Shown here: piece after piece, positions 1 through 64,000 of the stretch | Layout of the letters: each line of letters opens with the position of its first letter | Numbering within the stretch: the stretch's first letter is position 1 | NCBI GenBank assembly: GCA_903870245.1 | Contig: CAIQCB010000002.1 | Coordinates: 1 to 64,000 of the forward strand | Direction of reading: 5' to 3' | DNA length: 64,000 bases | DNA from: an uncultured Methylocystaceae bacterium | Lineage (GTDB): Bacteria; Pseudomonadota; Alphaproteobacteria; Rhizobiales; Beijerinckiaceae | Position numbers and translations under genes: made by a program | The notes under the pieces: model-generated | What the model was told of the DNA's origin: nothing | The model's database searches: none | What the model saw: the letters and a program-made list of their open reading frames with translations, nothing else

Positions 1-1
1 C

Positions 2-118
2 GCCGCCGCAGGATACAACTTCCGGCGCCTGCTCAAATGGCTGGCGCTTTTGTGCGCCTTATTGCTGGGCGTCTTCCGTCTAGCCGAAAGGTCAGAAAAT
101 CATCCCATCGTGGCGTGA
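2..118 (+). mobile_element. C-terminal end of an IS5-type transposase (runs in from the left edge)
   Basis: The open frame from the left edge ends at a TGA (116-118) and reads AAAGYNFRRLLKWLALL followed by a hydrophobic tail. This is the typical C-terminus of IS5-group DDE transposases, where an alanine/glycine stretch precedes YNF and a leucine-rich helix. Only about 38 residues are inside the window, so it cannot be said whether the upstream part is intact. It lies on the same strand as the N-terminal IS5 fragment at 1726, but the 1.6 kb between them holds other genes, so they are unlikely to be one element. Recognition rests on the short motif alone. Confidence 0.6.
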
Positions 119-174
119 AATGCGTTCTTCACGGACGACTATCTTTCCTGAAGCTTACGGGAAAGAATGAAAAG

Positions 175-205
175 AAGCGGCCCACAAGAGGTCTGGGCCG
201 CTTTT
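175..205 (+). terminator. Rho-independent terminator-like hairpin
   Basis: A perfect 10-bp stem (175-184 paired with 194-203) with a 9-nt loop is followed by TTTTC. It lies about 57 bases after the transposase stop and could end its transcript. The T tract is short. Confidence 0.5.
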
Positions 206-322
206 CAACCTGCGGACTATCATGAGTCAGCGAAGACAATGTTGCGGATTTGAGCGACGTATCCTTTTGGGAACGTCAGCTTCAAATGCTTTGCTTATCT
301 TCGCGGACCCATTGCTTATCTA

Positions 323-934
323 TCAATTTGAAAGCGCCACAGCCTGAGTGGCCGCAAGCTCGAATGCGAGGTCGGCGTTATTACTACCAGCCCAGGTCAG
401 CCACGTGGGATCTTCAATGGACGTGGCGCTATTGCTATAGGTGAAATCGCCGCCAGTGTAGGATGATTGTTGAATAAATCCAGCATAGTAGGAGCCGGAC
501 GAATTGCTGAGGCCCAATGTAGAAATCACAGCCAAATACTTCCCGCCGGAAGTGAGCGGCGTGTTGTTGGTGTTGAAGGTCACTTTTGTAAAACTTGACG
601 ATGACGGCGCGGTTAATGGGCCGCTGGTGAAAACCGCAGCGCCGCTGGGAGCTGTGCCGCCCCAATTATAAAGGTAGAATTTATAGTTTTGTTGCACGCC
701 GCTATATTGCTTGAGGTAAAGCGAGAAATTATTCAACACGGTGCCGCCCGACGCGACCGGCGCTGTAAAAGTTTGTCCATAGCTGGGAGTTGGGCCCCAT
801 CCAAGGATCTCGTCAGAGCCATTCCAGGCCGATGTCGTTGAAATTGAGTAATCGGCGCTCAAGGCCTGGGTGCAGGGCAGGAAAAAAACGAAGCTTATGA
901 TTGACGTCATAAATTTAATAAAACGACTATTCAC
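323..934 (-). CDS. Secreted protein of unknown function, low GC
   Basis: This 203-residue protein begins with a clear Sec signal peptide: basic MNSRFIK, a hydrophobic core SIISFVFFLPC and a likely cut after ALS-A near residue 26. The mature part is rich in Ser, Thr, Gly, Asn and Tyr with alternating beta-strand character (for example FSLYLKQYSG and YKFYLYNWGG). It has almost no charged residues and no cysteine, as in extracellular beta-sandwich proteins. I do not recognise the family. No PEP-CTERM or other sorting tail is visible. The coding sequence is visibly more AT-rich than the genes from 2.2 kb on and sits between IS remnants and a tRNA, which suggests acquired DNA. Confidence 0.65.
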   Translation of the reverse strand: MNSRFIKFMTSIISFVFFLPCTQALSADYSISTTSAWNGSDEILGWGPTPSYGQTFTAPVASGGTVLNNFSLYLKQYSGVQQNYKFYLYNWGGTAPSGAAVFTSGPLTAPSSSSFTKVTFNTNNTPLTSGGKYLAVISTLGLSNSSGSYYAGFIQQSSYTGGDFTYSNSATSIEDPTWLTWAGSNNADLAFELAATQAVALSN

Positions 935-1334
935 GGCGAGGCCCCCTAGACTCGATTTGTATCTTCACCTAACCATTAACCATATTTCTGGGCCGAACCA
1001 AGCCAAAAAATCATATTGAGAAGCCCTATATTCAGGCTTGAAATCAGGTGAGAAGATTGTCAGGCGAAACTGATTCGAATCGGCCCCTGAGGGAGCGCGC
1101 GCATCCGTCGTTTTGAAGATTTGCCGGGAAATATTGGCCCGTGACGTCATGAGTTTATTCTAAAAATATGCATTCCATTCACGTTTCGACTCAACAATCC
1201 CCAGAATAACAACCCTTTCATTTCTGCGTTTTGATGGGCGCGCTTCCAGAGCCAGCGACAACCGGATGTCAAGGACGCGCCGTCGGATCGTTACTGAATC
1301 GGACGTTTTTCTGCCGGAAGAAATTGAAAGATGA
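935..1334. other. Intergenic stretch with no recognisable gene
   Basis: About 400 bases between the secreted protein and tRNA-Thr. Composition is AT-richer than the rest of the window. Short open frames exist on the minus strand (965-1150, 1160-1345), but they have no ribosome site and no recognisable product. I see no repeat of the tRNA 3' end that would mark an attachment site. Confidence 0.5.
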
Positions 1335-1409
<75 letters not shown>

Positions 1410-1725
1410 CCTCGCCACGGCCATCAGTCGCGACGCGTCCAGGGATTCTGGATGTCGGGCTTTTGCCACAGCAGGCAGCATGTCGCAAGCCGTCAGCCTC
1501 CGGCGTTCCGGAAGGAGCGAGGCTTCGGCGCGCTCCCGGCGGTCGGACGGGTTGGGGCGAGGCTGGCGGGACCGGGCGGAAAAAGTCGCGGGAAATGAGT
1601 TGCGTCAATATTCAACTGTGGGTAGAGTTTAAATGATTTCAGTTGTGAAGACGCTTGGCTGACGCAGGAAAATTCAACTCCGTTCCTGCCCCTGAACGCC
1701 GGGTCTTACGAGAAGGGAGAGCCTC
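1410..1725. other. Intergenic stretch between tRNA-Thr and the IS5 remnant
   Basis: No supported gene. The right part (about 1620-1725) probably includes the left end of the IS5 element, but I could not identify a terminal inverted repeat because its partner end is not visible. Confidence 0.4.
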
Positions 1726-2085
1726 TTGACAGCACCCTATCTGTCTGACGCGATGTGGCAGGCCATCGCGCCTGTGCTTCCCGGCAAAGTTGGAGATCCG
1801 GGGTGTTCGGGACGCGATAACCGGGCATTCCTTGAGGGCGTATTCTGGATTGCGCGCACGGGGTCGCCATGGCGCGATCTTCCCGAAGAATATGGCAAAT
1901 GGTACACGACCTATACGCGGTTCAATCGCTGGGCCAAAAAAGATGTCTGGCCTGACGTCATCGCCGCTCTTGAGGCGGCGGGGTGCCACGATTTTTCTTT
2001 CGACTCAGAAGGATTGCACTGGACGCCTGCGGGCGAATTTTCGGTGAAGAACCTGAAGCGCAAGCCCGGCCGGGCGGCGGCCTGA
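1726..2085 (+). pseudogene. Truncated IS5-family transposase (N-terminal, OrfA-like part)
   Basis: A 119-residue frame with a TTG start reads YLSDAMWQAIAPVLP, then GDPGCSGRDNRAFLEGVFW, then ARTGSPWRDLPEEYGKW. This is the conserved DUF4096-type N-terminal region of IS5/IS427-group transposases. Homology fades after the FNRWAKKDVW segment (about residue 75). The catalytic DDE part, often carried on a second frame joined by programmed frameshifting, is absent: the next gene is an unrelated one on the other strand. The element is therefore a dead remnant. Confidence 0.75.
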
Positions 2086-2099
2086 AGGAACCTCAGGCC
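2079..2099. repeat. 7-bp hairpin over the end of the IS remnant frame
   Basis: GGCCTGA (2079-2085) pairs perfectly with TCAGGCC (2093-2099) across a 7-nt loop, overlapping the TGA of the transposase remnant. There is no following T tract, so terminator function is doubtful. Confidence 0.3.
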
Positions 2100-2211
2100 G
2101 GACGCGCTTTCTGCTGAAGCGGAAACCGATCCGGCGATAGAAATCTCGACAACTCAAAAGACCACAATCGCCCGCCTGATCCAGTCAGGCAGGGAAATGC
2201 TCCAGAAGGCC

Positions 2212-3042
2212 CTACTGATTGCTTTGTGAGGCGTGACTGTCGGTCGCGGTAATGGAAATCGCAACGTCCATCTCTTCGCGACCGCCGCCGATCCGGGCGC
2301 CGCGAATCGGTGCTGCGCCGGTGTAATCGGGCGCTACCGCCAACCGGACGTATCGTTCGTCCGGACAAAGCCGATGCGCCGGATCGAAGCCCACCCATCC
2401 CAGGTCCTCGATATAGGCTTCCGCCCATGCGTGACCTGCGACCTGCTCATGCGTATCGCTGCGCAGATAATAGCCGCTGACATAGCGCGCCGGGACGCCG
2501 AGTATGCGCGCGCCGGAAATAAAAATATGGGCGAAGTCCTGGCAAACCCCCTTGCGCAACGCAAAGGCGCCGGTTGCGGTGGTTGCCGCGTGCGTGGCGT
2601 CAGGGTCAAAAATCATGCCGTCATGCAGGCTTCCCATCCATCCGTGCAAACGGTCGAGCAGTGATTGGCGCGATCCGGCGCAGGCCAGGACAAAGTCCCT
2701 GATGTTTTCATCAGCGGCCGTCAGCGAGGTTTCGCGTAAATAAAACACAGTCGGAAAGCGCTCGACGGCGCCCGAAGCCACGCCAGCCGTATCAAAGGTC
2801 GTCACTTCTCCCTCGACCAGAGTCGAGATCGAGTCGTGAAGTTCTTCGGCTGTCAAACGATGCAGAATATTCCCATAGGCGTCCTCCGCGGCACGCAATC
2901 GACAATCCCGATCGACATCAATGCGCCAGTGCGAGACGTGCTGGCCATCATGATTTCTTGGCGTCAGCCGCAAATGTTGAATGGTCGATTTTGCGGGCTG
3001 ATCGTAGCGATAGGTTGTCCGATGCCTGATCTTGATACGCAT
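2212..3042 (-). CDS. Transglutaminase-like domain protein with bacterial transglutaminase N-domain
   Basis: A 276-residue cytosolic protein without signal peptide. The N-terminal third (MRIKIRHRTTYRYDQP, then LRLTPR) is the beta-rich Bact_transglu_N domain. The C-terminal half is a transglutaminase/papain-like core with the full triad visible: Cys in RKGVCQDFAH, His in VAGHAWAEAY and Asp in WVGFDPAH. I start at the ATG at 3042, because upstream frame residues belong to the preceding gene. It follows the alpha-E gene by 11 nt and is the last gene of the three-gene minus-strand operon. Proteins of this type are predicted to cleave or form amide bonds on peptides made by the partner ATP-grasp enzyme. 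The true substrate is unknown. Confidence 0.88.
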   Translation of the reverse strand: MRIKIRHRTTYRYDQPAKSTIQHLRLTPRNHDGQHVSHWRIDVDRDCRLRAAEDAYGNILHRLTAEELHDSISTLVEGEVTTFDTAGVASGAVERFPTVFYLRETSLTAADENIRDFVLACAGSRQSLLDRLHGWMGSLHDGMIFDPDATHAATTATGAFALRKGVCQDFAHIFISGARILGVPARYVSGYYLRSDTHEQVAGHAWAEAYIEDLGWVGFDPAHRLCPDERYVRLAVAPDYTGAAPIRGARIGGGREEMDVAISITATDSHASQSNQ

Positions 3043-3053
3043 GCAATTCCTGT

Positions 3054-4148
3054 TCAGAAAAGATACTGCTCCGAAATGAGGGCGCCGACCTGGTTGTTGT
3101 CGGCGAGAAATGCGCTGACGAATTCGTGTAGTCCATCCTGAAACACGCTCTCCGTCGTCATATTTTGTAACTTTCCATAAACGCTTCGGGCATGGCGCTG
3201 GGCGGCGCCCTGTCGACCATGCGTTTGAGCCAGATGATCGAGGTTGCGCACCAGGCTCTCGTAGCAAGAGAGCAACGATCGCGGCATTTCGGGTCGCAAG
3301 ATCAGCAGATCTGCGACAAGCCAGGGCTTCAGGCTGGTGCGATAAACCCAGTGATAGGCCGTCTGCGCCGAGACGGCGCGGAGAATTGCGGACCACTGGA
3401 AATAATCGAGCGAGCCGCCAACAGCCTCCTGTTCTGGCAAAAGAACGTGATATTTCACATCCAGCAAACGCGCCGTATTATCGGCGCGCTCGATGAACAA
3501 TCCGATGCGCGTGAACCAATAGGCGTCATTGCGCAACATTGTGCGATAGGCTCCGCCATCGTAAACAAGAGACATCTGTTTAATGAAATCGAGGAAACGC
3601 GTCAGTTCCTCGCCGCCGCCGTCGGCGGATTTGTTTTTTTCGAGATTTTTCATCTCCAGATATCCGCCGTTGATCGCCTCCCACATTTCCCGCGTCAGAG
3701 CGGTGCGCACGGACCGCGCATTCAGACGCGCCAGTTCGATGCAGTTGCGGATTGAGCCCGGATTTTCGGTGGAGAAGGTTAGAAATTCGACGACATTGGC
3801 TTCATTCAGCGGCCGGCCTGTCGCCGCGAAGGCGTCCGCGCATCCGGCGGAAAGCAGTACGCTGCGCCATTCCGTTTCGGCGTCGCCATAGGTCCTCGGC
3901 AAGGCGGCGAGACGGCGGGAGGCCTCCAGCGCGCGCGCCAGGAAGTCTGCGCGTTCCATATATCGCGCAAGCCAGTAGAGACTGTCGGCGGTGCGTGAAA
4001 GCATGGCTTTGTCCAATTTTGGGGCGGCGTCCAGCCGGTAGACTGCATGAGGAGCTTTTTCGCTCCGGGCTCGTTCGACTGTGGGTCGCGTGAGGAGCGG
4101 CGACGGTTCTGCGTCGTCTGTCTGGGGGAGTTCTGTCGTCAGCGACAT
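3054..4148 (-). CDS. Alpha-E domain-containing protein (DUF403)
   Basis: An all-helical protein of up to 364 residues. From residue 49 (MLSRTADSLYWLARYMER) it matches the alpha-E domain: the E-R pair of YMERAD, the GSIRNCIELARLNARSVR segment and the second FIERADNTARLLD repeat are typical. Family members usually begin at that Met (position 4004), so the first 48 residues may be untranslated or a lineage-specific extension. The 4148 ATG lies only 1 nt after the upstream stop and neither start has a strong ribosome site. Alpha-E proteins occur almost always with a circularly permuted ATP-grasp enzyme and a transglutaminase, as here, and are thought to be a partner subunit. No catalytic role is known. 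Confidence 0.85.
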   Translation of the reverse strand: MSLTTELPQTDDAEPSPLLTRPTVERARSEKAPHAVYRLDAAPKLDKAMLSRTADSLYWLARYMERADFLARALEASRRLAALPRTYGDAETEWRSVLLSAGCADAFAATGRPLNEANVVEFLTFSTENPGSIRNCIELARLNARSVRTALTREMWEAINGGYLEMKNLEKNKSADGGGEELTRFLDFIKQMSLVYDGGAYRTMLRNDAYWFTRIGLFIERADNTARLLDVKYHVLLPEQEAVGGSLDYFQWSAILRAVSAQTAYHWVYRTSLKPWLVADLLILRPEMPRSLLSCYESLVRNLDHLAQTHGRQGAAQRHARSVYGKLQNMTTESVFQDGLHEFVSAFLADNNQVGALISEQYLF

Positions 4149-4149
4149 G

Positions 4150-5583
4150 TCATGAGTCCGTGCTGAGCGTATCGTCGACGATCCACGTATCCTTGGTGCC
4201 GCCGCCCTGACTCGAATTCACCACCAGGGAATTCTCCGTCATCGCCACGCGGGTCAGACCGCCGGGAACGACCCGAACGCCATTCGCGCCCTGTAACACA
4301 AAGGGACGCAAATCGACATGACGCGGCGCGATTCCCTCCGAGATTGAGATCGGACAGGTGGAGAGCGCCAGCGTCGGCTGGGCGATAAAATGATCCGGAT
4401 TGGCCTTCAGTTTGGCCCGGAAGGTTTCGATATCGGCGCGACTGGCGTGAGGTCCAACAAGCATCCCGTAACCGCCCGAGCCATTGACTTCCTTGACCAC
4501 CAGTTCGCTGAGATGATCGAGCACATAAGCCAAAGCTTCGGGCTCGCGGCAGCGATAGGTCGGCACATTTTTCAGCAGCGGCTCTTCGCCAAGAAAAAAA
4601 CGGATGATGTCAGGCATGTATGTATAGGTCGCCTTGTCGTCGGCGACGCCCGCGCCGACTGCATTCGCCAGCGTCACATTGCCCGCGTGGTAGGCGCCCA
4701 TGAGGCCGGGGACGCCAAGCGCCGAGTCCGGCCGGAAAGTGAGGGGGTCGAGAAAATCGTCGTCGATACGCCGATAGATCACATCGACGCGTTGCGGGCC
4801 TTCTGTCGTGCGCATGTAAACCACATCGTCACGGACAAACAGATCGCGGCCTTCGACGAGTTCGACGCCAAGCTTGTCGGCGAGAAAGGAATGCTCATAA
4901 AACGCTGAATTATATTGGCCGGGCGTCAGTAAGACGATGACCGGGTCTCCGGGCGCGCGCGGCGGCGCCACCGAGCGCAGCGTCGCGAGAAGTTCGTTGG
5001 GATAGTCGTCGATCGGCGCGACGCGATGCTGCGCAAACAATTCCGGGAAAAGGCGCATCATCACTTCGCGATTTTCCAGCATGTATGACACACCGGACGG
5101 GGTTCGCGCATTGTCTTCGAGCACATAGAAATCCTCATCATCCGTGCGGACGATGTCGACGCCGGCGATGTGGACAAAGATATCGTGTGGCGTTCCCCGA
5201 CCCGCCATCTCCGGACAATAACCAGGGTTGCGATAGACAAGATCGCCCGGGATCACGCCGGCGCGAATCGCTTCGCCGGCGCCGTAGATGTCCTTGAGGA
5301 AAAGATTGAGCGCCGTGACCCGCTGAACGAGGCCGCGTTCGAGTCGGGTCCATTCGCTGCGCGAGAGAATGCGCGGCAATATATCGAAGGGGATCAGGCG
5401 TTCTGCGGCCTCCTGCGCCCCATAGACCGCAAAAGTGATGCCGATCCGGCGGAACAGCAACTCCGCCTGCTCGCGCCGCGCCGCGAGAAGTTTTGGATCG
5501 GTTACGGAAAGCCACTTTGATAATTCGCGATAGGGGAGGCGGGTCGCGCCGGAGGAGCCGCTCATCTCGTCGAACTGGATCAT
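4150..5583 (-). CDS. Circularly permuted ATP-grasp protein (DUF404/DUF407 type)
   Basis: A 477-residue enzyme; I start at the ATG at 5583 (MIQFDEM), since earlier in-frame residues overlap the divergent peptidase gene. Landmarks are YRNPGYCPEM, the acidic VDIVRTDDEDFYVLEDNARTP block, MMRLFPELF, VVKEVNGSGGYGMLVGP (a glycine-rich nucleotide loop with a Lys) and VDLRPFVLQG near the end. These are characteristic of the permuted ATP-grasp family, predicted to form amide or peptide bonds through acyl-phosphate intermediates. It is the first gene of the operon with alpha-E and transglutaminase. The substrate is unknown and the assignment to peptide ligation is inference from the fold. Confidence 0.88.
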   Translation of the reverse strand: MIQFDEMSGSSGATRLPYRELSKWLSVTDPKLLAARREQAELLFRRIGITFAVYGAQEAAERLIPFDILPRILSRSEWTRLERGLVQRVTALNLFLKDIYGAGEAIRAGVIPGDLVYRNPGYCPEMAGRGTPHDIFVHIAGVDIVRTDDEDFYVLEDNARTPSGVSYMLENREVMMRLFPELFAQHRVAPIDDYPNELLATLRSVAPPRAPGDPVIVLLTPGQYNSAFYEHSFLADKLGVELVEGRDLFVRDDVVYMRTTEGPQRVDVIYRRIDDDFLDPLTFRPDSALGVPGLMGAYHAGNVTLANAVGAGVADDKATYTYMPDIIRFFLGEEPLLKNVPTYRCREPEALAYVLDHLSELVVKEVNGSGGYGMLVGPHASRADIETFRAKLKANPDHFIAQPTLALSTCPISISEGIAPRHVDLRPFVLQGANGVRVVPGGLTRVAMTENSLVVNSSQGGGTKDTWIVDDTLSTDS

Positions 5584-5787
5584 GCGACTCCCTGTGTCCG
5601 CGTATCGAAGATTTCCGGACCCCGGCGTCAGAAACGCAGGGTCGGTTTCGTACAGGCTGAGCAAAAAGCGCGCCAGTTTTCGATTTCTGGACGCGCAGGA
5701 CGACGAAATCGCAAGGATGATCGCAAGGCTTTGTTGATAAAGCCACGGTAAAAGGGTCCCGGGCTGGCGCCAGGGAGCAGTCGAAGC

Positions 5788-6414
5788 GTGTTGAGAGTGG
5801 TTCGCAATGTTTTGACCGGGTCGATCGTGGCGTTCGCCGTCGCGAGCCTGGGCGTAACGGCGATGACCATGCCCGACTCCTCGCCCGCCAGCGCCCTGAC
5901 CGCGACAACGATACCCATCGGCTGGCTTGGATTCTGCGCCGAGGAGCCGGGGGAATGCGCGCAAAAGAGCGCCATCGGCGCTCCCTTGCATCTGACTTCG
6001 AAGCGACTGGAGGTGATTAATCGCGTTAACCATTGGGTCAACGCCTCTATTCAGCCCATCACCGACGCCCGGCAATGGGGGCGCGAGGATCGCTGGAGCT
6101 ATCCGGATAACGGTCGCGGAGATTGCGAGGATTATGCCCTGCTCAAACGCCGGATGCTGCTCGAGGAGGATTTCCCGCTTCAATCCCTGCTTATCACCGT
6201 GGTTCGCAATCGGCGGGGCGAGGGGCATGCCGTGCTCATGGTCCGCACGGATCATGGCGACTTCATTCTCGATAACCTGAATGACGATGTGACGCCATGG
6301 GCGAAGACGGGCTATCATTTCGTCAAGCGTCAGTCCGAACGCGATCCCAATGTCTGGTTCAAACTCAAGGATGCGCCGGACGAGGAACGCATCGTCACGC
6401 ATGGGGCGCGCTGA
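5788..6414 (+). CDS. Transglutaminase-like cysteine peptidase, BTLCP family (DUF920), exported
   Basis: 208 residues from a GTG at 5788 (TTG at 5791 possible), with GGGAG 10-16 bases upstream. A signal peptide or membrane anchor is clear (VVRNVLTGSIVAFAVASLGV). The catalytic triad is visible: Cys in GRGDCEDYALLK, His in GEGHAVLMV and Asp in FILDNLNDD. Also typical are the WSYPDNGRGDCEDYA block and the tail reading DPNVWFKL. BTLCPs are periplasmic predicted peptidases; some family members (LapG) cleave surface adhesins, but no lapD partner is seen here. The gene is divergent from the ATP-grasp operon across a 204-base shared upstream region. Confidence 0.88.
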   Translation: MLRVVRNVLTGSIVAFAVASLGVTAMTMPDSSPASALTATTIPIGWLGFCAEEPGECAQKSAIGAPLHLTSKRLEVINRVNHWVNASIQPITDARQWGREDRWSYPDNGRGDCEDYALLKRRMLLEEDFPLQSLLITVVRNRRGEGHAVLMVRTDHGDFILDNLNDDVTPWAKTGYHFVKRQSERDPNVWFKLKDAPDEERIVTHGAR

Positions 6415-6600
6415 CAGTCTTTGGGTGCTTCCATCGGTTTTCCGGGCAGCCTTTCGGGCGACGCTTTTCTCATCGCGCGCGGGGAGCTATGATCTGCCGG
6501 TTATGGCCGATTATGGAGGCTTCCGGTGAGGTCGATCATCGCGGCGTCGATACGCCGACTGGCGCGTCACGGGGGCGGCCCTTGCAGGAACAAAAGCGTT

Positions 6601-6822
6601 ATGAACCGGATTGACCGTCAGCCCCTGTCGGCGGATGAGGCCGAACTCGACTATCTCGATGGCGAATATCGAATCCGCAAACCCGGCGCCTATGTGCGCT
6701 GCGCCGTGACCGGCGAACCAATTCCGCTGGAGGATTTACGCTACTGGAACGTCGATCTTCAGGAGCCCTACGCCGGTCCGCACGCCAAAATGCTTAAGCT
6801 CGGCCTCAGCAAGCCGGATTGA
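6601..6822 (+). CDS. DUF2093 domain-containing protein
   Basis: A small 73-residue protein starting at the ATG at 6601 with AGGAA about 8 bases upstream. The frame extends further up, but that part lacks conservation. The sequence reads ELDYLDGEYRIRKPGAYVRC, CAVTGEPIPLEDLRYW and NVDLQEPYAGP, which matches the DUF2093 family of short alphaproteobacterial proteins. The two Cys flanking AVTGEPIPLEDLRYW may bind a metal or may be chance. Function is unknown. It converges with smc. Confidence 0.8.
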   Translation: MNRIDRQPLSADEAELDYLDGEYRIRKPGAYVRCAVTGEPIPLEDLRYWNVDLQEPYAGPHAKMLKLGLSKPD

Positions 6823-6868
6823 CGCCCGTTACGCGCCGGCGTGGATTTTACCGCCCTCGAAGTAAATC

Positions 6869-6890
6869 CGATCCGAATTAAAACGGATCG
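6869..6890. terminator. Hairpin between converging DUF2093 gene and smc
   Basis: CGATCCG (6869-6875) and CGGATCG (6884-6890) form a perfect 7-bp stem around AATTAAAA-type loop sequence. It sits between two converging genes and could end both transcripts. No strong T tract is present. Confidence 0.4.
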
Positions 6891-6943
6891 AAGGCCGCCG
6901 ACCTGACGCGAGTGGTGCTTGAGGCTCGATCTCCGCTTGGGGA

Positions 6944-9900
6944 TCAGCTCGCCAGCGCGAATTTCTCCGCCTGTTCGAGATCGACCGACACAAGCTGGGA
7001 GATGCCGCGTTCGGCCTGGGTCACGCCGAACAAACGATCCATGCGCGCCATGGTGATCGGGTTGTGGGTGATCGTGACGAAACGCGTATCGGTTTTTTTG
7101 CGCATCTCGTCGAGCAGATCGCAGAAGCGTTCGACATTTGAGTCGTCGAGCGGCGCGTCGACTTCGTCGAGCACGCAAATTGGCGACGGATTGGTCAGGA
7201 ACACCGCGAAGATCAGCGACATTGCCGTCAGCGCCTGTTCGCCGCCCGAGAGCAACGTCATCGTCTGCGGCTTTTTGCCCGGCGGCCGCGCCAGAATGTC
7301 GAGTCCGGCTTCAAGCGGATCGTCGCTTTCGACCAGTTGCAACTCCGCCGAACCGCCATCGAACAGCAGTGTGAACAACTCCTTGAAATGGACGTTCACC
7401 TTTTCAAAAGCGACGAGAAGACGCTCGCGCCCCTCCTTGTTAAGGCTGGCGATCGCAGCCCGTAACTTGCGGATGGCTTCGGCGAGATCGTCGCGCTCGG
7501 CGATCATTTTCTCACGCTGAGTATCGATTTCGGCCAGTTCTTCTTCTGCGCGAAGGTTGACGGCGCCAAGACGCTCACGATCGCTGCGCAGGGACTCGAG
7601 GCGTTGCTCGATATCGGAGAATTCGGGCAGCGCATCGCCCTCCTTGAGCCCTGCGAGGTTAGCCAGTGCGGCGGGAGTTGTGTCCAACTCCTGGGCGATC
7701 ATATGTTCGATGTCGACGACCCGCTGTTTCGCCGCCTCAAGTTGCGCCTCGCTGCGCGCCTTGTCTTCCCGGGCGGCGCTCATGCCGTCGAGCGCAACGC
7801 GGGCGGCGCGGTCGGCCTCGACCAGCCGGGTTTCAGCGACGACGCGGGCGTCAGCCGCCGCCCGACGATTGGCGTCGGCCTCCTCCAGCGCATTCATCAG
7901 CGACCGGCGTTGTTGGGTAAACGTCTCGGGCGTTTCAGCCAGTCGCTCCTGATCCGCGCGCGCCGAGGCCAGTCGTTCTTCCAGTTCACCCAACCGGTCT
8001 TGCGCGCGATCGCGCCGTTCGGCCCAGGAAGCGATTTCACGGGTGATGGCGGTAACGCGCGCCGCCCGCGCCGCGACTTCATTACGCAGAGCCGCCAAGG
8101 CCGCGCGCGCCTCGCCGGCCTGGGCGCGCTCGGCCATGGCCCGGGCGCGCAAGCTGTCGAGCATTCCGGCGAGCGACGCCGGCTCTTCAAGGGCGTCAAG
8201 CGACTCGCCCAGCTCTGCGCGTTTCTGTCGGGCTTCTTCAAGATTGGCGAGCGTCAGCGCCTTGGCTTCCTCAAGCGCCGAGAGACGCTGACCGATCTGC
8301 GCCTGTCGTCGTTCTGCGGCGGCGTGACGTTCGCGCGCCTCCTCAAGCCGTGCCCGCGCCTGCCGTGAGGCGTCGCGCGCCTGCGTCTGCGCCATATTCG
8401 CGATTCGGGTGCTCTCGCGCGCGTTTTCCAGCTCTTCGGCGAGACCATTGGCCGCCGCCCGGGCATGTTTCGTTTCGGCGCGAAGGTCGGCGAGGCGGTT
8501 TTTCTCGGCCAGACGACGCGCCGCAGCTGTGGGCGACTCGGCGGCCTGGGTAAAACCATCCCAGCGCCAAAGATCGCCCTCTTTGGATACGAGACGCTGA
8601 CCGGGTTTCAGAAGCTTGCGCAGATTCTCGCCTTCTGCGCGCAAAACAACGCCGATCTGCGCCAGACGCCGCCGCAACGCCGGCGGCGCCTCGACCAGTT
8701 CGGCGAGCGTGCGAACGCCGGAGGGCAAGGATGGGTCACCGGCGTTGGGGGTCAGCGCCCAATGCGCCGGGGCCGAGTCATCGGCCGACGCGTCAAGATC
8801 GTCGCCCAGCGCGGCGCCAAGGGCCGTCTCATAGCCCTTGGCGACGGTCAGGCTTTCGAGGACCGGCGCCCAGAGCCCGCCAGCTCCGGACTGCAGGAGA
8901 TTTTCGAGAGTCCGGACTTCCGTCTCCAGGCGCTGGGCGCGCAGGGACGCTTGCTCCAGCGGCTCGCGGGCAAGGTTTTCGGCCTCACGCGCGCTTGCCA
9001 GTTCCTCCTCTGCGGCTTGAGCCGCTTCTTCCGCCGCAAGGGAAACCTCATGCGCCGTGTTCAGGGACTCTGAAAGCCGCGCAAGGTCCTCTGCGCCGCC
9101 GCCCTGTCCGGCGATCAGGGCAAATTCCGTGTCGAGACGCGTCAGCTCCGCCTCGAAGCGGACGAGACGCTGCTGCTCATCGCGCAAGGCCGCTTCGATC
9201 GCAAATCGTTGCGCATTTACGCCGGCAAGCTGTTCCTGGGCGTCCGCCATCGCCGATTCTGTCGACGCCAGAACGCTCTCGATCTCTTCGAAGCGCGCGC
9301 GCGCTTCAGTCTCGCGCCCAGTGTCCTCAGCGTCCGCGCCCAGAAGTTCGGCGCGCTCGGTCTCAAGCCGGTGCGCCACCTCGGCGGCGTCCTCGATCAG
9401 GGCGCTTTCGCGTTCAAGATCGCGGGCGAATTGTTCAATATGACGGGAGAGTTCGGCGATGCGCTCGCGCGCGCGCTGTTCGTCCGCCTCAAGCGCCTGA
9501 CGCGCGGCGGCCAATCGATGCACGGCGGCCCCGGCCTCGGCTTCCGCCTCGCGCAGAGGCGGCAATTCATGGGCCGCGACAGCTTGTAATTTAGCAGCTT
9601 CGGCCTGTTCCAGAGTCCGGTCCTGAACATTTCTTAGATCGGCTTCCAGACGCTGCGCCGCGTCGCGTAACTGATCGGCGGCGAGCTGATAGGACATAAG
9701 CGCCAGCAACGCCTCATTCTGACGGATTTGTCCGGCCAGCCCTCGATAGCGGGCCGCCTGTCGCGCCTGCCGACGTAGGCTGTCGGATTGTCCCTCGACC
9801 TGCTTCAATACATCTTCAAGTCGGGTGAGATTTTCCGAAGCTGCGTTCAGACGCAGTTCCGCCTCATGGCGTCGGGAATGAAGGCCGGCGACGCCTGCCG

Positions 9901-10399
9901 CGTCCTCCAGAATGCGACGCCGAGCCTGCGGTTTCGCGGAAATGATCTCGCCGATCTGGCCCTGGCGCACGAGGGAGGGCGAACGCGCGCCGGTCGCGGC
10001 GTCGGCGAATAAAAGTTGCACGTCGCGGGCGCGCACGTCCTTGCCATTGATACGATAATCCGAGCCCTGTTCGCGCTCGATGCGGCGGGTGACCTCAATT
10101 GTGTCGGCGTCGTTGAAGGCGGCGGGGGCAGTGCGCTGCGAATTATCGAGAACCAGACCGACTTCTGCGAAATTTCGGGCCGGACGCGAGCCGCCGCCCG
10201 AGAAAATCACATCGTCCATCGCCGAAGCGCGCATATTTTTATAGGAATTCTCCCCCATGACCCAGCGCAGGGCCTCAATGAGGTTCGACTTCCCGCAGCC
10301 ATTCGGCCCGACAACGCCGGTCAGGCCCGGCTCGATCAGGAGTTCGGTGGATTCACAAAAGCTTTTGAAGCCGAGAAGGCGTAACCGCTCGAATTTCAT
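6944..10399 (-). CDS. smc: Chromosome segregation protein SMC
   Basis: 1151 residues, the normal size for bacterial SMC. I start at the ATG at 10399 (MKFERLRLLGFKSFCE); the frame is open further up but not conserved. Walker A GPNGCGKSN is at residues 31-39. Long Ala/Glu/Arg-rich coiled coils flank a hinge near residues 480-620 (around GAGGLWAPVLESL). The C-terminal head carries the ABC signature LLSGGEQAL (about 1049-1057) and Walker B ICVLDEVDAPLDD (about 1074-1086), followed by the D-loop and the H-loop TITHNP. It acts with ScpA/ScpB as the ATP-driven condensin for nucleoid folding and segregation. scpAB are not in the window. Confidence 0.97.
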   Translation of the reverse strand: MKFERLRLLGFKSFCESTELLIEPGLTGVVGPNGCGKSNLIEALRWVMGENSYKNMRASAMDDVIFSGGGSRPARNFAEVGLVLDNSQRTAPAAFNDADTIEVTRRIEREQGSDYRINGKDVRARDVQLLFADAATGARSPSLVRQGQIGEIISAKPQARRRILEDAAGVAGLHSRRHEAELRLNAASENLTRLEDVLKQVEGQSDSLRRQARQAARYRGLAGQIRQNEALLALMSYQLAADQLRDAAQRLEADLRNVQDRTLEQAEAAKLQAVAAHELPPLREAEAEAGAAVHRLAAARQALEADEQRARERIAELSRHIEQFARDLERESALIEDAAEVAHRLETERAELLGADAEDTGRETEARARFEEIESVLASTESAMADAQEQLAGVNAQRFAIEAALRDEQQRLVRFEAELTRLDTEFALIAGQGGGAEDLARLSESLNTAHEVSLAAEEAAQAAEEELASAREAENLAREPLEQASLRAQRLETEVRTLENLLQSGAGGLWAPVLESLTVAKGYETALGAALGDDLDASADDSAPAHWALTPNAGDPSLPSGVRTLAELVEAPPALRRRLAQIGVVLRAEGENLRKLLKPGQRLVSKEGDLWRWDGFTQAAESPTAAARRLAEKNRLADLRAETKHARAAANGLAEELENARESTRIANMAQTQARDASRQARARLEEARERHAAAERRQAQIGQRLSALEEAKALTLANLEEARQKRAELGESLDALEEPASLAGMLDSLRARAMAERAQAGEARAALAALRNEVAARAARVTAITREIASWAERRDRAQDRLGELEERLASARADQERLAETPETFTQQRRSLMNALEEADANRRAAADARVVAETRLVEADRAARVALDGMSAAREDKARSEAQLEAAKQRVVDIEHMIAQELDTTPAALANLAGLKEGDALPEFSDIEQRLESLRSDRERLGAVNLRAEEELAEIDTQREKMIAERDDLAEAIRKLRAAIASLNKEGRERLLVAFEKVNVHFKELFTLLFDGGSAELQLVESDDPLEAGLDILARPPGKKPQTMTLLSGGEQALTAMSLIFAVFLTNPSPICVLDEVDAPLDDSNVERFCDLLDEMRKKTDTRFVTITHNPITMARMDRLFGVTQAERGISQLVSVDLEQAEKFALAS

Positions 10400-10615
10400 G
10401 ATCCCATGACCGCCACAAACGAAGGTGGAATGCAAGAAAGTCGCATCAATATATTGTGGGTAGGCCGTCTCTGTTCCCAGTAAATTTCTGTGGAAAGCGA
10501 TCCTGTCGTCTTGCCGTCCAGACGTCGCCATTTCTCGGCGAGCGCTGCGACGCCATTGCATTCCGAGCCAGTCCTCGGAAAAATAACATTTGAAATGTCC
10601 GGGAGGTAGAGCGTT

Positions 10616-11191
10616 TTGGCCGAGGCGAACTGCGCCGGGAGCGATTTATGGGTGTTTGGCTACGGATCGCTGATCTGGAAGCCCGGTTTCGCCTATGCCG
10701 ATAGCGCCCTGGCCAGGGTCCATGGCTATCATCGCAGCCTGTGTATTTTTTCGCATGTGCATCGCGGCACGCCCGAGCGGCCGGGGCTTGTGCTGGGACT
10801 GGATCGCGGCGGCTCCTGTCAGGGCGTGGCTTTTCGTGTCGCGGCGGGCGATCGCGGCGTGACAATCGATTATTTGCGCGAGCGGGAATTGGTGACGTCG
10901 GTCTACCTTGAAAAAACAGTCAGGTTGCGACTTGCCAATGGTTGCGCTGTCGACGCGCTCGCTTTCGTCGTCGATCGTCAACATCGCCAATACGCCGGAC
11001 GCCTGCCGCTGGAGGACATGGCGCGGCTTGTGGCCGGAGGCTTCGGGATCAACGGCGATAATCCCGCCTATGTGCGCAACACCTACGAACATTTGCGGCG
11101 GCTGGACATCCATGACGCTGAACTGGCGGCGGTTCTGGACCGACTGGACGGAGCTTCCCGCAGGAAGACGCCAGACACCGGAAAATCATGA
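10616..11191 (+). CDS. Glutathione-specific gamma-glutamylcyclotransferase (ChaC-like)
   Basis: 191 residues with a TTG start at 10616 and a good GGGAGG site about 9 bases upstream. The N-terminal LWVFGYGSLIWKPGF is the gamma-glutamylcyclotransferase loop (YGSL) that binds the gamma-glutamyl group. The general-base Glu lies in DYLRERELVTSVY, and FVVDRQHRQYAG plus GDNPAYVRNTYEHL are typical of the ChaC branch. It cleaves glutathione to 5-oxoproline and Cys-Gly in the cytosol. The gene is divergent from smc. Confidence 0.9.
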   Translation: MAEANCAGSDLWVFGYGSLIWKPGFAYADSALARVHGYHRSLCIFSHVHRGTPERPGLVLGLDRGGSCQGVAFRVAAGDRGVTIDYLRERELVTSVYLEKTVRLRLANGCAVDALAFVVDRQHRQYAGRLPLEDMARLVAGGFGINGDNPAYVRNTYEHLRRLDIHDAELAAVLDRLDGASRRKTPDTGKS

Positions 11192-11215
11192 AAAAGGCCG
11201 GGGAAATCCCTGGCC
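11191..11215 (-). terminator. Terminator-like hairpin on the minus strand
   Basis: An 8-bp stem (GGCCGGGG with CCCTGGCC, one G-T pair) at 11196-11215 is followed on the minus strand by TTTTT (complement of 11191-11195). It lies about 110 bases beyond the stop of the minus-strand gene at 11326 and overlaps the end of chaC. Confidence 0.5.
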
Positions 11216-11325
11216 ATGAACGCCAAATACTGGATACACGCACAACGCCAACTGCGCATTTACGATCGACATCGGGATGCGTCTTAAATCACCTGACCGC
11301 ACCGGCGACAGGTAGGAAAAAAACG

Positions 11326-11727
11326 CTAGTGCAAGAGCGAACCGGATAAATCGCCAACGACGTCGTCTATTTCGCCGCCAAAATGAACATGCCATTCGAC
11401 GACGCCAAGTTCGCGGCCCATGGCGCGCAAAGCCTGTGTCGCCAACGATTGACTTGCGGCGATGACGCAGACCGGTCGCGTCACGGCTTCAGTGCGCGAA
11501 ACGCCGATAATCGCCCCACCCGTCACATCGGCGATAAAACCTTCCTCGCCGGACCGGAAAACCGAGCAGACATAACGGCGTCCCGATTTGCCGCGCCAGG
11601 CGTAGAAGCGATCGCGCAGTCCCTGCGAACCGGCGAGCGAGGGCAGGGCCTCGCCGCGTGGGGGCGAAGAGCCGGTCTTTGGCGGCGAATTCTGCAAGGG
11701 CGTCAGATGAAAGGCGATCGCAGACAT
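11326..11727 (-). CDS. Conserved hypothetical protein
   Basis: 133 residues, soluble, no signal peptide. The core reads LRDRFYAWRGKSGRRYVCSVF, FIADVTGGAIIGVSR and GRELGVVEWHVHFGG, a compact alpha/beta unit with a WHVHFG motif. I believe similar small proteins occur in other Hyphomicrobiales, but I cannot name a family or function. It lies downstream of glyQ on the same strand, about 295 bases away, at the place where glyS often follows in related genomes. Confidence 0.65.
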   Translation of the reverse strand: MSAIAFHLTPLQNSPPKTGSSPPRGEALPSLAGSQGLRDRFYAWRGKSGRRYVCSVFRSGEEGFIADVTGGAIIGVSRTEAVTRPVCVIAASQSLATQALRAMGRELGVVEWHVHFGGEIDDVVGDLSGSLLH

Positions 11728-11796
11728 GACCCATGGCTCCGCTTAAGAGCAAACATAGAACATGAATAGAACAAAGCAGATACATCGTCAAGGGCG

Positions 11797-11842
11797 CCTG
11801 CCCGACAATCCGGGGGGGCCGGCACGCCGCCGGACAGGCGCC
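11797..11842. repeat. Inverted repeat between glyQ and the downstream gene
   Basis: GGCGCCTG near 11796-11803 and CAGGCGCC near 11834-11842 form an 8-bp inverted repeat enclosing a G/C-rich loop. The stretch 11728-12022 otherwise shows no gene. No T tract, so a terminator role is unproven. Confidence 0.35.
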
Positions 11843-12022
11843 GCACTGAGCGCACGCAGACACACGCCAGACTGATACGCAGTCTTTACTGATGCGCGCC
11901 GCGATTTTGCGCTCCAGCGCACAGGCGACACCGAAGCCTGTTGAGACTGAGGTGGCGACGCCGCCTTGCGCGTTCAAGACGGCGCATGATCCATGGTGGG
12001 AAAGTTTATCGGCGGGGTCGAG

Positions 12023-12955
12023 TTACCCGTTGGCTCCGCCGCCCGCCGTTTTCAGCCAGGCGGAGCCGCAGGCCTTGGCGAGTTCGCGCACACGGAGGAT
12101 GTAGCTTTGCCGCTCGGTGACCGAGATCACGCCGCGCGCGTCAAGCAGATTAAAGGCGTGGCTTGCCTTGATGCATTGATCGTAGGCCGGCAAAGCCATC
12201 AGATGCTTCTCGTCGCCGCCGCCGGCCCCGAAATCAAGCAGACGACGACATTCCGCCTCGGCGTCGCGGAAATCGTCGAAGAGTTTCGCTGTGTCGGCGG
12301 CCTCGAAATTATGCCGCGAATATTCCTGTTCGGCCTGCAGAAACACATCGCCGTAGGTAACCTTATCGGTTCCGTCCCGACCATTGAAATTCAGCGCCAT
12401 GATGTTGTCGACGCCTTGCAGATAGCAGGCCAGGCGCTCAAGCCCATAGGTGAGTTCGCCTGCGACCGGCGCGCATTCATAGCCGGCGACCTGCTGGAAA
12501 TAGGTGAACTGCGAAACCTCCATGCCGTCGCACCAGCATTCCCATCCCAGTCCCCAGGCGCCAAGCGTCGGACTTTCCCAGTCGTCCTCAACGAAGCGAA
12601 TGTCATGCAGGCTGGCGTCGAGGCCGATAGCGTTGAGCGAGGCGAGGTAGAGGTCCTGCAAATCCGGGGGCGACGGTTTCAGGATCACCTGAAATTGATA
12701 GTAATGCTGTACGCGATTGGGGTTTTCGCCGTAGCGTCCGTCCTTGGGGCGCCGGCAGGGTTGCGCATAGGCGGCGCGCCAGCTGCGGGGACCGAGCGCC
12801 CGAAGCGTTGTCGCAGGATGAAAGGTGCCGGCGCCCATCTCCATGTCATAGGGCTGGAGAATCACACAGCCCTGCGCCGCCCAGAAATTTTGCAGCGTCA
12901 GAATTAGCCCCTGAAAAGAGCGGGTAGGCGAAAGATAGGCGACGTCGGCGGTCAT
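12023..12955 (-). CDS. glyQ: Glycine--tRNA ligase alpha subunit
   Basis: 310 residues, full length for the bacterial alpha chain. The class II aminoacyl-tRNA synthetase core is plain: [17 protein letters not shown] at the start, motif 2 region [19 protein letters not shown], then [30 protein letters not shown] and [16 protein letters not shown] (motif 3). It forms an alpha2-beta2 enzyme with GlyS charging tRNA-Gly. GlyS, normally encoded just downstream, is not found here or elsewhere in the window, so it must lie elsewhere in the genome. Confidence 0.97.
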
Positions 12956-13072
12956 GAAACGGGTTCCCCTTGCCGCGGCAAATTATGGGCGCGCGTCGGA
13001 GGGGTCAACTACGTCCGGACAGGCTTGTGGCGGCTTTGAGGCGTTCAAGCGCAAGGGAGGACAGGGGCGCGC

Positions 13073-14083
13073 TCAAACGAGCTCCTGGACAAGATTGAGC
13101 GTGCCGCGCACGCCAATCGAGACGAAATGCTCTTCCAGAAACGCTTTGCCGGCTGCCCTGCCAATGCGAAACAGGTCCTCGAACATGCTGTAATCCGGAT
13201 TGACTTTCGCCGAGGCGCCGTAACGGTCGACAGCTTCGCCGCCGGACACCATGTGAAGCCTGACTTTCTTGTAGTGAGTTCCGTCGAGACGGCCGGAATC
13301 AATCAGACGCGACACGAAATCAATAGCGCGGAATTCCTGCAGCAGGGCTGAATTGAACGTAATTTCGTTGAGCCGGTCCATGATTTCCGGCGAGGTTTTT
13401 GGTATTTTGTCTCGGCTGATCGGATTGATCTGCACGAGAATGATATCGGCGCAATCTGTTTCGGTATAAAGCGGGTAAAGCGTCGGATTGCCCATATATC
13501 CGCCGTCCCAATAGAATTCCCCATCGACTTCCACCGCCTGAAACATGGTTGGCAGACAGGCCGACGCCATCACCATCTCCGCTGTCATTTCGGGGCGCTG
13601 GAATATCCGCGCCTTGCCGGTTCGCACATTCGTCGCCGCGATGAATAATTTTGGATAATCCGCTTGTCGCAGCAGATTGAAATCAATCAACTCGTCAAGC
13701 ACATCCCGAAGCGGATTGAGTTCAAGCGGATTGAGCACGTAAGGTGAAAAAATCTCTGTGGTTTTCTGGGCGACCGTCAGGCGCAAATTGAACGGGTCCC
13801 AGAGGCTCATGAACTTCTCGATCACCTCGCGTTCGATCATGGGCAGAGAACCGTCGACACTCACGGCGCGCCAGAATTCAGCGAGTTGCGCACGCGCGCG
13901 CTCGACGCCGCCTTCCGCCAGTCCCTCAAGCATCGCCACGGCGTTCATGGCGCCGGCGCTTGTGCCGCTGACGCCAACGATTTCCAGCCGACCGTCCTCA
14001 AGGAGCGCGTCGAGCACGCCCCAGGTGAAAGCGCCAAGGGCGCCGCCGCCCTGAAGCGCAAGCGTCGTCCGCTTCTTTTTCAT
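13073..14083 (-). CDS. Patatin-like phospholipase/acyl hydrolase
   Basis: 336 residues, starting at the ATG at 14083 that overlaps the stop of the upstream dehydrogenase (TGATG), so translation is coupled. The patatin Ser-Asp dyad is visible: the oxyanion loop LQGGGALGAF, the nucleophile motif GVSGTSAGAMNA (GTSAG) and the acid motif FYWDGGYMGNP (DGG). The C-terminal part (ALLQEFRAIDFVSRL) is typical of the long bacterial group. It hydrolyses ester bonds of lipids. Its operon with acetoacetate decarboxylase and 3-hydroxybutyrate dehydrogenase hints at a role in PHB or acyl-ester turnover, but that is inference. Confidence 0.88.
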   Translation of the reverse strand: MKKKRTTLALQGGGALGAFTWGVLDALLEDGRLEIVGVSGTSAGAMNAVAMLEGLAEGGVERARAQLAEFWRAVSVDGSLPMIEREVIEKFMSLWDPFNLRLTVAQKTTEIFSPYVLNPLELNPLRDVLDELIDFNLLRQADYPKLFIAATNVRTGKARIFQRPEMTAEMVMASACLPTMFQAVEVDGEFYWDGGYMGNPTLYPLYTETDCADIILVQINPISRDKIPKTSPEIMDRLNEITFNSALLQEFRAIDFVSRLIDSGRLDGTHYKKVRLHMVSGGEAVDRYGASAKVNPDYSMFEDLFRIGRAAGKAFLEEHFVSIGVRGTLNLVQELV

Positions 14084-14868
14084 CAACCCGCCGTCCAGCC
14101 GCCGTCGATAGGAATATCGGTTCCTGTGATTTGCTCGGCCGCATCCGAGCACAGGAAGACGGCGAGCGCCGCCACCTGATCGACGGTGACGAACTCCTTC
14201 GTCGGCTGCGCCTCAAGCAACACATCGTGGATTACCTGATCGCGCGTCAGATGTCTGGCCTCCATAGTCGCAGGAATTTGTTTCTCCACCAGCGGGGTCC
14301 AGACGTAACCGGGCGAAATGCAGTTGGCGGTGACGCCAAAGGTCGCCAGCTCCAGCGCTACGACCTTGTTGAGCCCCGCAAGACCATGCTTGGCGGCGAC
14401 ATAGGCGGATTTGAACGGCGAGGCGACAAGCGAATGCGCCGAGGCGGTGCTGATGATTCGTCCCCATTTGCGCGTCTTCATGCCCGGCGTCACAGCCCGG
14501 ATCGCATGGAACGCCGAGGAGAGATTGATCGCGATGATCTGATCCCATTTCTCGATGGGAAAGTTCTCGATCTCCGACACATACTGAATGCCGGCGTTGT
14601 TAATGAGAATGTCCACAGAACTGAATGTTTTTTCGGCGTTGGCGATCATGCCGGCGATCTCCGCCGGGTTGGTCATGTCCGCCGGATCGTAGACGCATTT
14701 GACGCCAAACTCGCTCTCGATGGTCTGACGTTCTTTCTCGATCTCCCCGGCGGCGCCGAACCCGTTGATGACGACATTGACGCCTTCCCTGGCAAGCGCC
14801 CGGGCGTAGGCCAGACCGATGCCGCTGGTGGAGCCGGTGATGACGGCGTTTTTGCCTTTCAGAGCCAT
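14083..14868 (-). CDS. 3-hydroxybutyrate dehydrogenase (SDR family)
   Basis: 261 residues. The classical short-chain dehydrogenase pattern is complete: NAD loop TGSTSGIG, NNAGI motif, catalytic Ser (STASAHSLVAS) and YVAAK Tyr/Lys, and the tail ITGTDIPIDGGWTAG. The stretch HSLVASPFKSAYVAAKHG, then NCISPGYVWTPLVEKQIP, is the hallmark of D-3-hydroxybutyrate dehydrogenase, which interconverts 3-hydroxybutyrate and acetoacetate with NAD. It is the middle gene of the adc-bdh-patatin operon, 40 bases after the decarboxylase. Confidence 0.93.
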   Translation of the reverse strand: MALKGKNAVITGSTSGIGLAYARALAREGVNVVINGFGAAGEIEKERQTIESEFGVKCVYDPADMTNPAEIAGMIANAEKTFSSVDILINNAGIQYVSEIENFPIEKWDQIIAINLSSAFHAIRAVTPGMKTRKWGRIISTASAHSLVASPFKSAYVAAKHGLAGLNKVVALELATFGVTANCISPGYVWTPLVEKQIPATMEARHLTRDQVIHDVLLEAQPTKEFVTVDQVAALAVFLCSDAAEQITGTDIPIDGGWTAG

Positions 14869-14908
14869 GCTGATACCTGTCCCGTTTTTGCGCCGACGCC
14901 GTCGGCGT

Positions 14909-15652
14909 CTATTTTTGCGCGAGATAGTCGAAAACCACTTCGCCTAGATCGAGAGTCAAATCGGCCTTGAAATGCGCGCCCGAAATCACCTCAAGCACCG
15001 GCAGCCGATTGACGTCGCAGGCGACATGCGAAAATAGCTCCAGCGCCGCAGGGGACTCCCATGCGCCCTTCATGACGATATCGGTCATCCGATAGCGCAC
15101 AAGTTCGCAGATGCGCGGCGATCCATCGACATGCGGAATGATTTTCAAGAGGTAATTCGGTCCGCCGAGTGACTTCTCGACCGCCTGCTGATCGACGATT
15201 CTGTGCTTGTAGCCCAGCGAGCCCCTGGCGCAGAGCGACGAGCCATAATGCAGCGTTCCGACGATGACGTCGGTTTCGTGCATGATTTTCGGACTGGCGA
15301 GTTTCTTGGGAAAGCCCCAGAGTTCGCGTCCGCCGAGGATGGGCGCGCCATCGTCGAGATACATGCCGTGAACATAGGCGCCCTTTTCCGCCCCAAAGCG
15401 CACGGGAATCACTTGTCCGCTCTCGGTGAAATCGCCGAAACCGGTCGCATCGGGCATACGGATGAATTCGAATTTGACGATTGGCTCATCAAACTCAAGC
15501 GGCTCCGGAACTACGGCGGCGAGCGCTTCGGGATCCGTGCGATAGGTGATGACCAGAAACTCCCGGTCGTAGAAGCGATAGGGTCCGCGCGGGAACGCGG
15601 GATTGGTCAATGGCATGGCGAAAGCCGTTTTCCGCACATCGGTAATTTTCAT
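14909..15652 (-). CDS. adc: Acetoacetate decarboxylase
   Basis: 247 residues, matching the family length. The active site segment [12 protein letters not shown] (Lys116/Lys117) carries the Schiff-base lysine and its neighbour. [15 protein letters not shown] at the start and [17 protein letters not shown], then APALELF-like [15 protein letters not shown], are typical. It converts acetoacetate to acetone and CO2. AGGGG lies about 8 bases before the ATG. First gene of the operon with 3-hydroxybutyrate dehydrogenase and patatin, so the operon controls the fate of acetoacetate from PHB or ketone bodies. Confidence 0.95.
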
Positions 15653-15767
15653 CTGCAGACCCCTGTGATGAACCAGACCATCGCCGGATCGACCAATGAT
15701 CTACAACCCGATCATGACGCTTCAACGTCGTAAATCCCGCGCTTTTTATGATTGACAACGTTTGGCG

Positions 15768-17102
15768 TCAATCGACGAACACCCGTTTGAAAATCGTATC
15801 GACATGTTTGAAGTGGTAGGAGAGATTGAACAGTTCGTCGAGTTCGGCGGGCGATAGTTTGGCGCTAACGTCCGGGTCTGCGCCGAGCAGGGCGCGGAAA
15901 TCGTTGGCCGCATCGCCGGCAAGCTCGCCCTCGAAAGCTTTTTGCCAAACTCTCATGGCGTTCCGCTGAACGAAAGCGTAGGAATCTTCGCGCGAAACGC
16001 CTTTTTGCGTCAGCGCCAGCAACACGCGCTGAGAATGTACGAGTCCGCCGAGCTTGTCGAGATTCTTTCGCATGTTCTCGGGATAGACGAGCAAATTCTC
16101 GATCACATTGGTGAGCCGCGCCAATGCGAAATCCAGCGTCACCGTGGCGTCGGGGCCGATCATGCGTTCGACCGAGGAGTGCGAAATGTCGCGCTCGTGC
16201 CAGAGCGCGACATTCTCCATCGCCGGCGCCGCCATGCCGCGCACAAGACGCGCGAGGCCGGTAAGATTTTCAGTCAATACGGGATTGCGCTTGTGCGGCA
16301 TCGCCGACGAGCCCTTTTGTCCGGCGGAGAAATACTCCTCCGCCTCCAGCACTTCGGTGCGTTGCAGATGACGGATTTCGATAGCGAGGCGCTCGACCGA
16401 GGAGGCGACGACGGCAAGCGTCGCAAAGAAGGCGGCGTGACGGTCGCGCGGAATCACCTGCGTTGACGCCGGCTCGGGGATGAGCCCCATTTTATGGGCG
16501 ACGTATTCCTCGACGCGCGGATCGATGTTGGCGAAGGTGCCGACGGCGCCTGAGATCGCGCAGGTGGCGATTTCCTTGCGCGCCTGCACGAGCCGCTCGC
16601 GTGCGCGGGTGAACTCCGCATAGGCCTGGGCCATCTTGAGGCCGAAAGTCACCGGCTCAGCGTGAATGCCATGCGAGCGGCCGATGGTCGGCGTGAATTT
16701 ATGTTCATAGGCGCGTTTTTTGATTGCGGCGCGCAGCGCATCGACGTCGGCGATCAGCAGATCGGCGGCGCGGGAGAGTTGCACGGCGAGACAGGTGTCG
16801 AGCACGTCGGAGCTGGTCATGCCCTGATGCACGAAACGCGAGTCGGGACCGATGAATTCGCCGAGATGGGTCAAAAAGGCGATCACGTCATGTTTGGTGA
16901 CGCGTTCGATCTCGTCGATGCGGTCGACGTCGAAGGTGACGGAGTCAGCCTTGTCCCAGATGTTTTTGGCGCTTTCCCTCGGGATGACGCCAAGCTCGGC
17001 GAGCGCGTCGCAGGCGTGGGCCTCGATCTCGAACCAGATGCGGAAACGCGTCTGGGGCTCCCAGATCTGGGTCATTTCCTTGCGGGAATAGCGGGGGATC
17101 AT
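15768..17102 (-). CDS. purB: Adenylosuccinate lyase
   Basis: 444 residues from the ATG at 17102 (MIPRYSRKEMTQIWEPQTRF), the usual start; upstream in-frame residues are not conserved. The fumarase/aspartase superfamily signature GSSAMPHKRNP is present, with the catalytic region GMTSSDVLDTCLA and RSHGIHAEPVTFGLK. It performs two fumarate-releasing steps, forming AICAR in purine synthesis and AMP from adenylosuccinate. Monocistronic in appearance, 115 bases upstream of adc. Confidence 0.96.
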   Translation of the reverse strand: MIPRYSRKEMTQIWEPQTRFRIWFEIEAHACDALAELGVIPRESAKNIWDKADSVTFDVDRIDEIERVTKHDVIAFLTHLGEFIGPDSRFVHQGMTSSDVLDTCLAVQLSRAADLLIADVDALRAAIKKRAYEHKFTPTIGRSHGIHAEPVTFGLKMAQAYAEFTRARERLVQARKEIATCAISGAVGTFANIDPRVEEYVAHKMGLIPEPASTQVIPRDRHAAFFATLAVVASSVERLAIEIRHLQRTEVLEAEEYFSAGQKGSSAMPHKRNPVLTENLTGLARLVRGMAAPAMENVALWHERDISHSSVERMIGPDATVTLDFALARLTNVIENLLVYPENMRKNLDKLGGLVHSQRVLLALTQKGVSREDSYAFVQRNAMRVWQKAFEGELAGDAANDFRALLGADPDVSAKLSPAELDELFNLSYHFKHVDTIFKRVFVD

Positions 17103-17118
17103 GCGGCCTCGCGAGGGG

Positions 17119-17150
17119 GAAGGAGGAGGCGTCGCCTCCAAAAAAAAAGG
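17119..17150. repeat. Palindrome in the purB/oxidoreductase intergenic region
   Basis: GGAGGCG-T-CGCCTCC is a near-perfect palindrome followed on the plus strand by nine A. It sits 20-50 bases upstream of the purB start within the 297-base divergent region. It may be a purB leader hairpin or operator; there is nothing else recognisable in 17103-17399. Confidence 0.3.
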
Positions 17151-17399
17151 GCTGCGCATCCGGTTCGCAAATTCACGCCGCCGGGTCAATCCGCCGGCCA
17201 TTGCCTCCTCTCAGGGGACAGGGAGAAATAATCAGGTCGCCGCTCCTTCGGTCGTGACTGCCGTTTTCCGGCCTTGTCGCCATTTATATCCTCGTCACCG
17301 TGTCTATTTCTGTCGATAACGCTTCGATGCTTGAATTTGATGATCAGCATGGGTTTTGCATCGCAGGCGTTTGAATGACGCGCCTGAGGGGAGCTGTCG

Positions 17400-18644
17400 A
17401 TGCGCAAACCGGATGTCTGTGTCCTCGGCGCGGGAATTGTTGGCGTCAGCGCCGCCTTGCATCTTCAGGCGCGCGGACGAGACGTGGTCCTCCTCGATCG
17501 GCGCGCGGGCGCCGGGCTGGAAACAAGTTTCGGCAACGCCGGTCTCATCGAACGTTCGTCGATCTACCCCTATTTCTTCCCGCGCGACGCGTTGAAGATC
17601 CTCAAATACGCCTGCAATCTTTTGCCCGAGGCGCATTATCACCTCTCCGCCCTCCCGTCGGCGGGGCCATGGCTGTGGCGGTATTTCCGAGCCGCCGCGC
17701 CGGCGCCGATGGCGCAAAGCTTTGCGGCGTTCCGACCGCTGATCGAAAACAGTCTCTCTGAACATGCGCCGCTGATCGAGGCCGCCGGCGCCCGGGAGCT
17801 GGTCCATTACGGCGGCTGGATCAAACTTTTCCGCTCGCCCCGCACATTCGACGCCGGCGCGGCGACGGTTGATCGTTTGCGGGGCTTTGGCCTCTCGATC
17901 GACATTCTCGATACGGCGGCGCTCGCTGAACGCGAACCGGCGCTGGCGCCGACATCAGGCGCGCTGCACTTCAACGACACCGCCGGCGTGCGCGATCCCG
18001 GCGCCCTGTCGCAGGCCTATCTCGATTTGTTTCTTGCCCGCGGCGGACGTTTTGTAGCGGGCGACGCCTGCACGCTTGCCGCCGATCCGGGGGGCTGGCG
18101 CGTTGGAGCCGAAGACGGTCCGATTGTCGCCCGCGAGGTCCTTGTCGCGCTCGGTCCATGGTCGGATATCGTCTACAGGCCGCTGGGCTACAAAATACCG
18201 CTTGGGGTCAAGCGCGGCTATCACATGCATTATGCGCAGGAGAGCGGCGCGGCGCTCACCCGTCCCACGCTCGACGCCGACACCGGCTATTTGCTGGCGC
18301 CCATGGCGCGCGGGATACGACTGACCACCGGGGCCGAATTCGCGTTACGCGACGCGCCGTCCACGCCCACGCAGGTGGATAGATGCGAGCCGGTGGCGCG
18401 CGCCCTGCTGCCCGGACTGGGACAGCGTCTCGATCCCGCCCCCTGGCTTGGCGCACGTCCCTGCCTGCCGGATATGCTGCCAGTGATCGGGCCGGCGCCG
18501 CGACATAAGGGGCTCTGGTTCGATTTCGGCCACGCCCACCATGGGCTGACGCTCGGACCGGCGACGGGGCGGCTGATCGCCGAACTCATGGCGGGGGAAT
18601 CCCCCTACCTCGATCCGGGCCCCTACCGCGCCGACCGCTTTTGA
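17400..18644 (+). CDS. FAD-dependent oxidoreductase, D-amino acid dehydrogenase (DadA)-like
   Basis: 414 residues starting at the ATG at 17400 with GAGGGGAG upstream. The N-terminal dinucleotide fold is complete (VCVLGAGIVGVSAALHLQARG, then VVLLDRR). FGNAGLIERSSIYPYFFP is typical of the DadA/DAO family, as is the C-terminal FDFGHAHHGLTLGPATGRL that contacts FAD. It likely oxidises a D-amino acid or similar amine and passes electrons to the membrane. Substrate cannot be told from sequence. It is followed, with about 100 bases between, by ccdA on the same strand. Confidence 0.85.
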   Translation: MRKPDVCVLGAGIVGVSAALHLQARGRDVVLLDRRAGAGLETSFGNAGLIERSSIYPYFFPRDALKILKYACNLLPEAHYHLSALPSAGPWLWRYFRAAAPAPMAQSFAAFRPLIENSLSEHAPLIEAAGARELVHYGGWIKLFRSPRTFDAGAATVDRLRGFGLSIDILDTAALAEREPALAPTSGALHFNDTAGVRDPGALSQAYLDLFLARGGRFVAGDACTLAADPGGWRVGAEDGPIVAREVLVALGPWSDIVYRPLGYKIPLGVKRGYHMHYAQESGAALTRPTLDADTGYLLAPMARGIRLTTGAEFALRDAPSTPTQVDRCEPVARALLPGLGQRLDPAPWLGARPCLPDMLPVIGPAPRHKGLWFDFGHAHHGLTLGPATGRLIAELMAGESPYLDPGPYRADRF

Positions 18645-18745
18645 TCGCCCGCTTTTGCGACAGAGGGTTGAAAAGCTCGCTGCCGCAGTTTTGCGCGCGG
18701 GGGCCGTCTGTGTCACAAGTCCTGAGGATTTTGCCAGAGGTCAAT

Positions 18746-19477
18746 ATGTCGGCGGACGTGACACTTCCTGCGGCGGCGGCGGCGGGACTTCTCTCCTTCC
18801 TTTCTCCCTGCGTTTTACCGTTGGTGCCGCCCTATCTCACCTATCTTGCCGGCGTCAGCCTGGAGGATCTCGAAATCGAGACGCGCTCCGAGGCGCGCCG
18901 CGACGTTCTGCTGTCGGCGTTGTTGTTCGTTCTCGGTTTTTCGACCGTGTTCGTGACGCTGGGCGCGACGGCAAGCGCCTTTGGCGCTCTGATACGCGCC
19001 AATCTTCACATCCTGTCCTGGCTCGCCGGCGCGGTCATCATTTTGATGGGTCTGCACTTTCTCGGCATCCTCAGGGTCAGCCTGTTCTACAGGGAAAAAC
19101 GCGCCGAAATCACCAAGCCGATGGGGCTTTTCGGCTCCTATGTCATGGGCCTTGCCTTCGCCTTTGGCTGGACGCCGTGCATCGGCCCCATCCTCGCCGC
19201 TATTCTCGCCGTCGCCGGCGCGCAGGAGACGGTCATGCGCGGGGCGTTGCTTCTGGCCGTCTATTCTCTTGGACTTGGCTTGCCTTTCATTGTCGCCGGT
19301 TTCGCGATGGGCCGCTTTCTCGCTTTCGTCGCGCGTTTCCGCAAACATTTCGACAAGGTTGAGAAAATCGTCGGCGTCCTGCTGGTCCTGACCGGAATCG
19401 CTTTCCTCACCGGCGGCGTGCAGGACATGTCGTTCTGGCTCCTGGAAACCTTTCCCGGTCTGGCGGCGCTGGGCTGA
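18746..19477 (+). CDS. ccdA: Cytochrome c biogenesis protein CcdA
   Basis: 243 residues from the ATG at 18746, preceded by AGAGG. Six hydrophobic segments are visible. The two redox-active cysteines sit in LSPCVLPLVPPYL (first helix) and FGWTPCIGPILAA (fourth helix), the signature of CcdA/DsbD transmembrane reductants. It carries electrons from cytoplasmic thioredoxin across the inner membrane to periplasmic thiol proteins used in haem ligation to apocytochrome c. No ccm genes are nearby. Confidence 0.93.
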   Translation: MSADVTLPAAAAAGLLSFLSPCVLPLVPPYLTYLAGVSLEDLEIETRSEARRDVLLSALLFVLGFSTVFVTLGATASAFGALIRANLHILSWLAGAVIILMGLHFLGILRVSLFYREKRAEITKPMGLFGSYVMGLAFAFGWTPCIGPILAAILAVAGAQETVMRGALLLAVYSLGLGLPFIVAGFAMGRFLAFVARFRKHFDKVEKIVGVLLVLTGIAFLTGGVQDMSFWLLETFPGLAALG

Positions 19478-19654
19478 TGCCAAGCCGGGTCGGGAAGAGA
19501 GCCCTTTCCTGATGAGTTGTGCGTCATAATGTCGCAGTAATCCTGCGCCTTTGTCGCGACGCAACCCGCCTGTATAGAGAGGCGCGCGATTTGAAAACAC
19601 CACGCGCCGACGCCGGTCGGCGTGGATCGCGCAGCGAAAGGCGTCGGAGAGGGA

Positions 19655-22261
19655 ATGCTCGAGAAACTGGTTGCTTTCTGTCTCCGTTGGCCATGGATCG
19701 TGGTGCTGTTGACCCTCGCGCTGAGCGGGGCGGGGGCCTGGGCGACGGTCGATAAATTCCAGATCGACACCGAAACGGCGAATCTGTTTTCGTCCAGTCT
19801 GCCATGGCGGCAGAATGAGATCCGTCTCTACAAGGAATTTCCCGAAACCGTCGATCTGATTGTCGCGGTGATTGACGCCGACACGCCGGATAAGGCGGAC
19901 GACGCGGCGCGACGACTCCGCGAGTCCTTAACCGGAAAGCCGCTGATCCAGCGTGTCTGGCAGCCCGATGACAACGCCTTTTTTCGTAAAAACGGCCTGC
20001 TCTTCCTCAAAACGGACGAACTCGAACACGCCATGGGCGTTCTTGGCGGCCAGCGCGATGTATTGCAGCCGCTTGCAGAAGATCCCACCCTAAGAGGGCT
20101 CTCGTCCGTGATGGTCGTCAACCAGAAACGGGCGGCGCCAAGCAAACGCGCGACGGCTCTGTTTCATACCGGGCTAGATGCGTTTTCCGACGCCTTCGAG
20201 GCGACCCTTCATGGTCAGGACGCCCGGGTCGACTGGGAAAAGCTGCTCGACGGCGGGCAGTCGCCGTCCGACCCGAGCCTGCCGAAGAACCAGAAACGCC
20301 GGCTGGTCCTGATCAAGCCGGTCATCGATTTTTCAGCGCTTGAGCCCGGCGCCGACGCAATTGATCTGGTGCGCGCGACGGCCGCGTCCCTCGGCCTGAA
20401 CAAGGACAGGGGCGTGAGCCTTCGCCTGACGGGGCAGGTGCCTCTCGCAGACGATGAATTCTCGACCATTTCCGAGAATATGACACTGAACACCTCGGTG
20501 ACGCTTGGCCTGGTCGCGTTGATCCTGTTCCTGGCTTTGCGTTCGCCGAAGCTTATTTTCGCGGTTCTGGCGACGCTGATTGTCGGTCTCGTGCTCACGT
20601 CCGGACTCGGCATAATGCTGATTGGACGATTCAATCTGATCTCTGTCGCCTTCGCCGCGCTCTTTATTGGTTTGGGCGTCGATTTCGGCATCCAGTTCGC
20701 CACCCGCTATCGAGAGGAGCGTCATGGTGAAAACGACCTCGATCGGGCGCTGCTGACCGCGACCCGCAATATCGGCGGCTCTTTGACTCTCGCCGCTGTT
20801 TCCCTGCTCGCCGGCTTTTTCTGCTTTCTGCCGACAGACTTTCTCGGGGTTTCCGAACTGGGTCTGATCGCCGGGCTGGGCATGATCATCGCCTTTATCG
20901 TGACGTTGACGTTCCTGCCAGCGGCGATCAAACTTTTGCGTCCGCCGCCGGAGCATGCGCCCATCTACACGGCGTCGTTGGCGGCGGTCGATCACTGGAT
21001 TTTGGCGCATCGCAAATTCGTCCTGATCGCAACAGCGATTGTCGTGGCGGCGGGTATCCCTTTTCTGCTCGATTTGTCGTTCGATTCGAATCCGATGAAT
21101 TTGCGAGACCAGAAGCTCGAGTCGGTCGCGACTTTTCTTGATCTGGCCAAGGACCCGATGACTGCGCCCAACAAGATCGAGGTGTTGACGCCCTCAATCG
21201 AGGCGGCGCGCGATATGGCGGCGAAGATCGCGGCGTTGCCGGAGGTCGATCACGTCCACACTGTCGATGTCTTGATGCCGTCCGATCAGGACGAAAAGCT
21301 GGCTTTGATCGCCAAGGCCAGGCAATCCCTTGCCGGGACCCTGGAGCCCAAGCGCAAGGCTCCGCCGACCGACCTCCAGACGATCAAGAGCCTGCGCGAC
21401 GCCAGCAAAGCCCTGCGACAGGCCGCCGGCAAAACGCCTGCCGTTCCGGTCGCGCGCTTCGCCAATGCGCTCGACGCGCTCGCCGGGGCGTCGCCAGAGA
21501 CAAGGGAAAAGGCCCGTGCGGCGGCCTTTGACTCCTTTCAACGCCTAATGGGAGATCTTGCTGGCGCGCTCAGCGCTGAACGCGTGACGACGGAGAGTCT
21601 ACCGTCGGACCTTCGGGCCGAATGGATTTCCAAAGACGGTCTCGTTCGTCTTGAAGTCACGCCCAAAGGCGATGACAACGACCGCGTGGTGATGACGAAA
21701 TTCGCTGAAGCCGTTCAAAAGGTGGCGCCGGACGCCAGTGGCGCGCCTGTGATTGTTTCGGAGGCAGGGCGTTCGATCACCAGGGCGTTCCTGCAAGCAG
21801 GACTTTATGCGCTGATCGCCATCTTCATCATACTCGCCGTCGCCTTGCGCAACCCGATCGATGTGGCGCTCACGCTGGGGCCGTTGGTGCTGGCCGGCAT
21901 CATGAGCCTGGAGGCGGCGGACATGGCCGGTATGTCGCTGAATTTCGCCAATGTCATCGCCTTGCCGTTGATGTTCGGCGTCGGCGTCGCCTTCCACATC
22001 TACTATGTCATCGCCTGGCGTAAGGGCGTGGTGGATATGCTGGCCTCAAGCCTGACGCGAGCGATATTCTTCAGCTCGCTGACGACCGGCCTGGCTTTCG
22101 GCAGTTTGTATTTGTCGAGCCATCCGGGAACGGCAAGCATGGGCGAACTGCTGATTATTTCCCTGTTCTTCACGCTGCTGGCGGCGTTTATCATTGTGCC
22201 GGCGTTCCTTGGACCGCCGCGCACGCCTGCCCCGGACGCCCCGGGGCAGGGTGAGGGTTAA
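19655..22261 (+). CDS. hpnN: Hopanoid transporter HpnN (RND/MMPL family)
   Basis: 868 residues, the family's length; start at the ATG at 19655 with GGAGAGGG directly upstream. The N-terminus MLEKLVAFCLRWPWIVVLL is typical. The protein shows two RND halves, each with a helix, a large periplasmic loop and a block of five more helices (one around 280-440, the other around 720-850). Conserved pieces include GLGVDFGIQFATRYREER in the first block and FGVGVAFHIYYVIAWR in the second. HpnN moves hopanoids from the inner to the outer membrane. No other hpn genes are in the window. Confidence 0.93.
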   Translation: MLEKLVAFCLRWPWIVVLLTLALSGAGAWATVDKFQIDTETANLFSSSLPWRQNEIRLYKEFPETVDLIVAVIDADTPDKADDAARRLRESLTGKPLIQRVWQPDDNAFFRKNGLLFLKTDELEHAMGVLGGQRDVLQPLAEDPTLRGLSSVMVVNQKRAAPSKRATALFHTGLDAFSDAFEATLHGQDARVDWEKLLDGGQSPSDPSLPKNQKRRLVLIKPVIDFSALEPGADAIDLVRATAASLGLNKDRGVSLRLTGQVPLADDEFSTISENMTLNTSVTLGLVALILFLALRSPKLIFAVLATLIVGLVLTSGLGIMLIGRFNLISVAFAALFIGLGVDFGIQFATRYREERHGENDLDRALLTATRNIGGSLTLAAVSLLAGFFCFLPTDFLGVSELGLIAGLGMIIAFIVTLTFLPAAIKLLRPPPEHAPIYTASLAAVDHWILAHRKFVLIATAIVVAAGIPFLLDLSFDSNPMNLRDQKLESVATFLDLAKDPMTAPNKIEVLTPSIEAARDMAAKIAALPEVDHVHTVDVLMPSDQDEKLALIAKARQSLAGTLEPKRKAPPTDLQTIKSLRDASKALRQAAGKTPAVPVARFANALDALAGASPETREKARAAAFDSFQRLMGDLAGALSAERVTTESLPSDLRAEWISKDGLVRLEVTPKGDDNDRVVMTKFAEAVQKVAPDASGAPVIVSEAGRSITRAFLQAGLYALIAIFIILAVALRNPIDVALTLGPLVLAGIMSLEAADMAGMSLNFANVIALPLMFGVGVAFHIYYVIAWRKGVVDMLASSLTRAIFFSSLTTGLAFGSLYLSSHPGTASMGELLIISLFFTLLAAFIIVPAFLGPPRTPAPDAPGQGEG

Positions 22262-22302
22262 AGGCGTCGCGGCATGACGCAAAGCGCCCCAATCGACGCC
22301 TT
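22261..22302. repeat. 9-bp inverted repeat after hpnN
   Basis: AAGGCGTCG (22261-22269) and CGACGCCTT (22294-22302) are perfect complements with a 24-nt loop, overlapping the hpnN stop. It may be a transcription-attenuating hairpin. No T tract follows. Confidence 0.35.
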
Positions 22303-22383
22303 ACGGACTTGGGCGCGGGCTATTTATCGCCCCATTGATTTGAAATGGTGCCTGAAACCTTATCGACTCAGGAAGCTGTATTC

Positions 22384-23064
22384 ATGAAAAAGCTGATGCT
22401 TCGCCTTGTCGCTCTTTTGGCCCTTCTGGGTCCATTCCCGGCTCACGCCGCCGAAGCCATCTACGGCGTCTGGGTGCGTGACGGCCATCCGGACGACAAG
22501 CTCGAATTCTATGATTGCAAAGGCAAACTCTGCGCCAAAGGCACCCTGCCGTTACCGGATGGCTCGCCGGCTCCAGAGATTTTGCGCAAGGCGGCAAAGA
22601 ATGGGGACAACAGCTGGAAGGGCGATCTCTTCAACCCGGAGGATGGCAAGACCTACACCGGCTCCATCACCTACGACTCGACCAACAAGCTCACCCTGTC
22701 CGGCTGTCTGATGATCTTCTGCCAAAGCGAGACCTGGACGCGCGTCAGCTTCGCCAAGCCCAAGCCCAAGCCGGAGGCGAAGCCGGCGGATGCAAAATCC
22801 GACCCCGCTGCGGAGGGTGATAAAGCCCGCGAGGGCGCGGCTGGTCACGGCGCGACAGCAGGTCATGGCGCTGCGGCCCCTCATGCTCCTGGCCACGAAG
22901 CGACTGGTCATTCGGCCCATCCGCCGGCGCACGAAACCGCTCCGGCGCATGAGGGGGCCGCCAAGGATGCGGCGGCGGCTCCTCATCACGCCGCCCCGAC
23001 CGCGGCCAAAGCGAAAACGACGCCGCCAAAACCAAAAGCCGGCGCCGCGCCAGCGGAACAATAG
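22384..23064 (+). CDS. DUF2147 domain-containing exported protein with His/Ala/Pro-rich tail
   Basis: 226 residues from the ATG at 22384. A signal peptide ends near AHAAEA (LMLRLVALLALLGPFPAHA). Residues about 24-120 form the DUF2147 beta-barrel-like domain: IYGVWVRDG, then YDCKGKLCAKG, GDLFNPEDGKTYTGSI, LTLSGCLMIFCQSETWTRV. From about residue 125 the protein is a disordered tail rich in Lys/Pro and then in His, Ala and Gly (repeated GHGA, PHAPGH, HPPAHE). About a dozen histidines in some 60 residues suggest metal binding, which is not a usual part of the family. It follows hpnN by 122 bases. Confidence 0.82.
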   Translation: MKKLMLRLVALLALLGPFPAHAAEAIYGVWVRDGHPDDKLEFYDCKGKLCAKGTLPLPDGSPAPEILRKAAKNGDNSWKGDLFNPEDGKTYTGSITYDSTNKLTLSGCLMIFCQSETWTRVSFAKPKPKPEAKPADAKSDPAAEGDKAREGAAGHGATAGHGAAAPHAPGHEATGHSAHPPAHETAPAHEGAAKDAAAAPHHAAPTAAKAKTTPPKPKAGAAPAEQ

Positions 23065-23134
23065 CGCCGGGGCAAGCCCAGCCGCCCGATGTCGCGGGCG
23101 GTAATGCGTTGAAGCGCGCCGGCGGCGGCGGCCT

Positions 23135-23251
23135 TCAGACGTTAAACAGCGTCCTGATCAAACGCTTTATTCCGCCGCCTTCATGCCAGGGCATGTTGGC
23201 GGTGAATGCTTTCCGGACTTCCAAAGCCGGCGCCCTTGACCGCAGTGTCAT
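23135..23251 (-). CDS. Possible 38-residue small protein
   Basis: A short minus-strand frame with an ATG at 23251 and TGA at 23135 encodes a basic peptide ending PWHEGGGIKRLIRTLFNV. It occupies most of the otherwise empty 210-base gap before the efflux operon. It looks coding-like by composition, but the upstream bases give no good ribosome site and I recognise no family. Confidence 0.25.
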   Translation of the reverse strand: MTLRSRAPALEVRKAFTANMPWHEGGGIKRLIRTLFNV

Positions 23252-23275
23252 TCTGGAGATGCCAAACTGTTGACG

Positions 23276-24826
23276 ATGTCACCCAAACGAGGCGTTTACC
23301 GGCGATGTCGCCGCGTAGTGATCGCCTGCGTAATGGCGACGATCGTTGGCGGGTGTAATCTTGAGTGGGAGAAACCCGATCTGTCGACGCCGCCACCGGA
23401 AAAATTCCGTGAGGCGCACGCAACATCCGCTGGCCCGATCGCGTCGGGCCGAGATTTCGTCGTCAAATTCGGGTCCCGGGAGCTTACGGGCCTGATCGAT
23501 CAGGCGCTAGTGGACAATCTCGACATTGCCGCCGCCGCCGCCCGTATTCGCGAGGCGGACGCGCAGGCGCGGATCGCCAGCGCACCCTTGTGGCCAACGG
23601 TTTCGATGCAGGACATTGTCCGCACCAATCGCGCCGCCGGCACAACGCTCAATCTCGCCAGCGCTGCAACGGGATATAACACCGGCAGCACCAGCAGCAG
23701 CTCGCTGACGCCGACGACGTTCCGGGGACGCAATTTTGGATTCTTTCAACTTGGAGTCGCCGCAGCAAGCTACACCGTCGATTTCTGGGGCGTGAACGAA
23801 GACGCCTCCTATGCTTCGCGCATACTGGCCAACGCCAGCCGGTTCGATCGCGACGTGGTCGAGATTTCGACCGTCACGGCGATCATGAACGCCTTTTTCC
23901 AGGTGCTCACGGCTCAGGACCGACTGCGCATCGCCCGCAACAACGTCGCTATCGCCGAGAAGGTGAACGCCGCCATTCAGGCGCGGTTCGAGGTGGGTAC
24001 GGCCAGCGCATTGGACACAGCGCAACAGGAAACCGTCCTCGCCCGACAACGGGCCTCGATACCGCCGCTGGAGCAGACCCTTCGTCAGACATCGAACACG
24101 CTGGCCGTCCTGCTGGGCCGCGCGCCTGAGAGCGTCCAGATCAAAGGGGGGTCTCTGACCCAACTCAAATTCCCGAAAATCGACCCGGGCCTGCCTTCCG
24201 AAGTTCTGCTGCGTCGCCCGGATGTGGCGCGCGCGGAGGCGCAGCTCGCCTCTCAAGAGTTCAGCGTGCTGCAGGCGCGCGCAGCTTTTTTCCCGTCAAT
24301 CACGCTGCTCGGTCTCTACGGTCCGCAATCCGCGTTAATCGCCAATCTTTTGCGGCCCGAGGCGCTGGCCTGGCAGGCGGCGACGCAACTCACCCAGCCG
24401 CTGTTCGATGGTTATTTTCTTCAGGGCCAGTATGAAAATCAAAAAGGTCGATACGCCGAACTGGCGGCGCTCTACCGTAAACAGATCATCACGGCGCTGT
24501 CGGAGACCGAAAATGCTTTAATCGCCATAAAGGAGACCGGACGCCAGCTTAAGTTACAGGGCGACGCCGTCGCCGCATCCCGTCGCGCCTTCGAAGCGGC
24601 CAACATGCGTTTGCAGGAGGGCACGATCGACATCATCACCCTGTCCGTCACCCAGAACGATTATTTCACGGCCCAGGAACAGGAGGTGATCGTGCGCCTC
24701 AATTACTTTACGGCGGCGACGAGCCTCTATCAGGCTTTGGGCGGCGGCTGGTCGCCGACCACCCGCAATGCAGAAATCGCGCGGGCCAACGCCGCTTATG
24801 AAGAAAACAAGGGGCCATGGCCATGA
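23276..24826 (+). CDS. RND efflux outer membrane lipoprotein (NodT/OprM family)
   Basis: About 516 residues; ATG at 23276 chosen, TTG at 23270 possible. A lipoprotein signal is clear: basic N-terminus, hydrophobic stretch and lipobox VGGC, so Cys is the mature first residue. The body has two repeats of the outer membrane efflux (OEP) fold with long helices (IAAAAARIREADAQARIA; AALYRKQIITALSETENAL) and the family pattern PEVLLRRPDV-like SEVLLRRPDVARAEAQL. It is the trimeric exit channel of the pump encoded by the next three genes; its stop overlaps the adaptor start. Confidence 0.93.
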   Translation: MSPKRGVYRRCRRVVIACVMATIVGGCNLEWEKPDLSTPPPEKFREAHATSAGPIASGRDFVVKFGSRELTGLIDQALVDNLDIAAAAARIREADAQARIASAPLWPTVSMQDIVRTNRAAGTTLNLASAATGYNTGSTSSSSLTPTTFRGRNFGFFQLGVAAASYTVDFWGVNEDASYASRILANASRFDRDVVEISTVTAIMNAFFQVLTAQDRLRIARNNVAIAEKVNAAIQARFEVGTASALDTAQQETVLARQRASIPPLEQTLRQTSNTLAVLLGRAPESVQIKGGSLTQLKFPKIDPGLPSEVLLRRPDVARAEAQLASQEFSVLQARAAFFPSITLLGLYGPQSALIANLLRPEALAWQAATQLTQPLFDGYFLQGQYENQKGRYAELAALYRKQIITALSETENALIAIKETGRQLKLQGDAVAASRRAFEAANMRLQEGTIDIITLSVTQNDYFTAQEQEVIVRLNYFTAATSLYQALGGGWSPTTRNAEIARANAAYEENKGPWP

Positions 24827-26064
24827 GTCGTCCCAGTCGACGCATAGCGCTCGCCATCGCCGCCCTGATCTTGTCGCTCGTCATTGGCGCGGCCTATCGC
24901 GGCGGCTATCTGCCAGGTTTCGGTGGGAATAAGGACTCGGGCGGGCGGACGCCGGGCGCGAACGGCGAGGGCGAGGGCGGCGGACGCAGTGCGCCGATCA
25001 GCGTGACGACCGCACCGGCGCGCGTCGCCGACGTGCCGGTGACAATTGACGCCGTGGGCACAGTTCAGGCGTTGAACACCGTGACGGTGCGCACCCAGGT
25101 CGATGGACGGCTGCTCCGCCTCGCCTTTACCGAGGGTCAGGACGTCCGTAAGGACGAGATCATCGCCGAAATCGATCCAGCCCTCTATCGCGCCCAATAT
25201 GAGCAGGCGCTGGCGAAGAAGGCGCAGGACGAGGCCAACCTCGCCAATGCTCGCGTCGATCTTGAACGCTACAAGAGACTGGTTGCGGGAAAATTCCTCT
25301 CCCAGCAGCAATACACCACGCAGAAAGCGCTGGTGCAGCAACTGGAAGCGCAGGTCCGCGCCGATCAGGCGTCAATCGACAGCGCCAAAACGACGCTCGA
25401 TTACGCCACTATTCGAGCGCCTATCGATGGCCGCGCTGGAATTCGTCTGGTCGATGTCGGCAATCTCCTGCGCGCCTCCGATCAGAACGGGATCGTCGTC
25501 ATCACCCAGATCAGACCGATCTATGTGATGTTCACGCTGCCGCAACAATCGCTGGCCGCTGTTCAAAAAGCCAAACGCGACGGCGAGGCGCATGTGATCG
25601 CGCTCGGTCAGGACAATATGTCGCAACTGGCGAAGGGAGAACTCGCTGTCGTCGACAACCAGATCGATCAGTTGACCGGAACGGTGCGTCTGAAGGCGGT
25701 CTTCCAGAACGAGGATTTGTCTCTGTGGCCGGGACAGTTCGTCAATGTGCGCCTGATGCTGGAGACCATCAAACAGGCTGTCGTCACGCCAAGCCCGGCA
25801 GTTCAGCGCGGCCCGGCCGGCGCTTTCGTTTATGTATTGGGCGAGGATGGCCTCGCTCATATGCGTCCGGTGACGACGGGACGACAGGACGAGACGCAGG
25901 TTGTTTTACTCACCGGGCTTAAACCGGGCGAGACCGTGATCGTCAGCGGATTCTCGCGCCTCTCCGACGGCGCGAAGGTGCGGGTGATCGATAACGGCGG
26001 ACCGAATGACGCGGCTAAGGGGAGAGCCGCCGAGGAGCGTCGTGGACTGGGCGGACCGCGTTGA
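24817..26064 (+). CDS. RND efflux periplasmic adaptor subunit (MdtA-like)
   Basis: 415 residues; ATG at 24817 or 24823, both overlapping the upstream stop (ATGA at the second), so the two are coupled. One N-terminal hydrophobic segment (IALAIAALILSLVIGAAY) anchors it in the inner membrane. Then come the barrel-sandwich/lipoyl half motifs VQALNTVTVRTQVDGRL, a helical hairpin (EQALAKKAQDEANLANARVDLERYK) and the second lipoyl half DYATIRAPIDGRAGIRLVD. It is the membrane fusion protein that joins the pump to the outer channel. It has a long low-complexity Gly-rich linker at residues 33-58. Confidence 0.93.
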   Translation: MAMSRPSRRIALAIAALILSLVIGAAYRGGYLPGFGGNKDSGGRTPGANGEGEGGGRSAPISVTTAPARVADVPVTIDAVGTVQALNTVTVRTQVDGRLLRLAFTEGQDVRKDEIIAEIDPALYRAQYEQALAKKAQDEANLANARVDLERYKRLVAGKFLSQQQYTTQKALVQQLEAQVRADQASIDSAKTTLDYATIRAPIDGRAGIRLVDVGNLLRASDQNGIVVITQIRPIYVMFTLPQQSLAAVQKAKRDGEAHVIALGQDNMSQLAKGELAVVDNQIDQLTGTVRLKAVFQNEDLSLWPGQFVNVRLMLETIKQAVVTPSPAVQRGPAGAFVYVLGEDGLAHMRPVTTGRQDETQVVLLTGLKPGETVIVSGFSRLSDGAKVRVIDNGGPNDAAKGRAAEERRGLGGPR

Positions 26065-26129
26065 CGCCGTCGACGCGCGCCACGACATACGGGAAGGCGA
26101 CCTTCGCCCGAAAGGTTATCTGACGCGGC

Positions 26130-29100
26130 ATGAATGTTTCGGCCCCCTTCATCAAACGGCCGGTGGCGACGTCCCTGATCGCCTTCGCAATGCTGTTGTG
26201 CGGGATTTTGGGATATATGCGGCTGCCCGTCTCACCGCTTCCGCAGGTTGACTTTCCGACCATTCAGGTCACGACGCAATTACCGGGCGCTAATCCTGAA
26301 ACCATCGCCTCGCTGGTCACCGGTTCGCTGGAGCGGCAATTCGGCCAGGTGCCGTCGCTCACCAGCATGTCGTCGCAAAGTTCTTTCGGACTGTCGCAGA
26401 TCACCCTGCAATTTAACCTCGACCGGGACATTGACGCCGCCGCGCAGGATGTGCAGTCGGCGATCAACGCCGCCGCTTCCACCTTGCCGAAAAATCTTCC
26501 CTATCCGCCGGTATATGCGAAGGTGAACCCGGCCGATACGCCGATCATGACGATGGTGTTGCGCTCCCGAACGGCGACCTTGCGCCAGTTGAGCGATTAC
26601 GCCGATACGCTCATCGCCCCGCAGATCTCCCAGGTCTCCGGCGTCGGGCGCGTCTCGGTTCAGGGCGGCGTGCGCCCGGCGGTGCGTATTGAGGCGGATC
26701 TCGCCCGTCTTGCCGCCAATCGGATCGGCATGGAGGATTTGCGGGAGGCGATCTCCTCCGCCAACATCGCCGGGGCGAAGGGATCGCTGGACGGTCAGAG
26801 ACAGTCCTACACGCTCGACGCCAACGATCAAATTCTCGCCGCCAAAGAATATGAAACGATCGTCGTCGTGTGGCGCAACAACGCGCCGGTCATGGTGCGC
26901 GACGTGGCGCGGGTCGTCGAGGGATTGGAAAACGCCCGGGTCGGCGGGTGGCATAATGGCGAGCAATCGATCATCCTCGACGTCTTGCGCCAACCGGGCG
27001 CCAACATCATCAACACCGTCGAACAGGTGAAGGCGGCGCTGCCGAAATTGCGCGGTTCACTGCCGGCCGGTCTCTCGCTCGATATCGTCAGCGATCGCAC
27101 TGATACGATCCGGGCGTCGATCGCCGAGGTTCAATACACCCTTGTCATCGCCGCAGCGCTCGTCGTGCTGGTGGTGCTGCTGTTCCTGCGAAACTGGCGA
27201 GCGACTCTTGTCGCCGGCGTCAGTCTGCCGTTATCGATCATCACGACTTTTGCAATCATGTGGCTGGTCGGGTTCTCGCTCGATAATCTTTCGCTGATGG
27301 CGTTGACGATCGGCACCGGTTTTATCGTCGACGATGCGATCGTCATGATCGAAAATATCGTACGCAATATCGAGGATGGAAAATCCCCGCTTCAGGCCGC
27401 TCTCGACGGCGCACGAGAAATCGGTTTCACGGTCGTATCGCTGACGGTTTCGCTGGTCGCGGTGTTTATCCCTCTTCTGTTCATGACCGGCGTCGTCGGG
27501 CGAATGTTCCGGGAATTTGCGCTGACGCTGACGATTGCAGTCGTCGTATCGGCCATAATCTCCCTGACCTTGACGCCGATGCTCTGCGCGACGCTTCTCA
27601 AGCGTGCGCCGTTGCATACGCCGACAGGGTGGGACATCGCCTCCATCTGGCTTGATCGCCTCTACTATCGCTCGCTCGACTGGGCGATCCGGCATCAGAA
27701 ACTCATGCTGGGATTGACTGCGGCGACGATGGCGCTCACGGTCGCTTTATTTGTTATCATTCCCAAAGGTTTCTTGCCGCGACAGGATACGGGACAACTC
27801 AGCGTCGTCATGGAAGCGTCGCCCGACGCTTCCTTCGAACGTATGAAGGACCTGCAGGCGGCGGTTTCTCGCGTCTTGCTGAACGACCCCGATGTGCGCG
27901 ATGTCGTCTCCGTTCTCGGCGTGGGCTCCCTGAACGCGACGACTAACGTCGCGCATATGACGGTTGTTTTGCGCGACAGAGCCGCCCGCCAGAACGCCAG
28001 CGTCGTGGCGGACCGTTTGCAGGCCGCGGGCGAGCAGACGCCGGGAGCGACGCTTTTTATCCAGCCTGTGCAGGATATCCAGATCACGACGCGGCCGAGC
28101 CGCTCGCAGTATCAATACACCTTGACTGCTGCGGACTATGGCGAATTGTTGTTCTGGTCCAACAGGCTTCTCGAACAATTACGCAAGACCTCCGGCCTGC
28201 GAAACGTCGCCGCCGAGACGCAGGATGGCGGTCTCCGTGCGCTGATGCGAATCGATCGGGACAAGATGGGACGCCTTGGCATCAGCGCGCAAAACATCGA
28301 CGATGCATTGAACGACGCATTCGGCCAACGTCAGATTTCGACGATCTACACTCAGTCCAACCAGTATCGGGTGATCCTCGAGGCCGCGCCACAATATCAG
28401 CATGACGCCGCCGCACTGGAGAAACTCTATGTGGCCCCGATGGGCGGTGGTCCGCAAACGCCGCTTGGCTCCTTTGTGCGCATCGAACATGCAGCTGCGC
28501 CGTTGTCGATCGCCCATCAGGATCAGTTTCCCGCCTCGACGATCAGTTTCGATCTCGCCAAAGGCGTTTCTCTCGGGCAGGCGATAAAGCTGCTGGCGCA
28601 GGCGCAGACGGCCATCGGCATGCCCTCGTCGATTGTTGGCGTGTTCAGCGCCGACGCCGCGGAGTTCGATAAATCCCTTGCCAGCGCCCCTTGGCTGATT
28701 CTGGCGGCGATGTTCGCAATCTACGTTGTGCTTGGCGTCTTGTATGAAAGTTTTGCGCATCCCTTTACGGTGTTGACCACCCTCCCTTCGGCGGGCGTCG
28801 GCGCCTTGCTGGCCCTGATGGCGTTTGGGGTCGATCTCTCCGTCGTCGCCCTGATCGGCATCGTTCTCCTGATGGGCATCGTCAAGAAGAACGCCATCAT
28901 GATGATCGACTTCGCACTCGACGCCGAGCGCGACGAGGGATTGTCGCCGCAAGAGTCAATCCTGCGCGCCGCACAGCTTCGTTTTCGTCCGATCATGATG
29001 ACGACCCTTGCAGCGTTGCTTGGCGCCTTACCGCTGGTGATGGCCCATGGTCCGGGCAGCGAACTGAGGATTCCGTTGGGACTGTCGATTATCGGCGGTC

Positions 29101-29252
29101 TCTTGCTCAGCCAGGCTCTGACGCTTTACACGACGCCGGCGATTTATCTGGCGGTCGAGCGGCTCCGTCGCCGTACGATGTCGATGCGCCCGGACAATCG
29201 CGTCGGCGGCGGTCCTCATATCGGGAAGGAAACGCGGGGGGTCGGAGAGTGA
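26130..29252 (+). CDS. RND efflux permease, HAE1 family (MdtB-like)
   Basis: 1040 residues, full length. The N-terminal MNVSAPFIKRPVATSLIAFAM and LPVSPLPQVDFPTIQV are typical for MdtB/MdtC pumps. Twelve membrane helices with two large periplasmic loops are inferred from hydrophobic blocks at both halves' starts and around 335-535 and 860-1025. The proton-relay motif is seen in helix 4 (GFIVDDAIVMIENIVRNIEDG, with the two Asp), and FLPRQDTGQLSV opens the second loop. It is the proton-driven drug/bile/metal-chelate exporter of the operon. It is followed directly by a second permease, as in E. coli mdtABC. Confidence 0.95.
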   Translation: MNVSAPFIKRPVATSLIAFAMLLCGILGYMRLPVSPLPQVDFPTIQVTTQLPGANPETIASLVTGSLERQFGQVPSLTSMSSQSSFGLSQITLQFNLDRDIDAAAQDVQSAINAAASTLPKNLPYPPVYAKVNPADTPIMTMVLRSRTATLRQLSDYADTLIAPQISQVSGVGRVSVQGGVRPAVRIEADLARLAANRIGMEDLREAISSANIAGAKGSLDGQRQSYTLDANDQILAAKEYETIVVVWRNNAPVMVRDVARVVEGLENARVGGWHNGEQSIILDVLRQPGANIINTVEQVKAALPKLRGSLPAGLSLDIVSDRTDTIRASIAEVQYTLVIAAALVVLVVLLFLRNWRATLVAGVSLPLSIITTFAIMWLVGFSLDNLSLMALTIGTGFIVDDAIVMIENIVRNIEDGKSPLQAALDGAREIGFTVVSLTVSLVAVFIPLLFMTGVVGRMFREFALTLTIAVVVSAIISLTLTPMLCATLLKRAPLHTPTGWDIASIWLDRLYYRSLDWAIRHQKLMLGLTAATMALTVALFVIIPKGFLPRQDTGQLSVVMEASPDASFERMKDLQAAVSRVLLNDPDVRDVVSVLGVGSLNATTNVAHMTVVLRDRAARQNASVVADRLQAAGEQTPGATLFIQPVQDIQITTRPSRSQYQYTLTAADYGELLFWSNRLLEQLRKTSGLRNVAAETQDGGLRALMRIDRDKMGRLGISAQNIDDALNDAFGQRQISTIYTQSNQYRVILEAAPQYQHDAAALEKLYVAPMGGGPQTPLGSFVRIEHAAAPLSIAHQDQFPASTISFDLAKGVSLGQAIKLLAQAQTAIGMPSSIVGVFSADAAEFDKSLASAPWLILAAMFAIYVVLGVLYESFAHPFTVLTTLPSAGVGALLALMAFGVDLSVVALIGIVLLMGIVKKNAIMMIDFALDAERDEGLSPQESILRAAQLRFRPIMMTTLAALLGALPLVMAHGPGSELRIPLGLSIIGGLLLSQALTLYTTPAIYLAVERLRRRTMSMRPDNRVGGGPHIGKETRGVGE

Positions 29253-32200
29253 ATATCTCCGAGCCGTTTATCCGACGCCCGGTTGGAACGACGCTGCTTG
29301 CCGTCGCCCTGTTCATGCTGGGCGCCGTCGCCTATTTCGCCTTGCCTGTCGCCAGCCTGCCCTCCATCGATTTTCCGATCATTGGCGTCTCCGCCTCACG
29401 ACCGGGCGCCGATCCGGCGACGATGGCGGCTTCGGTCGCCGCGCCGCTTGAACGCCGCCTGTCTGGAATAGCCGGCCTGAACGAGCTGACATCTACCAGT
29501 TCTCTCGGCTCAAGCCAGATCACTGCGCAATTCGATATATCGCGCAACCTCGACGCCGCCGCGCGCGACGTTCAAGCCGCGATCAACGCCGCCATGCCCG
29601 ATCTGCCGCCCGATTTGCCGATTGCGCCGACTTTTCGCAAGGCCAGTATGTCGAGTGCGCCGGTTCTCGTCCTGGCGCTGACCTCCGACACCTTGCCCAC
29701 CAGCGTGGTTTTCGATGCGGCCGATACGGTCATCGCCCAGCGTATTTCCCAGGTGGCCGGCGTCGCGGAGGCGCGCATCACCGGCGCGGAACAGCCGGCG
29801 ATCCGCGTGCAGGTCGATCCGGCGCGATTGGCGTCCATGCAACTCAGCGTCGACGCCGTCGCCCACGCGCTGAACGTCGCCAATGCGCATTCCGCTGTGG
29901 GCGCGCTAAACGGCCCGATGCAGGAAATAACGCTGGCCACAACCGATCAACTCTCGACTCCCGAGGATTACCGCAGCATCGTCATCGCTTCGCGTCGTGG
30001 CGTCGTCGTCAAGCTGGGCGATGTCGCAACAGTTGAGCGCAGCGTCCGCAATCGTATGTCTGCCGGCTGGTTCAACGGCCAGCCGGCCGTGCTGATCCTG
30101 ATCACCAAGCAGCCCAGCGCGAACGTCGTCGAGACCGTCGATCGTATCAAATCCCTGTTGCCAGTGATGCAACAATGGGTTCCTTCAGGCGTCAAGATCA
30201 ACATTCTTTCCGACCGCACGCAGAGCATTCGCGCCAGCATCCATGATATTCAGTGGACATTGACGCTTTCAGTGACGCTTGTGATGCTGGTGGTCTTTGT
30301 TTTTCTGAGGCGGGCCACTCCGGTGATTGCGGCGGGGATCACCGTGCCTCTGTCGCTTGTCGGCTCCTGCGCGGCGATCTGGGCGGCGGGATTTTCAATC
30401 AATAATCTCTCGTTGATGGCGTTGACGATTTCCGTTGGTTTCGTCGTCGACGATGCGATCGTCATGATCGAAAATATCGAAAGCTACATCGAGAAAGGCA
30501 TGGGGCGTTTCGAAGCGGCCCTGGCGGGCTCGAAGCAAATCGCCTTCACCGTTTTTTCCATTACCTTGTCGCTTATCGCTGTTTTCATACCGCTCCTCTT
30601 CATGGAAGGGGTCATGGGAAGACTGCTGCGCGAGTTTTCGATGACCCTCGTTTTTGCGATCATTATTTCAATGGTGGTCTCTTTGACAGTGACGCCGATG
30701 GTTTGCGCCTGGATGCCCGGCTTTCGTCCCGGGAAGGAAACAAGTCTGGATCGTCTGATCGAGGGCGCGCTCGATCGCATCATCGCCCTTTATGCGCGGA
30801 GCCTGCGGCCAGTCGTGGATCATCCCTGGGCGTCTCTGGTGGCGATTCTCGTCACCCTCGGAGTCACTGTTCAGCTTTACCGGACGATCCCCAAGGGAAA
30901 TTTGCCGCAGGACGATATCGGACTGATCAACGGCACCACAGAAGCGGCTCCGGACGTATCCTTTGCGGAAATGTCGCGGTTACAAAAACGCGCGACAGAT
31001 GTGTTGATGAACGACCAGGACATCGCCAATGTCGGCTCCTTCATCGGCGCGCCTGGGCTGACGTCGGCCGCAAATCAGGGACGTTTATTCGTCGCCCTGA
31101 AGCCGATGGGCGAGCGCAAATCCACCAGTATGGAAGTGATCGCGCGTCTTCGTCCGCAATTCGCAAAAATCTCAGGCCTGAGCGTTTTTTTGCAGCCCTC
31201 GCAGGATCTGCGCAATGGCGGTCGCTCAAGCAAGGGACAGTATCAGTATACGCTGTCCGACGCCTCGATTGAGGAACTGGATGAATGGCGCGAGGAAATT
31301 CTCAATAGTCTGAAACGTCTGCCGCAACTTGTCGATGTCACATCTGATAAGGAGCGGGGCGGTTTGCGCGCCTCTGTCGTGATTGATCGGAATGCGGCCT
31401 CAAGAATGAATGTCCCGATCGCTTCAATCACCGCCGCGCTGAACAGCGCGTTCGGTCAACGTCAGGATACAATCATCTATTCGCAGCGAAACCAGTATCG
31501 GGTCATTTTCGAAACGCCGCCCTCCCGCCAGCAGGATGTAAGGGATCTCTCGGGTATTTACGTTGCAGCGACGACAGGCTTGCAAGTGCCTTTGACGGCT
31601 CTGGCGCATGTGGAGCGGGGGTATATGCCGCTGGTCGTCAATCATCAGGGGGTGCTGCCGGCGGTAACGATTTCCTATAATCTCGCGCCGGGCGCGACGC
31701 TTGATGGCGCGACCAAGGCGATCGAGGCGGCGATTGGCGAAATGAATTTGCCTGCGGGCCTCCATGCAGGCTTTGCCGGCGACGCTGCGGATTTTCGTAA
31801 AGTCGCGAGCGGCATGGCCATCCTCATCGTGGCGGCGCTCCTTTCAGTCTACATTATTCTCGGGATTCTCTACGAAAGCCTTGTCCACCCTATCACCATT
31901 ATATCAACGCTGCCGTCAGCCGGGCTCGGCGCGCTGCTCATGCTCGAATTATTCAGCATGGAGTTCACGGTGATCGCTTTCATTGGCATTCTGCTCCTCA
32001 TCGGCATCGTCAAGAAAAACGGCATCATGCTTGTTGATTTTGCGCTTCAGGCGGAGCGCGAGCTTGGCGAAACGGTGCACGATGCGGCGCTTGACGCCGC
32101 GCGCGAGCGGTTTCGGCCGATTTTGATGACCACTCTCGCTGCGCTTTTTGGCGCCTTGCCACTGGCGTTTGCGACCGGCATCGGCGCTGAAATGCGTCGT

Positions 32201-32347
32201 CCGCTCGGTATTACAATCATTGGCGGATTGGTTCTCAGTCAGGCGATGACGCTATACACCACGCCCGTGATCTATCTTCTGATGAGCAAATTGCGTCCCA
32301 AGCCCAAAACCGATCCCCGCCCCGGCGAAGGGATCGCCGCCGCCTGA
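29249..32347 (+). CDS. RND efflux permease, HAE1 family (MdtC-like)
   Basis: 1032 residues from a GTG that overlaps the previous stop (GTGA), so the two permeases are coupled and probably form a mixed trimer. NISEPFIRRPVGTTLLAVALF and LPVASLPSIDFPIIGV match MdtC. The paired Asp of helix 4 lie in VGFVVDDAIVMIENIESYIEKG. The last helices (LLIGIVKKNGIMLVDFALQAE) are conserved. It completes the tripartite pump with the adaptor and the outer channel. No regulator such as a TetR or two-component pair is seen in the 210 bases upstream of the operon. Confidence 0.95.
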   Translation: MNISEPFIRRPVGTTLLAVALFMLGAVAYFALPVASLPSIDFPIIGVSASRPGADPATMAASVAAPLERRLSGIAGLNELTSTSSLGSSQITAQFDISRNLDAAARDVQAAINAAMPDLPPDLPIAPTFRKASMSSAPVLVLALTSDTLPTSVVFDAADTVIAQRISQVAGVAEARITGAEQPAIRVQVDPARLASMQLSVDAVAHALNVANAHSAVGALNGPMQEITLATTDQLSTPEDYRSIVIASRRGVVVKLGDVATVERSVRNRMSAGWFNGQPAVLILITKQPSANVVETVDRIKSLLPVMQQWVPSGVKINILSDRTQSIRASIHDIQWTLTLSVTLVMLVVFVFLRRATPVIAAGITVPLSLVGSCAAIWAAGFSINNLSLMALTISVGFVVDDAIVMIENIESYIEKGMGRFEAALAGSKQIAFTVFSITLSLIAVFIPLLFMEGVMGRLLREFSMTLVFAIIISMVVSLTVTPMVCAWMPGFRPGKETSLDRLIEGALDRIIALYARSLRPVVDHPWASLVAILVTLGVTVQLYRTIPKGNLPQDDIGLINGTTEAAPDVSFAEMSRLQKRATDVLMNDQDIANVGSFIGAPGLTSAANQGRLFVALKPMGERKSTSMEVIARLRPQFAKISGLSVFLQPSQDLRNGGRSSKGQYQYTLSDASIEELDEWREEILNSLKRLPQLVDVTSDKERGGLRASVVIDRNAASRMNVPIASITAALNSAFGQRQDTIIYSQRNQYRVIFETPPSRQQDVRDLSGIYVAATTGLQVPLTALAHVERGYMPLVVNHQGVLPAVTISYNLAPGATLDGATKAIEAAIGEMNLPAGLHAGFAGDAADFRKVASGMAILIVAALLSVYIILGILYESLVHPITIISTLPSAGLGALLMLELFSMEFTVIAFIGILLLIGIVKKNGIMLVDFALQAERELGETVHDAALDAARERFRPILMTTLAALFGALPLAFATGIGAEMRRPLGITIIGGLVLSQAMTLYTTPVIYLLMSKLRPKPKTDPRPGEGIAAA

Positions 32348-32349
32348 GA

Positions 32350-32454
32350 CTCCAGAACATTTCCTGGTCTGATTGACCCAGACAGGGTTCATGGTCTTCG
32401 CTTTCATCGCGACTTGCTTTTGCCGAACCTGTTTCACCTTCGGGTGAAAACTCT
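32350..32454. repeat. Structured intergenic element with two hairpins
   Basis: Between the efflux operon stop and a minus-strand gene lie two dyads. CCTGGTCTG/CAGACAGG (about 32360-32384, one bulge) is the first. TTTCACC-TTCG-GGTGAAA (32432-32449), with an unusually stable UUCG tetraloop, is the second. The stretch resembles mobile structured intergenic repeats common in this order, which I infer from its look. It may also end the efflux transcript. Confidence 0.4.
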
Positions 32455-32742
32455 CTATGGATGGGCTTCGGCAGCCGGCTCGAAGAAAAGGCGCAGGACC
32501 GGCGCTGGTCCGCAATCCTCAATCGGCACATGCCAGAATTTAGAGTCCACGGACGGGAATCTTTCGAGCGGCAGATGAATTTGCTTCAGTGGCGCCTGTG
32601 TATCGAAACCCCGCAACATGGCGGTTTCGATCAGCCTGAACAATTGCGCCTCATTCTCCGGCGCGCTTGACACTTTCATGATGAGATTATTGGCGAGGGG
32701 AAAGGATTTATCGAAAAACTGTTCGGCGCTTGATCCGGGCAT
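32455..32742 (-). CDS. Hypothetical protein
   Basis: 95 residues, soluble and mildly acidic, no signal peptide or motif I recognise. The sequence includes FDKSFPLANNLIMKVSSAPENE and LFRLIETAMLRGFDTQAP, giving a predicted mixed alpha/beta fold. The N-terminal two thirds look like real coding sequence by codon use. It follows bluB on the same strand, 94 bases downstream, but is not coupled to it. Confidence 0.5.
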   Translation of the reverse strand: MPGSSAEQFFDKSFPLANNLIMKVSSAPENEAQLFRLIETAMLRGFDTQAPLKQIHLPLERFPSVDSKFWHVPIEDCGPAPVLRLFFEPAAEAHP

Positions 32743-32835
32743 GACGCAATCTCCGAAAAGGGGACCGTCGCAAGATAGGAACGCTTTCGCCTGATTCCAG
32801 ACGTAGCGGCTAATTTAGGATCGATTACGGCGACT

Positions 32836-33570
32836 TTAGGGTGTCTCGCGCTTGTTGCCCCAGAAGTCCTCGAACAAAAGGTCCTCCAGGGGGAGGCGCT
32901 TGGCCCAGCGGCGCACCTCAAGCTCCGGGCGGACATAGCTTTGCGCAATGAAGCCGGCGCAGAGATAGGCGACAATGGCGATGTCCGGCGGGATATGAAG
33001 AATGTCGCGTAAATCCGCCTCTCGCAAGATGCTCACCCAGCCGATTCCAACTCCCTCGATCCTTGCCGCAAGCCAGAGATTTTGCACCGCGCAGGCGGTG
33101 CTGAGCAGATCTGTATCGGGCTGTTGCGTGCGTCCGAGGCCGGTCGCGCCTGATCGTGTGCGGTCGCATGTGACGCAAATATTCACTGGCGCACGAAGGA
33201 TGCCCTGTAATTTCAGGCTGCGATAGTGCGCCCGGCGGTCATCTGGCATGAGTTGTTCTTCGGCGGCTACGGCGCGTTCAAAAGCGGCGTGGACGGCGGC
33301 GCGTGTGTCGCGGTCGCGCACCACGATAAAATTCCATGGCTGCATCAAGCCCACGGAAGGCGCGTGATGGGCTGCGTCAAGAATGCGCCGCAAGACCTCC
33401 TGCGGAATGGCCGCGTCAAGAAATTCGTTGCGCACGTCACGCCGCTCGTAGATGGCGCGATAAACAGCGGCCCGTTCTTCAGTCGAAAAGTCGGCGACAG
33501 GCGACAGCTCCCGCTCGGGGTCGTCGGCGCTTGCCCCGGCGCCGGAACTGGTTGGCGTAGCGCTGCTCAT
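32836..33570 (-). CDS. bluB: 5,6-dimethylbenzimidazole synthase
   Basis: 244 residues from the ATG at 33570, which overlaps the stop of the preceding gene (TGATG). The nitroreductase-like fold is clear: YRAIYERRDVRNEF, HHAPSVGLMQPWNFI, then LWLAARIEGVGIGWVSIL and the C-terminal DFWGNKR. BluB fragments reduced FMN with oxygen to make DMB, the lower ligand of vitamin B12. It is the last gene of the cobK-cobQ-cobD-bluB operon, so this organism seems to make its own lower ligand aerobically. Confidence 0.94.
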   Translation of the reverse strand: MSSATPTSSGAGASADDPERELSPVADFSTEERAAVYRAIYERRDVRNEFLDAAIPQEVLRRILDAAHHAPSVGLMQPWNFIVVRDRDTRAAVHAAFERAVAAEEQLMPDDRRAHYRSLKLQGILRAPVNICVTCDRTRSGATGLGRTQQPDTDLLSTACAVQNLWLAARIEGVGIGWVSILREADLRDILHIPPDIAIVAYLCAGFIAQSYVRPELEVRRWAKRLPLEDLLFEDFWGNKRETP

Positions 33571-34580
33571 CAGGCTTTCAGCGCCATTGCAAGCCTGCCC
33601 CACGCCGCCTCGTCGCCAGGCAGGCCGAAACGAAGCCACTCGGGACGCTCGACGAAATCGCGCGTCAACACGCCATGTTGGCCGAGTGTCAAAAATCGGC
33701 TGCGAGCTTCGGAATGTATGGCGAGACGAAACAGCGTCGCGCCGCCTACGACAACAAAACCCGCATCGCGCAAGAGCGCATCAAGACGCGCCGAGTCCGC
33801 CTGTCGGGCCAGGGCGGCGGCCGCGAGCCATTCTGGGTCCTGAAGCGCCTGGACGCCGATCGTCAGCGCCGGCCCGCTCACCGCCCAGGGCCCCAGCAAT
33901 TTCCGCAAGCGCGTCGCGAGGTCAGGCGCGCACAGCGCGAAGCCAAGCCTTAATCCCGGCAGGCCATAGGCCTTGCCGAAGGAGCGCAAAACAATCACTT
34001 CATTGAGCGCGGTTAATGAAGCGACGCTGTGCTGCGGGGTGAAATCCATGAAAGACTCGTCGATCACCAGCAGACCGCCGCGGCGCGCCATTTTTTGCGC
34101 CAGCGTCGTGATCTCCTGAACGGAAACAAGTCGCCCGTCCGGATTATTCGGATTGACGATCACGGCGACGTCGGCCTCCACGAGGTCGTCAAGCGTCTCG
34201 ACCGTCGAAATCTGCGCGCCGGCGCCGCGCCAGCAAGCGGCGTGCTCGGCGTAGGTGAAACCAAGAATGGCGACGCTTTGCGCGGAAAAGGCGCGCGGCA
34301 ACGCTTGTATAAACGCCTGCACGCCGGCGCCGCTAACCACCTGCGCTTCCGGCGGCGGACGATAGGCTAGGCGCGCCGCCGTTTCGAGAGCGGCGAAAGC
34401 GTCGTCGTCGGGCAGACGCGTCAAGGCGCTCGCTGGCCACGTGTGCGCCGGATAGGCGTGAGGATTGACGCCGGTGGAAAGATCGATCCACGGCTCCGGA
34501 GCGAATGGAAAGAGTCGACGCGCCGCGTCGAGCCGTCCGCCATGCGCGAGACGGGGCATGGGCGCGAAGGTGGCGTTCAT
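33570..34580 (-). CDS. cobD: Threonine-phosphate decarboxylase (CobD/CobC)
   Basis: 336 residues, starting at the ATG at 34580, which overlaps the cobQ stop (ATGA). It is a PLP aminotransferase-fold enzyme: [14 protein letters not shown] at the start, VNPNNPDGR, and the PLP lysine in [20 protein letters not shown]. It makes (R)-1-amino-2-propanol phosphate, which is joined to adenosylcobyric acid to form the nucleotide-loop linker. In the aerobic pathway naming this gene is often called cobC. Confidence 0.93.
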
Positions 34581-36034
34581 CGCGCGATATCCCATAAAGC
34601 GTCAAGGTCGAGATGGCTGGCGCAATGCGCCGCCAGCGCGTCGAGGGCGTCCTCAATCGATTGTTCGAAATGCAGCGTCGACGGGGCGGCGCCGAGATCG
34701 CGGAGTAATGCGGCGCGCAAGGAGTCATTGGCGAAAAGACCGTGCACATAGGCGCCGGCGACGCGTCCATCCAGCGACCGCGCGCCGTCTGTCCGGCCAT
34801 CGTCAAGATGCAACACCGGTCGCGCGCAATCGGGTCCGGTTGTTATCCCGACATGCATTTCGTAGCCGTTGAATGGCGAGTCAAAGAGTGGCGCATGGCC
34901 GGCGACATGGGTCAATTTTTTCCTGTCAGTGAGCACGGTCGTTACATCAAGCAAACCAAGTCCCGGCGCTTCTCCACCCGGGCTCTCGATCCCGATCGGA
35001 TCGCTGATGCCGTGGCCAAGCATTTGGTAGCCGCCGCACACGCCAAAAATTTTACCGCCGCGTCGTAGATGCGCCTGCAAATCGATGTCCCAGCCATTGG
35101 CGCGCAGCGTGGCCAAATCGGCGATTGTCGCCTTGGAGCCTGGCAGGATCGCCAGCGCCGCATCGCCCGGCAGCGCCTCGCCTGGCCTCAAGAAGACCAG
35201 ACGCACGCCCGGCTCCGCCCTCAACGGATCCAGATCGTCGAAATTGGCGATATGCGGCAAAAGGAGCGCGACGATTTTAATGTCGCCGCCAGCGCCGGGA
35301 GGCAGATCGCGCAAACCATAGGCGTCTTCCGCCGGCAGTTTGCTCGCCGCTTCGAAATAGGGCAGGAGGCCAAGCGCGCGCCATCCGGTCTGTTTCGCGA
35401 TGAAATCCATGCCTGACTCGAAAAGAGAGGCGTCGCCGCGAAATTTGTTGACGATGAAGCCTTCTATCAGCGCTGCGTCTTCTTCATCGATCACCGCCTT
35501 GCAGCCGACAAGTTGCGCGATGACACCGCCGCGATCGATGTCGCCGACGAGCACAACCGGCGTTCGGGCGGCGCGGGCGAAACCCATATTGGCGATATCG
35601 TGCGTGCGCAAATTAATCTCGGCGGCGCTGCCCGCCCCCTCGACGATCACAAGATCGCTGGCGGCTTTAAGGCGCGCGAAGCTTTCCATCACCGTCGAAG
35701 CCAGCCGGGGTTTCCAGGACTGATAATCGCGCGCTTTTGCCTGACCGGCGATCTGTCCGCGCACGACGATCTGCGCGCCATTATCGCCCTGCGGCTTGAG
35801 CAACACCGGGTTCATATCGACGCAGGCCAGCAAACGCGCGGCCCGCGCCTGCAACGCTTGCGCGCGGCCGATTTCACCGCCATCCATCGTAACGGCGGCG
35901 TTATTCGACATATTCTGCGGCTTGAAAGGCGCAACGCGAACGCCGCGATTGGCGAAGGCGCGCGCCAGTCCCGCGACGACGAGCGATTTGCCGACGTCCG
36001 ACCCCGTGCCCTGAATCATCAACGCCCGGCTCAT
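34577..36034 (-). CDS. cobQ: Cobyric acid synthase
   Basis: 485 residues. The N-terminal dethiobiotin-synthetase-like ATPase half shows [18 protein letters not shown] (P-loop) and [11 protein letters not shown]. The C-terminal class I glutamine amidotransferase half carries the nucleophile Cys in [10 protein letters not shown] and a His near [11 protein letters not shown]. It amidates four carboxylates of adenosylcobyrinic acid diamide with glutamine. Its ATG overlaps the cobK stop by 4 nt, and its stop overlaps the cobD start. Confidence 0.95.
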
Positions 36035-36816
36035 GAGTCGAGAAAAGCCATGGCGGCGTCCAGATCGTGGGTGACGCGCACGCCATCGATCATGGGCGGC
36101 GCAATCATCACGACCGGCAGGCCCAGGGCGCGCGCCGCCTCGATCTTGGCGTAGGTCAAGGCGCCGCCGCTATTCTTGCTGACGATGATCTCGATGGCGT
36201 GCGCGCGCATCAGCGCGGTCTCGGTCTCACAGGTGAATGGTCCGCGATCGGCGACGACCGTGCAGTCCGGCGGCAAATCGGCCTGCGCAGGCGGTTCGAT
36301 CACCCTGAGCAGATAATGGTGCTGCGGCGCGCAGCGAAAGGCGGCGACGCCCTGTCGTCCGATGGTCAGAAAAACGCGACGTGCGCGCAACCCAAGCGCT
36401 TGCGCGGCGTCGGCGGCGTCGGCCGCTTCGATCCAGTCGTCGCCCGCGACCGCAGGCCAGGGCGCGCGCGTCAGTCTCAGCAACGGCGCGCCTGTCCGTG
36501 CGCAGGCCTCGCGGGCGTTGATCGACATTTGCGCTGCAAATGGATGGGTGGCGTCGATAACATGCGTGACGCCCTGTCGCTTCAGATAATCGGCCAGTCC
36601 GTTGGCGCCGCCAAAACCTCCAACGCGGAGCGGCAAGGCTTGCGGCAGCGGCGCGCTGGTGCGGCCGGCCAGCGACACCACGCCCTTGATCTGCGGCGTC
36701 GCGGCGATGCGTTCGGCAAGGACTCTGGCCTCAAGCGTGCCGCCGAGCAGCAACACCTGAGGGCGACTCGCCTGCTGTGGACGCTCGGGAGCCGGGAAGC
36801 GGTTTTGAAGACTCAC
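36031..36816 (-). CDS. cobK: Precorrin-6A reductase (CobK/CbiJ)
   Basis: 261 residues with a GTG start at 36816 and AGGTGA overlapping it. The Rossmann-like start [17 protein letters not shown], the [14 protein letters not shown] and [16 protein letters not shown] motifs and [15 protein letters not shown] with [16 protein letters not shown] are all diagnostic for the family. It reduces precorrin-6A to 6B with NADPH in corrin ring synthesis. It begins 21 bases after the indolepyruvate oxidoreductase stop and is the first cob gene of the operon; the rest of the corrin ring pathway is outside the window. Confidence 0.94.
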
Positions 36817-36837
36817 CTGATGATCCCGCGACGACCG

Positions 36838-39800
36838 CTACTCGGCGGCCAGTTTGAGCGCAGTGGCCGGCTGTCGATATTCGGCGAGGAGGCGCGCCCG
36901 TTCCGCGTCAGCGGCTGCGACATGGCGACCCTTGATATGGCCAAACCCACGAATCCTTTCGGGAATGCGCGCAAGGGCGACGGCCGTCGGATGGTTTTCC
37001 GGTTTCAACGATGTCGCAAATTCGTCGAGCATCGCCTCGTAGTCGGACAACAGACGTCGTTCAACAATGCGATCATTGTTGAAGCGGGTGATGTCGATCC
37101 ATGAACCGCGTAGCCATTTCAGTCGCGCAAGCACTTTCATGACGCCAAACATCCAGGGGCCGAACGTCATTTTTCGAGAGCCGCCGAAGTCGGTCTTGCG
37201 TTGCAGGAAGGGGATTGGCGGCGCGAGATGCAACTCAAGACGCAAATCGCCCTCGAAAGTTTCGGATAATTGTCGCTGAAACGTTGCGCTGGTGTAAAGC
37301 CGCGCGACCTCGAACTCGTCCTTGAACGCCATCAGCTTGAAGAGATAGCGCGCGACCGCCTCGGTGAGTTCGTGCGAGCCGGGGGCGTTGGCCGTCTCAA
37401 GCGCAGCGATCTTGTCGAGACGGGCGCGATAACGCGCGGCGTAGGCGTGATCCTGATAATCCGCAAGGTAAGCGGCGCGGCGCTCGATGATCTCCTCAAG
37501 CGTTCTGGATTTTGTGCGCGCTTCCGACGGCTGGCGCAGCGTCTCGACGACCGCCTCGACGCTTTTCAGATCATGTGCGGCGCGGCGTCCCCAAAGGAAC
37601 GCTGATTTGTTCATGGGCACTGACTCGCCATTGAGTTCGATGGCGCGCAACAGGGCGGCTTCAGTAAGCGGCAGATAGCCTTTCTGCCAGGCGTAACCAA
37701 GAATGAAGATATTGGCGGCGATGGAGTCGCCGAGCAGCGCCTGAGCGAGCGCCGTCACATCAATGAAACTGGTCTCAGGTCCCCCGGCGCGCCGGATCGC
37801 CTGCTTGATGGCGTCGGCTGGCAGCACGAAGTCGGGATTGCGCTCGATGTCTCCGGGAAACACCTCGGCGCTGTTGACGATGATCGCCGTTTTGCCACGC
37901 TCGACGGCGGCGAGAACGTTTTTGGCGCCAGCGACGACCAGATCGCAGCCCAGCAGCAAATTCGCTTCGCCGGCGGCGATGCGGATGGCGTGCACATCCT
38001 CGGGCGAGTGTCCGATCTTCACATGACAATAGACCGCGCCGCCTTTCTGGGCGAGGCCGGCCATGTCGATGACTCCGACGCCCTTGCCCTCAAGATGCGC
38101 CGCCATCCCGAGAATTGCGGAAACGGTAACGACGCCGGTGCCGCCCAGACCCGCGACAAGCACGCCATAGGGCGTCTTGCCAATCTCGACGATCTGCGGC
38201 TCAGGCAGCGCAGGCTGTCCGTTGGCGTCCTCCCGGCTCGGTAGCGGCGCTTTTTTCATCCGCCCGCCGCGCACGGTGACAAAGCTCGGGCAAAAGCCTT
38301 CGAGGCAGGAGAAATCCTTGTTGCAGGCTGACTGATCAATGCGACGTTTGCGCCCGAATTCCGTTTCGACAGGCTGGACCGCGACGCAATTGGACGCCGT
38401 GCCGCAATCGCCGCAGCCCTCGCACACCAGTTCGTTGATGATGACCCGTGAGTCGGGATCGGGCATCAACCCGCGCTTGCGCAGGCGTCGTTTCTCGGTG
38501 GCGCAGGTCTGGTCGTAGATCAGAACCGTAACGCCCTCGATCTCCGACAGCTCGCGCTGCACTTCGTTGATGACATTGCGGTGATAGATTGTCAGGCCCG
38601 GCGGCCAGACCGAGTCCGACGGGTATTTGCCGGGCTCATCCGTAACCAAAGCGATTTTTTTGACGCCCTCGGCGGCAACCTGATGCGCGATGGCGTCGAC
38701 GGTCAGTTCGCCTTCGTGCTTCTGGCCGCCGGTCATGGCGACGACGCCGTTGTAGAGAATCTTGAAGGTAATATTGGTTTTTGCGGCGACGGCGAAGCGG
38801 ATGGCGAGCGAGCCGGAATGATTATAGGTTCCGTCGCCAAGATTCTGGAACACATGCTTGCGCGTCGAGAACGGCGCTTCGCCGATCCAGTTGGCGCCCT
38901 CGCCGCCCATATGGGTGTAGCCCTCTGTGGAGCGATCCATCCATTGGGCCATGTAATGGCAGCCGATGCCTGTATAGGCGCGCGATCCCGCGGGCACATG
39001 CGTCGAGGTGGAGTGCGGACAGCCGGCGCAGAAATGCGGCACGCGCACGGTGACGTCGGTCATCGTCTTGCGTCGGTCCTGCAAGCGCTCCAGCCGCAAG
39101 ACGCGCGCCTCGATCTCCTCGTTGCGATGGTAATTCAGCAGGCGGCGGCCCAGCGCGATGGCGATGTCATTGGCGTCGAGCGCGCCCTTGACCGGGAACA
39201 GCCAGTCGCCGCGCTCGTCCTTCTTGCCGATACATTGCGGCTGATGCGGCGCGCCATACAACTCCTCGCGCAACTGCACCTCGATCAGCGAACGCTTTTC
39301 CTCGACGACGATAATCAGATCGAGGCCGTTCGCGAATTCTCGCAGCCCTTGCGGCTCCAGCGGCCAGGGCGCGGCGATCTTGTAGAGCCGCAGACCGAGA
39401 TCATTGGCCTTGACCTCGTCGATTCCGAGATCGTCCATCGCCTGGCGCACGTCGAGATAGGATTTGCCGACGGTGATGACGCCGATTTTTGGCGCAGCGC
39501 CGCCGGATGTGACAATGCGATTAAGTCGATTGGCGCGGATGTAGGCGAGCATCGCATCGCGCTTGCTCTCCTGGAGTCTTTCTTCCTGCGCCAGCACCGG
39601 GTCGCCGGGTCGGATGTTCAGTCCGCCGGAGGGCAGCGCGAAATCCGACGGTATGATCGGGACGACGCGGTCGATCGACCCGTCAATGGACGCCGTCGAC
39701 TCGACCGTGTCCTTGAGCAGTTTCAGCCCGACCCAGACGCCCGCGAAGCGCGAGAGGGCGAAACCATGCACGCCGTAATCGAGAATTTCCTGCACGCCGG

Positions 39801-40356
39801 CGGGCGAAAGGATCGGCATCATCACATCGACGAAATGGTAGTCCGACTGATGAGCGGTTGTGGACGACTCAGCGGTATGATCGTCGCCCATTAACGCCAG
39901 CGCGCCGCCGTATTTGGAGGTGCCGGCGAGGTTCACATGACGCAGGGCGTCGCCGCTGCGGTCGACGCCGGGCCCCTTGCCATACCAGATCGAGAAAACG
40001 CCGTCGTATTTGCCCTCGCCGCGCATCTCCGCCTGCTGGGCGCCCCAGATGGCGGTTACGGCGAGATCCTCGTTAAGGCCCGGCAGGAATGTGATGTCGT
40101 TGGCGTCGAACAGTGACTTGGCGCGATGCATTTGCGCGTCGACGCCGCCCAGGGGCGACCCGCGATAGCCGGTGATGAAACCTGCGGTGTTCAGTTTGGC
40201 GCGTCGGTCGCGCTCTTTTTGCATGAGCAAGAGGCGCACGATGGCCTGGGTGCCGGTCAGCAGGATGCGCGGACGCGACAGATCGAAGCGATCGGAAAGC
40301 CGTTCCCCGCCAAAGGCGACGCCGGTTTGCATGTCGCCGGCGATGCTGTCCGCCAT
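36838..40356 (-). CDS. Indolepyruvate ferredoxin oxidoreductase, fused alpha/beta
   Basis: 1172 residues, the size of the single-chain fused enzyme of aerobic alphaproteobacteria. AGGAGAG precedes the ATG. The N-terminal part is the pyrimidine/PP domain (FITGYRGSPLGGVDAQM), followed by the thiamine-diphosphate region (CAGCPHSTSTHVP, GIGCHYMAQWMDRS). Cysteines in CEGCGDCGTASNC and CNKDFSCLEGFCPSF probably hold iron-sulfur clusters. The gamma/beta domain starts near YGVLVAGLGGTGVVTVSAI. It oxidatively decarboxylates aryl-pyruvates from aromatic amino acid breakdown to aryl-acetyl-CoA. It lies just ahead of cobK on the same strand, perhaps by chance. Confidence 0.92.
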   Translation of the reverse strand: MADSIAGDMQTGVAFGGERLSDRFDLSRPRILLTGTQAIVRLLLMQKERDRRAKLNTAGFITGYRGSPLGGVDAQMHRAKSLFDANDITFLPGLNEDLAVTAIWGAQQAEMRGEGKYDGVFSIWYGKGPGVDRSGDALRHVNLAGTSKYGGALALMGDDHTAESSTTAHQSDYHFVDVMMPILSPAGVQEILDYGVHGFALSRFAGVWVGLKLLKDTVESTASIDGSIDRVVPIIPSDFALPSGGLNIRPGDPVLAQEERLQESKRDAMLAYIRANRLNRIVTSGGAAPKIGVITVGKSYLDVRQAMDDLGIDEVKANDLGLRLYKIAAPWPLEPQGLREFANGLDLIIVVEEKRSLIEVQLREELYGAPHQPQCIGKKDERGDWLFPVKGALDANDIAIALGRRLLNYHRNEEIEARVLRLERLQDRRKTMTDVTVRVPHFCAGCPHSTSTHVPAGSRAYTGIGCHYMAQWMDRSTEGYTHMGGEGANWIGEAPFSTRKHVFQNLGDGTYNHSGSLAIRFAVAAKTNITFKILYNGVVAMTGGQKHEGELTVDAIAHQVAAEGVKKIALVTDEPGKYPSDSVWPPGLTIYHRNVINEVQRELSEIEGVTVLIYDQTCATEKRRLRKRGLMPDPDSRVIINELVCEGCGDCGTASNCVAVQPVETEFGRKRRIDQSACNKDFSCLEGFCPSFVTVRGGRMKKAPLPSREDANGQPALPEPQIVEIGKTPYGVLVAGLGGTGVVTVSAILGMAAHLEGKGVGVIDMAGLAQKGGAVYCHVKIGHSPEDVHAIRIAAGEANLLLGCDLVVAGAKNVLAAVERGKTAIIVNSAEVFPGDIERNPDFVLPADAIKQAIRRAGGPETSFIDVTALAQALLGDSIAANIFILGYAWQKGYLPLTEAALLRAIELNGESVPMNKSAFLWGRRAAHDLKSVEAVVETLRQPSEARTKSRTLEEIIERRAAYLADYQDHAYAARYRARLDKIAALETANAPGSHELTEAVARYLFKLMAFKDEFEVARLYTSATFQRQLSETFEGDLRLELHLAPPIPFLQRKTDFGGSRKMTFGPWMFGVMKVLARLKWLRGSWIDITRFNNDRIVERRLLSDYEAMLDEFATSLKPENHPTAVALARIPERIRGFGHIKGRHVAAADAERARLLAEYRQPATALKLAAE

Positions 40357-40664
40357 GCAATAACTCTCCTGGGCGAAACGGCCCTGCGCGACCTAGCGCG
40401 CGCCGATGACGCTAAGAACGACGAGGAACGAGGACGCTCACCCGATAATAGGCCACATAAACAAACGGCCCGAGAGCGGCATGGGCGCCACATCCGCAAG
40501 AGCGTCGCCGATGGCCAGGTTGAGGCGCCGATCAGCAGGCGGCCCGAAACGACATTACGCCAGAGTCGCCCTAGAATTCAAGGACCGGACTATGGTCATG
40601 CACAAGCTTTGTATCGTTGTCCACGCCCTGTTTTCGCCGATTTTGAAAGACTATATCGACAGGG
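40357..40664. other. Divergent upstream region, no gene seen
   Basis: 308 bases between the starts of the indolepyruvate oxidoreductase and the DUF1007 gene. I looked for a cobalamin or NiCo riboswitch because of the neighbours and saw no conserved B12-box or similar core. Promoters for both operons must lie here. Confidence 0.4.
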
Positions 40665-41306
40665 ATGGTTCACCGTAAGTCGTTCCTTATTGCCCTGCTG
40701 GCGCTTGTCGCCGGCATTGGCTCTGCGTGGGCGCATCCGCATGTCTGGGTGGCTGTGCGCAGCGAAGTCGTCTTCAGGGACGGCAAAATCCTCGGTGTTC
40801 GTCACGCCTGGGAATTCGACGAGATGTATTCAGCCTTCGCCACCCAGGGCCTTGGCAAGGCCGGCAAGCCGCCGACGAGCGCGGAGCTGGAGCCTTTCGC
40901 CAAATCCAGCACGGAAACTCTCTCGGAATTCGATTACTTCACTTTCGCCAAACAAAACAATGCGAAAGTCGCCTTTAAGCCGCCGCAGGACATCAGCATG
41001 GAGGCGGATGAAAAGCGCAATGTGACCCTGCGATTTTTTTTGCCGCTGGAGACGCCCTTGGCGGCGAATAAACCGTTTTCCTTTCAGGTTTATGACCCGA
41101 CCTACTATGTTTCATTCGGGCTGGAGAACAAGGAGCCCGTCACCTTGGCCCGGGCGCCGGCGGGCTGTTCGCTCAGTCTGGTCGAGCCGGCTCCCTTGCT
41201 CGCCACGGATAACCAGAAGCTGAGTGAGGCCTTTTTCCAGAATATGTCGCCGGGCGCGGATTTTGGCGTCAAGTTGGCTACGCGCGCGATCGTGGCTTGT
41301 CCGTGA
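40665..41306 (+). CDS. DUF1007 family exported protein
   Basis: 213 residues with a signal peptide (FLIALLALVAGIGSAWA, cut before HPHVW). The mature protein opens with HPHVWV, as in DUF1007 proteins, followed by LGVRHAWEFDEMYSAF and a beta-rich domain (ISMEADEKRNVTLRFFLPL, VYDPTYYVSFGLE). The His-rich first residues may bind a metal. DUF1007 genes regularly sit with NicO-type transporters, as here: its stop overlaps the next gene's start. I infer that it hands a metal ion to, or takes it from, that transporter. Confidence 0.87.
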   Translation: MVHRKSFLIALLALVAGIGSAWAHPHVWVAVRSEVVFRDGKILGVRHAWEFDEMYSAFATQGLGKAGKPPTSAELEPFAKSSTETLSEFDYFTFAKQNNAKVAFKPPQDISMEADEKRNVTLRFFLPLETPLAANKPFSFQVYDPTYYVSFGLENKEPVTLARAPAGCSLSLVEPAPLLATDNQKLSEAFFQNMSPGADFGVKLATRAIVACP

Positions 41307-42298
41307 AAAGCAATAAGTTTCTACTGATCAGTATATTAGCAGCGATTTTTCTCGCGGCTTTGCTGGTCGAGCCTGCTTTCGCCCAGCGTCACCCTTTCTC
41401 GGTGGGCGCCGCTGAGGGGGCGGGCGCGTCGAGCGGATTCGCCGGCCTCCTTCTCTCCTGGCAGGCGAAATTTCATTCCACGCTGCAGGCGGCGGCGCGG
41501 AGTCTCAAGGACGATCCGGCCGCTCTCGCCACCTTGCTTGGTTCGAGTTTCGCCTACGGAGTCTTTCACGCCGCAGGTCCCGGCCACGGCAAAGCGGTGC
41601 TGACGTCCTACATGGTCGCCAGTGAAACGGCGCTGCGGCGGGGCTTGGCGCTTGCCGGGCTCGCCGCGCTGTTACAGGGCATGGTCGCCATCTGCCTTGT
41701 CGGCGTGGCGGCGCTGCTGTTCCGGGCGACAGCTGGCCAGATGAACGACGCCGCGCAGTTGATCGAACTGGCGAGTTGCGCCGCGATTGCGGCCCTCGGC
41801 GCGCGACTTGCCCTAATCAAGGGCCGCGCCTTGCGCGACGTCCTGCGAACGCCAACGCCGGCTGGTCGTTTCGCCTGCGAGTCGATCGACGATCCCGCCC
41901 ATGTCCATGGACCGGCCTGCGGGCACTTTCACGCGCCCGACCCGGCAACGCTGATCGCTCCGGCCTTCCGCTGGCGCGACGCCCTCTCCACCGTTGTTGC
42001 GGCGGGGTTGCGACCCTGCTCGGGCGCCATTCTCATTCTGGTTTTCACACTGTCGCAAAACATGTTCGCCGCCGGCGTCGCCGCCGTGCTCGCAATGTCG
42101 GCCGGCACGGCGCTGACCACTGGCGCCCTGGCGAGCCTCGCGGTTTACGCCAAGAGCGCGGCGATGCGCTGGAGCGGGCCGGAAACGCGTCGCGCGCAGC
42201 TCATCGGACGCGGCGCCGAATTCGCCGCCGCGCTGCTCGTTTTTCTGCTGGGCGGAGTCTTGCTCGCCGGTTATGGGCTGTCACGCGGCGGCGCCTAG
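41303..42298 (+). CDS. NicO-type nickel/cobalt transporter
   Basis: 331 residues from a GTG that overlaps the DUF1007 stop (GTGA); TTG at 41297 is an alternative. A hydrophobic N-terminal segment is followed by a multi-span membrane protein. The NicO/RcnA hallmark HAAGPGHGKAVLTSYM is in the first transmembrane block, and the second conserved core GLRPCSGAILILVF in the next. A His-containing loop (HVHGPACGHFHAPD) lies between and may sense or sort metals. It moves Ni2+ or Co2+; import versus export cannot be read from sequence. Its place beside a cobalamin operon suggests cobalt. Confidence 0.87.
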   Translation: MKSNKFLLISILAAIFLAALLVEPAFAQRHPFSVGAAEGAGASSGFAGLLLSWQAKFHSTLQAAARSLKDDPAALATLLGSSFAYGVFHAAGPGHGKAVLTSYMVASETALRRGLALAGLAALLQGMVAICLVGVAALLFRATAGQMNDAAQLIELASCAAIAALGARLALIKGRALRDVLRTPTPAGRFACESIDDPAHVHGPACGHFHAPDPATLIAPAFRWRDALSTVVAAGLRPCSGAILILVFTLSQNMFAAGVAAVLAMSAGTALTTGALASLAVYAKSAAMRWSGPETRRAQLIGRGAEFAAALLVFLLGGVLLAGYGLSRGGA

Positions 42299-42410
42299 AC
42301 GTTGGCCCATACGGTCCCGGAGTTTTTTTTCGATCCGTCCCCGATCTATTTATGTAGAGACACAGGCTGGGGCGCCGATTCCTGAGTATTGGCGCGACCT
42401 CGGGATCATC

Positions 42411-44159
42411 ATGATGTCGCAGACCGAACGCCACGATCCATACGCTCAACGACCCTGGCTTGCTTCCTATCCGGAAGGCGTGCCGGCCGATATTGATGAC
42501 GCCGAATATTCGACGCTTGTCGATATGTTCAACGCCAGCGTCGCCGCCTATGCCGACCGACCGGCGATGCAGAGCTTCGGGGTTCGACAGAGCTTTCGCG
42601 AATTGGGCGTGGCGGCGACGCAAATCGCGGCATGGTTACAAACTCATGGCCTGAGCAAGGGCGATCGGGTGGCGATCATGTCGCCCAATGTCCTCGCCTA
42701 TCCGGCGATCCTCTTTGGCGTCCTGCTCGCCGGCGGCGTCGTGGTCAACGTCAACCCGTTATACACCCATGGCGAACTCGAACATCAGGTCAATGACTCC
42801 GAGCCACGCTTTTTGTTCGTTTTCGAAAATTTTGCGCACACCGTACAAACGGCGTGGCCGAACATGCGCGTTGGGCAGGCGATCATCGTGCGGCCTGGCG
42901 ATTTAATGGGCGCGAGAGGCCTTCTGGTCAACGCTGTGTCGCGTTACATCAAGCGTCAGACTCCGTCCTACGCCATCCCCGGCGCCATCGATCTGAAGCA
43001 AATTTTGCGTGAGGGCGCCGCAATGCGCTTCGCGCCGGTTGCTGTGGATCGCGATGATATCGCTTTCCTCCAATACACTGGCGGCACGACCGGCGTCGCC
43101 AAGGGGGCGGTGCTTCTGCATCGTAATGTCGCAGCCAATATCGCTCAAACATGGGCATGGCAGCGTCATCACATCGAACCGATGGGGCCTCACACAATGG
43201 TGACGGCCCTGCCGCTTTATCACATATTTGGCCTGACCGCCTGTTGTCTCTTACTGGTGAAGATCGGCGGTTGTTGCCTCCTCATCGCCAACCCGCGCGA
43301 TCTCAACAACCTGATTGCGACGATGCGCAAAAACCGATTCACGCTGTTTTCCGGCGTGAACACGCTCTATGCGGCGCTGGTCGATCATCCCGACATTGGC
43401 AAGGTCGATTTTTCCGCGCTCGCGCACAGCGTCTCGGGCGGCATGTCAACGCAGGAGGTTGTCGCCCAACGCTGGAAGGCGTTGACTGGGCAGCCGATTA
43501 TCGAAGGTTATGGCTTGTCGGAAACCTCGCCGATCCTCACCGTCAACCGGCCCGATATTACGGAGTTTACCGGCGGCGTCGGTTATCCGATACCCTCGAC
43601 GCAACTCTCTTTACGCACGCCTGAGGGCGCCGTCGCCGCGTTCGGCGAACGCGGCGAAATCGTCGTAAAGGGACCCCAGGTCATGCCGGGATACTGGCGT
43701 CGCCAGGACGAGACGGCGAAAGCCATGACTCCAGACGGATATTTTCGTACCGGGGACGTCGCGATCATGGAGCCCGATGGGTTGTTTCGGATCGTCGACC
43801 GTCTCAAGGATATGATTCTCGTTTCCGGCTTCAATGTGTATCCCAATGAAGTCGAAGAGGCGTTAAGCCGGCATCCGAAGGTGCGGGAAGTCGCTGTCAT
43901 CGGCGTGCCCTTCGCGCATTCCGGAGAGGCGCCCGTCGCCTTTATCGTGCCCCGCGACGCATCGCTCACGACGCAGGAATTGAAGGCCTTCGCGCGCGAA
44001 TCTCTGACGAATTATAAAACTCCGCGCTTTTACGAGTTTCGCGACGCTTTGCCAAAGAGCAATGTCGGGAAGATTTTGCGTCGCGCCCTCAAGGAGGAGT
44101 TTCTGACCCGACATCGCGTGCTGGCGCCGCAGCAGGAGGACGGTTCGGCGGCGTTATAG
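42411..44159 (+). CDS. fadD: Long-chain fatty acid--CoA ligase (AMP-forming)
   Basis: About 582 residues; ATG at 42411 (second ATG at 42414 equally possible). Upstream in-frame residues overlap the transporter and are not conserved. ANL-superfamily motifs are intact: P-loop YTGGTTGVAKGAVL, GYGLSETSP, the acyl-activating YFRTGDVAIME and the hinge RLKDMILVSGFNVYPNEVEE, with Lys near the end in LPKSNVGKILRR. It activates fatty acids to acyl-CoA with ATP, at the inner membrane. Separate from the NicO operon by 112 bases. Confidence 0.93.
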   Translation: MMSQTERHDPYAQRPWLASYPEGVPADIDDAEYSTLVDMFNASVAAYADRPAMQSFGVRQSFRELGVAATQIAAWLQTHGLSKGDRVAIMSPNVLAYPAILFGVLLAGGVVVNVNPLYTHGELEHQVNDSEPRFLFVFENFAHTVQTAWPNMRVGQAIIVRPGDLMGARGLLVNAVSRYIKRQTPSYAIPGAIDLKQILREGAAMRFAPVAVDRDDIAFLQYTGGTTGVAKGAVLLHRNVAANIAQTWAWQRHHIEPMGPHTMVTALPLYHIFGLTACCLLLVKIGGCCLLIANPRDLNNLIATMRKNRFTLFSGVNTLYAALVDHPDIGKVDFSALAHSVSGGMSTQEVVAQRWKALTGQPIIEGYGLSETSPILTVNRPDITEFTGGVGYPIPSTQLSLRTPEGAVAAFGERGEIVVKGPQVMPGYWRRQDETAKAMTPDGYFRTGDVAIMEPDGLFRIVDRLKDMILVSGFNVYPNEVEEALSRHPKVREVAVIGVPFAHSGEAPVAFIVPRDASLTTQELKAFARESLTNYKTPRFYEFRDALPKSNVGKILRRALKEEFLTRHRVLAPQQEDGSAAL

Positions 44160-44171
44160 GTGTATGGGGGA

Positions 44172-45089
44172 TTATGCGTCCCGGCGCCCAAAATCCGGCG
44201 CGGCCGTATCCTGACCCTGCTCGATGATCGAGCGGCGTATCGCGCGGGTGCGCGTGAAAAAATCAAACAGGCCCTCGCCGTCGCCAAGGCGGATCATTTT
44301 CTGCAAGGCGCTCAGATCTTCGTTGAAACGTCCCAGCATTTCCAGAACCGCCTCTTGATTGCTCAGGAAAATGTCGCGCCACATGGTCGGGTCCGAGGAC
44401 GCGATGCGGGTGAAATCGCGAAAGCCTGACGCCGAGAATTTGATCACTTCCGAACGCGTCTGTTCGCCGAAATCATCAGCCGTGCCGACGATGTTGTAGG
44501 CGATGAGATGCGGCAGATGGCTGGTCAGCGCGAGCACCTTGTCGTGATGCGCCGGACTCATCCTTTCGACTTTCGCTCCGATCCGGGTCCAGAAGGCGTC
44601 CAGCCTCTGGACCGCGTGCTCGTCAACGTTGGCCGGGGGCGTCAGAATGCACCATCGATTGCAAAACAGCGTCGCGAAGCCGGCGTCAGGTCCAGAGAAT
44701 TCCGTGCCCGCGATGGGATGCGCCGGCACAAAATGAACATGCGACGGTAAGTGACGCGCGACTTGCGCGACAACGGCTCCTTTCACCGAGCCGACGTCGG
44801 AGACAATCGCGCCGACTTTCAAATGCGGCGCGATCCTTTTGGCTACGTCGCCGCAGGCGCCGACCGGCGTGCATATGATGACGAGATCGGCGGCTGTCAC
44901 CGTCTCTGCGAGATTGTCCGCGACAGCCTCGGCGATGCCCAGTGCGCGGACGCGGGCGCGAACGTCCGGCGCGGAGTCGTAAATCACGCAGGCGCCGGCT
45001 GCGCCGAATTCACGTGCGGCGCGCGCGATCGAAGAGCCGATCAGCCCGGCGCCGATCAGCGCCAGGCGCTCGACTGTCGCCTCAGACAT
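44172..45089 (-). CDS. tyrC: Prephenate/arogenate dehydrogenase
   Basis: 305 residues from the ATG at 45089 ([20 protein letters not shown]). That start overlaps the hisC stop by 8 nt, so the genes are coupled. The NAD(P) loop GAGLIGSS is followed by [10 protein letters not shown]-like [13 protein letters not shown], then [16 protein letters not shown] and a helical C-terminal domain ([19 protein letters not shown]). It is a tyrosine-branch enzyme taking prephenate or arogenate to 4-hydroxyphenylpyruvate or tyrosine. Third gene of the mutase-hisC-tyrC operon. Confidence 0.93.
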
Positions 45090-46206
45090 GCGCGGTTTTT
45101 CTGGATGAGGTCTGCGCCTGCGCCATGAACTCCCGCAGCGCCGCGACGACAAGTTCGTTGGCCTCCTCGACTCCAATAGTCAGGCGCAGAAATTCGTCCA
45201 TGCCATAGGCCCTGATGGCTCGCAGGATCAGCCCGCGTTCGGTGAGAAAATGATCTGCGTCGGCGGCGGTCAGGCCCGGCGTGTCAGGAAAGCGGATAGC
45301 GATGAAGTTGGCGACGCTGGGCAGAACCTCGAGGCCGAGCGCGGAAATTTCCCGCGAGAGCCAGGGCAGCCAGCGCGCATTATGAGCAACGGATTTTTCG
45401 ATATGCGCGACATCCTCCAGCGCGGCAACGCCGGCGGCTGCGCCAATGCTCGATACATTGAAGGGCGGACGAATGCGATTGAGCGCGTCAACGATGTGAT
45501 CGGAGCCGTAGCCCCAGCCCACGCGCAGTCCCGCAAGTCCATAAATTTTCGAGAAGGTGCGGGTCATCACGACATTGTCCAGTTGATCGACCAGCGCAAC
45601 GCCCGCGTCGTAATCGTCACGCTCGACATATTCCGCATAGGCCCCATCGAGCACCAGAATGGCGTTTTTCGGCAACGCCCGCGCCAGTCGAGCCACTTCG
45701 CCGGCCGGCAGATAGGTGCCGGTCGGATTGTTCGGATTGGCGATAAAAACCAGACGCGTCCTGCTCGTGACACAGGCGAGCAACGCGTCGATGTCGCTCG
45801 TGTAGTTGCGCTCCGGCGCGACGACCGGCGTTCCGCCGGCGCTTAGCGTCACGATCTTGTACTCCAGGAAACCATACTGGCTGTAGAGACCCTCGTCGCC
45901 CGGCCCGATATAGGCGAGCGCCAGCATTTCCAGAATTTCGTCGGAGCCGGCGCCGGCGACAATGCGCGCGGGATCAAGTCCGTATCGGGCGCCAATCGCC
46001 TCGCGTAATTTGCGCGAGGTGCCTTCCGGGTAGATCGCCAGGGAATCCGCCATGTCGCGAACCGTCTGAATGGCGCGCGGCGAGGGTCCAAGCGGCGTTT
46101 CGTTGGCGGAGAGCTTGAAGGTGCGTCCGGCTCCGGGCGCGGCGCTCTTGCCGGGCACATAGGGGTCAATCGCCAGAACGCCGGGACGAGGGACGGGTCG
46201 ACTCAT
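45082..46206 (-). CDS. hisC: Histidinol-phosphate aminotransferase
   Basis: 374 residues, from the ATG at 46206 ([16 protein letters not shown]). Class I/II PLP aminotransferase: [27 protein letters not shown] and the PLP lysine in [20 protein letters not shown]. It converts imidazole-acetol phosphate to histidinol phosphate, and in this operon probably also serves tyrosine or phenylalanine transamination, as the neighbours suggest. The start is 4 bases before the stop of the preceding gene, so it is coupled. Confidence 0.93.
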
Positions 46207-46210
46207 GAGT

Positions 46211-47089
46211 TTAGCCCTCCGGCGCGAAGACGCCGCTTCGCGCCTCGTTGAGTTCGTAGCGGGCGGCATGGCTGCCGATGGGTTCGACGCCTGCGTCTTC
46301 AATGCCTGCTGCGGAGAGCGCCTGCGCGATATTCGCCGCTGCGACTCGACCGGGCGCAGCGATCATGAGCGCGAGGCCGCTCGCCTGCGGCGCACTGGCG
46401 AGTATCTCGCCCTCCAGCCCCGTAACGGCGGCCGGCAGCTCATGTGACCAGCGCGGAATATGGATCGCGTAAAGCAGAATGTCCTGCGACGCCGAGTCCC
46501 CGGCTGGCCGGGCGACGATGAAGACCGGCAGGCCGGCGGGGTGATCGGGCCGCTCGACAAATGGCAGTCGGGCGATGATTTTGGGCGCATCCTCTCCGAT
46601 CAACCGCATCCACCAGGCGCCGTCGGCGATGGCCCCCGTGGCGCGCAAAACGCCGAGATCGCCGCTTGAGGCGGCGACGGCGTCGATTACCGCGCCGGCG
46701 CCGTGATGGGCGAGATAGGGCACGGTGAAGCCAAAGTGAAAACGCGCACTGTCGCGCATCTGGGCGTCGCCGCCGGAGTCGTCGGCGTGAACGGCGTAAT
46801 TTTTCTGGACATAGGTGAAGGTCGATACGATGACCCGCCAAACGCCCTCCACCGCGTCCACCGGCAGCAGGCCGCGATGTCGTTCGACCAGCGCCCGCAT
46901 CATTTGCGCCTCGCGATCGGGCCGGAAGGCGCAGCCGCCTCCCTGCGCCCGCTTCACGGCGATCAGGCGATCGATGATCTCGCCTCGCGCCATCAGCAAA
47001 CGGTGCATGTCGAGATCGATCCGGTCGATCTCGGCGCGCAGTCCGGCGAGCGGATCGTCGGCGATATTCGGCGCGGGACTGGTTTTCAT
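46211..47089 (-). CDS. Chorismate mutase with a C-terminal prephenate dehydratase-like region
   Basis: 292 residues. Residues 1-95 are an AroQ chorismate mutase helix set: [31 protein letters not shown] and [10 protein letters not shown]. The rest, about 190 residues, has prephenate-dehydratase-like sheets ([41 protein letters not shown]) but lacks the usual catalytic TRF motif. The combined protein resembles the mutase found in other Hyphomicrobiales. It opens the operon to hisC and tyrC (5 bases to the hisC ATG), making prephenate from chorismate. Confidence 0.82.
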
Positions 47090-47156
47090 GGGCTTCGTCT
47101 TAGAGCATGTTCCGTGACGTGTGAACGGCTTTTGAGGCCCGGAAAAAGGAAGAGAC

Positions 47157-48416
47157 GTGAGAACGCTACACGAAGGCTATTTCACCGCCGGTCTCGTCGC
47201 CGATCCGGAACTTGCCCGGGCGATCGATGGCGAGCTCAAGCGTCAGCGGGAGGGGATCGAATTGATCGCCTCAGAAAATCTCGTCTCGCGCTGCGTGCTT
47301 GAGGCTCAGGGCTCGATCCTGACCAACAAGACTGTCGAGGGCGCGCCCTGGCGCCGGTATTATGGCGGCGCGCATTACGCCGACGCCATCGAGTCCCTGG
47401 CGATCGACCGCGCGCGTCGTTTGTTCGCCTGCCGGTTCGCCAATGTCCAGCCGCATTCCGGCTCCAACGCCAACGCCGGCGTATTTCTCGGCCTGCTCCG
47501 CCTTGGCGATACAATCCTGTCGATGGATGTTGCGGCAGGCGGTCACATCAGCCATGGCCATCCGGCGACGCTGACCGGACGCGACTATCGCATTGTCGCC
47601 TATGGCGTGAACCGCGAAACCGAACGCGTCGATCTCGACGCCGTGCGAGCGCTGGCGCATGACTGTCGGCCGCGCATGATCGTCGCCGGTGGTTCAGCCT
47701 ATCCCCGAGGGCTCGATTTCGCCGCCCTGCGCGCCATCGCCGACTCGGTCGACGCCTGGCTCATGGTCGATATGGCGCATGTCGCCGGTCTGGTCGCGGC
47801 GGGGCTTTATCCCGATCCGCTGCCGCACGCCCATGTTGTAACGACGACGACCTATAAATCCCTGCGCGGCGCGCGTGGCGGAATGGCGTTATGGAATGAC
47901 GAAAGTTTGAGCGCGAGGATCAACGCCGGAGTGTTTCCCGGGGTGCAGGGCTCGGTGATGCTGCACGCCGTCGCCGGCAAAGCCGCCTGTCTTGGCGAGG
48001 CGTTGAGACCGGAGTTCGCCCTCTATCAGCGCGCTGCGCTCGCCAACGCCCGCGCTATGGCCAAAGCGCTTGCCGAGCAGGGCGTCCGGATTGTGACAGG
48101 CGGCACGGACACCACGCTTTTGCTGGCGGATCTGTCGCCGCTGGGCCTCTCGGGCGATATCGCGGCCAAGGCGCTGGAACGCGCCGGACTGGCCGTGAAC
48201 AAGAATCTCATCCCCTTCGACACCCGCTCGCCGGAATCGCCCTCGGGGTTGAGGCTTTCCAGCAACGCCGGCGCGGCGCGTGGCTTCGGCGTCGCTGAAT
48301 TCGAGCGCATCGCCGGCTGGATCGGCCGCATCCTCAAGGCGCCGGACGATGACGCGTCGATCGCGGCGGTCCGCGCCGAGGTGCGGGCGCTCTGCGCGGA
48401 CTATCCAATTTACTGA
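47157..48416 (+). CDS. glyA: Serine hydroxymethyltransferase-family enzyme, probably alpha-methylserine hydroxymethyltransferase
   Basis: 419 residues from a GTG with AAGGAAGAG just upstream. The fold is SHMT: IELIASENLVS, YYGGAHYADAIE, HSGSNANAGVF, VDMAHVAGLVAAG with Asp205 and His208, and the PLP Lys234 in TTTTYKSLRGARGG. Two active-site positions differ from ordinary SHMT. The Tyr numbered 55 in E. coli is Thr59 here (NKTVEGAP), and the His just before the PLP Lys is Tyr233. These changes are those of the alpha-methylserine branch, which uses D-alanine in place of glycine. No conventional glyA is in the window. The exact substrate is inference. Confidence 0.8.
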   Translation: MRTLHEGYFTAGLVADPELARAIDGELKRQREGIELIASENLVSRCVLEAQGSILTNKTVEGAPWRRYYGGAHYADAIESLAIDRARRLFACRFANVQPHSGSNANAGVFLGLLRLGDTILSMDVAAGGHISHGHPATLTGRDYRIVAYGVNRETERVDLDAVRALAHDCRPRMIVAGGSAYPRGLDFAALRAIADSVDAWLMVDMAHVAGLVAAGLYPDPLPHAHVVTTTTYKSLRGARGGMALWNDESLSARINAGVFPGVQGSVMLHAVAGKAACLGEALRPEFALYQRAALANARAMAKALAEQGVRIVTGGTDTTLLLADLSPLGLSGDIAAKALERAGLAVNKNLIPFDTRSPESPSGLRLSSNAGAARGFGVAEFERIAGWIGRILKAPDDDASIAAVRAEVRALCADYPIY

Positions 48417-48456
48417 GTTCTCAGGACGAAAAGGCCGCCGGTCGCCTCGTCTTTCC

Positions 48457-49881
48457 TCAACGGCGTCCGCGCAAACCGCCACCGCCAAAGCCGCCGCCGG
48501 CCGGTCTGGCCATGCGAGCGCCGCCGCCGCCAAAGCCGCCGCCGGCGGGTCTGGCCATGCGGGCTCCGCCGAGGCCTGCGCCGCCGGCAGGACGCGCGAT
48601 TCGCCCGCCGCCAGCGGGATTAAAACCGCCGTTCAATCCTGCGCGGGCGGGCATTGGTCTGGCTACAGGCCGCTGGACAGGATTGGCCGCCGGCCGCACT
48701 GCCGGCCGGTTGGGGTTCGGTCGGATGGCCGAGCCGATTCCCTGACCCGGCCCGCCGATTCCGACGGCGGGTCTGCCCGGCCCCTTGCCGGGGACAGAAT
48801 TATTCAACAAACCGCCCGGCAGCTGGCCAACGCCGCCGCCAACGCCCCCTGTTCCGCCAATGGGTCCGGGACGACCGACGCCTGGACGCGCGCCGCCGGC
48901 GCCGAAACGACCGCCCGGTCGATAATGGCCGGGATCAGGGCGCCATGGCTTGTTATTGACCAGATTGTTGCCGCTGCCATTCCCGATGTTGACGTTATTG
49001 CCGATGTTGATGTTGTTGTTGCCGCCGCCGACGACCGGCATACCCGCTCGCCAGCCGGGGTAAGGCGGCCGCCAGGCGGCGTAGCCCGGCCAGATCGGCG
49101 GATAGAATGCGCCCGCGCCCCAGTTCCAGTAGGGCTGACTTATGGCGGCGCCGACAGCGACGCCAACGCCAAAGGTCAACAAGCCGGCGACGGCGGCGCC
49201 GGCCGGATTGTAGCCGGGCGCGTAGACAGTCTGCGGATTGTAGGACGGCACGTAAACAACAGACGGATTCTGCGATTCAATGATGACGACGTCGCGGCCA
49301 TCTTGCTTCTGGCGAACCACTTTCTGTTCTTTGGTCGTGACCAGCGCGCCGCTTTTTTCGGCCTTTTCGCGCAGGAGCTGGATGACGTTGGCGACGTCCT
49401 GCGGCTGATTGACGATGGCGTAGCCGAGATTTTCCGTCCAGGCGAGATCGTCGTTCATTTTTTGCAGAACTGTCGGAAAACGCAGCAGCGCCTTCACGGA
49501 CGGGTCCCAGCTTTCGCCGTCGGCGGCGGTGAAGTCCTGCCTGGCGGCCGCGCTTTTGTGCTTGTCGAGCCAACGTTGCGCCTGAACAACGTCAAGAGGG
49601 TAGGCGGCGGCGGGAAGCAATTGCGCGAGCAGCGCGTCTGGATAAAGCGCGATTGGCGCGAGCATTGTTTCAAGCTCTGCAAGCGTGAATTTTTGAGCCG
49701 CCGGCTCCTGAGGCGTCTGCGTCTGTGACGGCGCCGGCGCCGGCGCAGAATCGAGGGCCATAACCTCACCACCGGGGGTCAGGCCAATCAGCAGGGCGAG
49801 AGCGCCGCCGATGGTCCGATTAAGGAGTTTCGCTGGCGTCGTCAGCCCGCCCGCGCTCGTGTTGTTCGTGCATTTTTTCAT
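48457..49881 (-). CDS. DUF3300 domain-containing exported protein
   Basis: 474 residues from the ATG at 49881. A signal peptide spans NRTIGGALALLIGLTPGGEVMA, cut before LDSAP. Residues about 60-230 are the DUF3300 domain: FTLAELETMLAPIALYPDAL, LLPAAAYPLDVVQAQRWL, NPSVVYVPSYNPQTVYAPGY. The next part is a short hydrophobic strip and W/Y/P-rich segment. The C-terminal 200 residues are low-complexity Gly/Pro/Arg with a 15-residue tandem repeat (GGGFGGGGARMARPA). Function is unknown; location is cell envelope by the signal peptide. Confidence 0.87.
   Translation of the reverse strand: MKKCTNNTSAGGLTTPAKLLNRTIGGALALLIGLTPGGEVMALDSAPAPAPSQTQTPQEPAAQKFTLAELETMLAPIALYPDALLAQLLPAAAYPLDVVQAQRWLDKHKSAAARQDFTAADGESWDPSVKALLRFPTVLQKMNDDLAWTENLGYAIVNQPQDVANVIQLLREKAEKSGALVTTKEQKVVRQKQDGRDVVIIESQNPSVVYVPSYNPQTVYAPGYNPAGAAVAGLLTFGVGVAVGAAISQPYWNWGAGAFYPPIWPGYAAWRPPYPGWRAGMPVVGGGNNNINIGNNVNIGNGSGNNLVNNKPWRPDPGHYRPGGRFGAGGARPGVGRPGPIGGTGGVGGGVGQLPGGLLNNSVPGKGPGRPAVGIGGPGQGIGSAIRPNPNRPAVRPAANPVQRPVARPMPARAGLNGGFNPAGGGRIARPAGGAGLGGARMARPAGGGFGGGGARMARPAGGGFGGGGLRGRR
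48472..48570. repeat. 45-bp tandem repeat in the DUF3300 gene
   Basis: A 45-base unit (about 48486-48530, then from 48531) is present in two near-identical copies with a degenerate third. It encodes the 15-residue unit ending ARMARPA. The unit is a whole number of codons, so copy number can change without breaking the frame. Confidence 0.7.
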
Positions 49882-49993
49882 TAAAGCTGACCTCGAAATC
49901 GTTGCGCCGGAAGAATTTGCTGAATGTCGTCCGCAAGCAAGCCATTTTGTGCAACCGGAAGTCAAGACATGGGCGACCGGGAGGCGCGCGCAT

Positions 49994-50034
49994 ACAAAAT
50001 AAAGGCCCGGCGGAGGTCGAACCTCTGCCGGGCC
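49994..50034 (-). terminator. Strong rho-independent terminator of glnA
   Basis: GGCCCGGCGGAGGT (50004 onward) pairs with ACCTCTGCCGGGCC (ending 50034) around a CGA loop, with one mismatch. On the minus strand this is followed by a TTTATTTT tract. It lies 40 bases past the glnA stop. Confidence 0.85.
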
Positions 50035-50073
50035 GGGAATGTTGTCGAAGTGGTCGCGTCGGGCCAGTCAGTA

Positions 50074-51483
50074 TCAGACCGAATAGTACATGTCGTATTC
50101 GACCGGATGCGGGGTCATCTCGTAGCGCATCAGTTCCTGATGCTTCAGATCGATCCACGAGTGGATGAAGTCCTCGTTGAACACGCCGCCGGCGGTCAGA
50201 TAGGCGTGGTCGGCCCGGAGCGAGTCGAGGGCTTCGCGCAGCGAACCGCAGACCGTCGGGATCGCCTTCAACTCTTCCGGCGGCAGATCGTAGAGATCCT
50301 TGTCGGCCGGCGCGCCCGGATCGATCTTGTTGACGATGCCATCAAGGCCCGCCATCAGCATCGCCGCGAAAGCGAGGTAGGGGTTCGCCGTCGGATCGGG
50401 GAAACGAACCTCGATGCGCTTCGCCTTCGGGCTGTTGACGAAGGGGATGCGGCACGAGGCTGAACGGTTGCGCGAGGAGTAGGCGAGCAGCACCGGCGCT
50501 TCATAACCCGGAACCAGACGCTTGTAGGAGTTGGTCGAGGGGTTGGTGAAAGCGTTCAAGGATTTGGCGTGCTTGATGATGCCGCCGATGTACCAGAGGC
50601 ATTCCTGTGACAGGCCGGCGTATTTGTCGCCCGCGAAAACCGGCTTGCCTTCCTTCCAGATCGACTGGTGGACGTGCATGCCCGAACCATTGTCGCCGAA
50701 CACCGGCTTCGGCATGAATGTCGCCGATTTGCCGTAGGAGTGCGCCACCTGATGGATGGCGTATTTGTAAATTTGCAGATGATCTGCGACGCGCACCAGC
50801 GTCTCGAACTTCAGGCCGAGCTCGTGCTGGGCGGAGGCGACTTCGTGATGGTGCTTTTCAACCTTCACGCCCATCGCGGCCATGGCGGCGAGCATCTCGC
50901 TGCGCATATCCTGCGCTGAGTCGATCGGCGGCACAGGGAAGTAACCGCCCTTGGTGCGGACACGGTGTCCCATATTGCCGCCCTCATAGGCGGTGTCGGA
51001 GTTCGACGGCAATTCGATCGAGTCGACCGTGAAGCCCGTGTTGTAGGGATCTGCCGAGAAGCGGACGTCGTCGAAGACGAAAAATTCGGCCTCGGGACCG
51101 AAATAGGCGACATCGCCAATGCCGAGGGTCTTGACGTGCGCCATGGCCTTTTTGGCGATGGAGCGAGGGTCGCGTCCATAGGGTTGCCCGGTGGTCGGCT
51201 CAACAACGTCGCAGACGAGCACGAGCGTCGGCGCAGCAAAGAAGGGATCGATCGCGGCAGTCTCGAAATCCGGGATCAGGAGCATGTCGGATTCGTTGAT
51301 CGCCTTCCAGCCCGCGATTGAGGAGCCGTCGAAGGCGATGCCGTCAGTCAAGGCTTCCTCGTCGACGATGGAGACGTCGAAGGTCACGTGCTGCCACTTG
51401 CCGCGCGGGTCCGTGAAGCGGAAATCGACGTATTTGATGTCTTCGTCCTTGATTTTTTTAACGATGTCCTTGGCCGTCGTCAT
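50074..51483 (-). CDS. glnA: Glutamine synthetase, type I
   Basis: 469 residues, exactly the usual GSI length, from the ATG at 51483 with GAGAGAAAC just before it. Motifs: beta-grasp start [46 protein letters not shown] (ammonia and metal site), [14 protein letters not shown] and the adenylylation loop [10 protein letters not shown] (Tyr). It makes glutamine from glutamate, ammonia and ATP, the central ammonium-assimilation step. It follows glnB with 120 bases between them and ends at a strong hairpin. Confidence 0.97.
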
Positions 51484-51603
51484 GTTTCTCTCTGCCTCTG
51501 TGGTTTCATTGCCATTGATTGTTTTCGGCGCCTCCGGGCGTCGAAAAAGTTTTTTCAGGAAGCTCATCTCGGCTCCATCAGGGAGACATTGGGGATGGGC
51601 CCT

Positions 51604-52098
<495 letters not shown>

Positions 52099-52126
52099 TT
52101 AGACAATTTGCCTATTTTGAAGGCGA

Positions 52127-52990
52127 TCAAATATCCGATCCAGTTTCGACCGGCAAATCTGGCCTGGCGCCCCACTCGGACCATGAACCGTCATAGACCC
52201 GGGCCGGTTCCCGGCCTGTCGCCGCTCGGGCAAGGCTGATTATGCAAGCGGTGAGTCCAGAGCCGCAACTCGCAATCACTTCCCGATTCAAATCAATCCC
52301 GGCGGCGGCGAAGGCGGCTATAAGACTCGCGGGGTCCTTCAAATGTCCGCTCTCAACAACATTCTGGAACGGGAGGTTGCGCGCGCCCGGCATGTGACCC
52401 GATCGCAACCCCGGCCTGGGTTCAGGCGCGACGCCTGTGAACCGCTCGGCCGAACGGGCGTCAACGATCTGCGCCGCGCCGCTGGCCAGCGCCGCGCTAA
52501 CCGCTAGGGCATCCGCGACGAGGCCAGGGTTGAAACGCGGGGTGAAGCGCGCTGGCGTCGGCTTCGCGGCGCCCGTTTCGAGCTGCTGTCCGGCGGCGAT
52601 CCAGGCTGGAAGCCCGCCGTCGAGTATGGCGACCCGGTCGACGCCAAAAACTTTCAAGGTCCACCACAGGCGCGGCGCCGAGAACAGGCCGACGCTGTCG
52701 TAGACGATGGCGCGATCACCATCGCCCAGACCGAGGGCGCCAATGGCTTGGGCAAAGACGTCGGCCGTCGGCAACATATGGGGCAGATCGGTCGCTGGAT
52801 CGGCAATGGCGTCGATATCGAAAAAGACAGCCCCTGGAATATGGCCGGCCTGAAAGTCGGCTTGGGCGTTGCGGCCAGTCGCCGGCATGTGCCATGAGGC
52901 GTCGAAAATGCGCGTCTGCGGCGAATCCAGATGATCCGCCAGCCAGTCGACAGAGACAAAAAGCGCGTCGGGATCGATGGGTTGGGGCAT
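52127..52990 (-). CDS. sseA: 3-mercaptopyruvate sulfurtransferase
   Basis: 287 residues with two rhodanese domains. The N-terminal domain (VSVDWLADHLDSPQTRIFDASWH) is inactive. The second carries the catalytic Cys in ASCGSGLTACI, with the CGSGxTA loop characteristic of mercaptopyruvate rather than thiosulfate enzymes. GHIPGAVFFDIDAIAD, then GHMPGARNLPFQNV, are domain hallmarks. It moves sulfur from 3-mercaptopyruvate to thiols or cyanide in cysteine breakdown. Confidence 0.92.
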   Translation of the reverse strand: MPQPIDPDALFVSVDWLADHLDSPQTRIFDASWHMPATGRNAQADFQAGHIPGAVFFDIDAIADPATDLPHMLPTADVFAQAIGALGLGDGDRAIVYDSVGLFSAPRLWWTLKVFGVDRVAILDGGLPAWIAAGQQLETGAAKPTPARFTPRFNPGLVADALAVSAALASGAAQIVDARSAERFTGVAPEPRPGLRSGHMPGARNLPFQNVVESGHLKDPASLIAAFAAAGIDLNREVIASCGSGLTACIISLARAATGREPARVYDGSWSEWGARPDLPVETGSDI

Positions 52991-53093
52991 GAGGTCTCCG
53001 CCAAGCCTGCGCCAGCAGCTATGCGGCTTGCATCCGGCGCGGTCACGGTCACAATACGCCGATTCGATTCCACCTGTCTCGCGCTGGACGCCA

Positions 53094-53510
53094 ATGCCTG
53101 AAATTCCCGGAAAAGCCTGCGGGCCGTGCTATTTTTGCTGCAAGGTCCTCGAAATCGAGGAATTCAAGAAAACCGCCGGCAAATTGTGCGAACATTGCGT
53201 TGGCGCCGGCGGCTGCGGCATTTACGAGACCCGACCGCAGGTTTGCCGCGATTATCATTGCGACTGGAAAGAAGATCGCGGCCTCTCCGCCCAGATGCGT
53301 CCCGACCGAGTCGGCGCCTTGCTGATGGAGGATGCGGACAGCGACGAGTATCACGCGGTTTGCGATCCCGGGAAACCGATGGCCTGGCGAAATCCGCTGG
53401 TGTTTCGCTATCTTGTCGACCTCGCCAGGGAAGGGCGAATCGTTAAGGCGAAAGCCGGTCTACGCGCCTGGCGCGTCTATGCTGATGGACACTGGCAGGA
53501 ATGCGCCTGA
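53094..53510 (+). CDS. Cysteine-cluster (YkgJ-like) protein
   Basis: 138 residues from the ATG at 53094; the frame is open upstream but unconserved. Ten cysteines in total, with a cluster in the first half: CGPCYFCCKVLEIEEF, GKLCEHCVGAGGCGIYETRP and VCRDYHCDWKED. This is the CxxxCxxCC pattern of the YkgJ/UPF0153 family, believed to bind zinc or iron-sulfur. The second half is a small alpha/beta region ending in RVYADGHWQEC. It is divergent from sseA. No function is known. Confidence 0.75.
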   Translation: MPEIPGKACGPCYFCCKVLEIEEFKKTAGKLCEHCVGAGGCGIYETRPQVCRDYHCDWKEDRGLSAQMRPDRVGALLMEDADSDEYHAVCDPGKPMAWRNPLVFRYLVDLAREGRIVKAKAGLRAWRVYADGHWQECA

Positions 53511-53525
53511 GGCGCTGCGCGCCCC

Positions 53526-54395
53526 ATGTCGAAAAATCATACAGGCATCATGAACCCTAAAGCGCTTTATCATTTAGTCCGGCTCGTTATTGGCGCCGTT
53601 GCGCCGATGACGGTCGCGGCGCTCGCGGGCCCCGGACTCGCCATGGGCACGGCTCAGGCCGAAACGATCAAGGCGCGTTATGCGCTGAGCCTGATGGGAC
53701 TGCCGATCGGCGCGGCTTACGCTAATGGCGTGCTGGAGCAAAGGAATTATCGCATCGATATTGGCATGCGGACTTCGGGGCTCGCAAACCTCGTCAATAA
53801 TTCTAAGGGCGCGGCCTTTGCGACGGGCGGCCTCTCGACGGCCGGGGTGGCGCCGACGAGCTACTCGAATACGACCCAGAATAACGACGAAACGCGCACC
53901 GTGCGCATGGCGCTCGCCGCAAACGCCGTGCGCTCTGTTGAGGTGAAGCCGCCGCCCTGGGACGCGGACGAGCGCGTGCCGGTCGACGAGAGCGCAAGGA
54001 AACATGTGCTCGACCCGGTCAGCGCGCTCATTATCAGCGTTCCGCCGGGCGAGGAATTGATCGGACCGGCGGCCTGCAATCGCAACATTTCCGTCTTTGA
54101 CGGCGTCACCCGATTCGATGTCTCCCTGTCCTACGCAGGCGAACAAAGCGTTGAGGTCAAAGGCTATTCCGGACCAGTCGTGGTATGCTCTGCGCGTTAC
54201 ACGCCGATCGCGGGACATCGGCCGGACAGCCCCTCAACCCGCTACATGGCGAATAATCACGAGATCAATGTCTGGCTCGCGCCTCTGCCTGAAGCCCATG
54301 TCGTCGTGCCGTTTCATATTCATATCGGCACGGCTGCGGGGCCGTTGGTTATCGACGCCGCTGATTTTCAGGTGAGCCAAAAGCGTACGCCCTGA
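53526..54395 (+). CDS. DUF3108 domain-containing exported protein
   Basis: 289 residues; the ATG at 53526 is used, with 53550 (MNPKALYHLVRL) as an alternative. A hydrophobic signal runs VRLVIGAVAPMTVAALAGPGLAMG, with a likely cut near AQA-E. The mature protein is beta-rich: IKARYALSLMGLPIGAAYANG, IDIGMRTSGLANLVNNSKG, then FDVSLSYAGEQSVEVKGYSG, VVCSARYTPIAGHRPDS. These match DUF3108, a periplasmic beta-barrel/LolA-like unit of unknown function. It is 16 bases after the cysteine-cluster gene. Confidence 0.8.
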   Translation: MSKNHTGIMNPKALYHLVRLVIGAVAPMTVAALAGPGLAMGTAQAETIKARYALSLMGLPIGAAYANGVLEQRNYRIDIGMRTSGLANLVNNSKGAAFATGGLSTAGVAPTSYSNTTQNNDETRTVRMALAANAVRSVEVKPPPWDADERVPVDESARKHVLDPVSALIISVPPGEELIGPAACNRNISVFDGVTRFDVSLSYAGEQSVEVKGYSGPVVVCSARYTPIAGHRPDSPSTRYMANNHEINVWLAPLPEAHVVVPFHIHIGTAAGPLVIDAADFQVSQKRTP

Positions 54396-54499
54396 CACTC
54401 CTCAGGAGTCGATCCAGCCGCGCTGGTATCCGAAAGATTACTTGTCAAAATTAGAGCATTCAGGGGTTATAGTTGTTTGTTTAGTAGCATTTAATTCAC

Positions 54500-54523
54500 C
54501 GAAGCGGTTTCCGCTTCGTTTAA
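54500..54523 (+). terminator. Hairpin with T tract downstream of the DUF3108 gene
   Basis: CGAAGCGG (54500-54507), TTT loop, CCGCTTCG (54511-54518), then TTTAAA. It lies about 105 bases after the DUF3108 stop and could end its transcript. The flanking AT-rich region (54440-54500) shows no gene. Confidence 0.55.
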
Positions 54524-54650
54524 ACGCTCACCTCCAAAGGCTCCCGCGTTCAGCGACTGAACAGGAACACGTAAGCCGTCCGGGGCTCACAGAGACATGA
54601 GCGCTGCGACCTCGGAGCGCAAAAGACCCATAACCTGACTGTCGTCACGG

Positions 54651-55052
54651 TCAGTTGATCGACACTTCTTTTGTTACGCGGCGGTTGCGACGGTCCGAGC
54701 CGAATTCGAGATAACGAATTTCTGTGGGTTCGGCGCCTTCTCGCAAACAAAAGGAGGGCCTTGGCGAAAAGCCGCCTGTCGGATTTTCGAAACATTCAGT
54801 GAATTGTAATTCGCACTGAAACTGCGTTTCAACCTTCGGAGCCGCGCGCGCCGCCACGGCGCGGGCTTTGTCGACGGCTTGCGCGCAGGTCGCCTGATCG
54901 ACGCCCCAGGCGCGGCAGTCGCTCAACGTCGACATATATTTGCCGTTCTGGGCGCAGGCGGGGCTCTTACCGCGCAAGGCGTAAAAAGCGGAGAAACCAA
55001 CTGCGGCGACGGCTGCGACAATAAGTATTGATTTCAGGGGCGAAGAAGCCAT
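54651..55052 (-). CDS. DUF1190-like (YgiB-type) membrane-anchored protein
   Basis: 133 residues from the ATG at 55052. One N-terminal transmembrane helix or signal anchor (ILIVAAVAAVGFSAFYAL), then a cysteine-rich domain: MSTLSDCRAWGVDQATCAQA, VDKARAVAARAAPKVETQFQ and CELQFTECFENP, with SFCLREG. The paired cysteines separated by an Ala-rich helix and AP are reminiscent of DUF1190 proteins (YgiB family). The similarity is from memory of the pattern and is not strong. Confidence 0.6.
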   Translation of the reverse strand: MASSPLKSILIVAAVAAVGFSAFYALRGKSPACAQNGKYMSTLSDCRAWGVDQATCAQAVDKARAVAARAAPKVETQFQCELQFTECFENPTGGFSPRPSFCLREGAEPTEIRYLEFGSDRRNRRVTKEVSIN

Positions 55053-55449
55053 GACTGCTCGCTGAACGTTGATAACGAAACGGTTCCGGGAACTTAAATA
55101 GTGCGGGCACGGTAAAAGGCCACCCGTCTCCGGGCGCTTCGGGCGGTGGTGTGGCTTGACAATGATTAGGTCATCCAATACCCAATCTCCACCGCTTCCT
55201 GATATCAAAATCAATCAGGTTTTGATATATTCATGACGTAAGAAGCGGGTCGAGCCGATAATCGCGCCGACGAGTTCAGGCATTGAGAGTGTGGCCTGAG
55301 CTGGAAACCGACGGGACGTCCATTTGGATAAAACCCGTCATACCGCTCTTACTGATGTCGATGTCCTTTCAGGCGGCAAACCGCCGAAAGAGTGACACAT
55401 CGCGATCCTTTAACAGGGCGCGAGACCTAAGTTGATCCAGGAGGAAACA
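55053..55449. other. Long leader or promoter region of the 37-residue membrane peptide
   Basis: About 400 bases with no gene. It contains an inverted repeat (55202-55228), a TTGACA hexamer at 55156-55161 with no convincing -10 partner, and a small dyad GGCGG-CAAA-CCGCC (55373-55386). It ends in an AGGAGGAA ribosome site at 55439-55446. Confidence 0.5.
55202..55228. promoter_or_regulatory. Perfect 9-bp dyad, possible operator
   Basis: ATATCAAAA (55202-55210) and TTTTGATAT (55220-55228) are exact complements spaced by 9 bases. AT-rich in GC-rich surroundings, located 220-250 bases upstream of the membrane peptide gene and about 150 bases upstream of the DUF1190-like start. It looks like a dimeric repressor/activator site. 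Confidence 0.4.
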
Positions 55450-55563
55450 ATGGGTGCTATTCTCGAACTGACCAGCTACGCTTCCACCCCGACCGGCATG
55501 ATCGCCATCATCGCCATCGGCGCAGTGGCCTATTTTGCTGCCCGCTGGGTTTTCACTGACTAA
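55450..55563 (+). CDS. 37-residue single-span membrane peptide
   Basis: ATG at 55450 preceded by an ideal AGGAGGAA at the correct distance. The peptide begins MGAILELTSYASTPTG and continues with a hydrophobic helix MIAIIAIGAVAYFAARWVF, ending in TD. It has one transmembrane segment with a Trp/Arg belt near the C-terminal end. It is followed after 26 bases by a strong terminator, so it is its own short transcription unit, probably abundant. I recognise no family. Size and build recall small subunits of membrane enzyme complexes or light/redox proteins, but this is only a resemblance. Confidence 0.7.
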   Translation: MGAILELTSYASTPTGMIAIIAIGAVAYFAARWVFTD

Positions 55564-55588
55564 GTTAGTCGAAATTCTCGGTTCATTT

Positions 55589-55621
55589 CGCGACGCGCCT
55601 CAAACGCGTCGCGTTTTTTTT
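55589..55621 (+). terminator. Strong rho-independent terminator of the membrane peptide gene
   Basis: A perfect 9-bp stem, CGCGACGCG (55589-55597) with CGCGTCGCG (55605-55613), encloses a 7-nt loop and is followed by eight T. It lies 26 bases past the peptide's stop. Confidence 0.9.
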
Positions 55622-55779
55622 GTCGACAGCGACCCGCGACAAAACCGCCTGCTTGGCGGAGAAATGACATTCACCGCCAATACTATTGGGTGGGGCCCAA
55701 AGGTTCTGCCGGCGGAGACAGTTGCCGAAACGGCGATTCTCGCGAATAATCCTATTTGCAAATGATCCCGGTCGATTGA

Positions 55780-55799
55780 AGCAGCCCGGCCGGGCTGCT
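55780..55799. promoter_or_regulatory. Perfect 20-bp palindrome in the leader of the LuxR regulator
   Basis: AGCAGCCCGG followed by CCGGGCTGCT, with no spacer, ends 18 bases before the regulator's ATG and directly ahead of its AGAGGG ribosome site. It could be an operator (for example autoregulation) or form a hairpin that hides the ribosome site. Confidence 0.5.
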
Positions 55800-55817
55800 G
55801 GCGGGGCAGAGGGAAAA

Positions 55818-56606
55818 ATGCCAACAACCCCTTCGGTCAGGAGCGTCGACAAGCGACCCGAATCTGCGCGCACGACTGGCGCCGCCGGGTCGGGCGATGC
55901 GCCACAGGCCATCGATCCCATCGATGTCGCTGTCGTCGACAAGAGTCCCCTGATTTTGGCCGGTCTCGAAAAGCTGCTGTCCGACGACCAACGCTTCAAT
56001 CTGGTTTTTAAGGCTACCGACGGCGAGGAGTTTCTGGAGTCGGCGCGACTGCATAAATTCGCGATCGCCGTGATTGGCTGGCAATTGCCGACCATCCACG
56101 CCCGCGATGTGCTGCGCGCCTTGTCACGTCAGATTTCCGCGCCAAAAATCGTTGTTTATAGCGGAACAAATGATCCCGCCGCGCCGGCCGAGACCCTGCA
56201 ATTGGGAGGCGCCGGTTTTGTTTCCAAGCGCGCTCCCCCCGAACGGCTGCTCGATGTCCTTGCTTCGGTGGCGGCGGGAGACATGGTTTTTCCCTTTGTC
56301 GATATCCGCAAAATGCGCAGCGATCCTCTCGACAACCTTACCTTGCGAGAGCGCAGCCTGTTGTCGGCGCTGGGTTCGGGCCACACCAACAGCCAGTTGG
56401 CGAAGGACTTTGGCGTGTCGATCAACACTATCAAATTTCACCTGCGCAATCTGTTCGAGAAGCTCGACGTCCGCAATCGCTCTCAGGCGATCGCCCTGTT
56501 TCTGGAGACGAAACATGGCTCCTGGTCGGGCGGCGGCGTTAGCCGCGCTCTTGACGGCCCGCCTTCCGGCGCGCGCGGGCGCAAGACTCATGGGCGGCCA
56601 GAGTAG
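55818..56606 (+). CDS. LuxR-family response regulator with degenerate receiver
   Basis: 262 residues from the ATG at 55818 with AGAGGG upstream. After a disordered first 35 residues, a receiver-like domain (about 36-150) begins DVAVVDKSPLILAGL. The usual acidic pair is Asp41-Lys42, and the position of the phospho-accepting Asp is Gly87 (AVIGWQLP), so ordinary phosphorylation is unlikely. The Ser/Thr (YSG) and Lys (FVSKRAP) switch residues remain. Residues 172-229 are a complete LuxR HTH: LTLRERSLLSALGSG, NSQLAKDFGVSINTIKFHLR. A Gly/Ser-rich tail follows. It is next to the membrane peptide gene. Confidence 0.88.
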   Translation: MPTTPSVRSVDKRPESARTTGAAGSGDAPQAIDPIDVAVVDKSPLILAGLEKLLSDDQRFNLVFKATDGEEFLESARLHKFAIAVIGWQLPTIHARDVLRALSRQISAPKIVVYSGTNDPAAPAETLQLGGAGFVSKRAPPERLLDVLASVAAGDMVFPFVDIRKMRSDPLDNLTLRERSLLSALGSGHTNSQLAKDFGVSINTIKFHLRNLFEKLDVRNRSQAIALFLETKHGSWSGGGVSRALDGPPSGARGRKTHGRPE

Positions 56607-56626
56607 ACGCGCCGAGAAGCGGGCCG

Positions 56627-57424
56627 TCAGGGCGCAGGGAAAAGCGCGCTTGTCTTTCCGGTCAGCCAATACACCGCGAGGCCCAGCCACTCATGCGCGG
56701 CGAATTGCACGATCCCGATGGCGCGAATTGGAAATCGCGGAGCCGAGATGAGGGACGGATCGCCATCGGAGCGAAAATCGACCGGATAGGCGATGACGGG
56801 AAAGCCGACCTTTCGAAAAATGCCGATTGATCGAGGCATGTGCATCGCGGATGTCACCAGCAGCCAGCGCTCTCCGGGTTTGGGTTGCGCAAGATCGCGC
56901 GCATAAACTGCATTTTCGAAGGTGTTGCGGGCGCGCTCTTCAAAAGCGATGTCGTTAGAGACAAAACCAAGGTCGCTCCAAAAGCTGCGAACGCCATCCG
57001 CCTCGCTGTAGGTCGAACTACCGGACAGGACGGTTCCCCCGGTAAAAATGACCCGGGCCTGCGGAAATTTTCTTTTAAGCGCGAGCGGCGCCGTCAGTCT
57101 CTCCGCAGCAGAGTCGATCAAAACCGTTCGGTTCAGCTTTTCACTAAGTTTCTCATCGATGGCGCCGCCCAGCACAATGATCCCGTCAGGAGCCGGCATA
57201 TTATCAGGCGGCGGCGGAAACCGTTTCTCCAGCGGGGCGGCGAGGAAAGCCCCCAATGGGCTGAAAGTCATGAGCAGTAACGTCGCGACTCCGACCGCAG
57301 CGCAAATGCGGCCATATCGACCAAAGCGCGTAAATAAAAGCCCCACGCCGAGGGTCGATAGCAAAAGCGCGAATTGCAACGGCGCAAACAAGCTCTCGAA
57401 GATTTTCGATACTGTGAAAAACAT
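56627..57424 (-). CDS. YdcF family protein (DUF218)
   Basis: 265 residues. Two N-terminal hydrophobic segments (LQFALLLSTLGVGLLF; ICAAVGVATLLLMTFSPLG) are followed by the DUF218 domain: APDGIIVLGGAID, ARVIFTGGTVLSG, AFEERARNTFENAVYAR and WLLVTSAMHMPRSIGIFRKVGFPVIAYPVDF. The domain resembles SanA/YdcF, implicated in envelope or vancomycin-barrier functions; the acidic EERARNTFEN motif is characteristic. It ends 20 bases from the converging LuxR gene. Confidence 0.88.
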   Translation of the reverse strand: MFFTVSKIFESLFAPLQFALLLSTLGVGLLFTRFGRYGRICAAVGVATLLLMTFSPLGAFLAAPLEKRFPPPPDNMPAPDGIIVLGGAIDEKLSEKLNRTVLIDSAAERLTAPLALKRKFPQARVIFTGGTVLSGSSTYSEADGVRSFWSDLGFVSNDIAFEERARNTFENAVYARDLAQPKPGERWLLVTSAMHMPRSIGIFRKVGFPVIAYPVDFRSDGDPSLISAPRFPIRAIGIVQFAAHEWLGLAVYWLTGKTSALFPAP

Positions 57425-57518
57425 GCGGGCGTTACCGGATGCGCCTGTTGGCGTCGCATAGAAAATCGATACGCGCCGGCGGGGGCGCTCGCCCCGCCGC
57501 GAGACCCGGCCGGGAAAC

Positions 57519-59196
57519 CTACATGTTCGGGTAATTGGGGCCGCCGCCGCCCTCCGGGGGAACCCAGGTGATGTTTTGCGCCGGGTCCTTGATGTCGCAT
57601 GTTTTGCAGTGCACGCAATTCTGCGCGTTGATCACGAAACGCGGGTCGCTTTTCGCCGCTTCATCCGCATAGACAACTTCATAGACGCCGGCCGGGCAAT
57701 AAAGTCTTGCCGGTTCGCCGTAAACAGGAAGGTTGTCGTCGATCGGTATTGAGGGATCGGCCAGCCGCAAATGCACAGGCTGGTCCTCCTCGTGATTGGT
57801 GTTTGAGACAAAGACAGAGGAAAGCTTGTCGAACGCTGGTTTCGCTGTCAGCCGGGCGTAAACGATCGGAGTCACCTCCGAGAGCGGTTTCGTCGCCGCA
57901 TGATCCGGCTTGCCGTGCGAGAGGGTGCCGAAGATGGAGAAACCAAACAATTCGTTGGTCCACATGTCGAGGCCGAACAGTGGCGCGCCGAGATAGGTGC
58001 CGTATTTCGACCAGAGCGGCTTGACGTTTCGCACGGGTTTCAGATCGCGGCCAATATCCGAAGACCGCCATGCGTCTTCATAGGCGCGCACTTCGTCATG
58101 GGCACGGCCTTCGGCCAGCGCCGCCGCGACATGGTCGGCCGCGAGTAGGCCGGAGAGAATCGCATTATGCGATCCCTTGATGCGCGGCACATTCACAAAG
58201 CCTGCCGCACAGCCCAATAACGCTCCGCCGGGGAAGGTCAGCTTGGGCACGCTCTGCCAACCGCCCTCGGTCAGCGCGCGCGCCGTAAGCGATGCGCTCC
58301 CCGCCTTCCAGCGTCGGCGCAATTTTGGGATGCGATTTGAAGCGCTGAAATTCGTCGAAAGGCGACAGAGTCGGGTTCGGATAGTTGAGATGCACAACGA
58401 AGCCGATGGAGACCAGATCGTCGTCGAAGTGATAGAGGAAGGAGCCGCCGCCTGTGTCTGACGCCAGCGGCCAGCCGAAAGAGTGCTGCACCAATCCGGC
58501 CTTGTGCTTTTCTTTTGGAATGCGCCATAGCTCCTTGAAGCCGATGCCGAATTTTTGTGGTTCGCGATCCTTAGAGAGATCATATCTCGCGATCGCCTGC
58601 TTCGAGAGCGATCCGCGCGCGCCTTCGGCGAACAGGGTGTATTTGCCGCGTAACTCCATGCCGCGCGTAAAACTGTCTTTTAGTTCGCCATCGCGACCAA
58701 CGCCCATGTCGCCGGTGGCGACGCCGACGACCTCGCCCTTGTCGCCATATAGAATTTCGGCGCCGGCGAAGCCGGGATAGATCTCGACGCCCAGGTTTTC
58801 GGCTTCGCTGGCCAGAAAGCGCACGACATTAGCCAGCGACCCGATAAAATTACCGTGGTTGCTCATCAGCTTCGGCATCAGGAAGTTGGGCACGCGCAAG
58901 CCGCCGGTTTCGGTGAGGACCAGAAACTGGTCGTCATGGACCTGCGTTTTCAGCGGCGCATCATCGCGCGATCGCCAATCGGGCAACAAACGATCGAGGC
59001 CGATGGGATCGATCACCGCGCCGGAGAGAATATGCGCGCCGGGCTCTGAGCCCTTCTCGACGACGACGACCGAGAGATCGGGCGAAATCTGTTTCAGCCG
59101 AATCGCTGCGGCGAGGCCGGCGGGGCCGGCGCCAACGACCACCACGTCGTAATCCATGCCCTCGCGCGGCGGAAGCTCCCTTGCGTCTTCAGTCAT
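57519..59196 (-). pseudogene. Electron transfer flavoprotein-ubiquinone oxidoreductase, interrupted by a 2-nt frameshift
   Basis: Two overlapping frames together make the full enzyme. From 59196 the N-terminal frame reads VVVVGAGPAGLAAAIRLKQ (FAD) and GAHILSGAVIDPIGL and runs in homology to ERIAYGAR. The continuation ALTEGGWQSVPKLTFPGG is in another frame, to the stop at 57519. That part has the 4Fe-4S cysteines in CPAGVYEVVYAD and NCVHCKTCDIKDP. Homology joins if 2 bases are restored in the CG tract at 58274-58283. The gene would then be 1680 nt, 559 residues, the normal size. It passes electrons from ETF to ubiquinone. Either a real mutation or an assembly error. Confidence 0.88.
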
Positions 59197-59303
59197 CGCC
59201 TAACCCTTAACCCTTGATTGTCGAAACATGGCTCATAATAGCCCCTGGCCCTGCCCATGCCAAAAGAGAAAAGCGGGCGAAGCGCCCTAAACAGGACTGT
59301 CTT

Positions 59304-59363
59304 GCCTTTTTCCTCGCCTTTTTCCTCGCCTTTTTCCTCGCCTTTTTCCTTGCCTTTTTCCCG
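59304..59363. repeat. 12-bp tandem repeat, five units
   Basis: The 12-mer GCCTTTTTCCTC is repeated from 59304: three perfect copies, then two with changes (ending CCTT and CCCG). It lies upstream of the ETF-QO start. On the minus strand it would code a run of Glu-Lys-Gly units. Confidence 0.85.
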
Positions 59364-59539
59364 GGCGAGGCTGGCCAAAAGCCTCTACTTCGACGTCGGC
59401 CGGAGAAAAAGCTTTCACGCGCGCCTGGATTTTGCCGCAAGGGGCCCGATGAATGAGCCCTGGCGAGGGGACAGGAGGTTGACCCCTCTGCGGGTCGCGA
59501 CATGTTAAGTTTTGTTATCTAAAATTGGGACCGGGACAA
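59364..59539. other. No gene seen
   Basis: Between the repeat and the next small gene there is nothing recognisable; frames that cross it in both directions (59193-59378 on the minus strand, 59214-59508 on the plus strand) are products of the repeat. Altogether 59197-59539 has no supported gene. Confidence 0.4.
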
Positions 59540-59740
59540 ATGGCGTCGAGCGACCACTACAAAGACATTAACAAGATCATCAAGATCGCTCTCGTCATCG
59601 TATTGATCCTGGGCTCCTATAATCTTTGGTCTTTTTTCAACAGCAGCCGTTATCAGGCGTTGTGCGGAGCCTCTTTTTGGGAACTGAACCGTTCCGAACT
59701 CAACTCCTGTCTTGATCAGAAACAAGAGCTCGACAAATAG
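59540..59740 (+). CDS. Small hypothetical membrane protein
   Basis: 66 residues from the ATG at 59540 (earlier ATG at 59525 possible). The N-terminal DHYKDINKIIK is followed by a single transmembrane helix (IALVIVLILGSYNLWSFF) and a 30-residue tail holding two Cys (ALCGASFW and LNSCLDQ). Orientation is probably N-in. I know no family. It is isolated between a repeat region and the converging ubiA gene. Confidence 0.55.
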   Translation: MASSDHYKDINKIIKIALVIVLILGSYNLWSFFNSSRYQALCGASFWELNRSELNSCLDQKQELDK

Positions 59741-59763
59741 AGACTCCGGGACGTTTTTCGCCT

Positions 59764-60717
59764 CTATAAAACTGGAGCCGTCAGGCTTTGGATGACGAAA
59801 CCGGCGAACATCAACAGACCGGCGTCGCGATTGGAGCGAAAAAGCCGCAGCGCTGTTGACGGGTCGTTATCCTCGTGTGTTTGCGCAACTTGCCAGGCCA
59901 GATGCGCCGAAAAGGCTATGACGCCGCCCCAGGCGAAAACGCCGCTGCGGGAGAAATAGACGGCCAGCGCGGCGGCGAGCGCCGAGCCTGCATAGAGAAG
60001 ACCAACGGCCAGTCGTATTTTCTCGCCGAACAGTCGCGCCGTCGATTTTACGCCGGCGCGCTCGTCGTCAGCGATATCCTGCAAGGCGTAAATCGTATCG
60101 TAGCCGATCGTCCAGAATATGGCGGCGAGATACATCAGTAACGCCGGCGCATCCAGCGATCCAGTTGTGGCCGTCCAACCAAGAAGGCCTCCATACCCGA
60201 AAGCCATGCCGAGGATCGCCTGAGGCCAAGAGGTAAATCGTTTGGCGAAGGGGTAGAGAAGCACAATCAAGGGCGAGAGAAAGCCCAGAGCGATCGTGAG
60301 GCGGTTGAAAGACAGCAGCACGCCAAGTCCGATCAGGCACTGAACGAAAATGAACCACCAGGCGGCGCGGATGGTGACGCGCCCGCTGGCGAGCGGCCGT
60401 CCTTTTGTGCGCGTCACCCTGGCGTCGATGTCGCGATCGACGAGGTCGTTATAGGTCGACCCTGCGCCACGCATGACGATCGCGCCAATGAAGAACAGCG
60501 ACAGGCTCCAGAAGTCTGGCAGGGCATGCAGGGACGCCGACGCAAGGGCGCTGGACTGCCAGCAGGGCAGGAGGAGCAGCCACCAACCAACAGGTCGATC
60601 CACCCGGGCCAGCTGGACATAGGGTCTTAACGCCGCCGGCGCGAGACGCCAGAGCGGATGAGAAACAATAGCGTCGGGAAGGGCTCCGGCGTCTTCTTCG
60701 TCCCGCGCCAGTCTCAC
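59764..60717 (-). CDS. ubiA: 4-hydroxybenzoate polyprenyltransferase
   Basis: 317 residues from a GTG that overlaps the preceding gene's stop (GTGA). Eight to nine membrane helices. The two prenyl-diphosphate/Mg motifs are visible: GSTYNDLVDRDIDARVTRTKGRPL (NDxxDxxxD) and DTIYALQDIADDERAGVKSTA (DxxxD). It attaches the polyprenyl tail to 4-hydroxybenzoate in ubiquinone synthesis. The first 35 residues before YVQLARVDRPVGWWLL are less conserved, so the start could be later. It is coupled to the gene at 60714. Confidence 0.94.
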   Translation of the reverse strand: MRLARDEEDAGALPDAIVSHPLWRLAPAALRPYVQLARVDRPVGWWLLLLPCWQSSALASASLHALPDFWSLSLFFIGAIVMRGAGSTYNDLVDRDIDARVTRTKGRPLASGRVTIRAAWWFIFVQCLIGLGVLLSFNRLTIALGFLSPLIVLLYPFAKRFTSWPQAILGMAFGYGGLLGWTATTGSLDAPALLMYLAAIFWTIGYDTIYALQDIADDERAGVKSTARLFGEKIRLAVGLLYAGSALAAALAVYFSRSGVFAWGGVIAFSAHLAWQVAQTHEDNDPSTALRLFRSNRDAGLLMFAGFVIQSLTAPVL

Positions 60718-61157
60718 AGCGGACCGGCGGGCAATCTTTGGGGCGGCGCCATGCCGGGGCCGCCGCCCTGCGCCGCCTGTTCTTGCATTTGTTTCATTTT
60801 TACCGCTGCGGCGCAGGCCTGTGTGGCGAAGGTTTGGGTCTTGGTTCGGGCCTGTTTGAAACCATCGACGACATTATCCGGAATGTTGCACCATTCCTTG
60901 TTTTTGCTCATGTAGTTGAGCATTTCCGTTTCGATGCCGGCAAGTTTTTTGGCGACAGGACAGGCGGCGGCGGGGTCCATCTTGCCCTTCCCGGCCTTGC
61001 CGAGATTATTGAGGGACTGAATAGCGCCCATGCGTTTCATGGACAGTTTCTGGAAGTCTTCCTGGCAGGATTGCGCGTGAGCGCCGCCGCCGACAAACAA
61101 GACCAGCGCCAGAGCGGCGAGGGGGATGCGCAAAGAGAAAGAGGCGCCGACTGTCAT
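60714..61157 (-). CDS. Exported hypothetical protein with four cysteines
   Basis: 147 residues. A signal peptide (FSLRIPLAALALVLFVGGGAHA, cut before QSCQ) and a helical mature domain: QSCQEDFQKLSMKRMGAIQSLN, DPAAACPVAKKLAGIETEML, NKEWCNIPDNVVDGFKQARTK, TFATQACAAAVKMKQMQ. Four Cys would form two disulfides. The C-terminal 20 residues are Gly/Pro/Met-rich. I think relatives exist in Hyphomicrobiales, but function is unknown. It is upstream of and coupled to ubiA, and divergent from rsmE. Confidence 0.7.
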   Translation of the reverse strand: MTVGASFSLRIPLAALALVLFVGGGAHAQSCQEDFQKLSMKRMGAIQSLNNLGKAGKGKMDPAAACPVAKKLAGIETEMLNYMSKNKEWCNIPDNVVDGFKQARTKTQTFATQACAAAVKMKQMQEQAAQGGGPGMAPPQRLPAGPL

Positions 61158-61315
61158 GGGTTAGGGGTCCACTCCGCATAAGTGCGCGTGATATAAGCTC
61201 GCCCGCTCGCCGCGCAAGACGCGTTGTGGCGGCGTGTAACATGGCCGCAACAAAACGGCCTCTTCATGGCGACGACGTCTTCGGACCGCCCGCCCGACGC
61301 CAGGAGAAGCGATCC

Positions 61316-62068
61316 GTGCCGGAATATGATTTCGCCGCTCAGCGATTGTATCTGGATCTCCCGCTCGCCGAGGGGGCGCAGTGCGATGCGCCGGCGATGG
61401 TTCACAATTACCTCCTTAATGTGCTGCGCTTGCGCGCTGGCGACGTCATCCATGTCTTTAACGGCAAGGATGGAGAGTTTCGCGCCCGACTGTTCGACGT
61501 CTCCCGCCGTCACGTGCGGCTCGGGATCGAGGCCCTGCTGCGGACGCAGACAGCGCCGGGCGGTATTGATTACGCTTTTGCGCCCCTCAAGCAGGCCCGT
61601 CTCGATTACATGGTTCAAAAGGCCGTGGAAATGGGGGCCGGTCGCCTCATTCCAGTCATCACGAATCGCACGCAGGCGCGTCGCCTCAATCTGGATCGAC
61701 TGCGCGCCAATATTATCGAGGCCGCCGAACAGTGCGGCGTTCTCGTGATTCCCGAAATCTGCGAGCCGGTCGGTCTGTCGACATATCTCGCCGGCTTGCC
61801 GGCGCGTCGGCTGCTGGTTTTTTGCGATGAGCGCGCGCCCGCCGGCAGCCCGAATGAGACACTGACGCATCGGGCCGAGGACGCTGTCGATGGCGTTAGC
61901 CTCATCGTTGGTCCGGAGGGCGGTTTCGACGAAGGCGAGCGCGCGTCGATCCTGAAAGGATCGAATGTCATTCGCATCTCACTCGGTCCGCGGATTTTAA
62001 GGGCCGACACCGCCGCAGTCGCCGCGCTCGCCGTCGTGCAGGCGGCGCTGGGCGACTGGCGACGCTGA
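61316..62068 (+). CDS. rsmE: 16S rRNA (uracil(1498)-N(3))-methyltransferase
   Basis: 250 residues from the GTG at 61316 with AGGAG upstream, fitting the family's length; the frame is open earlier but not conserved. The PUA-like N-domain (RLYLDLPLAEG, HVFNGKDGEFRARL) is followed by the SPOUT/trefoil-knot domain: KAVEMGAGRLIPVITNRTQ, EAAEQCGVLVIPEI, IVGPEGGFDEGERASIL and SLGPRILRADTAAVAAL, the SAM-binding knot. It methylates U1498 of 16S rRNA. Gene order ubiA-rsmE-gshA is usual in alphaproteobacteria. Confidence 0.94.
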   Translation: MPEYDFAAQRLYLDLPLAEGAQCDAPAMVHNYLLNVLRLRAGDVIHVFNGKDGEFRARLFDVSRRHVRLGIEALLRTQTAPGGIDYAFAPLKQARLDYMVQKAVEMGAGRLIPVITNRTQARRLNLDRLRANIIEAAEQCGVLVIPEICEPVGLSTYLAGLPARRLLVFCDERAPAGSPNETLTHRAEDAVDGVSLIVGPEGGFDEGERASILKGSNVIRISLGPRILRADTAAVAALAVVQAALGDWRR

Positions 62069-62289
62069 AAGCTCGTTATGAATAAACGGAAAATAAATAT
62101 TTATGTGATTTTATCCACGTGTGACAATTGTGCCGCATCGCATCCGACACGATCCTGCCACGATGTTTGGTTCTAGTAGATTGAGTGAATGCGGCGGGGT
62201 TCGATATCTCAGCTTCGCCGGCGACCAACAGATCGGGCCCAACTGTGTATCGCCCTGAAGGCGGCGCAGGCGGATCGGAGATAAATAGT

Positions 62290-62610
62290 ATGAATTTTGC
62301 CGCTGATCGTTTCTCGCTCTCCAACTTTGTCCCGGCCATGTGCGGGGCGTGCGCGCTGGTCGCGCTCGCTGTCGTAACTCCTGCTCACGCCGAGGATAAT
62401 GGAAATTGCGCCCGCTTGGGCCCCGATTTCGTCGCTGTCGCCGGGTCCGGTGGGTGCGTCAGGATCGGCGGACACGTCCGGGCCAAATCGGCGTCCCCGG
62501 CCCTCGCCTATGCGCCCAACCACGATGGCCTGTTTCAAACGGCGTCCAGCGGACCCGATCTGGCTTCGTTTCCACCCTTCCGCCTGCTGAACGAAATCAT
62601 GCCCCGATAA
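62290..62610 (+). CDS. Short exported protein resembling the N-terminus of rhizobial porins
   Basis: 106 residues from the ATG at 62290. A signal peptide ends at PAHA-ED. The mature N-terminal part reads NCARLGPDFVAVAGSGGCVRIGGHVRAKS, matching the start of the Porin_2 family, with its two Cys and G-xx-IGG-VR. A real porin would continue for about 300 residues of beta-barrel; this one ends after 40 more residues without such strands. It is either a decayed porin or a small protein of its own. The upstream 220 bases hold an AT-rich patch (ATAAATATTTAT near 62091-62102) that may be its promoter. Confidence 0.7.
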   Translation: MNFAADRFSLSNFVPAMCGACALVALAVVTPAHAEDNGNCARLGPDFVAVAGSGGCVRIGGHVRAKSASPALAYAPNHDGLFQTASSGPDLASFPPFRLLNEIMPR

Positions 62611-62622
62611 TTGGTCGTCGGT

Positions 62623-64000
62623 TCACAGCGGCAATACGCATTCGGAAAAGGCGCGGTCAATCGATCCGCGCCATTTTTCTTTGAAGGCGGTCAGTCGGCT
62701 TTCTGCGAGATTGGACCCTTTGTCGACAATCTCCTGTAACGGCGCAAGGTAGATGGCTTCATCTTCACCGGCGGCGTTTCGGCGCTCTCGCCGGGAGAGA
62801 CCCCGGCCGGCGATGGCGAGCGTGTCGCGCGCAATTTGCCGGGCGTCCTGTTCTTCGATCCGGGCGGCGAGACCCTGTGCAGGGACATCGGCGCGAAGCT
62901 TCTCCCGCGCATCGCTTCCCCAGCCTTTGACGAGTTCATAGGCCTCGTCGAGCGAGGCTTCGTCATAGTACAGGCCAGCGAACAGGGCGGCCAGCGCAGT
63001 CATATGGGAGCGCGGACCGCTATCGGCGCCCCGCATCTCCAGATACGTCTTAAGACGCACCTCGGGAAAAATCGTCGATAGATGATTGGCCCAGTCGGAC
63101 ATGACTGCGCGTTCGCCGGGCAGTTGCGGAAGCTTACCCGCGAGCAGATCCCGAAAACTCGCGCCTGCGACGTCGTGATAAACGTCGCCTCGCTTGACGA
63201 AATACATCGGGACATCGAGCGCATAATCGACGTAACGCTCGAAGCCGAACCCGGCCTCGAAGGCGAAAGGCAACATGCCAGTGCGATCCGGATCGGTGTC
63301 GCGCCAGATGAGGGATCGTTCCGACAGACGACCGGTCGGTCCGCCGTCGAGAAAGGGCGAATTGGCGAAAAGCGCCGTGACGATCGGTTGCAGGGCGAGA
63401 CCGACGCGCATCTTCTTGACCATGTCCGGTTCGCTTACAAAGTCGAGATTGACCTGAACCGTCGCGGTTCGAAACATCATGTCGAGGCCGCGTGAGCCGA
63501 CCCGCGGCATATATTTCGACATGATCGCATAGCGTTGTTTGGGCATGACGGGCGTTTGCGCCCGAGACCATTTCGGACTGCAGCCGAGATCGAGGAATTT
63601 GACGCCGATCTCGCGGGCGACAGCCCCCAGTTCGGTGAAATGGTTGTTGAGCTCCTGCGCCGTCTCGTGCGCATCGAGGAGCGGAGCGCCTGAAAGTTCG
63701 AATTGTCCGCCGGGCTCCAGCGAAATGGCGCCGCCGCCATGCGGGTCGGCCAGTCCGATAAGCGCGTCGCGATCCATGATCGGCTCCCAGCCGATCCGCG
63801 CCTGCAGGCCTTCGATCAGGGCGCGAACGCCGCCCCGCCCCCCGACGCCGAGGTAGGGCACAGGCTCCAGCGTATCGGCGTAGAAGGGAATTTTTTCGTG
63901 TTCGGTCCCGATGCGCAGAGGATCGCCGGCTTTTTTGCAACCGGACTCCAGCCATTGAACGAGCGCGTCGCGGGAGGCGATCGGCGTAGCGTCGGATGTA
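62623..64000 (-). CDS. gshA: Glutamate--cysteine ligase (5' end outside the window)
   Basis: Partial gene running off the right edge; at least 459 codons are inside. Conserved parts of the plant-type/alphaproteobacterial GCS2 enzyme: RIGTEHEKIPFY at the start of the active core, PYLGVGGRGGV, SLEPGGQFELSGAP, then KYMPRVGSRGLDMMFRTATVQVNLD and YLEMRGADSGP. It joins glutamate and cysteine with ATP in glutathione synthesis. The first visible residues (SDATPIASRDALVQWLESG) look near-N-terminal, so few residues should be missing. It converges with the porin-like gene. Confidence 0.94.
   Translation of the reverse strand, partial: TSDATPIASRDALVQWLESGCKKAGDPLRIGTEHEKIPFYADTLEPVPYLGVGGRGGVRALIEGLQARIGWEPIMDRDALIGLADPHGGGAISLEPGGQFELSGAPLLDAHETAQELNNHFTELGAVAREIGVKFLDLGCSPKWSRAQTPVMPKQRYAIMSKYMPRVGSRGLDMMFRTATVQVNLDFVSEPDMVKKMRVGLALQPIVTALFANSPFLDGGPTGRLSERSLIWRDTDPDRTGMLPFAFEAGFGFERYVDYALDVPMYFVKRGDVYHDVAGASFRDLLAGKLPQLPGERAVMSDWANHLSTIFPEVRLKTYLEMRGADSGPRSHMTALAALFAGLYYDEASLDEAYELVKGWGSDAREKLRADVPAQGLAARIEEQDARQIARDTLAIAGRGLSRRERRNAAGEDEAIYLAPLQEIVDKGSNLAESRLTAFKEKWRGSIDRAFSECVLPL

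Follow-up and report, generated by a model that had tools for sequence, protein, structure and literature searches.

A small membrane peptide that annotation can miss co-occurs with the copper methane-oxidizing enzyme in alphaproteobacterial methanotrophs

Copper membrane monooxygenases have gained proposed subunits that were absent from their classical ABC description. AmoX, AmoY and AmoZ of archaeal ammonia monooxygenase are small membrane proteins that are exclusive to carriers of the enzyme and were proposed as accessory subunits, their genes being linked to amo genes in streamlined genomes and the proteins co-migrating with the complex (PMC10030591). The particulate methane monooxygenase (pMMO), for which the same study gives 14-15 membrane helices per protomer, has a long-overlooked accessory protein of its own, PmoD, which has a signal peptide, a periplasmic copper domain and a membrane helix and is encoded within many pmo operons (PMC6189053). 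A figure legend further names an ‘unidentified helix’ in the Methylocystis pMMO crystal structure 4PHZ (PMC8098663; strain Rockwell, genus from PMC6189053), to which no identity is given; gammaproteobacterial pMMO structures lack this extra helix, a point that we did not use as evidence. Single-span accessory subunits of fewer than 50 residues, such as CydX and KdpF, stabilise larger membrane enzymes. The peptide described here is also under 50 residues with one membrane-spanning helix, but its proposed client is different, it is a membrane part alone and it is encoded away from the pmo genes, and no biochemistry exists for it. Its sequence relatedness to AmoX, AmoY and AmoZ was not tested.

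We analysed a 64,000-nucleotide window (positions 1 to 64,000 of contig CAIQCB010000002.1, assembly GCA_903870245.1) from the 3.2 Mb genome of an uncultured Methylocystaceae bacterium. We take its genus to be Methylocystis: of 41 named loci found by a pattern scan, those named to genus are Methylocystis, Methylosinus and Methylocapsa, the plasmid hits are Methylocystis, and 29 of 37 genomes of the genus carry PmoA. A preliminary description of the sequence had proposed an independent, well-expressed transcription unit for a 37-residue membrane peptide, with an ideal ribosome site, one transmembrane helix with a Trp-Arg end, a perfect 9-bp terminator and a 400-base leader. We find that this observation holds, with corrections to the leader and the expression claim. 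The ribosome-binding site AGGAGGAA lies at 55439-55446 (+), three bases before the ATG at 55450, and the 37-codon frame occupies 55450-55563 (+) with a TAA stop at 55561-55563. The intrinsic terminator (55589-55621, +) comprises a perfect 9-bp stem (55589-55597 / 55605-55613) followed by eight T, with 25 bases between stop and stem. Elsewhere in the window, at 59193-59503, frames with a short repeated Glu-Lys-Gly type unit on the minus strand form a likely tandem repeat beside a flavoprotein-like gene (named by eye).

AlphaFold2, run with 28 aligned rows, predicts a short helix (residues 3-11), a Thr-Pro turn and a second helix (residues 14-36) with a mean pLDDT of 94.5; the GRAVY index is 1.08 and the Arg-Trp end is Arg32-Trp33. 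Predicted average masses are 3861.5 for a common Methylocystis form and 3799.5 for a Methylosinus form, plus 28 if formylated or about 131 less without Met. The peptide belongs to no described Pfam or NCBIfam family above the curated cut-offs, the best scores being Pfam PGF-CTERM at 13.5 against 18.8 bits and NCBIfam PGF_CTERM at 16.3 against 24.5. A Foldseek search of the PDB returned no match at E ≤ 10, as expected of a lone helix, and no chain of this sequence is in the PDB copy searched, although pMMO entries close to Methylocystis by PmoA match are present (4PHZ, 3RFR, 7S4M, 3CHX and 9CL5) and the library leaves out chains of unknown residues. The literature, in which we consulted PMC8098663, PMC9445010, PMC7584546, PMC10030591, PMC3615186, PMC7994243, PMC6189053 and PMC11931723, showed no description of this peptide, although one in further pMMO structure papers is not excluded. 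As far as these searches show, it represents an undescribed small-protein family.

Absence of the frame from related genomes had been set out in advance as a result that would overturn the gene assignment, and the opposite was observed. Full-length copies (E ≤ 1e-13) are in 36 of 37 genus genomes, the window's own included, whereas the 24 genomes of other families of the order give nothing better than E 0.19. Of 61 copies read, 58 are 37 residues long, one 38, one 42 and one open at a contig end. Residues M1, G2, L5, T13, P14, G16, R32 and W33 are invariant in the 29-row alignment. Among 34 distinct sequences of 41 Methylocystis/Methylosinus main copies, variable sites are 8/5/30 at codon positions 1/2/3 and pN/pS is 0.098. 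The conservation of the ribosome site and the terminator, likewise proposed beforehand as a check, was also examined: GGAGG stands within 18 bases of the start in 55 of 61 copies read and in 41 of 41 Methylocystis/Methylosinus main copies, and a permissive script found a stem with a T-rich tail in 40 of those 41 (the miss is a contig end), but not clearly in Methylocapsa. The match bears no annotated feature in the three plasmid records that hold it, among them M. parvus pMpar-2, although this plasmid gene table is incomplete. Together, these data establish a real gene under purifying selection.

A sigma70-like promoter is present at 55156-55184 (+), with TTGACA at 55156-55161, a 17-base spacer and TACCCA at 55179-55184, the -10 element of the window itself being weak. 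The pattern CTTGAC[AG]-N15-17-ATA recurs at -272 to -331 in 43 of 43 Methylocystis/Methylosinus main loci scanned, and a TTGACC-N18-TATAA, picked by eye among TTGAC matches, at -253 to -299 in 8 of 8 Methylocapsa loci. The 400 bases taken previously as a leader are the non-coding gap, and the conserved promoter implies a leader of about 260 bases (55191-55449, +), its start being inferred from the promoter. We saw no expression data for this gene, and ‘well-expressed’ is not shown. The segment 55190-55460 folds at -103 kcal/mol, far better than 200 shuffles (z -5.9), its function being unknown, but cross-species support for one structure is thin, with 5 of 35 predicted pairs showing a change on both sides in 14 Methylocystis leaders. 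An Rfam search over 54300-56000 returned only isrK at E 0.12 (20.3 against a gathering score of 50), which we rejected as chance. In Methylosinus OB3b, the most prominent pmoC transcription start is at -274 with a sigma70-like promoter, with a further possible start at -324 (PMC3615186); the similar length of the peptide's leader is suggestive only.

We next asked which genomes carry the peptide. In a sample of 298 family genomes, it is in 45, belonging to three of 43 genera, and these include all 41 with PmoA (PF02461; Fisher p 3e-46, which ignores kinship). Two hits were dropped before this count (E 0.008 and E 0.04) because they are partial matches inside longer frames of 358 and 97 residues. 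Of the 257 genomes without a PmoA hit, four have the peptide, all Methylocystis, and three of these have PmoC copies: the window's own genome and two others (G016 and G022, each with one copy), whereas the fourth (G007) has no PmoC hit. The window's own assembly has no PmoA hit but carries a nearly full pmoC (its contig C35, 71650-72342) and a contig that begins inside a pmoC-like gene (C3, 1-135; a sub-threshold match), as expected of a repeated pmo operon that was probably lost in assembly. In the denser sample of 37 genus genomes, 28 of 29 PmoA carriers have the peptide; the exception (G029) is 64% complete and for that reason did not alter our assessment. All eight genus genomes without a PmoA hit have the peptide, of which five have a PmoC hit (the window's genome, G001, G016, G022 and, as a fragment at a contig end, G027). 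The other three, G007 (98% complete), G014 (73%) and G019 (77%), are small Methylocystis genomes (1.4-2.1 Mb) with neither PmoA nor PmoC hit, for which assembly loss and true loss were not distinguished. The peptide is thus found in nearly every relative that carries pMMO and not in the relatives from genera without it.

This relationship also holds inside a single genus of 15 genomes, which holds Methylocapsa acidiphila and M. aurea and includes Methylocella. A profile search finds the peptide in 10 genomes, exactly those with PmoA, and in none of the five without it; a weak match in G099 (E 0.012, with a stop) was not counted. None of the five has a PmoC hit, and four of the five carry PF02332 diiron monooxygenase genes, which none of the ten does, so the link is to pMMO rather than to such oxidation in general. 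Counts of genomes are not independent events. A glnA tree of 29 genomes (a 30th, G226, gave no match at the threshold used, and the window genome was labelled a carrier) needs 4 changes of pmo presence, at least 3 of them forced by well-supported branches, and the five genomes lacking pmo nest among carriers. The peptide gene was not seen adjacent to pmoA, the nearest main copies lying about 9, 13 and 27 kb away (G303, G162 and G250, respectively).

Downstream of the peptide lies a LuxR/NarL-type regulator gene (55818-56606, +; start at ATG 55818 assumed) with Pfam matches to Response_reg (8.1e-14) and GerE (4.5e-14). It is found at E ≤ 1e-45 in exactly the same 45 of 298 genomes as the peptide. 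In 17 of 17 loci that we picked for measuring, it lies downstream on the same strand, the ATG nearest its matched part being 228-605 bases from the peptide stop. Canonical two-component receivers carry a phospho-acceptor Asp, which is replaced by Gly (in IGW.LP) in all 17 orthologues aligned. The protein is therefore a candidate regulator with a non-phosphorylation input, tied to pMMO by occurrence, and the earlier suggestion that it may control the peptide is strengthened, although such control is untested. No motif shared between the peptide promoter and seven pmoC upstream regions was found, the best words being no better than shuffled controls.

Several Methylocystis and Methylocapsa genomes have extra copies of the peptide, at least two on plasmids (M. 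parvus and strain MJC1), beside cold-shock genes, transposases or unrelated genes. Thirty neighbouring proteins, which we chose for scanning, gave no pmo or copper-enzyme family, and no copy was found in viral contigs or phage records. Weak hits led to a homologous sister peptide of 37-39 residues, mostly beginning MCDGEG, that shares TP-x-G and the Arg-Trp end (hhalign probability 97.6, E 3e-12). In 15 of 15 loci examined, it has a MerR gene on one side and MerT, MerP and MerA genes on the other; domain matches were confirmed for one of them (L199, peptide at 1747-1863). Position 2 is Cys in 14 of the 15 (Ser in L223), and one locus (L227) has a changed C-terminal half. These 15 are of 18 genomes with a clear match (E ≤ 1e-12) among 397 family genomes, 17 Methylocystis and one Methylosinus; most weaker listed matches are the pMMO-type peptide, and one (E 5e-4) is inside a 314-residue frame. 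In the plasmid collection, the sister was found in two M. rosea records only, mer operons without it not having been counted. The peptide family thus seems to belong to pMMO methanotrophs, with one branch recruited into their mercury operon.

The preliminary reading of the peptide as a subunit of, or regulator for, a membrane complex is partly supported and can now be made specific. We favour, with moderate confidence, an unannotated small-protein gene of alphaproteobacterial pMMO methanotrophs whose product is a lineage-specific accessory subunit. In this view, the short interfacial helix, the Thr13-Pro14-x-Gly16 turn and the membrane-spanning helix, ending in Arg32-Trp33 and usually Asp37, most likely sit beside PmoA/PmoC and stabilise or pack the pMMO trimer in the membrane; the peptide would be made from its own promoter as a single-gene transcript, may be the unidentified helix of 4PHZ, and has in the LuxR protein a genetic companion that is probably a regulator of the same pMMO programme. 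Our analysis demonstrates a conserved gene under purifying selection, its co-occurrence with pMMO, promoter-like and terminator-like elements and linkage to luxR, whereas transcription and translation, binding to pMMO, identity with the unassigned helix and the role of LuxR are inferences, neither co-purification nor fit to the density having been assayed here. The exceptions among genus genomes, the lack of linkage to pmoA and the mercury branch weigh against this view, and co-occurrence does not separate pMMO from the intracytoplasmic membranes that house it.

The mercury sister and the unrelated surroundings of the extra copies keep alive a possible, though less likely, alternative in which the peptide is a general membrane helper of these methanotrophs (membrane insertion, sorting to or curvature of intracytoplasmic membranes) that has pMMO as its main client and MerT as another and is not a stoichiometric subunit; its very strict length and eight invariant residues instead suggest a specific binding surface. 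We consider it doubtful that the peptide is a signalling partner of LuxR, reporting membrane, copper or pMMO status so that LuxR adjusts pmo expression. The identical distribution, constant order and strand, and the receiver without its acceptor Asp agree with such a role, but a terminator-like stem lies between the genes in Methylocystis/Methylosinus, extra peptide copies show no luxR nearby (no match in L058-L060, L062, L063, L067, L069 and L072), and no promoter motif is shared with pmoC. A membrane-acting toxin or stress peptide (type I toxin-like) would suit the size, single span, own promoter, structured leader and plasmid copies, but is very unlikely given the co-occurrence with pMMO, the strong purifying selection and the absence from viral contigs and phage records. 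A more far-reaching possibility, which we regard as unlikely but which our data do not exclude, is that the peptide is the missing fourth subunit of alphaproteobacterial pMMO and the unassigned helix in its structures, encoded far from pmoCAB and missed by annotation, that the LuxR protein is an unrecognised regulator of the pMMO programme, and that the mostly Cys-bearing sister is a mercury-inducible isoform that protects or replaces it.

pMMO loses most of its activity on isolation, and unidentified protein components have been proposed as a reason (PMC6189053). The peptide has one Arg and no Lys, so trypsin would yield hardly any usable fragment, which could explain why routine proteomics missed it. 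A conserved peptide and a regulator that follow pMMO with few exceptions, yet lie outside the pmo operon, are direct candidates for these unidentified components, and they may also be needed in attempts to move alphaproteobacterial pMMO into other hosts.
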